64,000 nucleotides of DNA from Candidatus Peribacteria bacterium. Lineage in GTDB: Bacteria; Patescibacteriota; Gracilibacteria; Peribacterales; Peribacteraceae. The stretch lies in NCBI GenBank assembly GCA_943357915.1, contig CALRGQ010000001.1, positions 70,816-134,815 on the forward strand, in the 5' to 3' direction. Below, one piece after another: positions 1 through 64,000 of the stretch; position 1 is the first letter of the stretch, and the number at the start of each line of letters is the position of its first letter. The position numbers and the translations under genes were made by a program. The notes under the pieces were generated by a model, which was not told the origin of the DNA, ran no database searches, and saw only the letters and a program-made list of their open reading frames with translations.

Positions 1-1430
1 ACGTTCTTCCAAGTCTTCGGTTCCCGCCATGTTACGGTACCAAACTCACGATGGCCTTTGTGAAGAAGCGTTTAGATGAGGAAAAACTGACCAGCCAAGC
101 CAAGCTCCACACCGTTGCCTTCGGTGAGACACTGCAGCTTGGGAATGTGAAGATCGAGTTCTTGCGGGTCACGCACTCTATTCCGGATAGTGCTGCAGTT
201 GCTGTGCATACCCCGTACGGGACCATCGTCCATACCGGTGACTTCAAGTTTGACCTGACTCCGATGAATGAACCGCCGGCGGACTTCCAGCGGCTCGCCG
301 AGCTTGGCGACGAAGGAGTCCTTGCGATCATCGCTGACTCTACGAATGCTACGAAACCGGGAAATGCGCTTTCCGAGAAAGCGATCTCGGCGACGTTGTT
401 CCAGCTCATGCGTGATGCGAAAGGAAGGCTGATCATTTCCACCTTCAGTTCGCTTCTCAACCGTTTGCAGCAGGTCATTGAGCATGCCAAGACTTTGAAT
501 CGTAAAGTCTATGTCTCCGGTCGCTCGATGGAAACCAATATCGAGATTGCGCAGGAACTTGGCTACATCCAAGTGCCACGCGGCATGATCCGCAAGGTCG
601 GTCCCGGCATGGACAAGATTCCGGATCGTGAAATGTTGATCCTGACCACTGGCTCCCAAGGTGAAGAGCGTGCAAGCCTCGCACGTATGGGGCTGGGTGT
701 GCATCAGCATATTCGGATGAAGAAAGGTGATACGGTTATTCTTTCCAGCAACCCAATTCTTGGTAACGAGCGCGCGGTCGCTAAAGTCGTGAATAACTTA
801 AACCTCCTCGGAGCCAAAGTGCTTACGAACCAAGAACTCGCACTGCATACCACCGGTCACGGATACGCCAATGACATCATGCTCATGCACCGCCTCGTCA
901 GAGCGAAGCACGTCATCCCGGAACACGGTGAACCGTACATGCGCGCTGCGCATGGTGACCTCGCCCGAAGCATCGGCTACGAGGACAACCAGATCCATCT
1001 CCTGGTCAACGGTGAAATTCTTGAGTTCGATTCGCAAGGCGCCGCACGTAGATCCAAGCACAAGCTGCCGGCCAATGACATCATCATAGATGGTCATAGC
1101 CAAGGCGCCGAAGGTTCCAGGATCATGGACGACCGCAAGATCATGAATAACGCGGGTATCTTCGTGGCAGTGCTCAAGGTCTATGCCGAATCCATGCGTC
1201 TCGTGTCTGACCCCCTTCTTCTCTCCCGTGGCTTCGTCTACGGAACGGAAATGATGAGCACGAACAAAGATGCGACGGCAGTGATCCGCAAAGCCTACGA
1301 GGATGCGCTTGGTCGTGGCACGAAAGATATGAAAGAGCTTAAGCGTGAAGTCACCGGCGCGCTTTTCCGGTTCTTCCGTCACAGGCTCGATCGTGAACCG
1401 ATGGTGATGCCGATTATTATCGAAGTCTAA
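1..1430 (+). CDS. rnj: Ribonuclease J (metallo-beta-lactamase/beta-CASP), 5'-truncated by window edge
   Basis: Frame is open to the window start (VLPSLRFPPCYGTKLTMAFVKKRL), then HTGDFKFD, ADSTNA, TTGSQGE, HTTGHG, PEHGE motifs typical of RNase J. Confidence 0.93.
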   Translation, partial: VLPSLRFPPCYGTKLTMAFVKKRLDEEKLTSQAKLHTVAFGETLQLGNVKIEFLRVTHSIPDSAAVAVHTPYGTIVHTGDFKFDLTPMNEPPADFQRLAELGDEGVLAIIADSTNATKPGNALSEKAISATLFQLMRDAKGRLIISTFSSLLNRLQQVIEHAKTLNRKVYVSGRSMETNIEIAQELGYIQVPRGMIRKVGPGMDKIPDREMLILTTGSQGEERASLARMGLGVHQHIRMKKGDTVILSSNPILGNERAVAKVVNNLNLLGAKVLTNQELALHTTGHGYANDIMLMHRLVRAKHVIPEHGEPYMRAAHGDLARSIGYEDNQIHLLVNGEILEFDSQGAARRSKHKLPANDIIIDGHSQGAEGSRIMDDRKIMNNAGIFVAVLKVYAESMRLVSDPLLLSRGFVYGTEMMSTNKDATAVIRKAYEDALGRGTKDMKELKREVTGALFRFFRHRLDREPMVMPIIIEV

Positions 1431-1575
1431 ACTCGGCTGCAGTACAGAGACGTGCGCGCCGCTCGTCTCTACACCCTCATCGATCTTGAAAAGTCCTGCA
1501 ATCATCTCTGCGGGATTTTTATTGTCCGTATAAGAATCTTGAGTTTCTTTTCTTTACCTGTTTCAATCAACGTTC

Positions 1576-2211
1576 ATGAAATTTGCATCAATCCTCTTTG
1601 ACCTCGACGGCACGCTTATCCAGACCACGCATCTGTATGAAGAAGCGTGCATCGCCGGTATGCAGGCAATCGGCTTAGAATTTTCGTCTGAGGATTTTCA
1701 GCGCTTGTATCCCCAGAATTATTCGATGACGGGTTGGATTATAGAGAAAGGCGGCAAGGCAGATCAGCTAGACATTGTCCGCGCAGCGCGTGATGTTATC
1801 TATCATGAGTTGCTTGCGACAAAGAGCGAGTACTGCGAAGGCGCGCTCGAACTGTTTGCATTTCTCAAGACACACCCAACCGGTGTCATCACGAATTCAT
1901 GGAGATCATATCTGGATGCGATTCATACAAAACTGTCGATTTATGATCATCTCACTGAAATTATGACTGCCGATGACATGGGAGATTTTTGTAAACCGCA
2001 CCCGCATGGTTTACTTCTGACGACGGATAGACTCGGGGTTGACCCGAAAAATTCTATCTACGTTGGAGATCAGATTTTTGATCTAGAGGCGGCGAGAGCC
2101 GCAGGGATGACAGCATGTCTTATCTATGGGCCGCATTCGCCAAAAGGTGCTGAGAAGCACGCGGATATTGTGGTGGAGTCGCTTGCGGAACTGCAGCTGA
2201 AGATTCAGTGA
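1576..2211 (+). CDS. HAD-superfamily hydrolase (phosphoglycolate phosphatase-like)
   Basis: N-terminal FDLDGTLI, central TNSW, C-terminal KPHP...YVGDQIFDLEAARAAGM. Confidence 0.88.
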   Translation: MKFASILFDLDGTLIQTTHLYEEACIAGMQAIGLEFSSEDFQRLYPQNYSMTGWIIEKGGKADQLDIVRAARDVIYHELLATKSEYCEGALELFAFLKTHPTGVITNSWRSYLDAIHTKLSIYDHLTEIMTADDMGDFCKPHPHGLLLTTDRLGVDPKNSIYVGDQIFDLEAARAAGMTACLIYGPHSPKGAEKHADIVVESLAELQLKIQ

Positions 2212-2245
2212 GCGATCACCTGTACGATTTTCCCTCTTATTTTAC

Positions 2246-5200
2246 TTACGCATACCGATCCTCTCGCTCGGGCACGAAAGCGCCAATTTGATTTCCTTCT
2301 TCGTCGTAGATGATAGGATCCTGAGCCGAACCGTACACTGTGCCACCACTCAGGTTTATGTATTCTCGGATTTCGGCTTGGGTGACGATGCCATCTTCAT
2401 TGATGTCTCCAGGGCAGAAAACATTGTTCGCATCATTTTTGTAGGCACCACTTAAAAGCCGCCATCCTAATCCACCGCCCACCACCGTGTTATTGCCAAA
2501 TGTTGTCGTATTCTTAGCTGTATATTTCCCGAGATTTTTTTGCATCTTCAGGTGAGAGCCTCCATGACAGGTCGATACATACTTTGTGGAACTCACGCCT
2601 GATGCATCAATAAGTTTTAGAATTTCTGAAGAATCAATCCACTCATCCCTTTTTATCACATTGCCTTTGTCATCTTTTTTATCCGTTGGGAATGTATAAG
2701 CCATTTTCCCTGCCGCTTCATGTGTGGATTCATATCCGTGGGCATGCAAGACTACCACGACATGCGCTCCAGTTTTCTGTAAAATTTCTAGTTTTCCACG
2801 AATCGCTTGATAAAAATCATGCGAGCTTCGGAAGTCATCGGAAATGATTTTATGATTTCCCCCTTCCGGCGCCTGATTTTTTTCATGATGCAGATGCGCA
2901 TTTATCTCTTTCGCGAGATCATCTTCTGCTTTAGAAAATTCCTTCGTTGCGATACTCAGAACATGCACTTCTTTTGGTTCTTGTTCTGCAAACTCTTCGC
3001 TCTTTGCAAAAGATTCCCACTGTTTCTTTCGTACATTTGCCCACTCTTCACGAATGTATGTCTGCATGGCAGGCCAATCCTTAAAGTCTCCCTTTTGCAC
3101 CCTCTTGATAATACGTTGATTTACCTGCATCAAAATGCCGTGATCTTTTTCTGCGTCGAAGTAGTGTCGATGTCTCGTAGGATCTGTGTATGGGTATCCA
3201 ACATTCTGAGAGCCATCTTTGAGCGCTGCGAGGATGTGGTCAGCATATTTCTGCTCACTCAAGGTCATCAATCTTTCGAGCAGCCACTGACTATCATGAT
3301 TGAACGGTGTGAATGATAGTTTCTGTGGCAGATTCACCTGTCCGTTGATTCGTGTCAAAAGCTTTGATGCTTTTTGAAACTTCTGTGCATAGGTACTTTC
3401 CGCAATGTATGAGAAGTATTCTAGATACGGTTTACCCACAGTGAGCGCATGAAGTCGTATATCTGTGGTAGGGATACCGATCTTGGGACCTTGAAGTAGA
3501 AGGGCGCTCGGTGCGGCATTCATCCTTTTTCGGATAAAATTTCTGATGGTACTTTCATTTGCTTTATCTTTTGTTGTTTTTCCTGCTTCGTACCACCCCT
3601 CTGCTGGCCTTGCTATCTGGAGAGTATCTTTCTCCTGTTTAAGATGCAGGGCTATTTTATACCTAGGCCCGTCATCTTTCCGATCAATGCATATGTATAT
3701 ATCCGGGCTTGTGCTTGGTCGGGGAAAGTGTGATGAAATCTCATAGAGACTGGCTTCCGTTCCAAGGCTAGACATGATTTCTTTTTTTGCGGATTCCGCT
3801 AGTCGATAAAGATCGTCACACATTGCCGGATAGTTGTCATATTCTTTCACAGAATATTCAAGATCGTATTTTGCATGACTCAAGGCATTGAGATCACTGT
3901 CATTTTCTCGATTTCTGTCTCTCCGCACCGGAATATCTGATTCCGGTAGAAGCGACTTTAGTGTTTTGACTGTTTCCAGCGCTTTTTCAAGTGATGCTTT
4001 GGTGAAAGGCGGTTTCGGCAACACTGCATTCGTCAACGTCTGCAGCTTTCGGGTGATTTGTTGCTCTCTTTCCTCCAAAGAAAACGAAGAGCGAAGATGT
4101 GGTGCCATCAGAGTGGCATCATGGTCATTTCTCTCACTTTCTATATTTTTCTCCTTCAATATTTTTTGAGCACTATCAATTCGCAAGAGAAGAAAAGGGA
4201 TTTCGTTTACAGCACTGACACTACCATTCAGCCACGCACTTTCCAGTGATACGGATAGTATTCCTATTTCTTTCGCCATACTCGTTAACTCTTCCTTCGT
4301 TGCATTCTGTGTGTCCTTGAGTGCTTCTTCGTACTCGAGCATCCTGGTTTTTGCTTTCGGTAGCTCTCGTGCGATGAAGGCGTCTGCAGGTTCGCCTTCT
4401 TGTTTCATTCTTTCCAGAACGCTCCCAGCCTCGCTTCTCGTTTTTTCTATATATTCACCATAATACGATACGCCAGCACTTGAAGGATTCTCTGCGACCT
4501 CGTTATAAAGAACAGTTGCATAGTAGTTAAGGTTACCTTTTGTTTTTCGTGCTTCAAATACTTCATGCAGATCTTCCGACGAATCGATTTCCTGTAGTGC
4601 TTCAAGAGTACGAATGTATATTTCTCGCGCTGTTTCTAGTAGAACTAGATTATCTCCTAACTTCTTCAGGTATTCCTCCGTGGGCTCATTCACTGACTTG
4701 TTTAATTCACTCTTTTCCGTGAGTGGAATGTAGTACGCCCACCTTATATCTCGAAATTTTCGAATCTCTTCGCCAATGCGCTTGAGTAGCGCTGCTTCAG
4801 CTTCCCTTGGCGGTATTTCAATCTTTTCAGCGTCTCGCTCCTCTTCACCTATTTCCTCTTTTAGTTTCGTGAGATTTGATCTTGCTTCCTGTTGAGCCTT
4901 AAATCGAAGGACTTCAGGAGGCGCCTCTTCGGTTGTAGCCTGCTCGATATAATCTTCAGCCGTCGGATCATACTTGGCGACTACTCCTGATGTTGTGACG
5001 AGGTAGAAGCTTGTGCGGCTTAACTTGAGAACCCAGCCATCTTCACCGTTGAACTTCGATGTCGTCTGTATCCATCGATCAGGAAAGTGTGGATTTTTTT
5101 CTTTTGCCTTTAGTTCGACATCGGGGTGCAGAAGTGCCTTCTGCGCATCGGTCATCTTGTCGTACCGCACCCAAGCATTATCGAAGGCAGCTCCTACCCG

Positions 5201-5365
5201 TCCCGAATCTGTCACGATGTAGTGATCACATGCTCCATCCTCATGCTTGTAGGTATAGAGCGTTGCTTTTTCATTCAGATACTCCGTAGCTTCTTCTTTA
5301 GAGAGCGTAGGTTGCGCTTTAAGGGTCTCATTTTGCTCTGCCTGCACTTTGGGTTCCTCAAACAT
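2246..5365 (-). CDS. Large hypothetical protein (1039 aa) with C-terminal caspase-like (clan CD) region and EF-hand/dockerin-like loop
   Basis: Long ORF; GAHVVVVLHAHG and TKYVSTCHGGSH resemble the His-Gly and Cys blocks of clan CD peptidases; C-terminal GDINEDGIVTQAEI matches a D-x-N-x-D-G calcium loop. Confidence 0.7.
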   Translation of the reverse strand: MFEEPKVQAEQNETLKAQPTLSKEEATEYLNEKATLYTYKHEDGACDHYIVTDSGRVGAAFDNAWVRYDKMTDAQKALLHPDVELKAKEKNPHFPDRWIQTTSKFNGEDGWVLKLSRTSFYLVTTSGVVAKYDPTAEDYIEQATTEEAPPEVLRFKAQQEARSNLTKLKEEIGEEERDAEKIEIPPREAEAALLKRIGEEIRKFRDIRWAYYIPLTEKSELNKSVNEPTEEYLKKLGDNLVLLETAREIYIRTLEALQEIDSSEDLHEVFEARKTKGNLNYYATVLYNEVAENPSSAGVSYYGEYIEKTRSEAGSVLERMKQEGEPADAFIARELPKAKTRMLEYEEALKDTQNATKEELTSMAKEIGILSVSLESAWLNGSVSAVNEIPFLLLRIDSAQKILKEKNIESERNDHDATLMAPHLRSSFSLEEREQQITRKLQTLTNAVLPKPPFTKASLEKALETVKTLKSLLPESDIPVRRDRNRENDSDLNALSHAKYDLEYSVKEYDNYPAMCDDLYRLAESAKKEIMSSLGTEASLYEISSHFPRPSTSPDIYICIDRKDDGPRYKIALHLKQEKDTLQIARPAEGWYEAGKTTKDKANESTIRNFIRKRMNAAPSALLLQGPKIGIPTTDIRLHALTVGKPYLEYFSYIAESTYAQKFQKASKLLTRINGQVNLPQKLSFTPFNHDSQWLLERLMTLSEQKYADHILAALKDGSQNVGYPYTDPTRHRHYFDAEKDHGILMQVNQRIIKRVQKGDFKDWPAMQTYIREEWANVRKKQWESFAKSEEFAEQEPKEVHVLSIATKEFSKAEDDLAKEINAHLHHEKNQAPEGGNHKIISDDFRSSHDFYQAIRGKLEILQKTGAHVVVVLHAHGYESTHEAAGKMAYTFPTDKKDDKGNVIKRDEWIDSSEILKLIDASGVSSTKYVSTCHGGSHLKMQKNLGKYTAKNTTTFGNNTVVGGGLGWRLLSGAYKNDANNVFCPGDINEDGIVTQAEIREYINLSGGTVYGSAQDPIIYDEEGNQIGAFVPEREDRYA

Positions 5366-5472
5366 AAATCCTCATATTATAGCATATCTATGCGGGAATT
5401 TCTATGTTCGGATTCCTTCTTGGATATCAAAGAAACATCATAAGCCTTGAGCATGGATAGTGTGTATTCCTT

Positions 5473-8400
5473 CTAGAAGAAGCTTCCTCCTCCCCCAAAT
5501 TTATACTGAGTCCTTTTCTCTTCACTCATATGATCACTCATGTATAAGCTTTCTCCTTTTTTTGCTAATATTTTCCCAATGTCGTCACTCACGTCTGTAA
5601 TTCCTGTCAAGATAACAGTCCCCGGAATCTCCACGAGTGCATTCGCGAGATCTATACTGATTGATTCTAAGCCCTCTAAAGACAGTTGTCCCCCCTTAAA
5701 ATCTTTAAAGTGACGTAACACTTCTGGAGTCAGCGTTTTTTCCGTTAGATTATCTAGTCCCAAATATTCTCCTGCAAACGGAGCGAGCGCAGTCGCTGCA
5801 TTTTCGTCCAGCGACGTAATTCCAAGATTGAGAGAAGGCCTAGAAACGGAAGCTAAGAATCTCGCGTCCTCTGCTGATATCGTATCTAATTTCGATAAAC
5901 TGAGACTCACATCGGTTTTCAAATTTTTTAGTTCTGCTGCTACGCCACCTGGCAGGCTAGTGAGCCCATTTAATTCAAGACTACTATTATTCTTTGCGAG
6001 CTCGCGAGCAACATTTGGTGTTAAAAATGCTACATTTATACCATTAAGTGAAAGATAAGAATTCATAGCGACCAAACCCCTTGCCTCACTTTCGGTTAAG
6101 AATGTAAGCCCACCGAAAGAGAGGCAAGAATCGTATTTTTCAAAATCCGCGATCAGCGTTGGTGTTAATTCTTTTATTCCATTCAGAGAAAGGAATGTAC
6201 CTGCTTCCTTAAATATTTTTACTACATCACTCTCGAGAGACGAAAGGCCGTTCAGGCTAAGGTCGTGTGGGATTTCCGATAAAGCAGTTGCTTGATCAGC
6301 ATTCAATGACGTTAATCCATCGAGTGAGAGCTTGTAACCGGTAAATTCTCCTAAAGCAGTTGCAAGATCTGAAGGCAGTTCCGTTAGCCCATTCAATGAA
6401 AGCTCTGCTAGATTAGGAAGTATTTTTGCTATTTCAGGCGTCATACTCGTGAGTCCATTGAGCGCAACTTTTGTTCCTTTGCTTGCAATAATCTCCGCAA
6501 CCTCGGCACTCAGTGGTTCTGTCACACTTGAAAGATCTATAAACACAGGATTTTCTTTCAATAGCCTTGTAGCGACTTCTGTTGACAGAGTTTTTTCGGT
6601 ACTTTTATTTGGGTCCCTCGGCATCGGAGGATCTTCATCGCCTGTTTCATCTTTTCCTGGCGGGATGGGTAGGGGAGTAACAGAGTCTCCTTTTTCTTGC
6701 TCAGATTTCTTTGTCTTATCTACCTTGTACTCTTTATCCAAATATTCCAAGAACTCCGATCGCCATGTCTTTTTTGTCGTATCAACCGTCTTTCTACCTT
6801 CGGTGTTTTTTAGATATATTTTTAATGTTTCGGGGCTCAATGTTGTGCTGAACAGGCCTTTCATATATTCGTATTCTGCTTTTTCTCCTAGATCTACAGG
6901 TTCGGCTTGTCTACCGAGTTCGATAATTGGGATGATCCATGCAGGATCAACAACTTCAAACCTACCAGTATCGTCCTGTTCCAACCCAGAATTTATCATA
7001 CTAATTCTAAAGTTTTCTTCACCGACTTTTTGCGTTTGAACTCTGAAGTCTTTCGTTCCCTTCTTATTGGTGATCAAGGCAATTTGTATCTTTTTGTCTA
7101 GAAGTTGGTACATCAAGTCTACTTCGATTTGTTTAGCCCCTTCTCCTGCAAAGACAATTTCTCTAAAGTTTTCAAAAGAATATTTTCCACCCTGCTTATT
7201 GATTTCTTGTAGGATATTTGAATATTTACTTTTCGCTAGATCATTCAAGGATTTTAGGATAGACAGCAATCCATCTAATTTTTGATCATCGGACCTTGCT
7301 TCAGGCCGAGATATTGTTTCATTTGATATTTCTTCTCGTAGGTTATTTATCTCTTTCAATGAAACAGCTTCGATGGGTTGCTTGCTTAATTCCTCCACCC
7401 TCGCTTTAAAACCTTTCATTTTTTCTTCTAGTGGATCAGTGTCTTTTTCCCTCTCATCAGCTGCTAACAAATGCTCCTCTATTTTCTTGATGACTTTATC
7501 AGTCTCATTTACGTATGAAATAGCAAACCTACCCTTGTCTCTTTTTACAATAACGTTCATTATAACACTTCCATCGATAGCGATATCAATGTCAAGCCAA
7601 CAGGATTGGCCACCTCTCGTCAGCTCCCAGCGAATCAGTTGAGCGTATGGATCATTTTGCTCTACAAAGACTGTTCCCTTGGGGAATCTGGGCTGTAGGT
7701 TTGTAAAAATTTTATTGATATTCTTTACCCTTTCTTTTTTTTCGTTTATCTCAGATTCCAATTTTTTGATTTCCTCAGCTTCCTTATCGCTTGGACTATA
7801 TTGTTTTGCTTGATCTAAAGCTGTTTTTGCTTCATCTAGATTGTCTTCCTTCAATAATTGGCATAGTCCTATGCCACAAGCAGCACTCTTTAAAACCAAA
7901 CCTTCTTTTAGTAATTTTATGGCAGCATCTTTCTCTTGGATTATTAAAAAACATTTGGCACCTAAATATCGGACTGATATATCTGTAGGTTTTTCAGTAC
8001 AAAATCTTCCGATTTCAGCTTTTACCTTTGCCACGTTTATACCATCACCCATAGGTGTCTCGTGGTTTGCTACGAGATATAGGAGCAAAAGACGAATGTC
8101 TTTTTCTTGGTTTTTTTCTATAATGTCAATATACATTTGACTCGCCCATTGCAATTGGGATTTTTTTACTTCGAGTTTTTCCAACAAAATAATTATTTGA
8201 TCCGGTTCTAGTTTTTGAATTTCTGTTTGCATAGAATTCAATGCTTCCTGATCTGCGTTTGTCAGATCTCTCTGGAGAATGTCGCTCAGTGCTGGCATTT
8301 TAGCTCCTAAATCATCTTTTCCCTTCTCAGCGTCTGTTAACAAATAATTGTTTATTTTCTGAATGACTTTATTAGTATCATTTAGAGTGAATGTATATTT

Positions 8401-11400
8401 TGGAAAGAATTGATTTAGAACATTTCCTTCTCTTAGTCTTTGACTTACTTCAATAGACAGCTCCCCAGGGATGTCAGAGCCTATCTTTAGCCTACAAGAT
8501 TGATCACCTCTTGTTAATTGCCATTGTCTAAAGTCTGGTTCTTGATAATCTGGGATTTCCACTTTTGTTCCTTCCGGAAATTTGGACTGTAGGTCTGTAA
8601 AAATTTTATTGATATTCTTTGTCCTTTCTTCAAGCTTTTCATCTTTCTCGGCATCAGTCTCTTTTTTCTTCTCTTCTGCCAATGATTTTCCTGATTGGTC
8701 ACATTCGATCAGTGTTCCAGTTGCGTCAATTTTAAAGCAGGATTTGCCATTCTCGCTTTGATAAATACCATCCTTTTCTACCATCAACTTTCCATAATAG
8801 TCGAAGTATTGGTTTCCATCTTTTCCTTTGTAGATGGTATTGGTTAGCGTTCCTTGCATCGCTACAGTTACTTCTTTAAATGAATTATCTTTTTCAAGAA
8901 TATAGGAGGTATTTATATCGTTTATTTTATTCCAGATATTACTATCTGTAGCATAAGTATTGAAGAATACGTCATTTCCATGCTTGCGGAATCCAATGCT
9001 ATTGGTTGTTATTTTTGTTATATCAGGTTTTAACGTACCTTTTTCTTGTTGGAAGTTTTTTTTGACTTCCTCAGGGGCTTTTGGATCGATTATAAGATCT
9101 TCCCCCTTCGGCATCGGCACATCTTCATCTTTATCAGCTTCTCCTGTCGGGATGGGCGGGGGAGAGTTACTCTCATTGATTTTTTTGTATTTATCAAAGT
9201 TTTCATTGATTTCCTTTAACTGTGTCGTCAATTTTGCCGCATTAGTCTCTCCTTCTTTATTTATATTTATTTTTAGTTCCGGAATAATTCTACCCCATAT
9301 TTTCGCTGCCTCATCGTATTTTCCAGATATCGCAAGTATACATGCTTTAGTATCTTCGTAGCCCAGATCTCCCGATCCGATTTCTATTGCCCTATTGATA
9401 ACAACAAGCGCTCTATCTTTTTGCTCTTGCGTTGGATGTGGCATCTGCGAAATAGCATATGCATATAAATTTGGTGCTTCTGGGTCGATAGCATTACCTG
9501 TCTTAGCATCCATAATTTTCTCTAAATAAACCAGTAGTTCATCGAATTTATTTTCTCTGAATAGATCTTCAGCTTTTTTACTGTCCATTTTTTCAAAGCA
9601 ATGCAGAATTTTCCCTGTTAGATCGAAGGAAATTTCTGCAATGTTCTCAACAACAGCATTCCCGTCTTCGTTTATCGTCGTTGGTCTTGTCCATATTTTT
9701 ACTTGATATGAAGATACTTCATTTCTACCTTCTTCACCTACGTTTGCTACTTCCATTGAGTGAGTTTGTGAGCTGATTCTTCCTTGTAATTTTTTATCAA
9801 TCATTTCCATGAGTCTTTCATATCGTGGTTCACCGGGTTTGATTGATGTATCAGCATTGAAATTCTTCAGAATGCCTGGGATCGTCGCGGGTTTTTCTGT
9901 TTCTTCTCCTGGTGGTGGTGGCTCTGGCACGCCTTCGTCTACGTTTCCTGTCGGGATTTCTATGAGTGAATCTAGATCGACTTCTTCACCCGCTTTACCC
10001 TGACCACTTACACGGCATGAACCAAGGTTTTTTTGTGTCCCATTTAAAAAACTACTGACAACAGAGAAGGTGCCGCTGCCAAAAAATGCGATGCGCATTT
10101 CGCCTGCATCATCACGGTATACCATGATGTCACTATTTGGATCTTTTCGGTCACCAACTTCCATGTTCTCAACATTGATCTGTGTGACGGGTCCGGTATT
10201 GTTTTTTGTGATGTATAAGTTCTGAATTGGACCTCCCGCTGATGTAGTATCGATTGGCTGAGTGATGCCTAGGGCGTCTTGTAATGCATGCTTACTCTCG
10301 ATCTCCTGCTTTTTCTCTGTAGCTGCCTCACCAACAACGATGTCTCTTCCATCGACGTGGTATGTTCCTTCCCTTGTAAATGAAAGAGATACGCCTGTCG
10401 CATCATAATTTGTCGTACTACCTGGCGCCATTCGCTTCACTTTATAGGTGATGCCCCAATTCTTCATTTTCTGAGCCTCGGAGCTATTATCAAAAATTGA
10501 CCTCTTGCTTGGTGATAGTTTAATGGTTTGGCTCATGCCAAATTCATCTCGTGGTGTCCTGATCATGACTCGCTTATCTCTATCATTCCAAAGCTTGATG
10601 TGTGTTATCACGCCATCTTCATTGAACGGGATGTTGCCATACTCGGCAAGGCCTTGCTGCTGCTTATCAATGGTGTCGAGACGTGTGCGTAGCGTCGCAA
10701 GATGGTGGTAACGTACCGTTCTATCGTTTGCTCCAGGTCTACTTATAAGATCTTGATATTGCTCAACTGCCTCTTGTGCCGCTGGATTGTCTGAAAGGTG
10801 ATCATATTTTCCATTCTGAAAAATGTCATGTGCGATCCTCCCGGCATGATGATTCGCCATATCGCTACTGGATATCTTTCTTTTATTTGCGCGAACATCT
10901 TTGTGGATATATACACTGTTTTCACCAGTTTTGTACGTAGTACCTTCGCTGTTCTGTATATGTTGCGCCATCGCTGCATCCGACCAATTCACTGGGTTCG
11001 GGATATTTCTCTGAGAGTTAAAGCTTTGGCCGAAGTGTGCTGCGGTTGGATTATGATTATGAAAGCGCTTGAGCTCTGCCAAGGTCGGTGGCCTGCGATA
11101 GGGTGTATGCGATGCCATCGCTGTACGAGCCCCTTGTGGCAGTGGGTAGTTCCCCGAATATCCTCCTGAGAAATTTTGTTGTATGAATTGATCCGTTCTT
11201 GCCGGAGGCAGCAAAGTACGTTCATGGATTGATGGGAAAGAATATCCTCCGTTTTCTTGTAGTTCGGGTCTGAACCCGTTTACTACTATCCTCTCTCTCA
11301 ATTCCGCGATGATAGCGGTTCTGCGTGCCTCAGCGTCTCGAAGTGTCTTTACTTCTGCCCGTACTGTTACAAGTTCTTTATCTTGCTTTGCTAAACGAGC

Positions 11401-11556
11401 TTCTAACTTAGCCAAACGAGCATCACGAGGATCTACATTTGTCGTCTCTTCAGGTTCTGCGGGTGGGAGCAGTTTATTAGACTCTTCAAAAATTAACCGA
11501 TGCTCACGCATCTGCGATTCATTGTCACGGCCGAACGTGGAGAATGGGTGCATCAT
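5473..11556 (-). CDS. Giant hypothetical protein (2027 aa): N-terminal coiled coil, TPR-like segments, internally duplicated module, Pro-rich linkers, C-terminal LRR-like repeats
   Basis: Single 6.1-kb ORF; repeated LSLNGLTSL-x(n)-A units at the C-terminus; two copies of (K)NINKIFT(D/N)LQ...(R/W)xLTRG(D/G)QSC module. Confidence 0.85.
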   Translation of the reverse strand: MMHPFSTFGRDNESQMREHRLIFEESNKLLPPAEPEETTNVDPRDARLAKLEARLAKQDKELVTVRAEVKTLRDAEARRTAIIAELRERIVVNGFRPELQENGGYSFPSIHERTLLPPARTDQFIQQNFSGGYSGNYPLPQGARTAMASHTPYRRPPTLAELKRFHNHNPTAAHFGQSFNSQRNIPNPVNWSDAAMAQHIQNSEGTTYKTGENSVYIHKDVRANKRKISSSDMANHHAGRIAHDIFQNGKYDHLSDNPAAQEAVEQYQDLISRPGANDRTVRYHHLATLRTRLDTIDKQQQGLAEYGNIPFNEDGVITHIKLWNDRDKRVMIRTPRDEFGMSQTIKLSPSKRSIFDNSSEAQKMKNWGITYKVKRMAPGSTTNYDATGVSLSFTREGTYHVDGRDIVVGEAATEKKQEIESKHALQDALGITQPIDTTSAGGPIQNLYITKNNTGPVTQINVENMEVGDRKDPNSDIMVYRDDAGEMRIAFFGSGTFSVVSSFLNGTQKNLGSCRVSGQGKAGEEVDLDSLIEIPTGNVDEGVPEPPPPGEETEKPATIPGILKNFNADTSIKPGEPRYERLMEMIDKKLQGRISSQTHSMEVANVGEEGRNEVSSYQVKIWTRPTTINEDGNAVVENIAEISFDLTGKILHCFEKMDSKKAEDLFRENKFDELLVYLEKIMDAKTGNAIDPEAPNLYAYAISQMPHPTQEQKDRALVVINRAIEIGSGDLGYEDTKACILAISGKYDEAAKIWGRIIPELKININKEGETNAAKLTTQLKEINENFDKYKKINESNSPPPIPTGEADKDEDVPMPKGEDLIIDPKAPEEVKKNFQQEKGTLKPDITKITTNSIGFRKHGNDVFFNTYATDSNIWNKINDINTSYILEKDNSFKEVTVAMQGTLTNTIYKGKDGNQYFDYYGKLMVEKDGIYQSENGKSCFKIDATGTLIECDQSGKSLAEEKKKETDAEKDEKLEERTKNINKIFTDLQSKFPEGTKVEIPDYQEPDFRQWQLTRGDQSCRLKIGSDIPGELSIEVSQRLREGNVLNQFFPKYTFTLNDTNKVIQKINNYLLTDAEKGKDDLGAKMPALSDILQRDLTNADQEALNSMQTEIQKLEPDQIIILLEKLEVKKSQLQWASQMYIDIIEKNQEKDIRLLLLYLVANHETPMGDGINVAKVKAEIGRFCTEKPTDISVRYLGAKCFLIIQEKDAAIKLLKEGLVLKSAACGIGLCQLLKEDNLDEAKTALDQAKQYSPSDKEAEEIKKLESEINEKKERVKNINKIFTNLQPRFPKGTVFVEQNDPYAQLIRWELTRGGQSCWLDIDIAIDGSVIMNVIVKRDKGRFAISYVNETDKVIKKIEEHLLAADEREKDTDPLEEKMKGFKARVEELSKQPIEAVSLKEINNLREEISNETISRPEARSDDQKLDGLLSILKSLNDLAKSKYSNILQEINKQGGKYSFENFREIVFAGEGAKQIEVDLMYQLLDKKIQIALITNKKGTKDFRVQTQKVGEENFRISMINSGLEQDDTGRFEVVDPAWIIPIIELGRQAEPVDLGEKAEYEYMKGLFSTTLSPETLKIYLKNTEGRKTVDTTKKTWRSEFLEYLDKEYKVDKTKKSEQEKGDSVTPLPIPPGKDETGDEDPPMPRDPNKSTEKTLSTEVATRLLKENPVFIDLSSVTEPLSAEVAEIIASKGTKVALNGLTSMTPEIAKILPNLAELSLNGLTELPSDLATALGEFTGYKLSLDGLTSLNADQATALSEIPHDLSLNGLSSLESDVVKIFKEAGTFLSLNGIKELTPTLIADFEKYDSCLSFGGLTFLTESEARGLVAMNSYLSLNGINVAFLTPNVARELAKNNSSLELNGLTSLPGGVAAELKNLKTDVSLSLSKLDTISAEDARFLASVSRPSLNLGITSLDENAATALAPFAGEYLGLDNLTEKTLTPEVLRHFKDFKGGQLSLEGLESISIDLANALVEIPGTVILTGITDVSDDIGKILAKKGESLYMSDHMSEEKRTQYKFGGGGSFF

Positions 11557-11894
11557 TGGTCTTGGATTTTTTGTGTGAGTGTTTCCAGTGCCTTTGTTCC
11601 CTCCTCTGCATCTTCTTCTTTTGCGATCGTGTTTATCTTTTGTACTATGTCATCGCAGAAGGCCTGAGCGTCATCACAGAATGCGTTTATCGCTGTTTCG
11701 CAGATGTTATAGGCCAGTGAGTACTGGGCATAGCGTGCGTCGTGCTCTTCTTTTGTTTCATTCTTATACGGGGTGTCGAGGGTTGGAATATTTGCCGAGA
11801 CGAGATCCGGCTCGATGTGACTCATGAAAAAATCGTACAAGGTTTCCGCACTCTCGAATGCCTTTGCAGGGACAACGTGTGGGATTTTTCTCAT
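11553..11894 (-). CDS. Small acidic hypothetical protein, translationally coupled to the giant gene
   Basis: MRKIPHVVPAKAFESAETLYDFF...; stop overlaps the downstream start (ATGA at 11553-11556). Confidence 0.65.
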   Translation of the reverse strand: MRKIPHVVPAKAFESAETLYDFFMSHIEPDLVSANIPTLDTPYKNETKEEHDARYAQYSLAYNICETAINAFCDDAQAFCDDIVQKINTIAKEEDAEEGTKALETLTQKIQDQ

Positions 11895-11972
11895 AGGTTT
11901 TTGTGTGGATTTCAGATCATTATAGCATAAAAGATGGATTTTTGGCAATGCGTTATTCCTCTCGTGCACTCC

Positions 11973-13346
11973 CTACCCCTTACAGATGATGCGTTCTACT
12001 TTTCCTGTTACTTTCCATCCCTCAAACGGCGTCCAGCCGCACTTGCTTTTCAGGTTTTTTCCTTCAAGAACCCACTCGGTATTCGGATCTATGATGACAA
12101 TGCGGGCTGGTTTCTTCTCTTTAATGTCGTGTGCGCCGAGAGAGAAGATGCGGTTTGGGTTCGCGAAACAGAGTCGGACGATATCAGAGAAGGTTAGTGG
12201 GTAGTGGTTAGTGGGTAGTGGGTAGTTTGGATGAGGGAATTTTTTCGCAGTACAGGAAAGTAGCAGTGGCAGCATGGTCTCGACACCCGGAACGCCGCTG
12301 GGTGCAGAGAGGGGATCACCGGTTTTCTTCTCCTCCAGCGTGTGTGGCGCATGGTCCGTTGCGATGCAGTCTACGGTTCCGTCTGCGATGCCAGCCCATA
12401 GTGCATCACGATCTTCAGGCGTGCGTAGTGGCGGATTCATTTTTCCTAGGGTGCCTAATGTTGGGTAATCATCGACGGTGAGAAACAAGTGATGGGGCGC
12501 GACTTCGCACGTGATCGGCAGGTTTTCTTTCTTGGCTGCACGAACGAGAGCTAAGCCTTTAGACGTCGAAAGATGGGCGATATGGAGTGCCGCTCCGGTT
12601 TTCTTGGCCATTGCAATGGCTTCACGGATCGACTTCTCTTCGGATTCGGGGGGACGCATGGCGGAGTGTGCACTGACTGATAGAGAGACGTGCGCGCCTC
12701 TCGGCAATGAGCTCGAGGCCGAATGGCCGCTCGTCTCTACGGCTTTTTTTGCCGCCGCATTCATCTCCGAGTCTTCACAGTGTGCGATGAGGGGAATTTT
12801 TAATTCTGCGCAGGCTGTAAAAATCTCTTCGAGAATGCCACCATCTACTTTTTGGTCACCGGTTGAATGATCCAAATACAACTTTACGCCGCAGCAATGA
12901 TGCTTGAGTCGCTTGAGTTCCATAGATTCACCCGTCCAGAGATCTCGAAGTGTCTGGAGATGAATCGCTTCGGTCACGCCAAAATAAAATCGTAGATCAC
13001 ACTGATCAACACTTGCGGCTCTGCGTACTTTGTCAGCAAGTGCTGCAACGGTGACAGTTGGCGGGATCGTATTTGGCATTTCACAGACCAGACCAATGCC
13101 TCCAGCTAGTGCCGAAGCTGCTTCAGTTTCCATCGTTGCCTTGTGCTCCAGCCCTGGTTCGCGGAAGTGGACGTGACAGTCGATCAGGAGCGGAAACAAG
13201 AGCTTGCCTGAACAATCTACGATCTCAGCATCTTTATGATCAGCTCCTGGTTTGATTTGTTCGATCTCACCCGTAATGCCAATGAGCACGTCGGTTTTCT
13301 TTCCGGTTTCAGCCAATGTTCCGCCGCGGAGAAGGGTTTTTTTCAT
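11973..13346 (-). CDS. pyrC: Dihydroorotase
   Basis: DCHVHFREPGLEHKATMETEAASALAGGI, MPNTIPPT, IAHCED, CEVAPHHLFL, ATDHAPHT motifs. Confidence 0.95.
   Translation of the reverse strand: MKKTLLRGGTLAETGKKTDVLIGITGEIEQIKPGADHKDAEIVDCSGKLLFPLLIDCHVHFREPGLEHKATMETEAASALAGGIGLVCEMPNTIPPTVTVAALADKVRRAASVDQCDLRFYFGVTEAIHLQTLRDLWTGESMELKRLKHHCCGVKLYLDHSTGDQKVDGGILEEIFTACAELKIPLIAHCEDSEMNAAAKKAVETSGHSASSSLPRGAHVSLSVSAHSAMRPPESEEKSIREAIAMAKKTGAALHIAHLSTSKGLALVRAAKKENLPITCEVAPHHLFLTVDDYPTLGTLGKMNPPLRTPEDRDALWAGIADGTVDCIATDHAPHTLEEKKTGDPLSAPSGVPGVETMLPLLLSCTAKKFPHPNYPLPTNHYPLTFSDIVRLCFANPNRIFSLGAHDIKEKKPARIVIIDPNTEWVLEGKNLKSKCGWTPFEGWKVTGKVERIICKG
12681..12740. repeat. AGAGACG...CGTCTCT palindromic repeat copy lying inside pyrC
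   Basis: tagagagacgtgcgcgcc...ggccgctcgtctctac; outer parts match the intergenic copy at 1441-1472. Confidence 0.6.
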
Positions 13347-13435
13347 AGAGACCAGGAAGCGCCATCAGCATGCCATGGAATCGTTTCTTTGTCCCATGTA
13401 CTTGGATTACTCTCGATACTTTTTCTTATCCAACG

Positions 13436-14158
13436 TCATGAAAACAGTAATCGTACGGCTCCTGCGAGAATTACCACAAGTTGCATATCTTCAAAGATTG
13501 CGACACTCACGTACGTCAGGAGTTTTTTGCCGATCCATACGCTTAACATGAGGCCGGGGATAGACATGGCCAGCAAGATCAATGCCGGAGGATCCCATGG
13601 CAGGTTTGGCACGTACGCTGCGAGTTTTCCGAGGTTCATGAGGAATGAAATCATGGTCGACGTGCCGATGAATCCTTCTTTCGTGAGACCCATCGATAGC
13701 AGCGCCGATCCGCGCATCATTGACGCATTACCTGTGAGTCCGCCGATGAACCCATTGCTCGCACCGACAACAAAAAGCGTCCCCGGACCAGTTCCCAGTT
13801 TCGGTGTCGATTTTTTGAACCTGAGGATGACGAACACAATGCACGATCCAGCGAGCAAGAGTTCTGGGATCCGTGGCGACACAATGAAGAGCAGCAGGCC
13901 GCCTACAAAACTCATAGGGATTCCTCCGAGTACGTACCACTTCACTGCATCCCAGCGAATGAACCTATGGAAGTACGAGATCTTCGCAACCTGGATACCG
14001 GTCATGAGAACCGCTGTGAATGCTATGTTCGTGCGGATATCCAAGAAGAAACTTCCAAGTACGATCGTCATGATGCCGAGACCGCCACCACTCATCGTGG
14101 AAAACACGCCGCCGACCAGGAGAAGGACGGCGTAAAGGATCATCATGTCGTAGGTCAT
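13436..14158 (-). CDS. TauE/SafE family sulfite exporter-like membrane protein
   Basis: Multi-TM protein with GGGLGIMTIVLGSF and GGLTGNASMMRGSALL repeats typical of TauE/SafE. Confidence 0.8.
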   Translation of the reverse strand: MTYDMMILYAVLLLVGGVFSTMSGGGLGIMTIVLGSFFLDIRTNIAFTAVLMTGIQVAKISYFHRFIRWDAVKWYVLGGIPMSFVGGLLLFIVSPRIPELLLAGSCIVFVILRFKKSTPKLGTGPGTLFVVGASNGFIGGLTGNASMMRGSALLSMGLTKEGFIGTSTMISFLMNLGKLAAYVPNLPWDPPALILLAMSIPGLMLSVWIGKKLLTYVSVAIFEDMQLVVILAGAVRLLFS

Positions 14159-15072
14159 GCTTTTCCTAGTAACATCGCCAAAAGCGCCATCCGCACGGGT
14201 ACGCCGTTTCCGGCCTGGCGGAAATATGCGGCGTTTGGGAGTGCATCCACGTCGGTTGAAATCTCTCCCACACGCGGTAGCGGATGCATGACGGTAACTT
14301 TTTTATCTTTCAGATGTTTGGCAGAAAGAATGTATTTGAGCTTCAGGCGTTCGTACTCGCTTTTGTCAGCGAACCGTTCCTGTTGTACACGCGTCATATA
14401 CAGAATATCAGCGTCCAATCCTGCAGCGATGTCATCGTGCTCTTCGTACGAGATATTTTTTTCTTTGAAGAAACTTGTTACTTTTTCTGGCATCGTGAGT
14501 TCCTGCGGCGAGATGAGTGTGAAGCTGATATTGTTGTAGAGCCCAAGAAGATACGACAGCGAGTGCACGGTGCGGCCGTACCGCAGGTCACCGACCATTG
14601 CGATTTTTAGACTATCCACTTTTCCCATTTCATCATTGATCGTATACAGATCCAAAAGTGCTTGTGTAGGGTGTTGGCCTGGGCCATCACCAGCGTTGAT
14701 GAATGGCACCTTACTTGCTGATGCCGCTTTTTCAGCGCTGCCTTGGTCAGGATGACGCATCGCGATGATGTCTGCATATTGGCCGACCATTTCCATCGTG
14801 TCTTCGATCGTCTCGCCTTTGTAGAGCGAGCTAAACTGAATCCCTTCTGCTGTGAGGACATCACCACCGAGCCGGAGCATCGCAGTTTCAAAGCTCAGGC
14901 GTGTTCTGGTGCTTGGTTCGTAGAACAGTGATGCGAGGACTTTGCCTTTCAGTAGATCGCTCTTTCCTTTGGTTCGGACTGTTTGCATCTCAGCTGCAAC
15001 CCGAAGAATCTCCTCCGTATCAACTCTAGTAAGTTGTTTGGTAGAAGTGAGGTGCTTGAAGGGGAGTGGCAT
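14155..15072 (-). CDS. pyrB: Aspartate carbamoyltransferase catalytic subunit
   Basis: FYEPSTRTRLSFETAMLRLGGDVL, GDGPGQHPTQALLDLYTI, MHPLPRVGEIS. Confidence 0.97.
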   Translation of the reverse strand: MPLPFKHLTSTKQLTRVDTEEILRVAAEMQTVRTKGKSDLLKGKVLASLFYEPSTRTRLSFETAMLRLGGDVLTAEGIQFSSLYKGETIEDTMEMVGQYADIIAMRHPDQGSAEKAASASKVPFINAGDGPGQHPTQALLDLYTINDEMGKVDSLKIAMVGDLRYGRTVHSLSYLLGLYNNISFTLISPQELTMPEKVTSFFKEKNISYEEHDDIAAGLDADILYMTRVQQERFADKSEYERLKLKYILSAKHLKDKKVTVMHPLPRVGEISTDVDALPNAAYFRQAGNGVPVRMALLAMLLGKA

Positions 15073-15105
15073 TCTGGATGCAGAGTATACGTGGTGCCAT
15101 GACTC

Positions 15106-15133
15106 TTGACAAGTATTTATAAAATTTTATAAT
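15106..15133 (+). promoter_or_regulatory. Sigma70-type promoter, TTGACA-16-TATAAT, upstream of the flippase gene
   Basis: Exact consensus -35 and -10 hexamers with 16-bp spacer. Confidence 0.7.
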
Positions 15134-15257
15134 AAAATTGCAGCTAACAATGGCTGCCTTTATTCCCCCGACCAGTCCTACCGGGCGCTGGGTCTCTGTT
15201 GACCTTTTTCCAACAGAGGCAGGGGGCTTTTTCGTTGAGCCTGCTATTCTCTCTGCG

Positions 15258-16751
15258 ATGTCGCACCGACAGATTGCTTCTTCCACGCTGTGGCAAATCG
15301 CTAGTCAGGCCACGATGGCTCTGCTCTCCGCGGTGTCTGTCAAATTTGTGGCGATGGGACTCAGTCAAGAACTCGCTGGTTCGTATAACTCTGCCTATGG
15401 CTACTTACAACTCTTTGCGATTCTTGCCGATTTTGGGTTGTATGCCGTCTCCGTTCGTGAAGTAAGTGCTGCGAAAGATAAAGAGAAAGTGTTGGGCGGG
15501 CTGATTGTTCTTCGGTCTGTGATCACGGTTCTATCACTTGGTTTTGCAGTGCTCATTGCATGGTTTGTTCCTGCATGGCGCGGGACACCTCTTCCCGTTG
15601 GCATCACGATTGCGGCATTCGTGCCGTTTTTCACACTGCTGGCAGGAGTGTTGCGTACAGTGTTCCAAGTCACATTCATGATGCACTACGTTTTCATTGC
15701 CGAGGTATTGCAGCGGATACTCACGGCCGGACTCATGGCGCTGATTATTGTTTCCGGTATTCGTCTGAGCACTGACCAGTATGTCTACGAGTGGTTTCTG
15801 TGGATCGGAGCTTTTGGTGCGGTGTTGCTTTTCATACTGTCATGTACATTCGCGCTGCGGCTCATGCGTGTCCGTCCAACATTTGACCGCGTTCTGTTGA
15901 TGCGCATGCTTAGAGCGTCAGCGCCGTACGGTGTAGCGTTTTTGTGTATCGCACTGTATCGGCAGTTTGATCTTACGATGATCGCGATTTTACGGGATGA
16001 TTTTCGGTTACAAAATGCAGTCTACGGCTTTGCATCACGTGTCACCGAAATGACGTACCTGCTGCCCACATTTCTTCTGAACTCTACGTTGCCCGTCTTA
16101 AGTGATCGCTCCGCACGAGGAGAACCAACGGAGCGTTTACTAGGAAAAACATTACTTCTTGTCCTTATCTTCGGGTCTGCGTCTGCCCTCTTCTCGTTCT
16201 TCTGGGCCACTCCCATCATGAGTGTCCTCACGACTCCTGAATATCTTGAAACCGCAGGAATTCCAGGATCAGACACAGCTCTTTCACTCCTCGCTGCGCC
16301 AATGTTTTTAAACGGCATCGTTCTCTTCAGTTTCTACACACTCCTCACAAAGCACGAGTGGAAGCCGCTGGTGCTTTTCATGATCGGTGCTGTGATGATT
16401 TCGATCACACTCAACCTGTATTGGATTCCATCACTCGGATTCATTGGCGCAATCAAAACATCAACAATTGTTCATCTGTTTTTATGTCTAACGCTGTTCC
16501 CCTGCGCTATTCGTTCGATGCCAGTCTCACTTCCTCTTGGCCAGATTATTCGCTGGTTACTCTTTTCTCTTTTTCTCGGAACCTGTCTTTTCTTCACAGC
16601 TCAGTTTCTGACGAGTGTTTCCTGGAGCGTTCTCGGCTTGGCGCTTGGCGCAGTGTGTACAGGCTTACTAGGATACATTCTTGGTTTTCACAAAGTGTTT
16701 GCTTTTTCTACGCCGGCAGGAGAGCTCCCTGTGCCATCGATGGCAGATTGA
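15258..16751 (+). CDS. Polysaccharide/oligosaccharide flippase (Wzx/MATE-like)
   Basis: Multi-TM; MSHRQIASSTLWQIASQATMALLSAVSVKFVAMGLSQELAGSYNSAYGYLQLFAILADFGLY; start chosen internal to the called ORF. Confidence 0.8.
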   Translation: MSHRQIASSTLWQIASQATMALLSAVSVKFVAMGLSQELAGSYNSAYGYLQLFAILADFGLYAVSVREVSAAKDKEKVLGGLIVLRSVITVLSLGFAVLIAWFVPAWRGTPLPVGITIAAFVPFFTLLAGVLRTVFQVTFMMHYVFIAEVLQRILTAGLMALIIVSGIRLSTDQYVYEWFLWIGAFGAVLLFILSCTFALRLMRVRPTFDRVLLMRMLRASAPYGVAFLCIALYRQFDLTMIAILRDDFRLQNAVYGFASRVTEMTYLLPTFLLNSTLPVLSDRSARGEPTERLLGKTLLLVLIFGSASALFSFFWATPIMSVLTTPEYLETAGIPGSDTALSLLAAPMFLNGIVLFSFYTLLTKHEWKPLVLFMIGAVMISITLNLYWIPSLGFIGAIKTSTIVHLFLCLTLFPCAIRSMPVSLPLGQIIRWLLFSLFLGTCLFFTAQFLTSVSWSVLGLALGAVCTGLLGYILGFHKVFAFSTPAGELPVPSMAD

Positions 16752-16782
16752 AAAAAAGCCTGTTTTCAGGTATAATACTTCG

Positions 16783-17376
16783 ATGCCAAACATTCACACA
16801 TCAAATATGTCGAAACAGTTTCTTGGTGCCTTCGCCGGTATGACAATCGCCGTAGGTGTCTATTTCGTCGTCAACCAAGTCTCTGATGTCAGAGGTCTTT
16901 TGGTTTCTACCAAGACAATCTCGACGTCGACAGACGTGAGCATTAATGCAAAAGACGTTGATGATTCCACGTTTCGCAGGATCCAGTCTCGTGCTCAGAC
17001 TGTCGCGGACGCACTCAAGAATAGTGAGACCACTGCGCCAGCCGAAACGCCGCTTACCAACCTTGCGTCATCTCGTAGAGCTGCTCGGCAATTTGCAGTT
17101 GAGCTCAAACAACTGGCAGCGAACGCCGAGACGTACGAGAACAAGCCAAACATTGAGGTCACACAGCGTGAACGTCTGGCACTCCGCACGGAGCGCGTCG
17201 CAGAGGTGCAGATGCATCAGGGTGCGGGGCCAGCACCACGTGACACGAATCTTCCAAGCTCAGGACTCGGGCTTAATCTCTTAGTACTGATAACACTCGC
17301 TATCGCTTTTGTGACATCAAAGACGACGTGGCGTACTCGGTGTGCTTCCATCCTGTCAGAGCTGCGGATAGGATAG
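16783..17376 (+). CDS. Hypothetical protein with N- and C-terminal TM segments
   Basis: MPNIHTSNMSKQFLGAFAGMTIAVGVYFVVNQ...; C-terminal LGLNLLVLITLAIAFV. Confidence 0.55.
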   Translation: MPNIHTSNMSKQFLGAFAGMTIAVGVYFVVNQVSDVRGLLVSTKTISTSTDVSINAKDVDDSTFRRIQSRAQTVADALKNSETTAPAETPLTNLASSRRAARQFAVELKQLAANAETYENKPNIEVTQRERLALRTERVAEVQMHQGAGPAPRDTNLPSSGLGLNLLVLITLAIAFVTSKTTWRTRCASILSELRIG

Positions 17377-17381
17377 ACGCC

Positions 17382-18128
17382 ATGACGCTTGGAATCGTAC
17401 TTTTCACACTCTCCGGACTTGTTTTCGGCAGTTTTGGTAACGTGCTTCTGTACCGCGTTCATGCCAATAAGCCGATCACCGGTCGTTCAGCGTGTCCCTC
17501 CTGCCATCGGATATTGCGGTGGTTTGAACTGTTTCCAGTTCTCAGCTTCATCGTTCTTCGTGGGAAATGTGGACGGTGTCATCATAAAATTTCCGTCCAG
17601 TATCCACTTGTTGAACTTGGTTCAGCGTTGCTTTTTCTCTTCGCATTTCTTCTTCACTCATCAGATCCCGCAGCCGCACTTGTGACGGCGTTTATTTTGT
17701 ATTTCCTGTTTCTTGCCTGCGTCTTTGATGCTTTGTATCAGCAAATCCCGGATGTCTTCACCATCTTGATTGCACTACTTGCACTCGTTTCAGTTATTCT
17801 GAGCGACAATATTGTCTCGGCGGGGCTTGGCGCCGCACTCATGCTCGCATGGTTTGGAGGCCAGTGGGTCATCAGCCGCGGCAGAGCAGTCGGTACCGGT
17901 GATATTTTTCTGACGGCAGCGTTAGGTGTGTGGCTTGGTCTTTTAGACACAGTGATGATGATTGTTTTCAGTTATATGGCTGGTGCGATTGTTATCGTCG
18001 GACTGATGCTGCTGAAGAGAATCGGAAAAAAACAGCAGAAAATTGCATTCGTTCCTTTTTTAGGAATGGGAGTACTCATTACATTGCTAGGTCTAGGAGA
18101 TGTGTATCTCAGAGCGGTTGGGTTTTGA
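17382..18128 (+). CDS. pilD: Prepilin peptidase (A24)
   Basis: GSFGNVLLYRV, two CxxC pairs (CPSCHR, CGRCHH), ...GTGDIFLTAALGVWLG. Confidence 0.92.
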   Translation: MTLGIVLFTLSGLVFGSFGNVLLYRVHANKPITGRSACPSCHRILRWFELFPVLSFIVLRGKCGRCHHKISVQYPLVELGSALLFLFAFLLHSSDPAAALVTAFILYFLFLACVFDALYQQIPDVFTILIALLALVSVILSDNIVSAGLGAALMLAWFGGQWVISRGRAVGTGDIFLTAALGVWLGLLDTVMMIVFSYMAGAIVIVGLMLLKRIGKKQQKIAFVPFLGMGVLITLLGLGDVYLRAVGF

Positions 18129-18141
18129 TCTAACAAAAGTA

Positions 18142-18270
18142 GAGGCTTCGCTGCCCTACCGACGTTCGGAATGTGGGTTCTGCCAGCACGGCAGCGAAGC
18201 CTCAGATAGTGACCAACGAGATCGCTGCGGCAGCCCACGTGGGGCGCGCCCTTCCCGCGGGTGCGGGAAG
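18142..18270. repeat. Intergenic multi-hairpin repeat element
   Basis: GAGGCTTCGCTGCC (18142-18155) inverted at 18190-18203; CTTCCCGC-GGGT-GCGGGAAG at 18251-18270. Confidence 0.6.
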
Positions 18271-18379
18271 AAATCTGAATGTTGGCTATTCTTATATTAG
18301 ACATATATTGTCGATATGTCAAACATGCTTTCCATGCTTCAGAAAGCCATTTTCCTATGATGCTGCTATGCTTCTGGCT

Positions 18380-18820
18380 ATGAAAATTGTTGCGAAGAAT
18401 AAGCGGGCTACCTTTGATTACGAGATCCTTGAAACGGTGGAGGCCGGCATCATGCTCACGGGGCCTGAGGTGAAGTCCTGCCGCATGGGCCAGATAAGCC
18501 TGCTTGGTAGTTACATTTCGTTCTTTGGCGGCAAGCCGATACTGAAACAAGCCAAGATCAGTCCCTACAAATATGCAGGTCCGATGCCGGACTATGACCC
18601 CGGTCATGACCGCGAGCTTCTGCTCAGGAAAAATCAGGCAGCCAAGCTGGAAGCAGCACAGTCTGAAAAAGGCATCAGCATTATTCCGCTGGAGGTCAGT
18701 GCGGGAAAATTTATTAAAGTTATGATCGGTATAGGCAAAGGACGCAAACGATTTGATAAACGACAGAAGATTAAAGAGCGAGACGTTGGCCGCAAAATGC
18801 GGGAGGGGCGGGAAGTGTAA
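18380..18820 (+). CDS. smpB: SsrA-binding protein SmpB
   Basis: KNKRATFDYEILETVEAGIMLTGPEVKSCR ... GKGRKRFDKRQKIKERD. Confidence 0.95.
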   Translation: MKIVAKNKRATFDYEILETVEAGIMLTGPEVKSCRMGQISLLGSYISFFGGKPILKQAKISPYKYAGPMPDYDPGHDRELLLRKNQAAKLEAAQSEKGISIIPLEVSAGKFIKVMIGIGKGRKRFDKRQKIKERDVGRKMREGREV

Positions 18821-18874
18821 AAATCACCGTACGTTCGCGTGACGAATCACTGACACCAATCTATCCTCCGGTGC

Positions 18875-19471
18875 GTGTCTCTTCTCCCTCCGCAAATCCA
18901 AAAGGCCATCGAGGAGTTTAGTAAACTCCCGGGCATCGGCCCCAAGTCCGCAGAACGGATGACGTTTCATTTACTGCGGTCCAGTAAAGCGACGCCGGAA
19001 GGCCTAGGGAATGCACTGATCGCACTGAAGCGTGATCTGAAGTATTGCAAAACATGTCAGATGATTTCTCTGAACGAAGAATGTTCGATTTGTGGTGACA
19101 GATCTCGTGATGCAACGCAGATTTTGGTCGTCGAGGAACCACTGGAAGTCGTCGCGTTTGAGAAAGCTGGATACAAAGGTCTGTATCACGTGCTGCATGG
19201 CGTGCTCTCACCGATTGATGGCATGGGACCTGAGCAGCTGAAGCTTAAAGAGTTGGTCGAGCGTTGCAAAACCGGCGAGATCGCAGAAGTTATCGTGGCG
19301 ACGAACTTAGATACCGAAGGTGAAGCCACAGCGGCGTACATTAAGCAGCAAGTAACGCCGAATGTGCAGAAAATTACTCGGCTCGCGCACGGTCTTCCTA
19401 TGGGTGCAGACATTGAGTTCGCGGATCAGGTCACGCTCAGAGAGGCGATTGCGGGGCGGAGGAGTGCTTAG
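18875..19471 (+). CDS. recR: Recombination protein RecR
   Basis: FSKLPGIGPKSAERMTFHLL, zinc-finger CKTC..CSIC, Toprim VVEEP, TRLAHGLPMGADIEFADQVTL; GTG start. Confidence 0.96.
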   Translation: MSLLPPQIQKAIEEFSKLPGIGPKSAERMTFHLLRSSKATPEGLGNALIALKRDLKYCKTCQMISLNEECSICGDRSRDATQILVVEEPLEVVAFEKAGYKGLYHVLHGVLSPIDGMGPEQLKLKELVERCKTGEIAEVIVATNLDTEGEATAAYIKQQVTPNVQKITRLAHGLPMGADIEFADQVTLREAIAGRRSA

Positions 19472-20406
19472 AGTTTTTCCTGTACGAGCTTGATCGCATC
19501 ACCGATTCTTGGTTCACCGAGTGATCGCCAGCCAGATGAGGCCATACGTTCGTGTGCCGTCTGATCTGGTACCCACTTCACCACAACGTCGATGCCTCCG
19601 CCGTTTTGGTAGATACTAGAAACGCCGGGGTTTGCTTCGCCGAGAGACTGGGCGATTTCGAGCGGACCCGTCGGATGTGCGTGACCGTTGTGAGTGAGAA
19701 GCAGGTGCACACAGTTACGGCTATTGCCGGATTGTGATGCGATGCGGGCGATCTGTTCCCACTGTGACTCCGCGTTGTCGACACGCGTGATGACGTTACC
19801 GAAACGGTCAACGTACGCGACATGCCAGTCTGTGCGTGGATCGGGAATGTCCGAGATATTTGCATCCCGGAGCTCGAGCTTGTGATTGGGATTGAGAAGC
19901 CGAGGAGTAAGGCGGGAACGGAATTGTTCACGGCCGGTGTAAAGACCATTGAAGCCAGTGGGGTCGCTTGGGTTATCGAGATATTGAAGAGTTTCGATGT
20001 CGCCTTTGATCGCAGAAAGCCCTGAGAGAGGCGTCGAGACAATGTGGATATTTCCTTCTCTTGCAGTTGCGAGATAGAAAGGCTGGGCGTTGTTGCGTGC
20101 CACGCGTGGCGCGCTGTTGATGAAAACACCTGTACCACCTTTTATCGCAAAGTCGCGTTCTTCGTCAGACAAGTCTACGCGCCTCATCAGTTCGTCATGT
20201 TGTGAAACAACGAGTCTTAAAATGTGATCGGCGAGCGCTTCCTGGCCGAAAATGTCGAACTCGCGGTGAATGCGGTCTGTCGGTCGTCCGCCGAAATCGG
20301 TTGAGATCAAGACATCGGAATCTGGCTGTGTCAGGGGATTCGGTGGATCTTCCGGGCCTCCGTAGGTATCGGAGAGATAATAGGTGCGGAGAGGAGCATT
20401 TTGCAT
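19468..20406 (-). CDS. S-adenosylmethionine hydrolase/hydroxide adenosyltransferase-like (DUF62) protein
   Basis: VLISTDFGG N-terminal block and AYVDRFGNVITRVDN C-terminal block; convergent with recR, stop codons overlap. Confidence 0.55.
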   Translation of the reverse strand: MQNAPLRTYYLSDTYGGPEDPPNPLTQPDSDVLISTDFGGRPTDRIHREFDIFGQEALADHILRLVVSQHDELMRRVDLSDEERDFAIKGGTGVFINSAPRVARNNAQPFYLATAREGNIHIVSTPLSGLSAIKGDIETLQYLDNPSDPTGFNGLYTGREQFRSRLTPRLLNPNHKLELRDANISDIPDPRTDWHVAYVDRFGNVITRVDNAESQWEQIARIASQSGNSRNCVHLLLTHNGHAHPTGPLEIAQSLGEANPGVSSIYQNGGGIDVVVKWVPDQTAHERMASSGWRSLGEPRIGDAIKLVQEKL

Positions 20407-20464
20407 GGTGGAAGTGGGAATTAGAGATGAGAAAGTGATATACGATCATAAGAAAAGTTCTCGC

Positions 20465-20481
20465 GATCTGCGCGAGTGGTG
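20465..20481 (-). promoter_or_regulatory. Hairpin following Met leader copy 1 (CTCGCG-cagat-CGCGAG, then AACTTTTCTT)
   Basis: Perfect 6-bp stem followed by T-rich stretch on minus strand; conserved downstream of copy 2. Confidence 0.45.
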
Positions 20482-20496
20482 AGCTTGGTCGCGTGC

Positions 20497-20568
20497 TTAC
20501 GCGATCAGCGACCCCCGCGCGAGGCGCATCATGTCCATCATCATGCCGCTGGTGCGTAGGGTGCTCAT
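20497..20568 (-). CDS. Met-rich candidate leader peptide, copy 1 (MSTLRTSGMMMDMMRLARGSLIA)
   Basis: 24-codon ORF ~90 bp upstream of the SAM hydrolase-like gene; close homolog at 24613-24687. Confidence 0.55.
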   Translation of the reverse strand: MSTLRTSGMMMDMMRLARGSLIA

Positions 20569-20675
20569 GCGCGCGCAGTATGGCGAAACCATAAAACACG
20601 TCAATCTTTCATGATAGGAAGATCGGTTTTTAGCTAGAGGATGAGCAAAAATCGTGCATCGACGACGGACGATAT

Positions 20676-20705
20676 CGCAGCGGAAGATCGCGATCTTCCG
20701 CTGCG
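20676..20705. repeat. Perfect 30-bp palindrome CGCAGCGGAAGATCG/CGATCTTCCGCTGCG
   Basis: 15-bp arms with no spacer, just downstream of the truncated SIMPL gene. Confidence 0.85.
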
Positions 20706-20721
20706 TGTGCGTGTGCTTTTT

Positions 20722-20973
20722 TTAGCGTAGTTCATACGAAATCGTCACATTCGACACGATTTCCTGCTCTCCGGCGGGAATTGGCATACTTTCCTGCGCG
20801 ACTGCATTACCCATATCGTAGTTTGCCTTCGTCAGCATTGGCGTCGGATAACCGTAGGCGCCATCTTCACTGAAGGCGGTCATGCGGCCGAGTGACATGC
20901 CAAGATTTTTTGCGAGCACTTCTGCTTTCGCTTTCGCCTTCTCGATTGCGATCTCACGAGCCTGCGCCTTCAT
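20722..20973 (-). pseudogene. Truncated SIMPL (DUF541) domain gene, C-terminal 83 aa only
   Basis: 79/83 aa identical to the C-terminus of the full-length SIMPL gene at 24856-25611. Confidence 0.85.
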
Positions 20974-20979
20974 AAACTT

Positions 20980-21303
20980 CTATTTTTTGTCGAGTGCAAA
21001 CGGCTCAAACATGAGCACGTACGACTTCCCCACACTCTTCGGGCAGTGTTCCACTCCCTTTGGTACGATGCCAATTTCCCCTGCTTTCAGCACGAGATCA
21101 GACTCACCTTTCATCTGGATCGTGATTTCACCTTCGTGCACGAGGAAGAGTTCATCCTCGTTCTCATGCACGTGCCAATGATACTCACCCTCGAAGAGTG
21201 CGATGCGGACGACCTGATCGTTCACACGAGCGAGTTCGACCGGCGACCATGATTGCGTGATTTGTTGGATTGCATCGGCGATGGAAATGGGTTGGGGGAG
21301 CAT
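20980..21303 (-). CDS. Cupin domain protein
   Basis: EGEYHWHVHENEDELFLVHEGEITIQMKGES...GVEHCPKS. Confidence 0.9.
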   Translation of the reverse strand: MLPQPISIADAIQQITQSWSPVELARVNDQVVRIALFEGEYHWHVHENEDELFLVHEGEITIQMKGESDLVLKAGEIGIVPKGVEHCPKSVGKSYVLMFEPFALDKK

Positions 21304-21309
21304 AGGGGT

Positions 21310-22008
21310 TTAGAGAATGATACTGGGATGTTCTCTGTCGAGAATATCGATTCGCGCTTCTGCTTTGCAATGCTCTTTCACTAGTAGAGAAAGTTCTTCC
21401 AGAATTTCCTTCAAACGATCTTTCGTGAGAGGTGGGAAACCTTCCACGACGATAATCGCACGCTTCGTTTCAGCTGTGATCTTCGCTCGATCACCTTCTC
21501 GCCAATTGAGCTTCCTGCAAATTACGCCTGCATCGTCTTTGTACACGAGTTCTCCTACTGCTGGAGGATCCTCTACTGTTTCCCCGAGTGGAACAAAATG
21601 TTCGGTGCCCGTTGCGTATGCAAGCCGCACGTCGCCGGTGCACAGATCGGTATCTTCCGCACCGACACACACGACGTACTTCAGCGAGATGACATTGTAG
21701 AGGTTGACCAGTGGATTGATACTCGGGAGCTTCCCACCCTTCAGTACACGCTTGAGGAGAGCTTGCACTGAGGGCGGGAATTTATTCGGATTGTTTCCAA
21801 AGCTCCTGTGGACGGTCTGTATGGCGACGAGGTTCGGGTGATCTTTGAAGGAGTCAATGTTGTGCGATGTATGTACATGCTCTTCTGTTGCCTGCAGCAG
21901 CGCTGCCGATTCTCCGTGATCGACATTACTCATACCCGTTGCGACGATAACGCCAATGGCGATGTCCGGGTGGGCGGCGAGGACGGTGGGGTGGAGGAGG
22001 AAGTGCAT
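21310..22008 (-). CDS. B3/B4 domain protein (PheRS beta editing-domain-like)
   Basis: Stand-alone B3/4-like sequence: SFGNNPNKFPPSVQALLKRVLKGGKLPSINPLVNLYNVISLKYVVCVGAEDTD. Confidence 0.85.
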   Translation of the reverse strand: MHFLLHPTVLAAHPDIAIGVIVATGMSNVDHGESAALLQATEEHVHTSHNIDSFKDHPNLVAIQTVHRSFGNNPNKFPPSVQALLKRVLKGGKLPSINPLVNLYNVISLKYVVCVGAEDTDLCTGDVRLAYATGTEHFVPLGETVEDPPAVGELVYKDDAGVICRKLNWREGDRAKITAETKRAIIVVEGFPPLTKDRLKEILEELSLLVKEHCKAEARIDILDREHPSIIL

Positions 22009-22070
22009 GGGGGAGAGTAGAGAGTGATGAGAATTCTATAGTAGGGCAATAGTGTTTTATTGTAGAAACA

Positions 22071-22127
22071 GAGTTTGCGGATCAGTTCACGCTACGAGAG
22101 GCGATTGCGGGACTGAGGAGTGCGTAA
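22071..22127 (+). pseudogene. Duplicated remnant of the recR 3' end
   Basis: 49 of 57 bases identical to 19415-19471; would encode EFADQFTLREAIAGLRSA*. Confidence 0.85.
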
Positions 22128-22169
22128 CAAGCGATTTCCTAATATTCACGTGCGACTCCTTAGGCGGAT

Positions 22170-22703
22170 TCATGTACTGAAAATATCGTTGGCAATCGTG
22201 ACGAGTTCCTCACGATCAACTTCGTCGAAAGCCTCAGTGAATTCGCTGTCTACATCGAGCACAGCGATCAGGTTCTTTTGCCGGTCAAATATCGGTACAA
22301 CGATCTCAGACTGAGACCTGCTATCACATGCGATATGACCGGGGAATTTTTGCACGCTGGGGACGATGATTGGCTTTTGTGAACGGGCACACGCCCCACA
22401 AACGCCACGATTGAAGTGGATACGCAGGCAGCCGAGAGTTCCCTGGTAGGGCCCTACGACGAGTTCGTCGCCTTTCGTTGGGTCTACTTGATAGAATCCC
22501 GTCCAGAAGAAATAAGGCAGGTGATGAGCGAGGATGCCAGTCACTGTCGCCATACGTGCAATGACATCGCTTTCTCCCTCCAGGACTGCGGAAGCAGTCT
22601 TTCGGGCTTGAAGGTAGATCGCCCGCTTTTCTGTTGCTGAAAGCAAGCGATGAGTCTGTTCATGAGGAAGCTGGTCGTTGATGGTGCTTGTAAGAGAAGA
22701 CAT
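22170..22703 (-). CDS. msrC: Free methionine-(R)-sulfoxide reductase (GAF domain)
   Basis: YFFWTGFYQVDPTKGDELVVGPYQG, GVCGACARSQKPIIVPSVQKFPGHIACDSRSQSEIVVPI. Confidence 0.92.
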   Translation of the reverse strand: MSSLTSTINDQLPHEQTHRLLSATEKRAIYLQARKTASAVLEGESDVIARMATVTGILAHHLPYFFWTGFYQVDPTKGDELVVGPYQGTLGCLRIHFNRGVCGACARSQKPIIVPSVQKFPGHIACDSRSQSEIVVPIFDRQKNLIAVLDVDSEFTEAFDEVDREELVTIANDIFST

Positions 22704-22732
22704 GTAAAAGAATGGGGAAAGAGAAATAAATA

Positions 22733-24073
22733 TTACTTCAATCTGGTTTCTAAAATATGTTTAATAAGTGCTGGGCCAGTAACTTCTCCAAATGCATTGA
22801 ATGCAACGAGGGGTGCCCCGCCTTTTTCTGGAGCATGTGCCAAACCATTTGCATACACTCCAGGTATTACTGTGTCATTAAAGCCAATTACTTGGCCGTT
22901 GTCTGTTACACAAACAGCCTGTCGTCTCTCAGAAAGCTTTGGACCAAGTGGCATTCCACTTGAATCGTCTATTCTTACATAACTTGCCGGATATCCAGTT
23001 GCCACAATAATTATTTGTGCATTTTGATATTCTTCTTTGGCTTCAGATAAATGTTCAACTTGTTGGCTTGTAATCCTTTTCTCGTTTCCGGAGGTTGCCG
23101 CAAGAATGAGATCACGTGCTACATTGCGAATACCCTTCCAACGATGAACTGCAGGATGGTTAGGATCATTGTCTATGTCTCTCCGAGAGAAGTTTGTATA
23201 GCCTGCTAGCTCTGCTTCCTGCGAATTGGGGAAATATAGATATATTGGGCTACGGTGCACTATATGTGAGCCTCCTTCGGCAATATCAATTCCTTGCTGT
23301 TGAGCATGCTCAATTAATGCATAATTCCCTGAGCCTACGCTATAGGAACTCCCAACCCACACGACACCTCCTTTTTTTTGTGCTGCTAGAGCCACCTTAT
23401 GTAATTGGTGTATGTCTGAATGAACTGAGTCAGCAGTTATTATTTTTGCCTGAAAAGAATGTAATTCAGGTGGAATAGGCTGAGACTTGCCACCAGTTGC
23501 AAGAATAACATTTGTAGTAGAAAGTGCTGGCTCATTTTTGTCAGTATAAACATTCCAATCACCTCGGAAACACTGCTCAACAGTGTCAACAGTTTTATTT
23601 GGGAAGAAGTCACAGGAATGTATTCCCTTTAATACTTGATGAATTTTATCTCCTAAAGCATCTAAAAGATCTGCGATAGGTCCGAATCTAAGTACATCAT
23701 TTTCTGCAGCCACCTTCTTAGCTTCTGGTAAGCCTTGGAGGTCACCGAATACCTCATTTTGAGGTAGCCAATTTGTCCAGTCTGGACCTGGCGAATTACT
23801 TAAAAATGGTACATTTTCAAAATTTCTAAGAGATCCACTACCAATGCAATCTGATTGAGTTACCACCGCGATGCCACTACTTTCTTGATTATTTGATTCT
23901 ACTACTCTTCTAAATGCTGCTTTACCTTTATTAGCTAGCGCTAAGATAGTAGCTAAAGCTCCAGGCCCTCCTCCTGCAAGGAGGATACTATATTTTTTCT
24001 CACTTTCTTGTCGTGCGACTTCATCTCTCAGAAAACGATGGCCTGCCGATGGTGTAAGAGATTTTTTTTTCAC
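22733..24073 (-). CDS. FAD/NAD(P)-binding oxidoreductase-like protein
   Basis: YSILLAGGGPGALATILALA dinucleotide motif; IIVATGYPASY; C-terminal GVYANGLAHAPEKGGAPLVAFNAFGEV. Confidence 0.75.
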   Translation of the reverse strand: MKKKSLTPSAGHRFLRDEVARQESEKKYSILLAGGGPGALATILALANKGKAAFRRVVESNNQESSGIAVVTQSDCIGSGSLRNFENVPFLSNSPGPDWTNWLPQNEVFGDLQGLPEAKKVAAENDVLRFGPIADLLDALGDKIHQVLKGIHSCDFFPNKTVDTVEQCFRGDWNVYTDKNEPALSTTNVILATGGKSQPIPPELHSFQAKIITADSVHSDIHQLHKVALAAQKKGGVVWVGSSYSVGSGNYALIEHAQQQGIDIAEGGSHIVHRSPIYLYFPNSQEAELAGYTNFSRRDIDNDPNHPAVHRWKGIRNVARDLILAATSGNEKRITSQQVEHLSEAKEEYQNAQIIIVATGYPASYVRIDDSSGMPLGPKLSERRQAVCVTDNGQVIGFNDTVIPGVYANGLAHAPEKGGAPLVAFNAFGEVTGPALIKHILETRLK

Positions 24074-24107
24074 AATGGTATTGGGGAAATTAGTCTAATA
24101 AAAATAT

Positions 24108-24362
24108 TCAGTTTTTCCTGCGGAGCACATTTGCTATTGCGCTGCCTGCACAGTGGACTTGCTCCAAGCATTCGAGAAAAACCGCATCAGGTATCTCCTG
24201 TTCTCCTTGTTCAAGAGAGCGCTTTGCTCCTTGCCGCGCATCGATCCAAATTTTTCTTAGTTCGTCTTTTGTAAGGTTGGGACCTTCGAGAGCGAGTTCT
24301 TCGACAGACACAAGTTCCAACTTATCTGCTAATGGTTGCGTTGAGGGTTGAGTAGTAGCCAT
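24108..24362 (-). CDS. Small hypothetical protein (84 aa)
   Basis: MATTQPSTQPLADKLELVSVEELALEGPNLTKDELRKIWIDARQGAKRS...; first gene of the msrC operon; longer called start overlaps the candidate attenuator. Confidence 0.5.
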   Translation of the reverse strand: MATTQPSTQPLADKLELVSVEELALEGPNLTKDELRKIWIDARQGAKRSLEQGEQEIPDAVFLECLEQVHCAGSAIANVLRRKN

Positions 24363-24391
24363 GGTAATGATTGGAATGAAAAGGGAATAAG

Positions 24392-24424
24392 AAAAAACAC
24401 CTCCGCGTGTAGTCCCGCGGGGTG
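24392..24424 (-). terminator. Intrinsic terminator upstream of the small gene/FAD/msrC operon
   Basis: Minus strand CACC-CCGCG-ggactaca-CGCGG-a-GGTG-TTTTTT. Confidence 0.7.
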
Positions 24425-24468
24425 AGTCATGAGTCTTATTTCTCTCATGCCTTCGTCTCCCGCGGGAC
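24412..24468 (-). promoter_or_regulatory. Candidate antiterminator: GTCCCGCGGG (24459-24468) pairs with CCCGCGGGAC (24412-24421)
   Basis: Perfect 10-bp complementarity that overlaps the 5' arm of the terminator. Confidence 0.55.
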
Positions 24469-24540
24469 ACGCATGCACATACACATCATCGCCATAACGC
24501 GATTTGTGATGAGGCCGGAGGAGAAGGAGTGGTGGTTCAT
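24445..24540 (-). CDS. Met/Cys-rich candidate leader peptide (MNHHSFSSGLITNRVMAMMCMCMRVPRETKA)
   Basis: 32-codon ORF with ATG-GCG-ATG-ATG-TGT-ATG-TGC-ATG just 5' of the antiterminator strand. Confidence 0.55.
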   Translation of the reverse strand: MNHHSFSSGLITNRVMAMMCMCMRVPRETKA

Positions 24541-24612
24541 GGGATCAGAATATTTTCATTGATACGGAAAAGTGCCCCGCGATCTGCGCGAGTGGTGATG
24601 GTGTGCGATTCT

Positions 24613-24687
24613 TTACGCAGCAACCAACCCTCGCGCTAGGCGCATCATCATGCTCATCATCATGGTGGTGGGTCGGAGAGTTGTCAT
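24613..24687 (-). CDS. Met-rich candidate leader peptide, copy 2 (MTTLRPTTMMMSMMMRLARGLVAA)
   Basis: 25-codon ORF; homolog of 20497-20568 including trailing CACCACTCGCGCAGATCGCG hairpin. Confidence 0.5.
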   Translation of the reverse strand: MTTLRPTTMMMSMMMRLARGLVAA

Positions 24688-24807
24688 GTGCGCATATTTA
24701 AATGCCATATCGTATTTTTGTCGAGAGTTTTGGAGCATTGTTTCTATACATGGCTTATGGATGCGGGAAAATAGTGGTGGTTGTTTACTTGACACGTCAC
24801 CTTTCCA

Positions 24808-24834
24808 CAAAAAAGACGCGCACATTGCACGTCT
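24808..24834 (-). terminator. Terminator of the SIMPL gene
   Basis: Minus strand AGACGTGC-aatgt-GCGCGTCT-TTTTT. Confidence 0.65.
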
Positions 24835-24855
24835 CTATTCTTTCTGCAGTACTAT

Positions 24856-25611
24856 TTAGCGTAGTTCATACGAAATCGTCACATTCGACACGATTTCCTG
24901 CTCTCCGGCTGGGATAGGCATGCTTTCCTGTGCCACCGCTCCTCCCATATCGTAATTCGCCTTTGTCATCATTGGCGTCGGATAAGCGTAGGCGCCATCT
25001 TCACTGAAGGCAGTCATACGGCCGAGTGACATACCGAGATTCTTCGCAAGAACCGTTGCTTTTGCCTTCGCTTTCTCGATAGCGATCTCACGAGCCTGTG
25101 CCTTCATGGCATCCGGATTATCGACGGTGAATGTAATGCCACCAGCCTGATTTGCGCCGGCGGTCGTAGCGACGGTGAGGACATCACCGACTTTATCAAG
25201 ATCACGGACTTTGACCCGCAGTGTCTGTGTTGCCTGAAATCCACGTGGGATCTGCCCGCCGGTTGTGTAGTCGTACTCGGGGCTCAGGTAGAAGCTTTCG
25301 GTTGCAATGTCTTTCTCTTCAATGCCGAGTTCTTTCACTGCTACCAAAATATTTGTCATATTTTTCTTGATGACGTCGGTTGCAGCTTTTGCGTTGGGCT
25401 GTCTGCCGGTCGTGACGCCGAAGCTCATGTACGCGATGTCCGGCGGTGTCGAAATTTTTCCTTCTGCACTGACTGAAATCACCGGGGGATTTGTGAGTGG
25501 GCCTTTAACTTCCATCTGTTTGCCGGCGAGAAAGAACGCACCGCCGATGATGACGGCAGTGATCAGAGCCCAGACGGGCGGATGCAGGGTGGTGGTGTTT
25601 GAATCAGACAT
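24856..25611 (-). CDS. SIMPL domain (DUF541) protein
   Basis: N-terminal TM; ISVSAEGKISTPPDIAYMSFGVTT...; MKAQAREIAIEKAKAKATVLAKNLGMSLG...VSNVTISYEL. Confidence 0.9.
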   Translation of the reverse strand: MSDSNTTTLHPPVWALITAVIIGGAFFLAGKQMEVKGPLTNPPVISVSAEGKISTPPDIAYMSFGVTTGRQPNAKAATDVIKKNMTNILVAVKELGIEEKDIATESFYLSPEYDYTTGGQIPRGFQATQTLRVKVRDLDKVGDVLTVATTAGANQAGGITFTVDNPDAMKAQAREIAIEKAKAKATVLAKNLGMSLGRMTAFSEDGAYAYPTPMMTKANYDMGGAVAQESMPIPAGEQEIVSNVTISYELR

Positions 25612-25690
25612 AAGAGAGGAGGGGAAAGAGAGTGTTTCAGTAGATACTACGTATGAGCGACTGGAACGTTACAGAGTTCCATTGTCTTCG

Positions 25691-26770
25691 TCAGCTTTTC
25701 TTTGCCAATAGGGTGTAACGTATGGCTCTTCCGCTGCCAATCCGCACAATTTTTTTCAGAGCGACGAGCTTTCTTAGCACTTGATCGACCGTTCTAATAT
25801 TAACTCCTGTTTTTTCAGATACTTCTTTTCTGCTCATATTCTTTGCCTCCTGGAGTGTTTTCCAGACGATCAATTGATTCTCTGAAAGAAAGTTCTCGGT
25901 TTGGTCTTCTTTTGTGAGAGCAACGGCCATCTCTCCCTGTCGAGCAAACATGCGAAGGATAAAGAGAATCCACGGTGAAATGTCTTCATGAGCCTTCTTC
26001 CATGTCGAGGTTGATTTCTTGAGCGCGAGATAATAATCCACTTTGTGGTCTTCAATAATCTTCTCATGGGAGATATAGGGAGTGAATCCATAACCATGTT
26101 GTAATAAGAGAAGATTCGTGAGAATGCGACTTGTTCTGCCGTTTCCATCCTGAAAAGGATGAATGGCGAGATACTCAAAAATGAAGTTTGCGATGATAAG
26201 AAGTGGATGGAACATATGCTCTTTAAATTGTGCTTGCGTCCATTCCGTCAGTTCTTGCATCTCTTTTCCGGTCAGGTATGGCGGAGTCGGATCGAAGATA
26301 ATGCCAACGACTTTCCCCTGTGCATCTACAGCTTCGACGCGGTTCGGAGCGAATTTGTATTGCCCTTTATGACGGACATCTTTCTCACTATGTCGTAATG
26401 TCGATACGTGCATATGCTTAATGAGGTTTTCCGAGAACTTCATGGCATTCCACGATTCAAAAACATTTTTGATTGTTTCAAGATAGCCCATAACTTCCTG
26501 CTCATCGCGGGTGCGAAGTTTTCGTATTTTGGCATTTCGCAGGAGCTGTTCCACTTCCTCATCACTAAGATGGCTCCCCTCAATGCGTGTTGAAGAGCCG
26601 CTAGAACTTACAATGATCGCATGCTTCATTCTTGCCAAGTATTCTGGAGAGAGAAGCTGGAAGGCTTCCCAGTAGCCCTTACATTCATCGATTCGCGCCA
26701 AGAGCTTGGTGATCTCTCTCGTGACTTCCGGAGAATAGTGGAGCCGTTTTTGGAAGCGGTTGTGCGTCAT
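25691..26770 (-). CDS. Fic family protein with C-terminal winged HTH
   Basis: IHPFQDGNGRTSRILTNLLL; SSSTRIEGSHLSDEE; C-terminal NMSRKEVSEKTGVNIRTVDQVLRKLVAL. Confidence 0.93.
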   Translation of the reverse strand: MTHNRFQKRLHYSPEVTREITKLLARIDECKGYWEAFQLLSPEYLARMKHAIIVSSSGSSTRIEGSHLSDEEVEQLLRNAKIRKLRTRDEQEVMGYLETIKNVFESWNAMKFSENLIKHMHVSTLRHSEKDVRHKGQYKFAPNRVEAVDAQGKVVGIIFDPTPPYLTGKEMQELTEWTQAQFKEHMFHPLLIIANFIFEYLAIHPFQDGNGRTSRILTNLLLLQHGYGFTPYISHEKIIEDHKVDYYLALKKSTSTWKKAHEDISPWILFILRMFARQGEMAVALTKEDQTENFLSENQLIVWKTLQEAKNMSRKEVSEKTGVNIRTVDQVLRKLVALKKIVRIGSGRAIRYTLLAKKS

Positions 26771-26791
26771 GGGAATCTACACGTAGAGCTG

Positions 26792-26821
26792 TAGTAGATT
26801 ATAGTAGATTATAGTAGATTA
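26792..26821. repeat. Three tandem copies of a 10-bp repeat (TAGTAGATTA) upstream of the Fic gene
   Basis: tagtagattatagtagattatagtagatta. Confidence 0.8.
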
Positions 26822-27625
26822 CGAAAGTGTATTTTCCAATCGTATCTTCTCCCTCACCCCGTATTTCGCATATCCTTCTTTCTCAAGTCTGTGAGCCAGT
26901 TCTGGCCCACCACTTTCTACCAGATTTCCACGGATCATGACGTGCACTCGGTCTGGGACGATATACTCCAGCAAGCGTGCGTAGTGCGTCACGATGATTG
27001 CCGAAAAATCCGGCTCGCGCATACTACTCACACCCTCCGCGACGATCTTCAGTGCGTCGACATCGAGTCCCGAATCAGTTTCATCCAGCAGTGCTAGTAC
27101 TGGCTTTAAGATTTTCATCTGTAGCACTTCGGCTTTCTTCTTCTCGCCGCCCGAAAAGCCTTTGTTTACTGCACGGTCAGCAAAAGCCGTATCCATATTC
27201 AGAGACGCCATTGTTTCGGTCAGTAATTTTTGAAATTTCACCGGAGACGTCTTGCGATGATCTTTTTCTCTTACTGACATTTGGGCTTCATATGCAGCAA
27301 ACAAAAAACTCCGTAGCGGCACACCCGCAATTTCTTTTGGATACTGAAATGCCAGAAACATGCCGGCTCGCGCACGCTCATCTGCTGACATTGTTAGTAG
27401 ATCTTTGCCACCAAAATCAGCCGATCCTTCAGTGACTGTGTAGGCCGGATGCCCCATAAGTGCAGAGACCAATGTGGATTTTCCTGAGCCGTTTGGGCCC
27501 ATGATTGCGTGTACTTCGCCACGGTTCACGGTGAGGTTGAGGCCTTGCACGATTGGCGTGACGCCCACAGAGACTTTTAGGTCATGTACTGTGAGAAGAG
27601 CCTGCGAAGTTTTCATCTTGATCAT
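26819..27625 (-). CDS. sufC: Fe-S cluster assembly ATPase SufC
   Basis: GPNGSGKSTLVSALMGHPAY, FLAFQYPKEIAGV, GFSGGEKKKAEVLQM, LDETDSGLDVDALK. Confidence 0.96.
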   Translation of the reverse strand: MIKMKTSQALLTVHDLKVSVGVTPIVQGLNLTVNRGEVHAIMGPNGSGKSTLVSALMGHPAYTVTEGSADFGGKDLLTMSADERARAGMFLAFQYPKEIAGVPLRSFLFAAYEAQMSVREKDHRKTSPVKFQKLLTETMASLNMDTAFADRAVNKGFSGGEKKKAEVLQMKILKPVLALLDETDSGLDVDALKIVAEGVSSMREPDFSAIIVTHYARLLEYIVPDRVHVMIRGNLVESGGPELAHRLEKEGYAKYGVREKIRLENTLS

Positions 27626-27683
27626 ACAAACATCCTACCATAGCGCTTGTGGCGATGGCCTGAAGTGAGTACGCTCCGCGGGC

Positions 27684-27971
27684 ATGCCAACCGTGACGTT
27701 TCTCTATCCCGATGGGCAGATCAAGAAAGTGGAGGCCGAGAGCGGCAAGACGCTGCTCGCAATCGCGCTTGATCATAATGTTCCGATGGAATATGCCTGT
27801 GGAGGCAATGGCTTCTGTACGACGTGCATGTGTGCCGTTCAGGAAGGCATGCCGAATCTGTCACCCAGAAATGAGCGTGAGGAAAACATGGGGATTGTTG
27901 ATGATCCGAATCGTTTAAGTTGTCAGTCCGAAGTACTGGGAGATGTGACGGTGAAGATTTTGGATTCATAG
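27684..27971 (+). CDS. 2Fe-2S ferredoxin
   Basis: EYACGGNGFCTTCMCAVQEG...RLSCQSEV. Confidence 0.93.
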   Translation: MPTVTFLYPDGQIKKVEAESGKTLLAIALDHNVPMEYACGGNGFCTTCMCAVQEGMPNLSPRNEREENMGIVDDPNRLSCQSEVLGDVTVKILDS

Positions 27972-27988
27972 AAAATGAAGCTTTCATA

Positions 27989-28100
27989 AGCCCTCATCCT
28001 CGATCCTTCTCCATCGATATGGAGAAGGAAGCTCTGTTTCACTGAGAGCTAGGGCCCCCTCCTCTCCAGATCGCTGGAGAGGAGGTCGGGTGGTGAGGGC
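27989..28100. repeat. Composite palindromic element predicted to fold as three hairpins closed by an outer stem
   Basis: AGCCCTCA...TGAGGGCT enclosing CCTTCTCC/GGAGAAGG, AGCTCT/AGAGCT and CCTCCTCTCC/GGAGAGGAGG. Confidence 0.8.
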
Positions 28101-28105
28101 TCCAA

Positions 28106-28873
28106 TTATTCTTTTGATGCCAGTGCACTGATTTTTTGTTTCACACCTTCGTTGTAGGGCTCGATCTTATTGATGCGTCGGTACACTTCTTCGGCCTTGG
28201 GATTCTCATTCATTTGGACATAACACTCTGCAAGTAGGTGCAAGAGTTCGATATCTCGCGAGAGTCTTGCGATTGCTTTTTCGAGGAGCGGAGCTGCGTC
28301 TTTGAATCTTCGTGCTGCGATGCAGGCACGGCCAAGGGCAGCTGAGCGCTCTGGGTTTTGAGGATCACGGTTTAGGGCTTCCTGGTACGCAAAACAAGCA
28401 TCTACGTACTTGGCTTGCATGTAGTATGCGAGTCCGAGGTTGGCGAAAAACGCCACGTCTTCTCGCTTTTGGACCAGCTCTTTATACAGAGCCTCAGCTT
28501 TGGCTTCGCGATTCGTTGTGAGATACAGCTTCGCCAGTTCTGCTTGTGTGTCCGTAGAATCAGGATTGATCGTGAGGGCTTGAATAAGAATGTGTTCTGC
28601 TTCGGCGTGGTTCTGGAGTGCAATCTCTTTCTCTGCCGAACGCATGAGAGAACGGACTTTTTGGAGTTCAATGGCTGACGTGCGAGGATTTTTACGAGGA
28701 CGGTCTACCGTTCGTTCTTCCATCATCATGGCTCCACGGTTGTCTGCAGACTGAAAACGTAGCTTCATTGACCGCACAAGCCTGCGCACTCCACGGTTCC
28801 GTAAAAGGATCCTGCCAGCCACCAGGACGACAATACCGAAGAAGGCCGTTAAGAACACAACCACGTAAGGCAT
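28106..28873 (-). CDS. Membrane-anchored TPR protein
   Basis: N-terminal TM; repeated A..L..A.......A...L......P TPR pattern. Confidence 0.8.
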   Translation of the reverse strand: MPYVVVFLTAFFGIVVLVAGRILLRNRGVRRLVRSMKLRFQSADNRGAMMMEERTVDRPRKNPRTSAIELQKVRSLMRSAEKEIALQNHAEAEHILIQALTINPDSTDTQAELAKLYLTTNREAKAEALYKELVQKREDVAFFANLGLAYYMQAKYVDACFAYQEALNRDPQNPERSAALGRACIAARRFKDAAPLLEKAIARLSRDIELLHLLAECYVQMNENPKAEEVYRRINKIEPYNEGVKQKISALASKE

Positions 28874-28889
28874 ACGACGTTTGATTTTA

Positions 28890-29873
28890 TCACGCGTTCT
28901 CGTCTACCGCCAGAGCGAACCGCTCCAAGAGAAGTGCCCGATGAGCGTTGGTTTTGAGGTCTCGAGTTAGTGCCGAATATGTCTGAACCAATGCAGCACG
29001 CTTTTGAATATCAGGATACTCTCTGAGTGCGAGTCCAAGGTGCATAAGGACATCATCGGTTGATTGTTTTTTCTCGGTTGCTTTCAGCAGCCAGCTGAGT
29101 CTGTCTTTCAGTGATGTGGTCTGCCAAAACTGTTTCGCTTGGGAGTGAAGCTGTTTGCTTGCTCGAAGAGTATCAGGATCGTCCAGAAGGCGCTTGAGCT
29201 TTCCTGGAGCGCCCTCGGCAATATGCAGTGCGAATCCTGCATCTTCGTCATCGCGGCCATCAAGCAGCGCAATCATTTCATCTTTCTTGAGCGGGGCAAA
29301 TCGGAGAGTTCGGGTACGGGAAAGAATAGTCGGTAGCAGTAATGACGGTGCGTCAGTGGTTAAAATAAAGACGACTCGTGCAGGTGGTTCTTCCAGAATT
29401 TTTAAAAATGACGTAGCAGCGGCTGGTTGCATACGCTCGATGCCACGGATGATGCAGCAGAGGTACGGGCTGTCGCCGGTCGCTTGTAGACGCTCAAAGA
29501 GCAGGCGTAGGTCATCAATGCCAATGACGTCCGTGCGAGCCGGCGTGTCTTTACTGCGGTGCTGCTGTGGCACGTTAGAAGACTGCGCGATCACATTCCA
29601 ATCTTCGCTGATTTCTTCGATCCACAAATCATCCAGACACAAAAAATCAGGATGAATAAATTTTTCCATCTGAATGCGTACCGGTTCGGCTTGATCAGAG
29701 GGAAGATGATCCACGAGAAGGCGCCACGCAAACCACTGAGCCACCGTCGTCTTGCCGATGTGTTCTGGGCCTGACAAAAGATACGCGTGGGCAATATTTT
29801 TATCTGCGATATCCTTCAGTAGCTCGCCGCGCTGCTTCTCATGGCCGGCGATGTCTTCAGGAATATGAGGCAT
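28890..29873 (-). CDS. holB: DNA polymerase III delta' subunit-like AAA protein
   Basis: HAYLLSGPEHIGKTTVAQWFA; IRGIERMQPAAATSFLKILEEPPARVVFILTT; LLPTILSRTRTLRF. Confidence 0.88.
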   Translation of the reverse strand: MPHIPEDIAGHEKQRGELLKDIADKNIAHAYLLSGPEHIGKTTVAQWFAWRLLVDHLPSDQAEPVRIQMEKFIHPDFLCLDDLWIEEISEDWNVIAQSSNVPQQHRSKDTPARTDVIGIDDLRLLFERLQATGDSPYLCCIIRGIERMQPAAATSFLKILEEPPARVVFILTTDAPSLLLPTILSRTRTLRFAPLKKDEMIALLDGRDDEDAGFALHIAEGAPGKLKRLLDDPDTLRASKQLHSQAKQFWQTTSLKDRLSWLLKATEKKQSTDDVLMHLGLALREYPDIQKRAALVQTYSALTRDLKTNAHRALLLERFALAVDENA

Positions 29874-29906
29874 GGATACAGCGGAACAACTGCCTTCCGG
29901 TTGCGG

Positions 29907-31109
29907 CTACCGTGTAACCGAGATTTTCTTATCGCCTTCGGTTGACGGTGCGCTTACGGTGATTCTGCCGTCATTGTTCTTGAAAATCGTATACTTTGTG
30001 GAAGTCGCCGTGGATGCCTGCGGATCCCGTGGTGTCGAGACGAGATACATTTCATTAAGAAGCTTGAGATCCACGAGTCCGGTGCAGTCTACTTTTATGT
30101 CAGAGCGGCAAATTTCTGTTTCGGTCATCGAGATCTCGGGAGGCAGCTTGCCGTTGTTGTCGATGGCGTACTGGTACACACCGTTCAAAATCGTATTTAC
30201 ATCGGCTCTACGCTGCGCGTTACGTGCATCGGAAAGCTGCATCGTTGAGAGGCTACCCATGAGTTCTTCGAGTAGCTTACTTCCTTCAGGAGCGACAATC
30301 AGAGGCTTTGATATCGTCTTGCTTGTGCCGCTCACGTTGAAACCAGCTTTCTTGCCGTTGAGCTTGGACATGATTGCCATCTGAATCTGACTTGCATCGA
30401 AACGGCCGTCGGAGAGAACGTCGACGAAAGCGTTCAGTGTCATCGTCGTATTGCGGATGTTCTTTCTTGCCTCGGCACCGAATTTCGGTGAAGAGTAGCG
30501 GCGAGTTTGTGCTGAGAGAGCCGTCAGTAACCGACGCTGATTGGCAGGGGAGATGGAAAGGGCGTAGTGACGCATGCCGTCTCTCTGGACTGTTTCGGTG
30601 ATATCGATGAACCTTTCGTACCGTTTCACCGCTTTCGATCGCTGTGTTCGGCCCTCCTGGGAGAGCTGTTCTTGCATGGATGTGTCGAGTGGGAAGCGGA
30701 TCCAGACGTGCAACAAATCCTTATAATCATACGGTTCTATGCCGAGTGAGGAAGCATTTATGACAGTTATATCGTTCACACGGACATAGAAATTCCCTTC
30801 CACAACGCGCCCCTCAAACAGAATGCTCACAGATCCCTGTTGCGAGACATCTACGGAAACAACTCCCGAAAAATCAACTTCGATGGGATTCGTTCCGTCG
30901 ACAGCGTTCTGTACGCCCTTCACCGTCGCCTTCAGGCTGTAGTCTTCATACGTTCCTCCTACTGTCGCATTGAACTCGATGGGACGCGCATTATTCTGCA
31001 CGATCGTCGACAGTTTCTGCAGTGTCATCGACGTTTTTGCAAAAGCAATGCTGCTCGGAATCAGAAGACCGGCTGCCGAAAGAGCGAGGAATATGCGGAC
31101 TTTTTTCAT
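29907..31109 (-). CDS. Secreted hypothetical protein with a C-terminal domain shared with the major pilin
   Basis: Signal peptide MKKVRIFLALSAAGLLIPSSIAFA; C-terminal DARNAQRRADVNTILNGVYQYAIDNNGKLPPEISMTETEICRS. Confidence 0.8.
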   Translation of the reverse strand: MKKVRIFLALSAAGLLIPSSIAFAKTSMTLQKLSTIVQNNARPIEFNATVGGTYEDYSLKATVKGVQNAVDGTNPIEVDFSGVVSVDVSQQGSVSILFEGRVVEGNFYVRVNDITVINASSLGIEPYDYKDLLHVWIRFPLDTSMQEQLSQEGRTQRSKAVKRYERFIDITETVQRDGMRHYALSISPANQRRLLTALSAQTRRYSSPKFGAEARKNIRNTTMTLNAFVDVLSDGRFDASQIQMAIMSKLNGKKAGFNVSGTSKTISKPLIVAPEGSKLLEELMGSLSTMQLSDARNAQRRADVNTILNGVYQYAIDNNGKLPPEISMTETEICRSDIKVDCTGLVDLKLLNEMYLVSTPRDPQASTATSTKYTIFKNNDGRITVSAPSTEGDKKISVTR

Positions 31110-31159
31110 AGAGTGAGGAGAGGTAAGTTTATACATCGTACCCGTAGACAGTCCGTGCG

Positions 31160-33811
31160 TCATCCTTCCTTGCCGTGACATTTCTTATACTTCTTGCCGC
31201 TGCCGCAGGGACACGGATCATTGCGCCCCACCTGCGTTGAAGCTCCGGCGGGCAAGCCCACTTTCTGCGGTTGTGTTTTGGTGGCAGTCGATGACGCACC
31301 GAGTTGTTGCAGTGCACCTTCGATCTCAGCTTCGTTGGTCTGCAAATTTTGAGGATCACTGGTGAATGTCACCTGCGGCGCTTGGAACTGCGCAAAGTCG
31401 ATTTGTAGCAGCGTACGGACGGTCGTTGCGGCAATCGTCGCGAGGAGTTTTTGGAACATCTGGAAGCCTTGGTCCTGATATTCGATCAGTGGATCACGCT
31501 GTGCGTAGCCTGAGAATGCGACTTGTTCACGGAGGTGTGCCATCGCATCGATGTGATCCATCCAATGACTATCGATGGATTGCAGCACCACGATCTGCTC
31601 AGCTTTTTCTGACGCTTCAGGGCCATAGTGCTTGGTTTTCTGCGCGTAGAACGACAGCATCATGTCCTCAAGCTGCTTTCGGACTTCTTCCGGTTCGGTC
31701 ATTGTTTTCAAATCTTCTACGCTGATAGCTCGGCCGAGATCCGGATGCAGACCGGCTAGAGTTTCATTCAGTTTTTTCAGATCCCATAGTTCAGGATCTT
31801 CTGCGGATGCATATTCTGAGAGCGCATCTACTTCGCGCTTGATCATCGTGATGACTTCCTCATGGAGTGAATCTGTATCTGTGCTCTTACCTGCAATCTT
31901 GAGGAGCAGTCTCTGGCGCCGTTTGTACATGATGTCGCGGTGCTTGTTCATGACGTCGTCGTACTGCACGACGTGGCGACGGACATCAAAGTTTCGGCCT
32001 TCCACTTTCTTTTGCGCACTCTCGATGGATTTGGATACCATGCCATTTTCGAGCGGCATATCTTCCGGCACATTCAGCCGTTTCATCATGGACTTCAGTC
32101 GGTCACCACCAAAGAGGCGCATCAGCTCATCTTCCATCGATACGAAGAATTGGCTCTCACCCGGGTCACCCTGACGTCCTGCACGGCCACGCAGCTGATT
32201 ATCGATACGCCGTGCTTCATGACGCTCGGTTCCGAGAATCGTAAGACCACCGGTTTCCTGAATGCCCGCACCAAGCTTAATGTCCGTTCCACGACCGGCC
32301 ATGTTGGTCGCAATCGTAATGGCGCCACGTTGTCCGGCATTAGCCACGATCTCCGCTTCTTTCTCGTGATGTTTAGCGTTGAGCACGGTGTGGGGGATCT
32401 TCATCTCTTCCAGCAGTGCGCTCATCGCTTCAGACTTTTCGATGGACGTGGTACCGATCAGGACCGGTTGGCCTTTTTCGTGTTTCTCTTTTGCGATCTT
32501 TGCAACAGCTGTGAATTTAGCTTTTGTGCTTGCGTACACAGCGTCCGGCTTATCGATACGAGACATGATCCGGTTCGTTGGAATCTGGTGGACCGGAAGC
32601 CTATAGATCGACTGGAATTCCTCCTCTTCAGTTTTTGCGGTACCGGTCATACCGGCTAGTTTTTCAAAAATGCGGAAGTAGTTCTGGAACGTGATGGTCG
32701 CGAGTGTTTTACTTTCGCGTTGTACCGGTACACCTTCTTTGGCTTCGATTGCCTGATGTAAGCCGTGGCTATAGCGCCGACCCGGCATCAAGCGGCCGGT
32801 GAATTCATCGACAATAATAATTTCACCGTCTTTTGAGACGTAGTCGACGTCACGCTGGTAGATAGCGTACGCACGGAGTGCCTGCTCGATGTGATGCACT
32901 TCTTCAAATCCTTTTTCCGTGTAAATATTCTCAACGCCCAGTAACCCCTCCATTTTTTTGATACCAGCTTCCGTCAGAGCCGCAGCACGTTGTTTTTCAT
33001 CTTTGACGTAATCAGTCTGCTCCTGAAGATTCTGCACATACTTGGCGTACAAGTCATATTTCAGCGTTGACTCTTCTGCCGGCTGACTGATGATGAGTGG
33101 CGTGCGTGCTTCGTCGATGAGAATCGAGTCCACTTCGTCCACGATGGCGTAGTACAGACCGCGTTGGACCTGACGTTCCACGGACGGTGCCATGTTGTCA
33201 CGGAGATAATCAAAGCCGAATTCATTATTCGTTCCGTATGTGACGTCCGCGGCGTAGGCTTCTTTGCGCTGTTCATGATTCAGACCATGCACGATGACGC
33301 CGACTGTGAGGCCGAGAGCTTCGTACAAATATCCCATCCACTGTGCGTCACGTTTTGCGAGATAGTCGTTGACCGTCACTACGTGCACACCTTTTCCGGT
33401 GATTGCGTTTAAGTAGACCGGCAACGTACACACGAGTGTTTTTCCTTCTCCGGTTTTCATTTCGGCAATCGCTCCGCGGTGGAGCACAACGCCACCGATG
33501 ATCTGTACATCAAACGGAACCATGTCCCACTTTTGCGTGGCAGCTCCGAGCGTTACTTCTTTCCCGACGAGGAGCTCACAAGCACGGATAGCGACTGCGA
33601 AAGCTTCTGGGAGCAACGCGTCCAGAGTCTCGCCCTTCTGATATCGGTCTCTAAATTCTTGGGTTTTTGTCGGCAAGTCTTCGAGCGTCAGTTTCTGAAT
33701 TTCTGTAGATTTCTGCAGCGCACGAACCTCGCCCACGATCGGTGCAATGAGCTTGAGCTCCTTGCGGCTTGGGTCGCCTAAAAGCCTGTTGAGGATGTCA
33801 ATAACGGACAT
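31160..33811 (-). CDS. secA: Preprotein translocase ATPase SecA
   Basis: MKTGEGKTLVCTLPVYLNA, VDEVDSILIDEARTPLIIS, TNMAGRGTDIKL; C-terminal CPCGSGKKYKKCHG zinc motif. Confidence 0.98.
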   Translation of the reverse strand: MSVIDILNRLLGDPSRKELKLIAPIVGEVRALQKSTEIQKLTLEDLPTKTQEFRDRYQKGETLDALLPEAFAVAIRACELLVGKEVTLGAATQKWDMVPFDVQIIGGVVLHRGAIAEMKTGEGKTLVCTLPVYLNAITGKGVHVVTVNDYLAKRDAQWMGYLYEALGLTVGVIVHGLNHEQRKEAYAADVTYGTNNEFGFDYLRDNMAPSVERQVQRGLYYAIVDEVDSILIDEARTPLIISQPAEESTLKYDLYAKYVQNLQEQTDYVKDEKQRAAALTEAGIKKMEGLLGVENIYTEKGFEEVHHIEQALRAYAIYQRDVDYVSKDGEIIIVDEFTGRLMPGRRYSHGLHQAIEAKEGVPVQRESKTLATITFQNYFRIFEKLAGMTGTAKTEEEEFQSIYRLPVHQIPTNRIMSRIDKPDAVYASTKAKFTAVAKIAKEKHEKGQPVLIGTTSIEKSEAMSALLEEMKIPHTVLNAKHHEKEAEIVANAGQRGAITIATNMAGRGTDIKLGAGIQETGGLTILGTERHEARRIDNQLRGRAGRQGDPGESQFFVSMEDELMRLFGGDRLKSMMKRLNVPEDMPLENGMVSKSIESAQKKVEGRNFDVRRHVVQYDDVMNKHRDIMYKRRQRLLLKIAGKSTDTDSLHEEVITMIKREVDALSEYASAEDPELWDLKKLNETLAGLHPDLGRAISVEDLKTMTEPEEVRKQLEDMMLSFYAQKTKHYGPEASEKAEQIVVLQSIDSHWMDHIDAMAHLREQVAFSGYAQRDPLIEYQDQGFQMFQKLLATIAATTVRTLLQIDFAQFQAPQVTFTSDPQNLQTNEAEIEGALQQLGASSTATKTQPQKVGLPAGASTQVGRNDPCPCGSGKKYKKCHGKEG

Positions 33812-33873
33812 GGATAGAGAGTATAGCAGAATTCGCGTTTAACGCAGGAAGAATCCTGCTCCTGAACTTAGTT

Positions 33874-34467
33874 TCATGCTCCACGTCCGTACCATGGCAC
33901 CAGAGACTTCTTTTCATAACTGATCGAATCAAGAAGATTTGGCAGAACATCGGACACAGTTTTCATGTCTGCCAGAGGTTTGATCTGTAACACTGTGGCT
34001 TGTTCAGGCAATACTTCTCCAAAATAAAAACCTTCGGTTACTGTTTTCAGTTCATCAAGCGTAATCGTCACTGGCTCTGGCCACGTCGTTGCATACTTCC
34101 CGAAGCCACGGATAAACAGAAGCTGTTTTTTGGTCGAATGAATCCAGAGAACGTCGCCATCCACTCGTGCTGCATATAAATCAGAAAGATGCAGACCGCC
34201 GATGGGAATTTGTAAGCTCCAGCTCAAGGCATTCGCGATACTGAGTCCCACTCGCTGGCTCATGAATCCGCCAGGCCCCATGACTGCTGCAATCCGTTCA
34301 ATCTTGTTCAATGAACCTCCTGCTTGTTTCACACACTCCTCTATCGCGGGCATGACAGCGGCTTCATCGGTGTGGTCTGCCAGTTCTTTTTCGGCAAGCG
34401 TTTCACTATCTCGAACGACAGCAATGATTTTCCGGTGACTGCAGAAATCGAGGAAGAGAGTGAGCAC
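33874..34467 (-). CDS. tsaB: tRNA threonylcarbamoyladenosine biosynthesis protein TsaB
   Basis: AAVMGPGGFMSQRVGLSIANALSWSLQIPI; GTG start. Confidence 0.85.
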   Translation of the reverse strand: MLTLFLDFCSHRKIIAVVRDSETLAEKELADHTDEAAVMPAIEECVKQAGGSLNKIERIAAVMGPGGFMSQRVGLSIANALSWSLQIPIGGLHLSDLYAARVDGDVLWIHSTKKQLLFIRGFGKYATTWPEPVTITLDELKTVTEGFYFGEVLPEQATVLQIKPLADMKTVSDVLPNLLDSISYEKKSLVPWYGRGA

Positions 34468-34534
34468 GGGGGTAGGGTAGGGCAGGTAGGATAGGTAAGA
34501 AAGGTAGGGTTTACGATATGATCATATTCTGACT

Positions 34535-35395
34535 ATGCCTCGTCTCTCCGTCATCATCCCTACATATCGCCGTGCCGAGATTTTGGCCGAGTGTTTGCGT
34601 AGGCTTGAATGTCAGACAATCGTCTCTGACATCGAAGTGATCATCGTCAGTGACGGCCATGATGAAAAGACATCCGCACTTTTCGCTAAGCAGACTTGGC
34701 CTATGCCGGTACGGTTTTTTGAGATCGAAAAAAGTCAGCAAGGTGCGGCGAGGAATGAGGGAATCATGCATGCAACAGGCGAGATAGTTCTTTTCATCGG
34801 TGATGATGCTTTTCTGGAACCAGATGCATGTGAAGTGCACCTTACGGTCCATCAGTCCGCAAAGACTCCGATTGCCGTTCTTGGATTTACGACGTGGGAT
34901 TCAGCAGTTGGTATCACGCCTGTCATGACATGGCTCGAAACGTCTGGGTGGCAGTTCGGATACCATGCCCTGAACCGGAGCCTGGCGACTGGTGCAGGGC
35001 CATTCATTCCGCCGAGCATCCAACATAAATTTTCCTATACGATTCACATCAGCCTTCCGCTATCAGAAGCCAAAAAAAACCTGTTTCGTACGGATGTCCA
35101 CCTCTACGGTTGGGAAGATGTTGAGTGGGGAATGCGACTAAAAAATGCCGGTGTACGCCTGTATTACGAGCCTCATGCAAAAGCTCTTCATCATCACCGT
35201 ATGACACTAGAAGATTCACTGAAGCGAATGGAAACCCTCGGGCGCTCAGCGATGGAGATTCAGAAAAAAGTTCCGGAGTTTGATCGGGTTCCGAAGGGGT
35301 GGAAGTTGCTTGCGTATCGTGTTCTTAGCCTGCTTCCGACGATGAGTGGGAAGCATCGGAAGGCTTTTTTAATAGGTTTGACGAGAGGTGCCTAA
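34535..35395 (+). CDS. Family 2 glycosyltransferase
   Basis: LSVIIPTYRRAEILAECLRRLECQT...IIVSDG; ARNEGIMHATGEIVLFIGDDAFLEP. Confidence 0.92.
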   Translation: MPRLSVIIPTYRRAEILAECLRRLECQTIVSDIEVIIVSDGHDEKTSALFAKQTWPMPVRFFEIEKSQQGAARNEGIMHATGEIVLFIGDDAFLEPDACEVHLTVHQSAKTPIAVLGFTTWDSAVGITPVMTWLETSGWQFGYHALNRSLATGAGPFIPPSIQHKFSYTIHISLPLSEAKKNLFRTDVHLYGWEDVEWGMRLKNAGVRLYYEPHAKALHHHRMTLEDSLKRMETLGRSAMEIQKKVPEFDRVPKGWKLLAYRVLSLLPTMSGKHRKAFLIGLTRGA

Positions 35396-35575
35396 AGTAT
35401 TATTAGAAAATATTATATAAAATAGTACATTGCCCTCATCACTCATTCCGTGCTATGATGACATAACAGAATCTAATTCTAACTTTGACTATCTCATGTT
35501 GCATGAGATGGTCGCTTTCTACTTAACTGACTACGTTATTTTTCACTTTTCACTTTCAATTTTTCACTCCTTTCT

Positions 35576-36778
35576 ATGCGCGCATCATTCATCGCCGCCA
35601 TTAACCAGCTCTGTGCTGAACGTAATGTCAAAGCTGACGACGTCCTCGAGGCGGTCAGGCAAGCCATCGCGACTGCATACCGTAAGGATTACGGTAATAA
35701 AGAACAGGAAATCCGCGTTGTGCTCCGTGAGGACCAAGACATGCCGAGCGTGCTTCTCATTAAAGAAGTTGTCGATGATGTGATGAACGAAAACTTTGAG
35801 ATCAGCCAGAAAGACGCACGCCGTGCGAAGCCGGACGCAGAAGTAGGAGATGAGATCGAGATCGACGTGACGCCGGTTGGTTACGGTCGCATCGCTGCAC
35901 AATCTGCAAAACAAGTCATCATCCAGAAGCTGCAGGAATCTGAGAAGCAGTCTTTGTTTGAAATGTTTAAAGATCGTGAGAATGAACTGCTGACTGCGAC
36001 TGTCACGAAAGTAGAGCCGAACTGGGTGACGCTGGAAGTGGAAGGTATGACCGTGTCTTTGCCGTGGAAAGAGCAGATCCCTGGTGAGCACTACTACACC
36101 GGAAAGCGTATCCGCGTGTACCTCGATAAAGTTGAGCTCACCGGCAAAGGACCGCAGCTCCGCATCAGTCGTACGAATGCGAGCTTGGTACGGAAACTTC
36201 TTGAGCTTGAGATTCCGGAAATCAGAAACGGCGATGTGCTCATCATGGGAATCGCGCGAGATGCCGGTATGCGCAGCAAAGTCGCGGTGAAGAGTAATGA
36301 TCCACGCATTGACCCGATTGGCGCGTGTGTTGGTCAGAAAGGCGTCCGTATTCAATCGGTCATGGAGGAGATCAACGGTGAGCGCGTGGATATGATCGAG
36401 TGGTCTGATGATCCGATCAAACTGATTTCAACTGCGCTCCAGCCTGCGTCTATTTCGGCGGTTATCATCGTGAACGGTGAGACGCATGAGGATGAAGAAG
36501 GACGGATCGTGAAGAAGCGCGCAGCGGTCTTCGTAGAAGAGGCTCAACGTCCGATGGCCATCGGAAAGAAAGGCCAGAATATCCGGCTTGCAACACAGCT
36601 GACGGGCTACGAGCTCGACATGTACAACTACGAAGAGCTCCCAGCCTTTAAGGCCAAACTTGCGGAACTGAAGGGCGAAGAAGTGGAGGTGGTGATGTTG
36701 GTGCCAGAGGGAGAAGTGGCAGGTGAAGAAGTGAAAGAAGAGCCGAAAGCTGAGGCTGAAGAGAAGAAGGCGGAGTAA
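35576..36778 (+). CDS. nusA: Transcription termination/antitermination protein NusA
   Basis: N-terminal NusA domain, S1 domain, GACVGQKGVRIQSVMEEINGERVDMIEWSDDP, GKKGQNIRLATQLTGYELDM. Confidence 0.97.
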   Translation: MRASFIAAINQLCAERNVKADDVLEAVRQAIATAYRKDYGNKEQEIRVVLREDQDMPSVLLIKEVVDDVMNENFEISQKDARRAKPDAEVGDEIEIDVTPVGYGRIAAQSAKQVIIQKLQESEKQSLFEMFKDRENELLTATVTKVEPNWVTLEVEGMTVSLPWKEQIPGEHYYTGKRIRVYLDKVELTGKGPQLRISRTNASLVRKLLELEIPEIRNGDVLIMGIARDAGMRSKVAVKSNDPRIDPIGACVGQKGVRIQSVMEEINGERVDMIEWSDDPIKLISTALQPASISAVIIVNGETHEDEEGRIVKKRAAVFVEEAQRPMAIGKKGQNIRLATQLTGYELDMYNYEELPAFKAKLAELKGEEVEVVMLVPEGEVAGEEVKEEPKAEAEEKKAE

Positions 36779-36855
36779 GCATGCTTCGAGACCCTTCGAT
36801 TACCTCAGGGCAGGCTCAACTGCGGTGCTCCTCAGCATGACAAACTACAGAAAGT

Positions 36856-36880
36856 AGAGACGTGCGGCGCGCGCGTCTCT
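36856..36880. repeat. AGAGACGTGCG palindromic repeat copy
   Basis: agagacgtgcg...cgcgcgtctct, 3' of nusA. Confidence 0.75.
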
Positions 36881-36911
36881 TAGAGCGGAGAATTCCAGGA
36901 ATGATTGGTAG

Positions 36912-37148
36912 TTACTGGTGGTCGTCGATCTCAAAGACGATCAGTGTATTTTCGTGGCGTATACAGAGTGCACGATACTTTTGACTAATGCGGAAATACC
37001 AAATGCCGGCACGTTTGGGTTGTCGTTTTTTCAGATGCACAGTCGCAAAATATCCTTTCTCGATAAGTGTTACTGCCTTCCGGTATTGATCCATTAAGCC
37101 CCGTTCTTGCAGATACGAGACAACGCTCTTGTCTTGTACAACATTCAT
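36912..37148 (-). CDS. RelE/ParE-like toxin candidate
   Basis: KKRQPKRAGIWYFRISQKYRALCIRHENTLIVFEIDDHQ; overlaps its upstream partner by ATGA. Confidence 0.65.
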   Translation of the reverse strand: MNVVQDKSVVSYLQERGLMDQYRKAVTLIEKGYFATVHLKKRQPKRAGIWYFRISQKYRALCIRHENTLIVFEIDDHQ

Positions 37149-37393
37149 ACGGATGTAAATGATCGGGGAGTCTTCTTGTAACGTTTCAGTGCATTCTTTG
37201 CTGCCGACACTCGTGCGGGCGATACGTCATCGTGCGACAATTCCTGTAGTACAACTGCTGCACCACATTGCTCAAGCGCAGCCAGAAGGTCTGAGATTGT
37301 TCCGAAGTCATGACGCTGTAACCCGATATTTTCACGAATGGTAATCGTTGTCATATACATCATTATACATTTTTTCAGGGGGGATATCCACAC
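37145..37393 (-). CDS. Putative antitoxin partner
   Basis: Small ORF directly upstream of and overlapping the toxin-like gene; MTTITIRENIGLQRHDFGTISDLLAAL. Confidence 0.5.
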   Translation of the reverse strand: MWISPLKKCIMMYMTTITIRENIGLQRHDFGTISDLLAALEQCGAAVVLQELSHDDVSPARVSAAKNALKRYKKTPRSFTSV

Positions 37394-37408
37394 TTTTTTG
37401 TGCTTCGT

Positions 37409-37433
37409 AGAGACGTGCGGCGCGCACGTCTCT
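37409..37433. repeat. AGAGACGTGCG-gcg-CGCACGTCTCT perfect palindromic repeat copy
   Basis: 11-bp perfect arms with 3-nt loop followed by TTTTC. Confidence 0.85.
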
Positions 37434-37522
37434 TTTTCTTGACTTTCATTGTATTGTACTTAGTATTATGCGCTATTAATCTTCTCGCGCTTACCCAAAG
37501 ATTCTTACCCCCCCCTGTTTTT

Positions 37523-37903
37523 ATGCCACAGTTATTAGCGCGAGAAATCGGATCGCAATTTATTGAATTAGTAACCTCAAATGAAACTATTGAAGGAGGG
37601 GCACACATTCAAACACGTCTAGGTAATTTTTGGTTGGGAGGCAATCTTACCATTCTTTTCCAAAATTCCAGAGATCAATGGACGGCTTGTAACCATCATA
37701 ATCCTGCCGTTGTTGGTCTGTCGTGTGCTACCAGAGAAGCTGCTCGTGACAGTTTTTTAGAAAATCATTATCTGCAACATTGTGTGGCTGAGAACAGAAC
37801 TATGACCGACAATCAATCGTCAACATTGGTTGCTGTGCAGCAGGTGATGCATACAGCAGAAGAACCATCTAGTCCTGATCTATCTCTAGAAAATGTTCTC
37901 TAG
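37523..37903 (+). CDS. Hypothetical protein
   Basis: MPQLLAREIGSQFIELVTSNETIEGG...; the longer ORF start at 37400 lies in the palindromic repeat. Confidence 0.4.
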   Translation: MPQLLAREIGSQFIELVTSNETIEGGAHIQTRLGNFWLGGNLTILFQNSRDQWTACNHHNPAVVGLSCATREAARDSFLENHYLQHCVAENRTMTDNQSSTLVAVQQVMHTAEEPSSPDLSLENVL

Positions 37904-37958
37904 AATCTCTGGACGAGGGTTTATTGGAGTGTCTCTACCTCAGCCTGAATTCTGAGGT

Positions 37959-40199
37959 ATGCTCCCTGTAATGACATTGCCGCCTCTTAACTTATTGGTT
38001 TTAGATACCGAAACAACGGGCTTTGTGCCGAAGGTGCATCATGTGATGGAGTATGCGTGTTCGGTGATCGAGAAGGGGAAGGTCGTGAAGGAATACGAGC
38101 AATTACTGGAGCTGCCTGAAGGATCGGAGATTCCGCAGGCTGTGCAGGTGCTTACACGCATTCGTCCGGAAGATTTGATTGACCAACCGACATTTGAGAA
38201 AGCGTTGCCAGCCATGCAAGCATTGTTGGGTGATGATACGATTATCGTTGGGCAGAATGTGAAGTTTGATCTAGGGATGCTCAAAGGCGAGGGGTGGGAT
38301 CTGACGGATCGTCCGTGGATCGATACATCGATGCTCGCATCACTGGTTTTTCCGGAGATTGAAAGTTATTCACTTGGGTACATAAGTTCTGTATTGAACC
38401 TGAATCACTCGCCACCACATCGTGCACTTGGTGATGTACGAGCAACGCTGGAATTACTGGGTAAATGCTGGGAACGGCTTAGTGAACTTACACCAAAACA
38501 AGTCACGCGTTTCAATGAATTCTCACTCCGTGGCCCGGAAGGCTATCGGCGAATTTTTGGCGTCCTGAAGGGCTCCGGAAAAAGTACACCGACGTGGATA
38601 ACAGCCGGAAAAAAGATTGGAAAATTACCAAAAGCGCTTTCCGTGGTGTTGCCCGAGAAAGGCAAAGTTCAGCTGACGGAAGAGCCGCTTGATCCAGCAT
38701 TCGTTCCTGCAATTCTCGCAGGGCTTAAAGATACTGTCTGGCTTGCGGTCAAAAATATTGAAGCTACAGCAAAAAAACTCCCGCCTTCCGACATGTTCAC
38801 TGTTCTGTATCCGCCTGAGTTTGTCCTGTCTGAAGCTGCACGTGAGAAATTTTTCATGCAAACCGAATTTGCGGGTGATGAGCTGACACTTGCGATGAAA
38901 CTAGAGCTCTATCCAGCGGTCGTGCGTTCAGATCTTCCGTTGCATGGCGAAGAGTATGCCATCTTTACTGGCAAGCTGGCATGCACGGCTGCGAGTCCTG
39001 AGTACAAGATTCTCAAAGACAAGGCCGCGCATGGTTCGGCCATTCTGAGTCATCAGCATCTGCTCACGAGTGCACTTGCTGCTGAGCCTGCGCTTCCCGA
39101 AGGTCTCTCACTCGTCATCGACGATGCTTCAATGTTGGAAGACACCGCAACGACCGCCTTTGCGTGGTTCTGCATGATGGGCAGCTTGCGTGCTGCTTCG
39201 CAGGGCAATGCAGTCCTGACCAAGTGTGCAGACTTGATCGAACTCTGGGCTGAGCGTATTCGGGCTGACATGGATCTGCGGTATTTGGCTCCGTCGGATC
39301 TTGAATCACGCGATAGCACGGAACTTAAAAAAACGATTGCCGAAGTTCTGGCCACTGATCTGCCTCCACAGGCGAAACTACCACTTGAGCATTTGCTGCT
39401 TATTTTAGATCCTACGAATCTTCCCGGTCGTATCACGTGGATTGAAGCGATGCCCGATGGCAGTAAGATCATCAAATCAGTTCCTGAGGACATCGGTTCA
39501 CTGATGGCGAAGCATGTATACGCTAACTATCCGACGACACTTCTGATTCCTCCGGATAGCCAGGAAGATCTTCAGCCGATTGTGCCGAATGCGGTGCAGA
39601 CTGTTATAGAGCGTGGCGCTCTACCTGAGTCAGGACTGAATATCAGGCTACCGATTGGCACGAATCTTGAGATGATTTTTAAAAAGCCTGAAGGAAAAAC
39701 GATTGTCTTAGTCTCGAGCAAACGGACGATCGAAGATATTTACGTCAAGCATGCCGAGCGGCTGGAAGCCGAAGGCGTGGCGCTTATTTGCCAAGGATTC
39801 AATGGCGGACAGGGTCGCATGCGCGCGGAGTTTCATCGTGCAAAATCTCCGGCATTTTTGGTGATGACGCCGTGGACATTTGAAGCCGTGGAACTTCCGC
39901 CAGACACTGTCGATAGGCTCATTCTGCAGGTTCTTCCATTTGATCACCCCTCACATGCCGTTATCGGTCGTCGTGCAGGGCGTTATCGTGATCCCTTTTC
40001 AGATTATTCGTTGCCGCGGCTGAAACACCGGTTGTTTCGGTTACTTCGTACATTTCGGCGGCATGCCAAAACAGGCGCAACAGTTGATATTTTGGATGAT
40101 CGATTACGAACAAAACCGTATGGTCGTGAGGTCACGGCGTATCTTCTGTCGTTTGGTTCTAAGAAGGCAGAGCAGCCATCGCAGATGTCGTTTTTGTGA
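37959..40199 (+). CDS. DEDD exonuclease domain (DnaQ-like) fused to a degenerate DinG-like helicase region
   Basis: VLDTETTGF, GQNVKFDLGML, HRALGDVRAT exonuclease motifs; ILSHQHLL...LVIDDASMLE and C-terminal IGRRAGRYRD resemble DinG but no Walker A was seen. Confidence 0.8.
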   Translation: MLPVMTLPPLNLLVLDTETTGFVPKVHHVMEYACSVIEKGKVVKEYEQLLELPEGSEIPQAVQVLTRIRPEDLIDQPTFEKALPAMQALLGDDTIIVGQNVKFDLGMLKGEGWDLTDRPWIDTSMLASLVFPEIESYSLGYISSVLNLNHSPPHRALGDVRATLELLGKCWERLSELTPKQVTRFNEFSLRGPEGYRRIFGVLKGSGKSTPTWITAGKKIGKLPKALSVVLPEKGKVQLTEEPLDPAFVPAILAGLKDTVWLAVKNIEATAKKLPPSDMFTVLYPPEFVLSEAAREKFFMQTEFAGDELTLAMKLELYPAVVRSDLPLHGEEYAIFTGKLACTAASPEYKILKDKAAHGSAILSHQHLLTSALAAEPALPEGLSLVIDDASMLEDTATTAFAWFCMMGSLRAASQGNAVLTKCADLIELWAERIRADMDLRYLAPSDLESRDSTELKKTIAEVLATDLPPQAKLPLEHLLLILDPTNLPGRITWIEAMPDGSKIIKSVPEDIGSLMAKHVYANYPTTLLIPPDSQEDLQPIVPNAVQTVIERGALPESGLNIRLPIGTNLEMIFKKPEGKTIVLVSSKRTIEDIYVKHAERLEAEGVALICQGFNGGQGRMRAEFHRAKSPAFLVMTPWTFEAVELPPDTVDRLILQVLPFDHPSHAVIGRRAGRYRDPFSDYSLPRLKHRLFRLLRTFRRHAKTGATVDILDDRLRTKPYGREVTAYLLSFGSKKAEQPSQMSFL

Positions 40200-40282
40200 C
40201 CAAGATGCGATTTGCGAATCGCAGCTGCGGGGAAAAATGGGCATATAAGAAAAAATGGCACATCAGAAGGTTCGATGCGTTT

Positions 40283-41677
40283 TTAATCTGCTCCTCGTCC
40301 AAACAACACCACAAACACCGTTCGCCATAAAATCCACAGATCCAACATCAGCGACCAATCCTCGATGTATCGCATATCAAATGCTACTTCTTCTTCAAAT
40401 GGCAGATTGGATCGGCCGGAAATCTGGGCGAGGCCGGTGACGCCGGGGCGAACCGTGAATACGCGACGATGATGCAACGCGTATTTTTCGACTTCACTCG
40501 GCAAGTGTGGGCGTGGCCCGATCAGCGACAGCTGACCTAACACAACGTTCACGAGCTGTGGCAATTCATCGATGCTATAACGGCGCAAGAATCGTCCAAT
40601 CGGTGTCACGCGCGGGTCATTTTTTATTTTAAATAGCGGTCCGTCGGTGCGGTGGCTTCGGTCTTTTAGTTCCTGCTTTTGCAGGTCGGCGTCGCGGCAC
40701 ATTGAGCGGAATTTAAGCAGCGGGATCAGAGTTTTGCCGTATTGCCCGACGCGCGTACTGACATAGAAAATCGGCCAGCCGCAGGTCAGAAGAATAAGTA
40801 TTGCTATCAGTAGCAGTAACGGCGAAAGCAGAATCAGGAGGATAAGTCCCAAGAAAAAATCGATCAGACGTTTAAGAACTCTGCCCCAACCGTCGAGCGG
40901 TGTCGGTTCAAACTTCAGTATCGGGACCAAACCGATGGAGCTGATGCTGAGGCGCTCGGGAACATCCGCGAAGACCGGTGGCACGTAGGCGTATCCGACT
41001 TGGTGACTGCGGCAGTAATCAATGAGTGCGGATGTATCGGCACTGCTTGGGTTTGCATCGGTGTGTAGCACAAGGTCGATCGGATTTTTTTCGTGCAGTG
41101 TTGTGACGTCATGAACCTGTGCCGCGTGACCGAGAAATCGGTACCGAACATCATGTCGTACGTCTTTACTGACGGACTCCGGAAGTCCGCTGCTGCCACA
41201 GGAAATAACTGTGCGTATACCGATGCCGGATTTCAACAATCGGCGTTGGAACAGAATGACTGCCGTACGGCAGGTGAGTGCGAAGAATGTCAGGAAAATA
41301 GTTGATTGGATCAGCAGCACGCGTGAGAAAAATAGCTGCCGCTGGATCATGAAGAACCACGCCATGATGAGCGCAACCCATAAGATGGACCCTACGATTG
41401 TTCGCCAAAGCTCTCTCCAGGGACCAAGTGTTGTACGGAGCGAATACAGTCTGAGGATTGCAGCAATGGCAATGTATCCGACGATCGCAGGTAGGACGAA
41501 GCTGGTGAGATAGTAGTCGAAAGGAGGCAGGGAGCTCTGTTGTGACAAGAGCTGCATGCCTGGCAGCAGATCAATATTCGCTTCTCGTAGTCGGTACGCA
41601 AGCACGAGAGCCGCGAGAGCAGCAAGTGCATCAAGCGGAATGCGTGCAAGGCCGAAGAGGATCTCGGAGCGTTTCAC
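40283..41677 (-). CDS. Undecaprenyl-phosphate sugar transferase (bacterial sugar transferase)
   Basis: N-terminal TMs; KRLIDFFLGLILLILLSPLLLLIAI, KFRSMCRDAD, RRYSIDELPQLVNVVLGQLSLIGPRPHLPSEVEKY. Confidence 0.95.
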   Translation of the reverse strand: MKRSEILFGLARIPLDALAALAALVLAYRLREANIDLLPGMQLLSQQSSLPPFDYYLTSFVLPAIVGYIAIAAILRLYSLRTTLGPWRELWRTIVGSILWVALIMAWFFMIQRQLFFSRVLLIQSTIFLTFFALTCRTAVILFQRRLLKSGIGIRTVISCGSSGLPESVSKDVRHDVRYRFLGHAAQVHDVTTLHEKNPIDLVLHTDANPSSADTSALIDYCRSHQVGYAYVPPVFADVPERLSISSIGLVPILKFEPTPLDGWGRVLKRLIDFFLGLILLILLSPLLLLIAILILLTCGWPIFYVSTRVGQYGKTLIPLLKFRSMCRDADLQKQELKDRSHRTDGPLFKIKNDPRVTPIGRFLRRYSIDELPQLVNVVLGQLSLIGPRPHLPSEVEKYALHHRRVFTVRPGVTGLAQISGRSNLPFEEEVAFDMRYIEDWSLMLDLWILWRTVFVVLFGRGAD

Positions 41678-41722
41678 TGCCTCACAGTATACGCAAAACA
41701 GGCCGATCGCAGCCTGCTTTAT

Positions 41723-42096
41723 GTCCTGCTCTCCGTACGCCGGATTCTGTTCGTCCCGCTTGCGCGAGAGAGATGATCATCTATCTAGTCCGTAAATTGC
41801 TCTACGGATCCAGCGGAGGGGCAACCGGTCTCACGGAACCATGAGAGATTCCAATCGCCCAATTCCTCCTTGCAGCACCTAGAGTTTGCCAAGTCCCTTG
41901 CGGGGTCCTCCGTTCAAGCCGGAGGCGTTTCACATGCCCTTGCGGGCTCGTCTCTGTGGCACTGGTCCTCACGTGTCTTTACCTGATATGTGACACGTGG
42001 GTGGGCGTTACCCACTAAGCGTTCCATTGCTGTCCGGACGTTCCTCCTCGACTTCGCTTTGCAGCTACGCCGAGGCGATCATCGAAAGAGCAGGAC
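41723..42096 (-). ncRNA. rnpB: RNase P RNA
   Basis: Minus strand: P1 arms GTCCTGCTCT/AGAGCAGGAC, GAGGAACGTCCGGACAGCA, CAGTGCCACAGAGACGAGCC, ACAGAATCCGGCGTAC. Confidence 0.93.
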
Positions 42097-42194
42097 AGCC
42101 AGTATCGTCCTTTTGGCTTGGTACTGCAACTAACTCGCGGGCTTTTTTCATAGGCATAACGCCTCTATACTCGCGTTTGGTCCTGAACATCCGG

Positions 42195-42269
42195 GCCGCC
42201 TTAGCTCAGCGGTAGAGCAACGCACTTGTAATGCGTGGGTCGAGAGTTCAATTCTCTCAGGCGGCTCCA
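42195..42269 (+). tRNA. tRNA-Thr(TGT), CCA encoded
   Basis: GCCGCCT...AGGCGGC acceptor stem, anticodon loop CTTGTAA, T-arm GAGAGTTCAATTCTCTC, TCCA end. Confidence 0.95.
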
Positions 42270-42270
42270 A
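42250..42270 (+). repeat. Left direct repeat (tRNA 3' end) of a putative integrated module
   Basis: AATTCTCTCAGGCGGCTCCAA, identical to 43757-43777. Confidence 0.8.
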
Positions 42271-42348
42271 GATTTAACATCAACATCACAAGAGCTATCC
42301 TTAAAGAAAAGAACGTTATCCGTCAGAACAATTCGTTCGCCTCATACT

Positions 42349-43437
42349 CTATGCCGCCAACCAGTATCGCGCATGGCGTCGTTTCCCGGTTTTACGGAGA
42401 ATCCCAAGGTTCACCAATTTCTGTAAATCTCGTGTGGCAGTCGCACGCTTGGCTTTTGTGATGGCGATGTACTTTCCAGCGCTGAGCCCGCCGACAAAGC
42501 CCTCTGGTTCTGCTTCGAAGAGTCTATCAATCACTTTCTTCTGGCGCTCGTTCAATTCCGAAAAATATTTACCGTAGAGCGCAGCTTTCTGCAGAATGCC
42601 TTCGATGGAAGAGAGAACGTACTTCTTCGCTGTGATGAGCGTCTTACCAAAGGTGAGGAGCCAATCGGTGATCTCCAAATTCTGGTTATTTCGCTTCAGT
42701 GCGTCATAATACGTCGATTTCTTTATGGCGATTTGCCGTGATACTCCGCTAAGAGCGGGGGCTCCAGCAGATTGAGAGAGTGCTTTCTCAACGAGAGCTC
42801 TTGCCATGCGTCCGTTCCCATCCTCGTAGGGATGAATGGAGACGGCGTACAGGTGAGCTATGCCCGCTCTTGTCAGCGGTGGAAGCGTCTTGAGGGAACC
42901 ATTGAACCATCGGATGAATTCCTTCATGTACCTCGGCACCCCCTTTGAGGGAGGGGCTTCAAAATGCACCGTCTCATTTCCGATTCCACCAGATACAATC
43001 TGCATAGGATCTTCGTGTATACGATAGGAACCGATGCGTTCCAAATCCGTTCTTCCCTGCATCAGAGCGGCGTTCCACCCATCAAGTTCACGTTTCGTCA
43101 GCGGAGACTCATAGTCTTGGTACACCGCCATAATCATTTCTGCCATACCCGCCTCGGCAGGCTGCAGATTTCTTTTAACGGTCGAGAGCCCCAACTTGCG
43201 TCGAATAGACGACTGCACGCTGTCCCGATCAAGTAGTTCGCCTTCGATTTCAGCGGTTTTCACCCCTTCCGTACTGAGGATCTGCACGATGATCTGATTT
43301 CTATCCTGTTCTTCCAGATGCTTCATCGCACCTGTCACTGTACCCAGAAGATGAGCAAATTCTCGTTCCAACGGCTCCATTTTTCCCGTGTCGTAGGTGA
43401 AGTTCGGCCAATGTTTCTGCTGCCAATTCCAGGGCAT
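42349..43437 (-). CDS. Fic family protein with C-terminal winged HTH
   Basis: IHPYEDGNGRMARALVEKAL; TAEIEGELLDRDSVQSSI; C-terminal ATATRDLQKLVNLGILRKTG. Confidence 0.93.
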   Translation of the reverse strand: MPWNWQQKHWPNFTYDTGKMEPLEREFAHLLGTVTGAMKHLEEQDRNQIIVQILSTEGVKTAEIEGELLDRDSVQSSIRRKLGLSTVKRNLQPAEAGMAEMIMAVYQDYESPLTKRELDGWNAALMQGRTDLERIGSYRIHEDPMQIVSGGIGNETVHFEAPPSKGVPRYMKEFIRWFNGSLKTLPPLTRAGIAHLYAVSIHPYEDGNGRMARALVEKALSQSAGAPALSGVSRQIAIKKSTYYDALKRNNQNLEITDWLLTFGKTLITAKKYVLSSIEGILQKAALYGKYFSELNERQKKVIDRLFEAEPEGFVGGLSAGKYIAITKAKRATATRDLQKLVNLGILRKTGKRRHARYWLAA

Positions 43438-43442
43438 GGTGA

Positions 43443-43513
43443 GCTATAGGGAAAGATTCTATAGCTCATATTATCAGAAATTATGAGCTAATGAAAGGCT
43501 ATCTATAGCTCAG
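43443..43513. promoter_or_regulatory. Repeated TATAGCTCA-type motifs upstream of the Fic gene
   Basis: gagctata, ctatagctcat, atgagcta, ctatagctcag within ~70 bp. Confidence 0.5.
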
Positions 43514-43547
43514 TTGGTTCCTGGTAAGCTCTAGTATCCTGCTCCAT

Positions 43548-43715
43548 ATGCGATCGTTCGTCGCGATGGGTGAGTGGTTTGATTGGCTGCATGTTTCTTC
43601 GGATCTTCTGAAAACAGTTTTGAAAGATACGTCATGGAAAATTCAAAAGTTTATTCGATCAAGAGATGGTCTCTATCTTGTTATCATCAAGAGGCGAAAT
43701 GTGATCTCTTCATAG
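43548..43715 (+). CDS. Small ORF (55 aa) of unknown function inside the tRNA-flanked module
   Basis: MRSFVAMGEWFDWLHVSSDLLKTVLKDTSWKIQKFIRSRDGLYLVIIKRRNVISS. Confidence 0.3.
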   Translation: MRSFVAMGEWFDWLHVSSDLLKTVLKDTSWKIQKFIRSRDGLYLVIIKRRNVISS

Positions 43716-43756
43716 CGCACTTGCCTGCCCGTCCGTAGCCCAGAGGCGTAGGCGGG

Positions 43757-43777
43757 AATTCTCTCAGGCGGCTCCAA
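43757..43777 (+). repeat. Right direct repeat of the tRNA-Thr 3' end
   Basis: AATTCTCTCAGGCGGCTCCAA, identical to 42250-42270. Confidence 0.85.
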
Positions 43778-43814
43778 CTATCTTTACTCATATCCGTACG
43801 TTATATTGCCGCCT

Positions 43815-44579
43815 ATGGAAGAATTCATCCAACAGATAACCAAAAAAGCTGGCGAAGCTGTTTTGGAGAAATTCGGCAAGATCGGTGCGAAATATTCTAA
43901 AGAAGATGCAAATGATGTTGTTACCGAAGCCGACTTACTCTCGAACGATATCATCATAGATTCAATTAAGAAGCTATACCCAGATCATGGCATTATCTCT
44001 GAAGAAACCGGCGAACATCAACGTGATGCGGAGTATTGTTGGATCATCGACCCTTTGGATGGCACTCTGAATTTCGCTACTAAGATTCCTCTATTCGCAG
44101 TCATAGTTGGACTGGCTAAAAAAGGAGAAATGCAAATGGGAGCTGTTTACAATCCCTGCACAAAAGAATTGTTGTTTGCACAAAAAGGCAAAGGTGCATT
44201 CTTGAATGGTGAAAAAATATTCTGTTCTCAACGAAAAGATTGGAAAGATAGCTTGGGCATAATCGGTTCGAGGCTTACACCAAGGAATATCAAAGTTATA
44301 AGCAATGTGCTCGAACATGCAAGATCCGTATCTTGTCGCATAGATGCTTTTGGCTCTTTCGGTGTGAGTACTTTTTATCTTGCAAGCGGCAGAAGAGACT
44401 GGCAGGTACTGAAAAGAGGCTTACTTTGGGATGTTGCCGCTCCTGCGTTGATCCTTCAGGAAGCGGGATGTGAAGTGACAAATTTCAAAGGTCAACCTTG
44501 GACAATGCAGGACACAGAAATCGCAGTATCCAATACATTTTTGCATCCCACTCTGCTTCAAATTGTGAAGGATATCTGA
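43815..44579 (+). CDS. Inositol monophosphatase family protein
   Basis: ISEETGEH, WIIDPLDGTLNFATKIPLFAVIVGL, LLWDVAAPALILQEAG. Confidence 0.93.
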   Translation: MEEFIQQITKKAGEAVLEKFGKIGAKYSKEDANDVVTEADLLSNDIIIDSIKKLYPDHGIISEETGEHQRDAEYCWIIDPLDGTLNFATKIPLFAVIVGLAKKGEMQMGAVYNPCTKELLFAQKGKGAFLNGEKIFCSQRKDWKDSLGIIGSRLTPRNIKVISNVLEHARSVSCRIDAFGSFGVSTFYLASGRRDWQVLKRGLLWDVAAPALILQEAGCEVTNFKGQPWTMQDTEIAVSNTFLHPTLLQIVKDI

Positions 44580-44655
44580 TCATGATTCAGGATGACAATC
44601 CTATTGAGCAGTTCCGCAAAAGCCCCAGTATCCCGCTTCATCTATCACAAACATT

Positions 44656-44713
44656 TACCCCTGACACATCTCACACACACCATAAAACTCGAGTGCGTGA
44701 AGTTCCACGCATG
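44656..44713 (-). pseudogene. Duplicated remnant of the fur-family gene 3' end
   Basis: tttacccctgacacatctcacacacaccataaaactcgag... matches 45656-45713, which covers the 3' end of the Fur-family gene. Confidence 0.8.
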
Positions 44714-44753
44714 GATTCTTAGGCGGCTCTAGTTAATCTACAAAGGCAAAGAT

Positions 44754-44897
44754 TTACCTGCTTCCTTTGGTTGCTCTCTTCATTTTTTCAGCCTTCTTTA
44801 CCGTCGCTGCTTGCATCTTATTCGCTCGGTCGATCACCTTCATCATGGTGTCGTAACGTTCTGAAGCCGGTGCTGTGAGAAGTTTGATGAGATTCAT
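44754..44897 (-). CDS. Small basic ORF (47 aa) downstream of the zeta-toxin gene
   Basis: MNLIKLLTAPASERYDTMMKVIDRANKMQAATVKKAEKMKRATKGSR. Confidence 0.4.
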   Translation of the reverse strand: MNLIKLLTAPASERYDTMMKVIDRANKMQAATVKKAEKMKRATKGSR

Positions 44898-44900
44898 ACA

Positions 44901-45605
44901 TTACCTTGGGAGTACGTTCCGTAACTGCTTTTCAGCATATGGGATTTTCATGATACATTCCAGAGATGGGGCAACTGCAAAGAACTGTTTTTCTTGCGAT
45001 ACATAGTTCCTCACGATAACCGTGAGTTCGACTTGTTCCTTAAATTCCTGCTTGATTCTACCTACGTTCTCGTAGGCTTCGAAAAATTTGTGAATGAATG
45101 CCTCCCTTGGCACAAGTCTTCCTTCTACGACCTCTCGTTTTTTTACGAATGCCCACGCTGCAAGCGGATCTTGGTAGATGTAGTGCAATTGCACAGTTCT
45201 ACCACGCTTGAGTGAACGCTGAACATTTTGTCTGGCGATTGCATATGGCGTAAATGTGGAATCCAAAACGATCGATACTCCTTGCTTCAATGCATGGTCG
45301 TAGAGAAAATCAACACCTCGTGATGCGGCTTGTTGAACGACATCCGAGTTGCTTCCTGTATACATAGGCAGCCATTCACGTATGGCATCGGCTTCAATAC
45401 GGAGGAGGGCAGGACCAAGATCAACAATCGACTGTGCATATTCAGTCTTTCCCGCACCTGGAGAACCAGCAAGGAAAATTGAGAGTGGCTTCTCTGGATG
45501 AGACTCCTTGTACCCTTTCGTAAACATAGTGAACAATTCTTTTCGATGGTCTTTCACATATTGCAGTGCCTGTTGCGCAATAATTTTTCGAGTGATGCGA
45601 GTCAT
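44901..45605 (-). CDS. Zeta toxin family P-loop kinase
   Basis: SIFLAGSPGAGKTEYAQSIVD; LLRIEADAIREWLPMYTG; VLDSTFTPYAIARQNVQRSLKRGRTVQLHYIYQDPLAAW. Confidence 0.88.
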   Translation of the reverse strand: MTRITRKIIAQQALQYVKDHRKELFTMFTKGYKESHPEKPLSIFLAGSPGAGKTEYAQSIVDLGPALLRIEADAIREWLPMYTGSNSDVVQQAASRGVDFLYDHALKQGVSIVLDSTFTPYAIARQNVQRSLKRGRTVQLHYIYQDPLAAWAFVKKREVVEGRLVPREAFIHKFFEAYENVGRIKQEFKEQVELTVIVRNYVSQEKQFFAVAPSLECIMKIPYAEKQLRNVLPR

Positions 45606-45656
45606 TTGCCAATATTGTAGCGTGGAATGCCGTGCTCCTAACAGGAGCATCCTCTT

Positions 45657-46082
45657 TTACTCCTGACACATCTCACACACACCATAAAATTCCAGCGCAT
45701 GCCGTTCTACTTTGAATCTCTTCTGAGTTTGCACCCGCGCTTCTACTTCATCCAGGTCATGATTCAAGATCACATCATCAATGCGTTTACAGTTGGTGCA
45801 GATTAAATGATGCCGATGTTCTCCGGGTGAAAGTTCGTATCGACGATTTCGTTCATCAAACTGAATGACACGGACGATCTTCTGCGTTGCGAGAAATTTA
45901 AGTTCGCGATAGACAGTTGTTTTATTGGTGAGGATTTCTTTCTTCCGTAAAATTTCCAGAATAGCGACTGCACTCAGCGGCGAGGAGCTATGAGTGAATG
46001 CACGGATAATTTCGCGGCGGGCGAGAGTCATGCGTTGGCCGCTGGCCTTTAAGCCCTCGATGATGTGTTCATCCGATGACAT
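45657..46082 (-). CDS. Fur family transcriptional regulator
   Basis: GQRMTLARREIIRAF, KTTVYRELKFLA, HHHLICTNCKRID motif, C-terminal CEMC. Confidence 0.93.
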   Translation of the reverse strand: MSSDEHIIEGLKASGQRMTLARREIIRAFTHSSSPLSAVAILEILRKKEILTNKTTVYRELKFLATQKIVRVIQFDERNRRYELSPGEHRHHLICTNCKRIDDVILNHDLDEVEARVQTQKRFKVERHALEFYGVCEMCQE

Positions 46083-46126
46083 AGGTGCATTATATTTTGA
46101 ATCCTAAAGCGATACAATAGATTTAA

Positions 46127-46465
<339 letters not shown>

Positions 46466-46575
46466 TTGCGACACATATTTCGTTTCCCCCTTGCCGGTGG
46501 CTTCATCGCTTCTCGGCAAGGTGGATAACGGAAGAACTAACTGAGTGAGACTCATCTGACATTCTCGTCACTCCA

Positions 46576-47334
46576 ATGATACCAACATCACTCCTTACGC
46601 TCCTGAGCGTTCTCGGTGTCAGCCTTCTTTCGCTGCTTGGGATTTCACTGTTTCTGGTGAGAGAGTCACTTATTCGCAAGGTTCTTCTGTACATTGTCAG
46701 CTTCTCAACCGGCAGCCTTTTCGGTGATGTCTTCTTTCATATTCTTCCTGAACTTGCAGAAGACCATGTCGTCTTTGAGCGGGCTATGATCTACGTCTTG
46801 CTGGGAGTTCTTCTGTCTTTTGTCATAGAAAAGATCATTCATTGGCATCATTGTCATATTTTACCAACGGCTGATCACCACTGTGATCATCATCACGTCG
46901 GCATCATGAGTCTTGTTGGTGACGCTGCTCATAATTTCATTGATGGCTTACTGATTGCTGCTAGCTTTCTTGTCAGTATTGAGATTGGTTTTGCGACGAC
47001 GATTGCCGTCATGCTCCATGAAATTCCGCAGGAAATAGGAGACTTTGCAATTTTGCTGCATAGCGGTTTCAGTCGCACGAAAGCGGTTCTCTTCAATCTA
47101 TTATCCGGTCTGATGGCAGTTTTCGGAGCAATGATTGTGCTTATGTCATCAGTCTCTGCACCGGCACTAACGGCAATCTTGCTGCCTATCGCTGCCGGAA
47201 ATTTTTTGTATCTCGCCGGTTCCGATCTCATTCCAGAGCTCCATAAGCACACGGGGATTCGCCAAGGTTTTCTGCAGCTTTTCTGCATGACGCTTGGCAT
47301 GGCTGCGATGTACGCGCTGAAATTTTTAGAATAA
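46576..47334 (+). CDS. ZIP family metal transporter
   Basis: His-rich loop HHCHILPTADHHCDHHHVG; GDAAHNFIDGLLIAASF; MLHEIPQEIGDFAILL. Confidence 0.92.
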   Translation: MIPTSLLTLLSVLGVSLLSLLGISLFLVRESLIRKVLLYIVSFSTGSLFGDVFFHILPELAEDHVVFERAMIYVLLGVLLSFVIEKIIHWHHCHILPTADHHCDHHHVGIMSLVGDAAHNFIDGLLIAASFLVSIEIGFATTIAVMLHEIPQEIGDFAILLHSGFSRTKAVLFNLLSGLMAVFGAMIVLMSSVSAPALTAILLPIAAGNFLYLAGSDLIPELHKHTGIRQGFLQLFCMTLGMAAMYALKFLE

Positions 47335-47374
47335 GTACGGAGCTACGAATATGACCACGTTTTCTCTATTCGCC

Positions 47375-49564
47375 TTATTTCGAGGCAAACGGAATAACGA
47401 GTGTGAATGTCGTATCTTTGCCTTCGGTACTCTCAAACATGAATGTAGCGCCGATCGTTTCGGCGGCGATCCGCGATATGTAGAGCCCGAGACCGTTGCC
47501 ATCCGTGTCCGATGTTTTTGCATTACTACCGCGGAAAAGCTTGAGACCAATTTGTTGTTTCTGCATATCAGGGATTCCTATGCCCGTGTTTGTGACGGAG
47601 AGCCTAAGGGTGCTTTCTGATGTGTCTTCGCTCAACCTCACGAAGATCGTGGATTTTGGGAAACTATACTTGATGGCATTGCTGACGAAGTTCTCCAGAA
47701 TAAGTTTGAGCAGACCTTGATCTGAGCGGATACTGATAATCCGCTTTGGCATATCAAACACCAGTCGCAGTTCCTTCTGTTGCAATTCAAGGTCAAATGA
47801 TGATGTGACGGTCTGCATCAGTTTTCCGAAATCGATAGTATCGGGACTGACTTGGAATTTTCCGAGTTCGATTCTCGACACGTTGAGCAGTGCGTTCACG
47901 AGGTGCACCATGCGCGTATTAGAATGTGCAACTTGGTCCACGTACTCATGTTGGGCGACGCTGAGCACACCGGCATCCTCAGAAAGGAGCATTTCCAAAT
48001 ACCAGCGCATGGACGAGAGAGGTGTACGCAGCTGGTGGCTCACGAGTGAGATAAATTCTGATTTCATGTGATCGATACGGCGCTCCTCGGTGACGTCACG
48101 AATTACCGCGACGCTGCCAAAGCATCTTTTTCCCTTTAGGATCGGCGTGACACGGATTTGGAATGCAGTCTGCGTGCCATCCTGTTTTCTGAGGGTTAGT
48201 TGTGGATCCTTCGCGGGTCGGAATGGAGCAGACGTGCTTAGAACCTCGGTGATAGGATGTTTCTTTGGATCCAGAATATTTCCGTCTTTGTCCGCGATAA
48301 CTAAGACCTGCTCTGCTGTTTTTCCAAGAGCATCTTTTCTACTGGTAAGGTTTTCGGCCATTTCGTTCATGTATGTGATGATGCCATCCGTATTCGTCAC
48401 GACCAGACCGTCGTCCATACTCTGCAAAATTGCAGCGTCTTCGGCATGTTGTTTCTGAAGTTCCTGTGTTCGCTCGGCGACAAGTGATTCCAGATGTTCA
48501 TGTGCTTTACGCAGTCGTTTTGTTAGTTCATCAGCGGCACTGTCCACAATTTCAAGTTCATTTCCCGTAAAAATAGACCGCTCAAATCTCCATCGTTTCG
48601 TCTCCAGCCCGTCGATCTTTTTTGTCAGTTCTTCCAATGGTCCGACAATACGACGGCCGAGTAAATACATCGAGAATGAAAGAAAGACAATGATCATGAA
48701 GCCGCTACCAGCTAGTTGCATGGCGAGTCGGATGGTTGGGGACTGCACTTCATAGAGGTCTACTTTGGCGATGACAGCCCAGCCAAGAGTCGGGATTGAG
48801 CGGTACGATGCGAGTACGGGAATGCCCGAGTAATCAACTGTTTCAATGATGCCTTCATTACCAGACAATGCATCATGGATCATAGATCCTGCCCCCTGCT
48901 CCGTATCGAGCACCGGCATGATGTGGCCGGACGTATCATCGGCGCGGAGAACAAGTTCCTCATTTTCGAGTGACGTTGCTAACAGTATCTCCATCGTCTT
49001 GGATGCGGAATCGGCATTGAGAGTGAGAGCAGCAAGTCCGGTAGCATCAAATATGGCGATGAGTGTGCCGATTCTCACGGTGCCATTCATGCGTGGAGCC
49101 GTGATGATATAGAGTGTCCATCCTTCTTTGGTCACGATCGGCCGGAAAAAAGTACCTTCATGCTGATACATAGTTTGCAATATGTCTTTTGTGATCGGCA
49201 GTTCATTTTTTTCACCCGCAATCACCGTTATATTCTCATCATCATCAACTTGTAGCAGCTGCCTAAAGCCGAGAAGCGTGGTCACAGATTGTACATTTCT
49301 CAATGTCTGAGCTCGTCCGAGAGTCGATAGTTGTTCGCGCTGACGAGATACCGTGGATTCCAGGAGAGCTTCTTTTCCTTCTGTCATTGATTGGAGCTGT
49401 GCAATCGTCTGAACCTTCAATTCGTTCCATGAGAGGAAGAATGCGACGGTCGATATCGATAGTACTGTGATGGACAGCAGTACAAATGACTCAAAAAATA
49501 GTGTCGTGCGAAGCGATGAACGCCATACGTTTCGCCGGTGCTCAGCTTGATTTTTTGAAATCAT
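47375..49564 (-). CDS. Sensor histidine kinase with extracellular sensor and PAS domains
   Basis: MKSEFISLVSHQLRTPLSSMRWYLEML H-box; NAIKYSFP N-box; DTDGNGLGLYIS G-box. Confidence 0.94.
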   Translation of the reverse strand: MISKNQAEHRRNVWRSSLRTTLFFESFVLLSITVLSISTVAFFLSWNELKVQTIAQLQSMTEGKEALLESTVSRQREQLSTLGRAQTLRNVQSVTTLLGFRQLLQVDDDENITVIAGEKNELPITKDILQTMYQHEGTFFRPIVTKEGWTLYIITAPRMNGTVRIGTLIAIFDATGLAALTLNADSASKTMEILLATSLENEELVLRADDTSGHIMPVLDTEQGAGSMIHDALSGNEGIIETVDYSGIPVLASYRSIPTLGWAVIAKVDLYEVQSPTIRLAMQLAGSGFMIIVFLSFSMYLLGRRIVGPLEELTKKIDGLETKRWRFERSIFTGNELEIVDSAADELTKRLRKAHEHLESLVAERTQELQKQHAEDAAILQSMDDGLVVTNTDGIITYMNEMAENLTSRKDALGKTAEQVLVIADKDGNILDPKKHPITEVLSTSAPFRPAKDPQLTLRKQDGTQTAFQIRVTPILKGKRCFGSVAVIRDVTEERRIDHMKSEFISLVSHQLRTPLSSMRWYLEMLLSEDAGVLSVAQHEYVDQVAHSNTRMVHLVNALLNVSRIELGKFQVSPDTIDFGKLMQTVTSSFDLELQQKELRLVFDMPKRIISIRSDQGLLKLILENFVSNAIKYSFPKSTIFVRLSEDTSESTLRLSVTNTGIGIPDMQKQQIGLKLFRGSNAKTSDTDGNGLGLYISRIAAETIGATFMFESTEGKDTTFTLVIPFASK

Positions 49565-49626
49565 AGGAATCTCTTTATTTTAGCATATTTCAGCCATTTT
49601 CTCAATATGATGATAGCTTCAAAAAA

Positions 49627-49650
49627 AGCCCCTCTCAGGTAGAGGGGCTT
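49627..49650 (-). terminator. Intrinsic terminator of the pilin gene (near-bidirectional)
   Basis: AGCCCCTCT-caggt-AGAGGGGCT flanked by A7 and T5 tracts. Confidence 0.8.
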
Positions 49651-49670
49651 TTTCTTAGCTTTTGAATGCC

Positions 49671-50117
49671 TTAGCGTGTGACGGAGATAACCTTACCTTG
49701 CTCTGCGTCAGGAGCAGCGACAGTGATGCGGTTACCAGTCTTCTTAATCGTATAGTCCGTGGACGTTGTACTGAGTGACTTTGGATCATTAGGGATAGCG
49801 ACGACATACGAACCAGTGAGGACGTTCAGGTTAACTAAACTATTTGTTGTGCAATCGACGTTCACACCGCTGCGGCAGATTTCCGTTTCGGTCACGGTAA
49901 TATCTGGAGGCAGGTTACCGTTATTGTCGATCGAATACTGGTACACGGCGTTCAAGATCGTGGACACGTCAGACTGCCTTTGAGTGTTACGTGCATCACC
50001 CAACTGTTTCGTAGGGTTGATGGCAACGATCACAATTGCAGCGAGGATCGCGATGATACCGATGACGAGCAAAAGCTCGATGAGCGTGAAGCCACGCTTC
50101 AGTGAGGAAAGGGACAT
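49671..50117 (-). CDS. pilA: Type IV pilin
   Basis: RGFTLIELLLVIGIIAILAAIVIVAINP class III signal. Confidence 0.93.
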   Translation of the reverse strand: MSLSSLKRGFTLIELLLVIGIIAILAAIVIVAINPTKQLGDARNTQRQSDVSTILNAVYQYSIDNNGNLPPDITVTETEICRSGVNVDCTTNSLVNLNVLTGSYVVAIPNDPKSLSTTSTDYTIKKTGNRITVAAPDAEQGKVISVTR

Positions 50118-50273
50118 AAAATTTGGAGAGGAAGGGAAGGGCACGGAGGAATCTCCGTGTCGCAGGAAGACAGTGTAGCAAGGCGCATTTATTTTCTAAG
50201 AATACCGCTACAAATCAGCTTGATTTTTTGACAATTCACACAATAAACAGTCCCTGTTTTTTGATGTTATTTT

Positions 50274-50927
50274 TCAGCAAGCAATCACGATATCGGACTG
50301 TTCGCAGATGCCATTATTACAGTGGTACCAGATGTATTGGTTATTTGTACACACAGGTGCAGCGCAGTTCCCACATCCTCCTCCCTCACTTTGATCATCA
50401 GGATAGAGCGTCACCGTAGCGCTGAAACGGCGAGAGTAGAATATTGGTACGATGGTCGGGATTGTCGTCATGAGATCAAATGAGTAGGCCACATTCGCAT
50501 CGTTCACGTTGCGAAATAAAAGGTTGGATATTGTTACCTGAGATGTCAGTAGCCCGGCGGTGGAAGTCTTGTGTACGTTGATAAGATTGTTTGATTCGTC
50601 CTTTGCGAACATCGTGGGGTATTCGCTATTACTTGCCATTTGCAGACTGAGAATACTGCCAGTTGTGTTTGTCATCGGAGCCAATATTTTTTCTGCACGG
50701 CGAATATTTTTTGTCATCATCTCCAGTACTCGCGTACCGGTCTGCTCCACTTCAGCAACAGATCTCTGACGAATACGGGCTTCTTGTGTCGAGATGTACG
50801 CGGCGACGAGCGTACCGCTCATGATCGACAAAATTCCGATGAAGAGTGCGGTCTCCAGAAGTGAAAAGCCGTCGCGTGTGAGATTCGTCTTCATTGACAC
50901 AGTGAGAAGACCGAGACTTCCTGCCAC
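50274..50927 (-). CDS. Prepilin-type minor pilin
   Basis: RDGFSLLETALFIGILSIMSGTLVAAYIS. Confidence 0.8.
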   Translation of the reverse strand: MAGSLGLLTVSMKTNLTRDGFSLLETALFIGILSIMSGTLVAAYISTQEARIRQRSVAEVEQTGTRVLEMMTKNIRRAEKILAPMTNTTGSILSLQMASNSEYPTMFAKDESNNLINVHKTSTAGLLTSQVTISNLLFRNVNDANVAYSFDLMTTIPTIVPIFYSRRFSATVTLYPDDQSEGGGCGNCAAPVCTNNQYIWYHCNNGICEQSDIVIAC

Positions 50928-51388
50928 GAATATATTTTTGTTTCCGGCAGAATTTGATTGATCACAATTTCAAGCCGACGGACGGAGTCACCCACCTTTC
51001 CTTCGGTGCACAGAACACGGTTGTTATTACCGATGCCGCCAATAGAAAGTATTTCGCATTGTTGCGTACCAATCGTCAGAAACTCGTTGCCAGCGTATGA
51101 CGGTGATTGGCGTAGCTTCAGGAGACCATAGTCAGCGCATCCCTGAGCGTTCGCCAACGCATGGTTTGATTCGGTGATCGAGAGACTGACCTGGTTTGCC
51201 GAAATGCCGAGGATGAGTAACGACGAGACGATAACTGATCCAATAGCTCCGATCACGAGAACTGTGACCAGTAGAATGTAGCCGGGAGAGGAGTGAAACG
51301 TGAAAAGTGAAAAGTGAAAAGTGATTGTATGCAGAGCATCTTTATAGAATTTGACAGCCCGATGGATAAAAGAGAAACGGATCATCAT
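50891..51388 (-). CDS. PilX-like minor pilin/assembly protein
   Basis: SPGYILLVTVLVIGAIGSVIVSSLLILGI hydrophobic N-terminal helix; position in the pilus cluster. Confidence 0.7.
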   Translation of the reverse strand: MMIRFSFIHRAVKFYKDALHTITFHFSLFTFHSSPGYILLVTVLVIGAIGSVIVSSLLILGISANQVSLSITESNHALANAQGCADYGLLKLRQSPSYAGNEFLTIGTQQCEILSIGGIGNNNRVLCTEGKVGDSVRRLEIVINQILPETKIYSWQEVSVFSLCQ

Positions 51389-52869
51389 CCGGGTGCGAAG
51401 ACGTAGAGAGAAGAAGAGGATATTGCGAACATACGGTCAGTTTGCCAGTCATAGACCAGTCCGTGGATTGTCGATTCTGTATCGTAGTTTTTCACGACCG
51501 GTCCGGCGCCTTGTGCAAATTGTATAAGATCAAGCACACGAATTTGATTGCTGGTCATACTGCCGCCGATGAACGCATATTTATTGCCGTAAATTGTAGC
51601 GATTGTTCGTATGTCCCCATCTGTTTCCAGTGTCCAAGGCCCGGGAGGGGGGCTTGGCACAGGGGAGAGGCCAATGTCGTACAATGTGAGTTCAGAAATC
51701 GTCGAGCCCTGTAACCGTCCGATGAGTGCGGAGGTCCCACTTATTGCCATGACGTTTCCATCCTGCGTGTCAGGCATATCGATGCCTACACCCGGCGCAA
51801 AGACCATGTTTTCAGGATCAAAAATATCAACGACGTGGAATTCGCCGACGTTGTACGAATTCGCTAGGTACGCATAACCGTTCTGGAGAGCGAGACCAAG
51901 AACACTACCGCTCACATTGAGGGAACTCAAAAGCGTCATGGGGTTGGTTTCACTCATTTGTACTGCCGTGAGCTGGTCGTTAATGGCATCGTCTAATGCC
52001 CCCACAAAGACGTGACTGCCGTAGATCGCGATACTGCGGGCCTTACCGTCTCCTGCTAGATCGAAACTGTTGATCAGGTTTCCGGTCGTGAGGTTCGTCG
52101 GATCGGTGATGTCATAGACTTGCACTTCTTTCGTCGTATCGTTGGTCGCGATATACAGACGGTTATCGACCGCCGTGATGCCATATGCAGAGGCACCGAG
52201 ATCAAAAGAACTCGCGACACGTACGGGACTCGCAGGATTGCTGACGTTGAAAATATAGAGACCTGTGTCACCGGGGGCTTGCGTACTTGTTACGTATGCA
52301 AACATGCCACTGATCGCAATACTGTGAAAATCCGGGGAGCCGCTGATCGTTGATTCTGCGATTTTTGTCATCGATGCCCAGTTACCGACGGTTGCAATTT
52401 TCTGCCAGTCTGTCAGTTGTGTTGTCAGCAATACCGACCCTGACCGTGTGTTGCCGAAATTCCATGTCACATTGGATTCAACCTCCAGCCAGTCTGTGCC
52501 TTTGGACGTCACAGTGACCCATGATGTATAACCGTTATTGTTGACGAGCGTGCCAGACCAGCTCCAGCCACTGGCGTTCAGTTTCAGTCCATGATCACCA
52601 GTTGTGACGGATGCAAAGCTTACGGTTCGCATTTGACGCACGGCTTCCAACTGCTGTTCTGCAAGAAAAGCAGCACGGGTTCGGTCACCACCTGCCGTTG
52701 TCGATCGTTCACCAAGAACGAGTGAAAGTCCGATGCCACCGAGAAAGACCGCAAAAATGGCAATGGCAAGAATTGCTTCCAGAAGAAGACTTCCGTGGTG
52801 CATTCCTGAAGAGGGCGGTAGAGAAACCACCCTCTTCTTTTTCTTTTCTGTATACAATCTGACGGACAT
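51385..52869 (-). CDS. Prepilin-type protein with LVIVD-like beta-propeller region
   Basis: HHGSLLLEAILAIAIFAVFLGGIGL; repeated YIFNVSNPASPVRVAS / VQVYDITDPTNLT units. Confidence 0.8.
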   Translation of the reverse strand: MSVRLYTEKKKKRVVSLPPSSGMHHGSLLLEAILAIAIFAVFLGGIGLSLVLGERSTTAGGDRTRAAFLAEQQLEAVRQMRTVSFASVTTGDHGLKLNASGWSWSGTLVNNNGYTSWVTVTSKGTDWLEVESNVTWNFGNTRSGSVLLTTQLTDWQKIATVGNWASMTKIAESTISGSPDFHSIAISGMFAYVTSTQAPGDTGLYIFNVSNPASPVRVASSFDLGASAYGITAVDNRLYIATNDTTKEVQVYDITDPTNLTTGNLINSFDLAGDGKARSIAIYGSHVFVGALDDAINDQLTAVQMSETNPMTLLSSLNVSGSVLGLALQNGYAYLANSYNVGEFHVVDIFDPENMVFAPGVGIDMPDTQDGNVMAISGTSALIGRLQGSTISELTLYDIGLSPVPSPPPGPWTLETDGDIRTIATIYGNKYAFIGGSMTSNQIRVLDLIQFAQGAGPVVKNYDTESTIHGLVYDWQTDRMFAISSSSLYVFAPG

Positions 52870-52878
52870 GTCCTCAGT

Positions 52879-55791
52879 TTAGTCGTCTCTGCTTTCAGAA
52901 ACCATACGCAGCAGTGATTCACTACAGCCGAACTGACGAGATGTCGTCACGTAAAATGAGAACAGATTTTTCATGGAGCGGTACAGAGACGGATACTCTG
53001 AGAAACGGTTATAGCCTTTCTCCTCGATGGCATCCAAAAGCTGTGCACAGCTGCAGCCACGCGTGTCTTCCAGAGTGTAGTCACTGATGGTTCTACGTGG
53101 GCCTGTGCGGAACACAGGAATCTTTTTTACATTTCCGCGGGCTCCAGTGAGAGCGTAACGGTCGAATGTCATGTATTCAGTCGGTACTGATTCCGGAACG
53201 GCGGTGCTAAACGGGCACAAGTCATCGCTGTTCTTGATGCCGTCTTGGTCCGTATCTTCGTTGTCTGATACCGATGATGAACTACTTGACGATGAAGAGG
53301 AGGAAGACGATGACGAACTGGAACTACTCGACGATGCACAACTTCCTAATGATGCCGGGCGATCGACTGAGATAATGGCGACCGCATCATGATACCTGGC
53401 TTTGGTTGCATTGCCGATTTCGACCATATATACAACGTCGTGGCTCGTAAGTTTCACTTTGGCGCTGTCATCAAGCAGGTCTCGGAGGTACTTTTTCATC
53501 TCACCGCTTGCGAGGAGGCCAGAGAGCCCGCTAAAGGTCTGGTTCGCCTGGACGACTCGCACGCGTGCATCATTGCGTCCCGATACGACGGTACGATTAA
53601 AGACCCATGAGTAACGGCCGGTGAATTCCAGCATGATTTTACTGCCGGACGGAACGTCTCTGAGTACCGTGAGTTCATTGCCGCGGAGACTTCGGTAACT
53701 ATTGAGCTGCTGCCATGACACTCCGTCATTGAGTGAGATTCTGGCGCGTACATCAATACGTGGCCCTCGTTCTCCGTAGGTCACTTCAGATCCTGCGATC
53801 TTCACTGTAATGTCAGCCATACCCTGGAGTGTTAGTAAGCCGCTTGCATTCACTGTATAGGGCACTGCACACGCGTCGACGACGGGCACAGAAGAAGAGC
53901 TGGAGGATGAGCTGGACGAGCTAGAAGAACTGGATGACGAACTGGCGTCACTGGGATTTCCTTCGGCCCAATAGAGAATCACACCGTCGTCTTCGGTTAT
54001 GACTCGTGTCTTGAATGTCATAAATTTGACGTTCGGACCTGCAACAAATTCATCGCCATCCGACGTGTCGTTCACGATGCCATCTGTCGGATTTTCCGAC
54101 GCGTCTTGATCAACCTCGTTTACTGTGGAGGTGATGTACGCATGATTAAATTTTACATCGATATCAGCGATCTCTTTGCCGCTGCTGTTTGCATGTGATC
54201 CATGATTACGAATGCGAATCCAGCCATTGCCACGCTCAAAGGCAATGCCTTTCACATCTTCTACGATACCGTTATCAATAATCGTGATCCCATTTTTATC
54301 TTTGAGTGGGATCCACTGGTTCTCTGTGAAGGCCACGGAATTCGGCCCGCCGTAGATTGCCTTCCTCAGGTCACCGTTACCGGTATTTTCCATGCGATCG
54401 AAATGCAATTTCACACGCGCTTTGGAAGAATCCGTACATGTCTGTGGTTTTTCCGTGAATGTCACGAGGACGACAGCGTCTTGGAAGTCCGAAGATCTCT
54501 GGTCAAGTGTGCCAAGTTCTACCAAGAACAGGACGTCTCTGGGGCCGATACTCACTTTGCCCTTGGAATCAATGACGTTTTTGAGAAAGGATTCGAGCGA
54601 CTGTTGGTTATCAAATGGGGCATATCGCGGTACTGAATCACCATTTCTCAAAGCGTAGGTGTGACCATCGTTCGCATTCGATGTGTATGTTTTATTAAAG
54701 AGCCATGAGTAGCGGCCATGAAAGCGCAGAACGATCGGCGTGCCGTCGGGAAGATTCGTCAGCGTCTGCGTTTCATTGCCCAGAACTGCCTTGCCTCCAA
54801 AGAGATCCGCCCATTCCGTTCCGTCATTCGTGGACGCAGAAACACGAACGTCAACTTTTGGTCCACCGGCACCGTAGGTAATTGAAGAGCCGAGCACTTT
54901 TACTTTGACATCATTCGTACCTGCAGTCTTTAGATTTGCGCCATTCCCCAGTGAAAAACGGACATCACATGGGAGTTCTCCTCCACCTGTACCTCCAGAC
55001 GTTTCTCCCCCCGTCGTACCGGATGTTTCTCCTTCGGTCGTTCCAGACGTCGTTCCAGATGTTTCTCCTTCGGTCGTTCCAGACGTCGTTCCTGATGCCT
55101 CCCCCTCAGTCGTTCCCGAAGTCGTACCGGATGCTTCTCCTTCGGTCGTTCCAGACGTCGTTCCTGATGTCTCCCCCTCAGTCGTTCCCGAAGTCGTACC
55201 GGATGTTTCTCCTTCGGTCGTACCCGAAGTCGTTCCTGATGTTGTACCTGCTGTATTACCTCCGGTTGAGCCGACGCCGCTACAGAAACCTTTCAAAACC
55301 TTGCTCACTTTGAGAATACCATTATTGTCGATAGTGATCGTCCGATACGCATCGGTGGCCACGGAATACACGCAGGTTGTGCCAGTGGCGTTTGGGAGAC
55401 CGCTGACGCGGGCAAATGATACTTCTGACAGACCGTCTATTTCGATGTTTCCAGGAAGCGGGAAACTGACGTCCTTTTCGCTGCTTCTGGATGCATAGTC
55501 CTCACCTGCGTAGAGTGTGCCGTCTGGAAAATAGACTCCCCATGTGGAATCAAATTTCCCCGTCTGCGACAGTGTTTGCGCTGTTCGTACGGCTTGGACC
55601 AAGTGTTCCGTTGCAGTATCCAGATCCGTGTAGATCTGAAACTGTCGATACATCGGGATGGTGATGCCTGCCGTTACCGCCATGAGGCCGATGGTGAGCA
55701 TGAGTTCAATTGCCGTAAATCCACGTCCGAAGATACGGATGCGCTTCGGCTTTGCGTGGAATTTTGCAGCATGCTTCTTGACGGTAGCCAT
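52879..55791 (-). CDS. Giant prepilin-like protein with Gly/Thr/Ser repeats, Ser tracts, duplicated domain and TSP3-like motif
   Basis: RGFTAIELMLTIGLMAVTAGITIPMYRQFQ; (EGETSGTTSGTT)n; two poly-Ser tracts; DNEDTDQDGIKNSDDLCP. Confidence 0.88.
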   Translation of the reverse strand: MATVKKHAAKFHAKPKRIRIFGRGFTAIELMLTIGLMAVTAGITIPMYRQFQIYTDLDTATEHLVQAVRTAQTLSQTGKFDSTWGVYFPDGTLYAGEDYASRSSEKDVSFPLPGNIEIDGLSEVSFARVSGLPNATGTTCVYSVATDAYRTITIDNNGILKVSKVLKGFCSGVGSTGGNTAGTTSGTTSGTTEGETSGTTSGTTEGETSGTTSGTTEGEASGTTSGTTEGEASGTTSGTTEGETSGTTSGTTEGETSGTTGGETSGGTGGGELPCDVRFSLGNGANLKTAGTNDVKVKVLGSSITYGAGGPKVDVRVSASTNDGTEWADLFGGKAVLGNETQTLTNLPDGTPIVLRFHGRYSWLFNKTYTSNANDGHTYALRNGDSVPRYAPFDNQQSLESFLKNVIDSKGKVSIGPRDVLFLVELGTLDQRSSDFQDAVVLVTFTEKPQTCTDSSKARVKLHFDRMENTGNGDLRKAIYGGPNSVAFTENQWIPLKDKNGITIIDNGIVEDVKGIAFERGNGWIRIRNHGSHANSSGKEIADIDVKFNHAYITSTVNEVDQDASENPTDGIVNDTSDGDEFVAGPNVKFMTFKTRVITEDDGVILYWAEGNPSDASSSSSSSSSSSSSSSSSSVPVVDACAVPYTVNASGLLTLQGMADITVKIAGSEVTYGERGPRIDVRARISLNDGVSWQQLNSYRSLRGNELTVLRDVPSGSKIMLEFTGRYSWVFNRTVVSGRNDARVRVVQANQTFSGLSGLLASGEMKKYLRDLLDDSAKVKLTSHDVVYMVEIGNATKARYHDAVAIISVDRPASLGSCASSSSSSSSSSSSSSSSSSSSSVSDNEDTDQDGIKNSDDLCPFSTAVPESVPTEYMTFDRYALTGARGNVKKIPVFRTGPRRTISDYTLEDTRGCSCAQLLDAIEEKGYNRFSEYPSLYRSMKNLFSFYVTTSRQFGCSESLLRMVSESRDD
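55002..55254. repeat. In-frame 36-bp minisatellite encoding (EGE[T/A]SGTTSGTT)n
   Basis: Repeats of tctccttcggtcgttccagacgtcgttcc[a/t]gatg[t/c]. Confidence 0.85.
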
Positions 55792-55819
55792 ACGAGATGA
55801 GGGAGAAATATAAAGATAT

Positions 55820-57085
55820 TTATTTACCAACATTTCCGACGATTGAGTAGATAGGAATGATAATAGACAGCGCAATAGTACCAACCAGTCCTCCAATAAA
55901 AAGAAGAAGCATTGGCTCCATAATAACAGGAAGACGTTGGGCGGCCTCCTCCGCTTTTCTTGCATAAATATCTGAGATCCGCATAAGCATGTCTGATATT
56001 CTACCCGATTTTTCGCCCGTGATGATAAGTTGCTGGACAGAAGCGGGTAGAAGTTTTTTTGTGTCTTTTATCGACGTAAATGCTGCGCTAAAAGATTGGC
56101 CAACTTCGATCTCGTTTGCGAGCTTGAGATAAAACTCTCGGTAGAAGATGGTATCTGTGACGTGGGCCATCGAGCGGATAGACTCGACGATCGGCACTCC
56201 CGCTTTCAGAAGACTGCCTAATATCACGCCAAAACGTGCAATTGTCGCAGCTCGTGCCATCGTCCCGATACCAGGGGTTTTAAAAATACATCGCTGTGCC
56301 GGACCACGGAGTCTTGTAAAACGACAGATCAGAAATATAAATACAAATCCGGCGACTGTAAGGGGGACAGCGACAGAACCATTTTTTTTGAAAAAATCGG
56401 CGATAAAAATAATGATGCGAGTACTGAGCGGGAGCTCGGCATTGAGTGTCAGAAGCACGTCCACAAGTTTTGGTAGCACGAACCATGAAAGGCCAAGTGT
56501 GATGCCGACAGTGAGCGTGAGCACGATTGTTGGATAGATCATGGCCATCTGCACTTTTGACCGAAGTGCACGATCCTTCTCTTGCTGTACCGACAGATAC
56601 TCCATGTTTTTACTCAGAGCTCCGGATTCCTCACCGATGCGGATGAGAGCAAGCGCGTACGTTGAGAAAAAGTTCTGGTGATCCATAGACATCCACAGCG
56701 GGATACCACTCTCTACTTCATCAATAATACGGCTCACTATTTTTTTCATCGGTTTTACGCGGATCTCAAGCTGAATTGTTTTGAGTGCATCCACGACGGA
56801 GAGGCCGGAGTTGAGAAGAATAGCGAGATTTTCGATGAAGTGAGCTTTCTCTCGGCCGAGTCCGAAACTAGCAAACATACCGGCGATCTGCTTCATGCCA
56901 GACTTTTGCTGTGTCCGAGAACTGTCTGTGGATACGATAGCCTCCTTCGTTTTTTTTATGGACGCCGTGACGGAATTCTTCTCTTGTTGCACAGCCGGAG
57001 CCTCCGCTTTTGTGGCTGTGTCGGGAACCAGAACTCCCAGTAATTTTTCGGGTTCTTTACTCGCCTGCGGACTAGAGGGTGTTGG
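55820..57085 (-). CDS. pilC: Type IV pilus inner membrane protein (T2SS F/PilC family)
   Basis: FIENLAILLNSGLSVVDALKTI; GEESGALSKNMEYLS; TGEKSGRISDMLMRIS; LFIGGLVGTIALSIIIPIYSI. Confidence 0.93.
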   Translation of the reverse strand, partial: PTPSSPQASKEPEKLLGVLVPDTATKAEAPAVQQEKNSVTASIKKTKEAIVSTDSSRTQQKSGMKQIAGMFASFGLGREKAHFIENLAILLNSGLSVVDALKTIQLEIRVKPMKKIVSRIIDEVESGIPLWMSMDHQNFFSTYALALIRIGEESGALSKNMEYLSVQQEKDRALRSKVQMAMIYPTIVLTLTVGITLGLSWFVLPKLVDVLLTLNAELPLSTRIIIFIADFFKKNGSVAVPLTVAGFVFIFLICRFTRLRGPAQRCIFKTPGIGTMARAATIARFGVILGSLLKAGVPIVESIRSMAHVTDTIFYREFYLKLANEIEVGQSFSAAFTSIKDTKKLLPASVQQLIITGEKSGRISDMLMRISDIYARKAEEAAQRLPVIMEPMLLLFIGGLVGTIALSIIIPIYSIVGNVGK

Positions 57086-58862
57086 CATCAGCTTTTTTAA
57101 TGAAATAGATTTCTTCCGGCGGAGCTGCAATGCGCATTAACTCTTCTATGGTCGTCATACCTGCTTTCACTTTGTCGAGTCCGTCTTCAAAGAGGAACAT
57201 GAACCCGTGTTCGCGTGCCTTCAGGAGCAGCGTCGTGCTGTTCTTCTTCTGAACAATCAGTTCTTCCAGATCTTTATCAATTTGCAGTAATTCGTAAATG
57301 CCGATGCGTCCGCGATAACCGGTGTTACCGCAGGCTTCGCAGCCCTTGCCGCGGTAGAGGTGCACCGGCTCGGAACCCGTGAAGTAGTGTCCCGCACCCT
57401 TAAAGAGAGCGCACGCTTCTGTCGCTGGAATCGTAAAACTAAACCGACAGTTCGGACAGATTTTACGGGCGAGACGCTGGGCGACAATGACTTCCAGTGT
57501 CGATGCGAGCAAGAAAGGTTCTACTCCCATTTCGATCAAACGAGGGATGGCGGTTGCCGAATCATTGGCGTGGAGTGTCGAGAACAAGAGGTGACCGGTT
57601 AGCGCCGCGTTCACTGCGATGCTCGCTGTTTCAGCATCACGAATCTCACCAACAAGGATGATATCCGGATCCTGACGGACGAGGGCTCGTAAGCCTTTTG
57701 CAAATGTGAGCCCGGTTCCTTGGTTGATTTGGATATGATTAATACCGGGGATTTTATACTCCACGGGATCTTCAACCGTAGAAATATTCACGTCAGGGCG
57801 GTTGCGCATCTTGATGAGCCCGTACAGTGTTGTCGATTTACCTGATCCCGTTGGGCCCGTCGTGAGGATCATGCCGAAAGGTTTATTTGCTGCTGCCTCC
57901 AGAATGCTTCGGTAGAGCTCGGAAAATCCAAGGTCGGCAAGCGTCAGGTTTCGTACATATTCCGAGAGAAGACGCATCACCACTTTTTCTCCATCAACGA
58001 TGGGAATAATGGACACACGGACATCCATGGTGCCGGCGCGTGACTTGTAACGGATGGCTCCGTCTTGCGCTGCGTAGTGCTCATCGATTCTGAGATTCGC
58101 TTCGATCTTGATGCGGTTAATGATGCCTTCGTAGAACGCTTTTGGGAGTCGTCCGGCTTCATGCATGACGCCGTCGACACGGAAGCGGACGATGACATCT
58201 TTTTCTTGCGGTTCGAAGTGGATATCAGATGCCTTCAGGCCCATCGCATCTTCGAAGATTTCCTCCAGCATTTCCGGAGCGACTTTCTTCTGTTTTTCCA
58301 TGATCGACTGAAAGCGCGTGGCGAGTGGTTTGTTGTAGAGCGCAAATGTTGCACTGATTGCGTTTTTTGGTGCGTAGACGAAATGCACTTCGCCTTCGAA
58401 TTTTTTTGTGACAACTTTCGTTTCTTTCCCCCAAAAATTCTTCTTACCTGCCGCTTGTGCGGCAGCTTTACCGGTGGGAATGTAGACATGCTGACCGATG
58501 TTGGTTTTCACCGCTTCTTCCAGGCCTTCGTATCCCGGGTCTGAGGTTGCGATGGTGATCTCCTTCTCCGGTGTATAGGCAACGGCAACAGCACTCACCG
58601 TTCGGGCAAACTCTTCCGGTAGTACTTCGACGATCTCGCGGGTCGGCGATTTTCCAATCAGATCATAGAATGGCAATTTGAAGTATTCGGCAAGCGCGTT
58701 CTCGAGTAATTCCGTTGTCAGCAAACGACGTTCAAACAAGATGATCCGCAGATCAATTCGTCGTTCATCAGCTTCGCTCAAGACTGCCTTCAGCTCTTCC
58801 TCACCCAGGTAACTCTGGCTGACGAGAATTTTGCCGAGTTCTTGATTGGAAATGACAGCCAT
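57072..58862 (-). CDS. pilB: Type IV pilus assembly ATPase (GspE/PilB family)
   Basis: GMILTTGPTGSGKSTTLYGLI, EDPVEYKIPGINHIQIN, ILVGEIRDAETASIAV, tetracysteine CPNC...CEAC. Confidence 0.96.
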   Translation of the reverse strand: MAVISNQELGKILVSQSYLGEEELKAVLSEADERRIDLRIILFERRLLTTELLENALAEYFKLPFYDLIGKSPTREIVEVLPEEFARTVSAVAVAYTPEKEITIATSDPGYEGLEEAVKTNIGQHVYIPTGKAAAQAAGKKNFWGKETKVVTKKFEGEVHFVYAPKNAISATFALYNKPLATRFQSIMEKQKKVAPEMLEEIFEDAMGLKASDIHFEPQEKDVIVRFRVDGVMHEAGRLPKAFYEGIINRIKIEANLRIDEHYAAQDGAIRYKSRAGTMDVRVSIIPIVDGEKVVMRLLSEYVRNLTLADLGFSELYRSILEAAANKPFGMILTTGPTGSGKSTTLYGLIKMRNRPDVNISTVEDPVEYKIPGINHIQINQGTGLTFAKGLRALVRQDPDIILVGEIRDAETASIAVNAALTGHLLFSTLHANDSATAIPRLIEMGVEPFLLASTLEVIVAQRLARKICPNCRFSFTIPATEACALFKGAGHYFTGSEPVHLYRGKGCEACGNTGYRGRIGIYELLQIDKDLEELIVQKKNSTTLLLKAREHGFMFLFEDGLDKVKAGMTTIEELMRIAAPPEEIYFIKKADANTL

Positions 58863-58868
58863 ACAATA

Positions 58869-59315
58869 TTACACAACGGATTTGACGCGTTCGATAATTT
58901 CAGCGATCGGCGTATTTGATTTGACGAAGTAATCAACAGCTCCAAGCGCCTTCGTTTTAGCACGGTCTTCACTCTGTCCGAGGTTACTGATGACAATGAC
59001 TGGCACACAGAGCTTCTTATTGATCATTTCTTGTAGCACCCCAAAGCCATCCATCACCGGCATAATGAGATCCAGCAGCACGAGGTCAAACGTGTTTTTT
59101 GATAACTCCTCAATCGCATCATGGCCATTCGTGACGACCGTTGTTCCAAAGCCTTGGTTCTTGAGTTTCATTTCAAGTGCATGCGAGAGCGGCTTTTCGT
59201 CTTCGACGATCAAGATTTTTTTCCCGTTTGAGGCAGTCGGAGGCTTTGGCTCAGTAGCCGCAGGTTGCGGGGGTGCTGCCTTTTCCTCTGGTGGTGGCAT
59301 CGATTTTGGTGACAT
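58869..59315 (-). CDS. Stand-alone CheY-like response regulator
   Basis: ILIVEDEKPLSHALEMKL, DLVLLDLIMPVMDGFGVL, VIVISNL, DYFVKS. Confidence 0.94.
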   Translation of the reverse strand: MSPKSMPPPEEKAAPPQPAATEPKPPTASNGKKILIVEDEKPLSHALEMKLKNQGFGTTVVTNGHDAIEELSKNTFDLVLLDLIMPVMDGFGVLQEMINKKLCVPVIVISNLGQSEDRAKTKALGAVDYFVKSNTPIAEIIERVKSVV

Positions 59316-59382
59316 AAATCTTAATATTGTAGCATAGATGAGCCACATTCACAATGTCCTGAATTACGGGTAAGCTGAATAT

Positions 59383-60927
59383 GTGTCTACTCCCGCCACA
59401 AGACGTGCGTTACTCTCTGTTGCCGATAAAGACGGCCTCATGGAATTTGCCAGTGTTTTGCATCACGCTGGCTATGAAATTCTCTCGACTGGCGGAACGG
59501 AAAAAGCGCTGAAGGATGCCGGAATCCCCGTGATATCCGCTGAAACAGTCACTAAGTTTCCTGAAGCCTTTGGTGGACGGGTAAAAACGATGCATCCGCT
59601 CATTATGGGCGGTATTCTTTTCAGGCGCGATGATGCAAGCCAGGTGGCTGAGGCTGAGGCGCTCGGTATTCGTCCTATTGATATCGTCGTTGTGAATTTG
59701 TATCCGTTTGAGAGCACGATTCGAAAAATCGGTTTTGTATCAGAACCCGGCAAAGCTCTTCCCGATGCTGCGATTGAACAGATCGATATCGGTGGTCCGA
59801 CGCTTCTCCGTAGCGCTGCGAAAAACCACTCGTCAGTGACCGTCGTGTGTAGTCCTGCCGATTATGGACGAGTGGCTGATCAGATCAAAAAATCCGGTGA
59901 GACAACTGTAGAACTTCGGCGTGAACTTGCTGCCAAGACTTTTTTGCACACGTGTGTCTATGACGCGCATATTGCCGAACAAATGGCAGGCGGTACCGCG
60001 GATGATGTGCTTTTGACGGGAGGGCGGACACTGCGATATGGCGAAAATCCGCATCAGTGGGGTAAGTTTTTTGAGATTCATGGAACGCCTCAGCAGCTCT
60101 GGAAACAGCTTCAGGGTAAGGAATTGAGCTATTTAAATATTCTCGATGGTGATGCTGCGTGGCGCATGGTCTGTGAATTCGAGCAGCCGACAGTCGTCAT
60201 GGTCAAGCATGCAAACCCCAGTGGCATCGCGTCGGATACCACGATCGAGAATGCGTTTCAAAAAGCGTATGATACGGACAGACTTTCGGCATTCGGTGTC
60301 ATCATTGCGCTTAATCGTCCGTGCACAAAAACAGTTGCCGACAAAATTATCGATCAGAAAATTTTCGTTGAGGTTATTCTTGCTCCGATGTTTGATCAAG
60401 ATGCTTTGGAACTCTTGAAAAGCAAACCGAATATTCGTTTACTCTCGATGGGCGACACGCGATTTTCTGAAAATACCGTCTACCGGTCTGCGTTTGGTGG
60501 CATGCTGGTCCAGAATGATGACGTCCGCGTGCTTGCAGCGAAAGATCTGATCTGTGTCACAAAAAAACAGCCAACGGATAGTGAAATGCGAGACCTTCTT
60601 TTTGCATGGAAAGTCGTGAAACATGCAAAATCCAACGCCATTGTTCTCGCAAAAAACGCAACGACTGTCGGCATCGGATGTGGGCAAACGAGCCGAGTGG
60701 ACGCGACGTGGATTGCACTCAAGCGAGCCCAAGAACAAGCCAAAAACTCGGTACTCGCTTCCGATGCATTCTTCCCGTTTCCGGACGCCATCGAAGAAGC
60801 GGCGAAGCAGGGGATTTCAGCCGTCATTCAGCCAGGAGGATCCGTCCGCGATGCTGACGTCTTCAAACGTGCGGATGAACTAGGACTTGCGATGGTGCTG
60901 ACGGGGGTGAGGGCTTTCCGACATTAG
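59383..60927 (+). CDS. purH: Bifunctional AICAR formyltransferase/IMP cyclohydrolase
   Basis: ALLSVADKDGLMEFASVL, STGGTEKAL, FGGRVKTMHPLI, LRYGENPHQWGKFF, KHANPSGIA, IQPGGSVRDADV. Confidence 0.97.
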   Translation: MSTPATRRALLSVADKDGLMEFASVLHHAGYEILSTGGTEKALKDAGIPVISAETVTKFPEAFGGRVKTMHPLIMGGILFRRDDASQVAEAEALGIRPIDIVVVNLYPFESTIRKIGFVSEPGKALPDAAIEQIDIGGPTLLRSAAKNHSSVTVVCSPADYGRVADQIKKSGETTVELRRELAAKTFLHTCVYDAHIAEQMAGGTADDVLLTGGRTLRYGENPHQWGKFFEIHGTPQQLWKQLQGKELSYLNILDGDAAWRMVCEFEQPTVVMVKHANPSGIASDTTIENAFQKAYDTDRLSAFGVIIALNRPCTKTVADKIIDQKIFVEVILAPMFDQDALELLKSKPNIRLLSMGDTRFSENTVYRSAFGGMLVQNDDVRVLAAKDLICVTKKQPTDSEMRDLLFAWKVVKHAKSNAIVLAKNATTVGIGCGQTSRVDATWIALKRAQEQAKNSVLASDAFFPFPDAIEEAAKQGISAVIQPGGSVRDADVFKRADELGLAMVLTGVRAFRH

Positions 60928-60987
60928 TTCTCGATATGTCCCGCAAAAACGCGGGACTACTCGAACTGACAGAGCCTGCTTGTAAAC

Positions 60988-61018
60988 AAAAAAAACCTCC
61001 CCGCGATTCGAGGAGGTT
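60988..61018 (-). terminator. Intrinsic terminator downstream of the small minus-strand gene
   Basis: Minus strand AACCTCCTCG-aatcg-CGGGGAGGTT-TTTTTT. Confidence 0.8.
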
Positions 61019-61040
61019 GCTTCATCATGTGTGCATTACG

Positions 61041-61244
61041 TTACGCTGCTTTTCTATCAAGAGAGATTTTGGTGCCTACGTCCTCAGAATCTTCAATATC
61101 ATCAATTATCGCCACTGCCGAACTTTGCACGTCTGACCGAGCTGCATCGACAGTTGGAAACGGTAGGATATCGCTAGCATCTGGTGTCTTTTTCATAGCA
61201 TCGCCAACCTCTACTGCCTGTAGGTTTTCAGTTTCATGTGTCAT
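61041..61244 (-). CDS. Small acidic hypothetical protein (67 aa)
   Basis: MTHETENLQAVEVGDAMKKTPDASDILPF...; directly followed by a strong terminator. Confidence 0.55.
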   Translation of the reverse strand: MTHETENLQAVEVGDAMKKTPDASDILPFPTVDAARSDVQSSAVAIIDDIEDSEDVGTKISLDRKAA

Positions 61245-61452
61245 GGGGATTCGGGGGAAAAGTAAGATCTACGCTAATTATCGTCCGATCAACAAAGCTG
61301 TCAACAAAATCGTGCTTAAAAGAACTGCAGGTAGGAAAAAAGTTGCAAAATTTTTAGGAAAGGGGAGCATGTGTAGTTAACTACCCAATCTTCTTATTCC
61401 AGAACCGGAACCAGAATTCCTAGATCCTACTCCTCCTGCAAGCAGCCAAAGA

Positions 61453-61662
61453 TTGGTTCAAGGACGTCTTAAGGAGCAACAGGCTCGCACGACGATGTCT
61501 GTCAGAGAATCTTTAGAACAAGGATCATCCTTTGGCATAGAAAACCTTTCTTCAGATACTACTAGTAACGATTCCAGCATTCTTTCCGAAAGACAAATAG
61601 CACTCTTAGAAGCCGGATACATTCCTCGTCACTATGACACTCCTGATCCAAGTTTTATGTAA
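61453..61662 (+). CDS. Hypothetical small protein
   Basis: MVQGRLKEQQARTTMSVRESLEQGSSFGIENLSSD...; frame is open 5' back to a stop at 61378. Confidence 0.4.
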   Translation: MVQGRLKEQQARTTMSVRESLEQGSSFGIENLSSDTTSNDSSILSERQIALLEAGYIPRHYDTPDPSFM

Positions 61663-61678
61663 TTTGCGCTGTTACGTA

Positions 61679-62077
61679 CTACCGAAGCAACGGACAATCT
61701 CCCGCGACACTCTTCACCTGCTCTGGCGTACCGATGACGCCAAGGCCGATGATCGTGACTTCGGACGCGGATTTCCCCGTTACGCGTTCAACGTATGCTT
61801 CGTAACTCGTGGTTGTCTGACCTTCTTTCGTGAACAGCATGTACTTCACACCTGCGTTCTTGGCACGTTCAAAAAGTTCCAGCAATGTTCGGCTTCCGCG
61901 TTTGAGAATTGGAATGCCGATTTTGGTGATGGGTATAAAAGTGCAGTCGCTACCGTCGATGCTTGGCCCGAGCACATCATCTTCTTGGTTGAAAAGTCCG
62001 GTGACAATGCAGACGGCAGCATTTGCGAGCAGGCCGACGGGGAGTGTTTCATCCAGGATGATGGCGGCTTTTTTCAT
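61679..62077 (-). CDS. DUF2000 family protein
   Basis: KKAAIILDETLPVGLLANAAVCIVTGLF...GLGVIGTPEQV. Confidence 0.8.
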   Translation of the reverse strand: MKKAAIILDETLPVGLLANAAVCIVTGLFNQEDDVLGPSIDGSDCTFIPITKIGIPILKRGSRTLLELFERAKNAGVKYMLFTKEGQTTTSYEAYVERVTGKSASEVTIIGLGVIGTPEQVKSVAGDCPLLR

Positions 62078-62116
62078 GCCTTTATCGTACTGGAATTAAG
62101 TTATAATTACTTCTCT

Positions 62117-62827
62117 ATGACCTTCTGTATTTATTGTGGCGGTACAACCGACTTAACAAAAGACCATGTGCCACCTCAGAGTTTTTATCCAAAAGTTAAT
62201 TTAAATAAATCAAAATTTTGGGTACCAGCATGCAAAAAATGCAACAATGGTTTTTCTCATGACGATGAATTTTTATTCGTGCATTTGTTACGTGGAGCTT
62301 CCAATCCTCATCCCGAATTGAAGGAGAGACTAAAGAGGGCAATGGATCATCAAAAAAAACTAAGTGCAACTATTGCTGCAAAGACAGTTTTCCATGTTAC
62401 TAGCTCAAGCAATACACCTTTAGGAGTATCTGCAACTGACATGTCTTCTAGGGATATTGAAAGAATCCATCAATCAATAGCAAGAATTGTGGTCGGATTA
62501 AATTTTATTTTGTTGGGAGCACCTATGAATAGAAGGACTCAGTTTACAATCGGTTTTATTGACGAGACTAAAGCGAGAAAACTAGAGGATATTCCGTTTC
62601 CTTTGCCAGCTCCGATCCATGAGATAGTCGATGGAACAATTTTGCGAGTAAAAGGATTTCATGTACCACATAAAGCAAGTACGGCCATGTGGTTTTTAGA
62701 ATTTTATAACTCTAAAAACTTCTTCGTTGAAGCACTTGATCCGGATATTGCTTTGAAGGAAGGTAGCTTAGATGAGAATTTTACAACCAAGAAACGTCCT
62801 GGCCCCGACTGGTTAAACTATCGCTAA
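62117..62827 (+). CDS. HNH-like zinc-finger nuclease domain protein (candidate)
   Basis: CIYCGGTTDLTKDHVPPQSFYP...VPACKKCNNGFSHDDE: CxxC-x(n)-DHVPP-x(n)-CxxCN arrangement; true start internal to the called ORF. Confidence 0.65.
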   Translation: MTFCIYCGGTTDLTKDHVPPQSFYPKVNLNKSKFWVPACKKCNNGFSHDDEFLFVHLLRGASNPHPELKERLKRAMDHQKKLSATIAAKTVFHVTSSSNTPLGVSATDMSSRDIERIHQSIARIVVGLNFILLGAPMNRRTQFTIGFIDETKARKLEDIPFPLPAPIHEIVDGTILRVKGFHVPHKASTAMWFLEFYNSKNFFVEALDPDIALKEGSLDENFTTKKRPGPDWLNYR

Positions 62828-62830
62828 TAT

Positions 62831-64000
62831 ATGTCCAAGCCCATTTTCTCTGGCCTCTCCCGCTCCGTCTTCGATGACGCAAATCCGTCGCCGTACGCCG
62901 ATGGCATCAAGAAAGGCCTGGATGAAGCGCTCGTGCGGCAGATCAGTACTGATAAAAACGAGCCTGAGTGGATGCTTGAGATCAGGCTGAAGAGCCTCAA
63001 GATTTTTCGAGAAAAAGAGATGCCCACGTGGGGCGCGGATTTATCAAAACTTGATCTCGATAATATTATTTATTACGCAAAGTCAGGTGCCGGATCTGAT
63101 ACGGATGATTGGGGTGAGGTGCCTGAGGAAATCCGGAAGGTCTATGACAGACTCGGCATTCCGGAAGCTGAACGCAAGATGCTCGCTGGAGTTGGTGCGC
63201 AGTATGAGAGCGAGATGGTGTATCACAAATTGAAAGATCAATGGGAAAAGCTTGGCGTGATTTTTCTTGATATGGATGTAGCGGTGCAAAAACATCCAGA
63301 GCTCGTGAAAGAATATTTCATGAAGTGCGTGCCGCCGTCGGACCACAAATTCGCCGCACTACACGGAGCCGTGTGGAGTGGGGGAACGTTTTTGTACGTG
63401 CCGAAGAATGTCAAAATTTCAGAACCTCTGCAGGCCTATTTCCGCATGAATGCCAAGAACATGGGCCAGTTCGAACACACGCTCATCATCGTGGAAGATG
63501 GCGGAAATGCACATTATATTGAGGGTTGCAGCGCGCCGAAATATGGCTCGCAAGGTCTGCATGCGGGGCTCGTCGAGATCTTCGTGAAAGAAGGCGCCAC
63601 GTGCAGATACAGCTCGGTCGAAAACTGGAGCCGTGATACGTACAACCTGAATACCAAGCGCGCGATCGTGCAGAAGGACGGAACGATGGAGTGGATCGGT
63701 GGCAATATGGGCTCAGGCGTGACGATGCTCTATCCGTGCTCTGTCCTCGTCGGCGAAGGCGCCCGGTGTGACCACATGGCCCTTGCTTTCGCGAATAAAG
63801 GCCAATGGCAAGACACCGGTGCGAAGGTCCTGCACATGGCGCCGCATACTTCTAGCAAAGTCATCAGCAAGTCGGTCAGTAAAGACGGCGGTTGTGCCGT
63901 GTATCGTGGGCTCCTCAAGATCGCACCACACGCACATGACTGTATCGCGAATATCGAATGTGATGCACTGCTTTTAGACGAAGCCAGCCGCACGGATACG
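62831..64000 (+). CDS. sufB: Fe-S cluster assembly protein SufB, 3'-truncated by window edge
   Basis: EPEWMLEIRLKSLKIFREKEMPTWG, YYAKSG, EYFMKCVPPSDHKFAALHGAVWSGGTFLYVPKNV. Confidence 0.96.
   Translation, partial: MSKPIFSGLSRSVFDDANPSPYADGIKKGLDEALVRQISTDKNEPEWMLEIRLKSLKIFREKEMPTWGADLSKLDLDNIIYYAKSGAGSDTDDWGEVPEEIRKVYDRLGIPEAERKMLAGVGAQYESEMVYHKLKDQWEKLGVIFLDMDVAVQKHPELVKEYFMKCVPPSDHKFAALHGAVWSGGTFLYVPKNVKISEPLQAYFRMNAKNMGQFEHTLIIVEDGGNAHYIEGCSAPKYGSQGLHAGLVEIFVKEGATCRYSSVENWSRDTYNLNTKRAIVQKDGTMEWIGGNMGSGVTMLYPCSVLVGEGARCDHMALAFANKGQWQDTGAKVLHMAPHTSSKVISKSVSKDGGCAVYRGLLKIAPHAHDCIANIECDALLLDEASRTDT

What the first reader, a model, noticed from the sequence alone, without database searches (positions are those of the whole stretch)
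2246..11894. Three-gene operon: small protein, 2027-aa TPR/LRR giant, 1039-aa caspase-like protein
The genes are co-oriented and the first two overlap by ATGA. The giant protein combines coiled coil, TPR-like and LRR-like segments (typical sensor or scaffold modules) without a signal peptide, and its partner ends in a caspase-like region. LRR/TPR sensor plus caspase-family protease is reminiscent of NLR-like or TPR-CHAT defence and cell-death modules, but no NTPase domain was seen, so this could be an undescribed protease effector system. Region appears more AT-rich than surrounding genes.
Basis: partly seen in the sequence, partly recalled or inferred. Interest (0 to 1): 0.82.

Follow-up and report, generated by a model that had tools for sequence, protein, structure and literature searches.

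The report
Tagged giant proteins with small partner
In one family of uncultured ultra-small bacteria nearly every genome carries an undescribed gene pair, a small helical protein followed by a large protein that keeps only a short start motif while the rest differs almost completely from species to species, which looks like a way of handling or exporting variable proteins; the caspase-like gene beside the pair in this window is a separate, unique addition.

Summary
The three genes are there, on the minus strand, as described. The 1039-aa protein very probably ends in a caspase-like fold (His876/Cys933): an alignment-free model matches only caspases among its 50 best PDB hits, with no sequence-family support. 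The 2027-aa protein has TPR-like and 23-residue LRR-like repeats. The three are not one conserved system. The caspase-like gene has its own predicted promoter and no relative in the genomes, phages or plasmids searched. The real unit is the first two genes. The small protein, an unnamed 4-helix family, occurs in 69 of 75 genomes of the family (Ca. Peribacteraceae), mostly 1-5 copies, and in 1 (marginal) of 235 genomes of other families of the class. It is followed within -20 to +26 nt (46 of 48 cases) by a large protein. These proteins share an N-terminal tag, roughly M-x4-F-x(5-12)-E-x-R-L-hydrophobic-aromatic, while only 15 of 1081 pairs of bodies are detectably alike. They lack signal peptides, are Cys-poor, and often sit beside aspS-mfd-dnaN or carA-rpoC. 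Best explanation, not proven: a dedicated handling or export pair for hypervariable cargo (0.45). Defence is unlikely. The tag, without this small protein, also heads large proteins in other families.

The parts
11919..11948 (-). predicted promoter of the small/giant pair (TTGCCA-18-TATAAT, TG before the second hexamer)
   Evidence: best-scoring site of the region, 11 of 12; consensus match only
11553..11894 (-). small protein, 113 aa, predicted four-helix protein of an unnamed, mostly acidic family; marker of the module
   Evidence: profile matches in 69 of 75 family genomes; AlphaFold pLDDT 87.5, helices 16-27, 33-38, 48-92, 96-112
5473..11556 (-). giant tagged partner protein, 2027 aa
   Evidence: overlaps the small gene by ATGA
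11482..11556 (-). N-terminal tag MMHPFSTFGRDNESQMREHRLIFEE (residues 1-25)
   Evidence: shared with partners in other genomes; found by profile in this genome
9157..9594 (-). TPR-like region, about residues 655-800
   Evidence: within the 236-residue stretch 40% identical to the paralogue P0004; no Pfam domain over threshold
8332..8628 (-). copy 1 of a ~100-aa internal repeat (residues ~977-1075)
   Evidence: sequence shown
7447..7734 (-). copy 2 of the ~100-aa internal repeat (residues ~1275-1370)
   Evidence: sequence shown
5542..6519 (-). LRR-like repeats, period 23, about residues 1680-2005
   Evidence: autocorrelation peak at 23 and regularly spaced units; similar stretches in G075 and G026
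5376..5404 (-). predicted separate promoter of the 1039-aa gene (TAGAAA-17-TATAAT with TG before it)
   Evidence: 10 of 12, joint second best in the region; consensus match only
2246..5365 (-). 1039-aa protein with caspase-like C-terminus; found only in this genome; not part of the conserved module
2486..2968 (-). caspase-like domain, about residues 800-960; His876 (2738-2740) at the end of strand 3, Cys933 (2567-2569) at the end of strand 4
2366..2410 (-). EF-hand/dockerin-like loop GDINEDGIVTQAEIR (residues 986-1000)
   Evidence: sequence; the weak match in G372 is this loop only

Best explanation
The small and giant genes form a two-component cassette specific to the family Ca. Peribacteraceae. 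The small helical protein is made just before, and binds, the conserved N-terminal tag (F...ExRL-hydrophobic-aromatic) of the large protein encoded next to it. It keeps the long, flexible, Cys-poor cargo competent and delivers it to a common site, most likely an export route, so that bodies can diversify freely while tag and partner stay fixed. The cargo would act at or beyond the cell surface on partner organisms. The 1039-aa caspase-like protein is a separate neighbouring gene, possibly a protease acting on the same target or on the cargo. Shown: gene pairing, tag, family-wide distribution, hypervariable bodies, conserved positions, composition. Predicted by model: helical fold of the small protein. 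Inferred: binding, export, surface or effector role.
For: Small protein in 69/75 family genomes, and in 53/57 versus 1/235 (marginal) outside the family in a class-wide sample. 46 of 48 downstream genes start -20..+26 nt from the small gene, 13 with the ATGA overlap. An E-x-R-[LEFIMVR] tag within 45 residues of the start in 43/48 partners; strict ExRL in 35/48 versus 19/313 other genes, of which at least 11 are themselves tagged neighbours by inspection. Profile search recovers the tag in 40/57 family genomes versus 7/235 outside. Bodies: 15 of 1081 pairs alike, Pfam matches only as singletons. Cys 0.18% versus 0.91%, His halved, Asn, Gln and Lys raised, and only one strongly hydrophobic segment in 48 proteins, which fits exported flexible proteins. 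Small proteins acidic, median pI 5.0, 44 of 51 below 6, with a confident helical model. Some bodies carry domains that I know from effectors or toxins (DUF4116, a below-threshold DUF6861, a J-domain). Published Peribacteria genomes differ between strains mainly in very large, partly extracellular proteins (PMC4736985).
Against: No export machine has been tied to it: VirB4 (PF03135) found in only 19/75 genomes and not in this one, EssA absent. No fold match links the small protein to known chaperones or WXG100 proteins. Tagged large proteins exist without this small protein, in this genome (L174) and in other families, so it is not needed for every tagged protein. Cys depletion also fits cytoplasmic coiled-coil proteins. 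Binding of small protein to tag is not tested.
Confidence: 0.45

Rival explanations
1. Cytoplasmic scaffold module: the tag is a docking peptide that anchors long coiled-coil, TPR or LRR scaffolds to an internal structure (division, nucleoid, envelope), and the small protein is a subunit of that structure. Nothing is exported.
For: No signal peptides, coiled-coil and repeat-rich bodies, a J-domain in one body, near-universal presence and fixed housekeeping locations.
Against: Bodies diverge far beyond what core scaffolds usually do; several genomes have 3-5 different copies; strong Cys depletion.
Confidence: 0.25
2. Surface proteins exported through the pilus or type II-like apparatus of these bacteria, with the tag as a class-wide sorting signal and the small protein only an accessory in one family.
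For: The tag stands at the start of large proteins in other families of the class without this small protein, sometimes next to unrelated small ORFs (L177, L195); T2SS and type IV pili are reported in Peribacteria (PMC4736985).
Against: No N-terminal hydrophobic segment, although T2SS substrates normally need a Sec or Tat signal (established knowledge); machinery co-occurrence was tested only for VirB4 and EssA.
Confidence: 0.2
3. Defence or cell-death module as first proposed: the LRR/TPR giant senses invaders and activates the caspase-like protease.
For: LRR-like and TPR-like repeats beside a probable caspase fold; AT-rich segment.
Against: The protease does not accompany the pair in any other genome searched; it has its own predicted promoter; no NTPase or PADLOC family; housekeeping flanks at conserved positions.
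Confidence: 0.06
4. Gene-expression leader: the small gene and the conserved start of the giant serve translation coupling or regulation, not protein function.
For: Very short spacing and ATGA overlaps.
Against: The tag and the small protein are conserved as protein sequences while gaps range from -20 to +26 nt, and the small protein has a confident predicted fold.
Confidence: 0.04

Closest known systems
T7SSb LXG effectors with their Lap1/Lap2 targeting factors (PMC9600955)
   Same: Small helical partner proteins encoded with a large effector that has a constant N-terminus and a polymorphic C-terminal part; no classical signal peptide.
   Different: LXG is a long helical domain, here the constant part is about 20 residues; no WXG100/LXG Pfam match listed for small or large proteins; EssA not found in this genome; small protein model has no PDB fold match.
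Type III secretion chaperone-effector pairs
   Same: Acidic small chaperone adjacent to the effector, N-terminal recognition segment, variable effector body (from established knowledge).
   Different: All-helical small protein without fold match to a solved chaperone; injectisome genes not searched here.
Caspase-like proteases of clan CD (family C14, metacaspases, TPR-CHAT)
   Same: Order of strands and helices, His at the end of strand 3 and Cys at the end of strand 4, best 50 fold matches all caspases.
   Different: No C14 or CHAT Pfam match; CHGG instead of the usual D-x-C-x-G (established knowledge); single-sequence model of low confidence; no homologue found.
Large extracellular proteins of Ca. 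Peribacter riflensis (PMC4736985)
   Same: Same bacterial group; very large proteins that vary between close strains.
   Different: Those highlighted are Cys-rich and mostly have signal peptides; the tagged proteins are Cys-poor and lack them. Overlap with that paper's other variable proteins was not tested.

Membership tests
TPR-CHAT / NLR-like (STAND) defence systems | NTPase (NACHT/NB-ARC/AP-ATPase) or CHAT domain | tested here: not met
   no such Pfam, NCBIfam or PADLOC match in the three proteins
TPR-CHAT / NLR-like (STAND) defence systems | sensor and protease conserved together | tested here: not met
   protease absent from relatives that carry the pair
Caspase-like clan CD proteases | caspase-haemoglobinase fold | tested here: met
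   top 50 PDB fold matches are caspases, best E 4.3e-4; but model mean pLDDT 48, core blocks about 70-86
Caspase-like clan CD proteases | His-Gly after strand 3 and Cys after strand 4 | tested here: met
   His876-Gly877 and Cys933 at the ends of strands 868-876 and 926-933
Caspase-like clan CD proteases | sequence match to a family of the clan | tested here: not met
   no Pfam C14/CHAT match at E up to 10
Caspase-like clan CD proteases | proteolytic activity | not testable with these tools
   needs expression with His/Cys mutants
T7SS WXG100/LXG substrates and partners | WXG100-like or LXG domain | tested here: not met
   no such Pfam match listed among 48 small and 40 large proteins; a single ESAT6_2 NCBIfam match at E 0.045 in one small protein is chance level
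T7SS WXG100/LXG substrates and partners | EssC/EssA machine in the genome | tested here: inconclusive
   EssA not found; EssC not searched
Type IV secretion substrates | VirB4 ATPase accompanying the module | tested here: not met
   PF03135 found in 19 of 75 family genomes while the small protein is in 69 of 75; none in this genome; divergent VirB4 could be missed
Type III secretion chaperone-effector pairs | small acidic protein next to a large protein with a constant N-terminus | tested here: met
Type III secretion chaperone-effector pairs | chaperone fold and injectisome | tested here: inconclusive
   no fold match in PDB; injectisome genes not searched

The most novel reading that the evidence does not exclude
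The ExRL tag is a class-wide N-terminal address of Gracilibacteria-type bacteria for an undescribed export or assembly route, and in Ca. Peribacteraceae a dedicated helical partner protein escorts hypervariable tagged cargo, some of it with effector-like domains, encoded at fixed chromosomal sites.
Probability: 0.3. Interest if true: 0.88.

Novelty: categorically new. Interest (0 to 1): 0.7.

Why it matters
How ultra-small CPR bacteria act on their partner organisms, and with which proteins, is an open question. A near-universal pair in one family, with a fixed tag, a fixed partner and almost unlimited variation in the body, points to proteins under strong diversifying pressure. It gives a concrete tag with which to collect them from any genome, and a small protein that can be tested biochemically without culturing the organism. 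The rating 'categorically new' refers to the anatomy (no family, fold or motif match); the mechanism I infer works like known chaperone-cargo pairs.

Tried and rejected
Homologues of the 1039-aa protein: none in relatives, class, phylum, viral contigs, phages or plasmids; weak phylum hits were an EF-hand/dockerin loop or chance. Type VII (EssA) and type IV (VirB4) machines as companions: not supported. Known families for the small protein: none in Pfam, NCBIfam, PDB sequences, PDB folds or viral folds. A genome-contig scan with the full alignment was impossible; a subset of close members worked and gave only Peribacteria/Peregrinibacteria records. C14 members in the phylum, meant for a profile comparison with the caspase-like domain, were too few (4 genomes), so that comparison was not run. 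Mobile or defence-island origin: rejected because of the conserved positions. Literature searches found no description of the module, but many journals are not held. The tag pattern was defined after looking at the partners; the control genes and the recovery at N-termini in other genomes limit but do not remove that circularity. The 40 stretches read were chosen from the better-scoring small-protein hits, not at random.

Full report
Observation. The three genes stand as described on the minus strand: 113 aa at 11894..11553, 2027 aa at 11556..5473 (ATGA overlap) and 1039 aa at 5365..2246. The segment is AT-rich, 37-46% GC against about 48-52% around it. The giant has an LRR-like C-terminal region with a period of 23 residues, a ~100-aa internal repeat in two copies, and a TPR-like stretch 40% identical to a paralogue elsewhere on the same contig. 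None of the three has a significant Pfam, NCBIfam or PADLOC match.

The caspase-like part. Residues 790-1039, folded without an alignment, gave a low-confidence model (mean pLDDT 48; about 70-86 in most blocks of residues 51-140 of the fragment), but the order of strands and helices is that of the caspase fold. His876 ends the third core strand and Cys933 the fourth. The 50 best PDB fold matches listed are all caspases, best E 4.3e-4. Sequence searches give nothing. I take the fold as probable, about 0.75; activity is untested. No relative was found in 96 relatives, 292 genomes of the class, 389 of the phylum, viral contigs, phages or plasmids. Promoter-like sites among the best on this strand lie before gene 1 and before gene 3 (consensus matches only, and the total number found is not above chance). 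So gene 3 is probably a separate unit, and it is not part of anything conserved.

The conserved unit. In a second cassette of this genome (L013), a 30%-identical small protein precedes a 1585-aa protein. A profile of the two small proteins matched 69 of 75 genomes of the taxonomic family, mostly 1-5 copies each. A 48-member alignment (A2) matched 53 of 57 family genomes and, marginally, 1 of 235 genomes of other families in the class. Named records are all Ca. Peribacteria, Peribacteraceae, Peribacter or Peregrinibacteria. The small protein is predicted with good confidence as four helices (pLDDT 87.5), has no fold match and no family, and is usually acidic.

The partner. I fetched 40 stretches of up to 20 kb. 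In 46 of 48 cases an ORF of at least 150 aa starts -20 to +26 nt from the small gene (starts were chosen by script). These proteins, 171-2027 aa when complete, share only an N-terminal tag: E and R invariant in 35 aligned members, usually M..F........ExRL followed by a hydrophobic and an aromatic residue. Control: ExRL in the first 45 residues of 35/48 partners and 19/313 other genes, at least 11 of the 19 being tagged neighbours by inspection. A profile search with the tag alone hit 40/57 family genomes and 7/235 others. Several outside hits are real N-terminal tags on large proteins (L176, L183, L195), and tagged proteins also occur in two family genomes where the small protein was not found (L177, L185). 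In G016 (L177) an unrelated 101-aa ORF sits 2 nt upstream of the tagged gene. Beyond the tag only 15 of 1081 partner pairs are alike at E 1e-6.

Surroundings. 20 of 42 loci lie beside aspS, mfd or dnaN and 11 beside carA or rpoC. This speaks for vertical inheritance at fixed sites with rapid change of the body, and against a mobile defence island.

What it does. The partners have no signal peptide or strongly hydrophobic segment (one exception in 48), and Cys is 0.18% against 0.91% in neighbours, with low His and high Lys, Asn and Gln. A few bodies carry a J-domain, DUF4116 or a below-threshold DUF6861. The pattern of constant short N-terminus, small acidic helical partner made just before, and variable body is the logic of chaperone-effector or LXG-Lap pairs (PMC9600955). 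None of the defining features of those families that could be tested was met except the gene arrangement. I therefore commit to a dedicated handling and probable export pair (0.45), with cytoplasmic scaffold (0.25) and class-wide sorting tag for a known exporter (0.2) as the main rivals; defence is 0.06. Shown: anatomy, distribution, pairing. Inferred: binding and export.

Noticed in passing
L174:2849-5074 (own genome, contig C13): Another kind of tagged protein in this genome, 741 aa with several hydrophobic stretches, without a recognisable small-protein relative upstream.
   Followed up: partly
L176:1807-4695 and L195 (genome G074, another family of the class): Tagged proteins of 851 and 1100 aa next to different small ORFs (109 aa downstream, 163 aa upstream), suggesting that other small proteins may play the partner role outside Ca. 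Peribacteraceae.
   Followed up: partly
window 5426-5350, minus strand: A 25-codon ORF, MLKAYDVSLISKKESEHRNSRIDML, just before the 1039-aa gene has E-H-R at the place where tags have ExR, out of frame with the following MFEEP start; possibly a decayed tag, possibly chance.
   Followed up: no
G026 contig C22, 7027-11535 (L004, L008, L010-L012): A tandem array of ORFs of about 400-450 aa with LRR-like repeats similar to the C-terminus of the window giant.
   Followed up: no
L052:961-11632: A 3557-aa tagged protein with a below-threshold match to DUF6861, which I recall (not tested) as being associated with ADP-ribosyltransferase toxins.
   Followed up: partly
L055:4422-5858, L056:2406-3853, L051:13748-15602: Pairs of different small-protein genes within 1-2 kb of each other in one cassette, sometimes with a short or unusual gene between them.
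   Followed up: no
L013 (P0004, C-terminal 200 residues): Two nearly identical tandem copies of a ~94-aa unit at the end of the 1585-aa paralogue, a sign of recent internal duplication.
   Followed up: no

Follow-up and report, generated by a model that had tools for sequence, protein, structure and literature searches.

Does the methionine-rich open reading frame (ORF) upstream of a SAM hydrolase-like gene in this genome encode a regulatory leader, and, if so, what would it sense? The question arose from one locus on the minus strand of a 64-kb window, the term we use for the whole stretch of DNA analyzed. The initial annotation described a Met-rich 23-aa ORF and a hairpin about 90 bp upstream of the gene and proposed that the pair acts by attenuation through charged tRNA-Met. 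We refer to this element as W1.

Anatomy of the W1 locus

The W1 leader ORF (MSTLRTSGMMMDMMRLARGSLIA, 20497..20568, minus strand) runs from an ATG at 20568 to a TAA at 20499-20497, and its conservation is apparent from the covariance model described below. Its regulatory Met codons, ATGATGATGGACATGATG, occupy 20527..20544 (minus strand), and this Met run is conserved in about 59 leaders. The predicted antiterminator segment, GCGCGGGGGTCG (20509..20520, minus strand), lies within the leader in its Ala-Arg-Gly codons and pairs with the 5′ arm of the terminator (duplex -16.0 kcal/mol). The predicted intrinsic terminator, CTCGCG-CAGAT-CGCGAG followed by AACTTTTCTT, spans 20450..20476 (minus strand), with the arms and loop at 20476-20460 and AACTTTTCTT at 20459-20450. 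As a caveat, its stem is short (6 bp, -7.5 kcal/mol) and its T tract is interrupted. The regulated gene starts at 20406, about 90 nt 3′ of the leader stop codon. The ORF, the hairpin sequence and the spacing are thus as initially annotated, and the element is larger than first described, reaching upstream to a predicted sigma70-type promoter, TTGACG-N16-CATACT (20577..20604, minus strand). The -10 box ends 8 nt 5′ of the leader ATG, and a leaderless transcript is predicted.

Between the W1 promoter and a SIMPL-domain ORF lies a long near-perfect inverted repeat (CAGCGGAAGATCGCGATCTTCCGCTG, window 20673-20707) beside an A/T run, which is probably a terminator isolating W1. Of the 205 positions of its profile, the SIMPL (DUF541) ORF itself (window 20722-20973) covers just the C-terminal 80, and it appears truncated or frameshifted.

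Taken alone, the W1 hairpin is unremarkable: a scan for terminator-like sites found 1 against 2.3 expected, and folding of the whole leader gave z = -1.3. Runs of at least five Met per six codons occur in the window only in the W1 leader and in a second copy, W2, and in none of 30 dinucleotide shuffles of the window. It is conservation, not the local hairpin score, that makes W1 more than chance.

The gene downstream of W1

The regulated gene (19468..20406, minus strand) encodes a 312-aa protein, P0002, which we describe as a divergent SAM hydrolase (SAM hydroxide adenosyltransferase-like). The initial annotation had called it DUF62/SAM-hydrolase-like, a label that holds for the fold and not for family membership as scored by Pfam. 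The only Pfam hit was SAM_HAT_C at 18.6 bits, below the cut-off of 25.5, and the curated Pfam score for both SAM_HAT_N and SAM_HAT_C was not met. An AlphaFold2 model built from 18 window and locus homologs reached a pLDDT of 89.7, and all 38 of its 38 PDB matches at E<0.001 were SAM hydrolases (DUF62), chlorinases or fluorinases. Judged by this predicted structure, P0002 has the SAM-hydrolase (SAM_HAT) fold and is a divergent DUF62 relative that we do not class as a bona fide member. Release of methionine from SAM (SAM -> Met + adenosine) is the parsimonious activity, and it is inferred only. A scan for the downstream protein in GTDB genome contigs found nothing.

The N-domain of S-adenosylmethionine synthetase was not found in this genome and is present in 61 of 72 family genomes. 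As the assembly is 97% complete, absence of the enzyme is not proven.

A second copy precedes a putative methionine sulfoxide salvage operon

W2 came out of a DNA search at 72% identity; it lies in the same genome, 4 kb from W1 (window 24568-24724, minus strand). Its promoter-like sequence, TCGACA...TTAAAT (24696..24724, minus strand), is inferred from the consensus only. The W2 leader ORF (MTTLRPTTMMMSMMMRLARGLVAA, 24613..24687, minus strand) has its Met run at 24663-24643 and an antiterminator segment, GCGCGAGGG, at 24636-24628 (duplex -16.9 kcal/mol); the leader is followed by CTCGCGCAGATCGCGGGG and TTTT. The predicted terminator, CTCGCG-CAGAT-CGCGGGG and CACTTTTCC, spans 24566..24592 (minus strand). 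Next comes a tandem second leader rich in Met and Cys (MNHHSFSSGLITNRVMAMMCMCMRVPRETKA, 24445..24540, minus strand; E=8.6e-4), with a terminator on its 3′ side, CCGCGGGACTACACGCGG followed by AGGTGTTTTTT (24392..24420, minus strand; -8.5 kcal/mol). At loci L018, L023, L079 and L081, too, a second leader of the Met (or Met/Cys) type, complete with a terminator of its own, stands in tandem between the first attenuator and the gene.

The W2 operon begins with an 84-aa protein without a family match (ATG at 24362; 24108..24362, minus strand). The second gene encodes a flavin oxidoreductase-like protein (22733..24073, minus strand) with relatives 3′ of Met leaders in L081 and L125, and the third a GAF-domain protein of the free methionine-(R)-sulfoxide reductase type (22170..22703, minus strand), whose closest solved relatives include methionine-R-sulfoxide reductase and YebR.

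Distribution of the element

Orthologs of the P0002 gene in three other genera (L008, L009, L010) each have their own Met leader and hairpin. Six relatives in a different neighborhood (L002-L007, mostly behind a gatA-like gene, as judged by eye) have no Met leader or hairpin.

With few input sequences MAFFT placed the hairpins wrongly, so we first built a two-sequence covariance model and then refined it with 16 sequences. The two-sequence model recovered the element across the family, in many genera. Among the 75 genomes of the family, the 16-sequence model detected it at E<1e-6 in 35, with roughly half lacking a strong match; the refined model also recovered it from other families of the class (Ca. 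Peribacteria) and from a few genomes elsewhere in the phylum (Patescibacteria). When 85,488 species were scanned with an exact pattern, 17 loci matched. Fifteen of them belong to Peribacteria/Peregrinibacteria or unplaced Patescibacteria; the other two, in Nocardia and Polyangia, are consistent with a chance expectation that we estimate ourselves at about 4. A search of plasmids returned none. Matches with implausible leaders (e.g., L117, L124, L126, L127, L131, L133, L134, L135) were excluded from the statistics as chance or plain terminators. One partial model match in the W1 genome (G000:C33) has no leader and is merely the terminator at the end of a gene.

As predicted from sequence, the recurrent anatomy is a sigma70-type promoter, a leaderless ORF with a Met run and then an Arg-Gly stretch that can pair with the 5′ terminator arm, a stop codon, a terminator and a T run. 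Conservation of the leader ORF is highest at the end that carries the Met run. A lack of homologs outside this locus would have counted against the initial annotation. Such homologs are present, with the Met run and the downstream hairpin conserved and with the same or functionally equivalent neighboring genes.

Leader segments are predicted to pair with the 5′ arm of their own terminators

After removal of implausible matches, 68 elements were kept; a script detected the stem and T run in 67 of them, and those of W2 were identified by eye. Leaders paired with their own 5′ terminator arm at a mean of -16.2 kcal/mol, compared to -12.3 kcal/mol with the 5′ arms of other loci, and none of 10,000 permutations reached the own-arm value. 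Shuffled leaders averaged -9.7 kcal/mol against the 5′ arm. This swap test was not corrected for kinship of the loci. In 66 of the 68 elements, the pairing of the leader with its own arm surpasses that of the best spacer window. Nearly all elements have, in the final codons of the leader, a segment complementary to the 5′ arm, and this complementarity between the 3′ part of the leader and the 5′ arm is locus-specific.

In W1, the conserved competitor for the 5′ arm CTCGCG is the leader segment GCGCGGGG. The initial annotation had instead suggested that a CTCGCG in the leader competes for the 3′ arm, CGCGAG. W1 could form such a pairing, but W2, which has CTAGCG at that position, could not and retains the 5′-arm pairing; the conserved partner is the 5′ arm.

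A median of 6 nt separates the last Met codon from the start of the antiterminator, and a further 10 nt lie between its end and the stop codon; in both W1 and W2 these distances are 5 nt and 11 nt. With this placement, a ribosome stalled early in the Met run would leave the antiterminator free, and a ribosome at the stop codon would cover it.

Transcripts probably begin at the leader start codon

A -35/-10 pair scoring at least 9 of 12 precedes 82% of the elements, compared to 9.9% of shuffles, and in 40 of 58 elements a gap of 6-9 nt separates the -10 box from the first in-frame start codon. Given so short a distance, transcripts probably begin at the leader start codon; both the promoter and leaderless translation are inferences. 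A 5′ end at the leader start codon has been reported for Sinorhizobium meliloti trpL (PMC7298713) and for Streptomyces lividans leaders (PMC8079986).

Leader codons match the downstream pathway

Among 57 loci with Met-run leaders, 38 precede genes of a recognized class: SAM_HAT or SAM_HAT-like genes (21), homocysteine S-methyltransferases (9), MetA or MetB/MetY (3), a flavoprotein (3) and SAM-dependent methyltransferases (2). A Met-sulfoxide-reductase-type GAF gene is also present in L125 and in the window. Most of these recognized activities would yield methionine. The remaining 19 loci comprise 6 in which the next gene is hisS or codes for a 65-72-aa protein and 13 whose downstream product has no known function. 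We note that the models contain Met codons, so that the Met run in the matches is partly selected for; the function of the downstream gene is independent of the model.

Two further proteins recur in these neighborhoods. A protein of 65-100 aa starting with MV(N/V)LL or similar is found behind Met leaders in L026, L061, L065, L070, L072, L080 and L096, in several cases directly before hisS. A Pro-rich protein (MADQPTPPPPPRPGDPVP..GGLDPTQVFASPP..) recurs beside attenuated genes in the family (L015, L016, L020, L024, L072, L077, L082, L084, L097 and others).

The same architecture carries other codons before other genes. Leaders of the KKTTKM type (Lys/Thr/Met) precede aspartate kinase at L107, L113 and L114, which suggests that one leader reads several end products of the aspartate pathway. 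Lys/Thr/Met-rich leaders (e.g., MQHCSSMKKTTKMTSLPGKDGC) were observed at these three loci and also at L102 and L105. Tandem Ile/Thr/Lys leaders precede aspartate kinase at L129:524-751, and an Ile leader (MMYQSIISSIIILALGVRR) precedes an isopropylmalate/citramalate-synthase-like gene at L110:653-741. At L029:761-863 (genome G078), the architecture is kept without a Met run (MSFSFSLVVRLMKRLARGKVAP); this leader may sense another amino acid or be decayed.

By comparison of sequences alone, then, we could establish a conserved anatomy, locus-specific complementarity and a leader amino acid that matches the downstream pathway.

Proposed mechanism and alternatives

We are confident, short of certainty, that the element is a ribosome-mediated transcription attenuator sensing charged tRNA-Met. 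It combines a pathway-matched codon cluster, a predicted intrinsic terminator between leader and gene, and a mutually exclusive antiterminator positioned so that the ribosome would choose between the two. The attenuation proposed in the initial annotation is supported and passed those refutation tests that could be run. Against it stand the weak W1 terminator, the 19 loci whose next gene has no recognized link to methionine, and the family genomes without a strong match. Stalling and termination are inferred, in the absence of transcript, ribosome-profiling or reporter data, as are the promoter, leaderless translation and the enzyme activities.

In this model, RNA polymerase would start at or beside the leader start codon, and translation would begin without a Shine-Dalgarno region. 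When Met-tRNA is scarce, the ribosome would stall in the Met run and leave the following Ala/Arg-Gly codons (GCGNGGGG) free. The freed GCGNGGGG could then pair with the 5′ arm, (C)CTCGC, blocking the terminator and allowing transcription of the methionine-generating gene. W1 would control the SAM hydrolase-like enzyme, and W2 with its tandem second leader would control the operon that includes the putative free-Met-sulfoxide reductase.

We considered whether the stall might instead reflect sequence-specific arrest by the nascent peptide, as in TnaC, in which the leader peptide, perhaps with ribosome-bound Met or SAM, stalls translation and exposes the antiterminator. The motif Met-x-MMM-R/H-S/L-x-RG is fairly conserved in the family, but the residues before, within and after the Met run vary (the spacer being D, S, Q, G, H, L or A), and the antiterminator already accounts for the conserved RG codons. 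Moreover, codon-limited stalling, unlike peptide-specific arrest, predicts that the same architecture should carry Lys/Thr/Met or Ile codons where aspartate kinase or isopropylmalate/citramalate synthase follows, as it does. We regard peptide arrest as improbable.

Less probable still is that the product of the ORF is a small Met-rich protein with a function of its own, such as metal binding, and that the hairpin is the ordinary terminator of that gene. Short Met-rich and Met/Cys-rich peptides can bind Cu(I), but neither the N-terminal half nor the length of the leader is conserved, the downstream genes are largely methionine-producing rather than metal-related, and the complementarity between leader and arm is specific to each locus.

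Elsewhere, such genes are targets of SAM riboswitches and Met T-boxes, and the ORF could be incidental to a metabolite riboswitch or T-box of this kind. Rfam 15 scans of the window and the leader yielded nothing in the leader that reached the gathering score, nor any weaker match of relevance, and we rejected a SAM riboswitch or T-box for want of an Rfam covariance-model match. The alternative hairpin is the only conserved RNA feature, and conservation of the ORF peaks at its Met-run end, which leaves this explanation very little room. A chance low-complexity ORF beside an ordinary hairpin, for which it can be said that the single hairpin is not statistically unusual, is hardly credible when the same anatomy recurs in dozens of genomes and shuffled windows lack comparable Met runs.

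Attenuation by charged tRNA-Met may also be part of a wider strategy. We lean somewhat toward the view that much of the Peribacteria class and parts of Patescibacteria control amino-acid supply mainly by leaderless-ORF attenuators, not by riboswitches or repressors. This would include a Met regulon that unites biosynthesis with SAM hydrolysis and the salvage of Met sulfoxide, the tandem Met attenuators, and the Lys/Thr/Met leaders, on which a single ribosome could monitor several aspartate-pathway products. The element offers an RNA handle on methionine sensing in small-genome, uncultured bacteria and implies tight transcription-translation coupling with leaderless starts in the Peribacteria lineage. 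Membership in the regulon also predicts functions for unknown families, namely the divergent SAM hydrolases, the flavoprotein before the Met-sulfoxide reductase and the 65-72 aa proteins.

Comparison with known systems

An actinobacterial survey found no methionine attenuators (PMC1262725), and a genome-wide terminator survey placed leader-peptide systems in Proteobacteria, Actinobacteria and some Firmicutes (PMC2965389). A text search of a survey of how Proteobacteria regulate methionine gave no mention of attenuation (PMC4239095). Searches across 5.4 million open papers brought up no methionine attenuator built on a terminator/antiterminator switch, and nothing relevant on amino-acid attenuators or leader peptides in candidate-phyla bacteria, Patescibacteria or Peribacteria. 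Priority remains uncertain, as most subscription papers and all bioRxiv preprints lay outside the search.

The only Met leader in the literature searched is the predicted metL of S. lividans (MSTTSDRTPATEATTTPGARCMCRRMCAF, upstream of metNIQ), likewise proposed to be a Met-dependent, leaderless leader peptide before a methionine gene (PMC8079986). It differs in having only two internal Met codons, no recognizable Rho-independent terminator and no reported conserved antiterminator (PMC8079986), in preceding a transporter rather than biosynthesis or salvage genes, and in its unrelated sequence. In S. meliloti trpL/peTrpL, too, the attenuator RNA begins at the ATG of its leader, a leaderless small ORF (PMC7298713), but the codons are for Trp, the operon is trp and the host belongs to Alphaproteobacteria. 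SAM-I/II riboswitches and Met T-boxes also exert cis-RNA control of methionine genes, partly by premature termination, but they sense SAM or bind tRNA directly, without translation.

With the trp/his/thr/ilv attenuators of Proteobacteria (modeled in PMC1183508), the Peribacteria element shares three features: regulatory codons, within a leader ORF, for the amino acid of the pathway; competition between segment II and a III:IV terminator for segment III; and the masking of segment II by a ribosome terminating at the stop codon. Unlike them, it reads Met, has segment II inside the leader coding sequence, lacks an evident 1:2 pause hairpin, is predicted to start leaderless and resides in a Peribacteria/Patescibacteria host.
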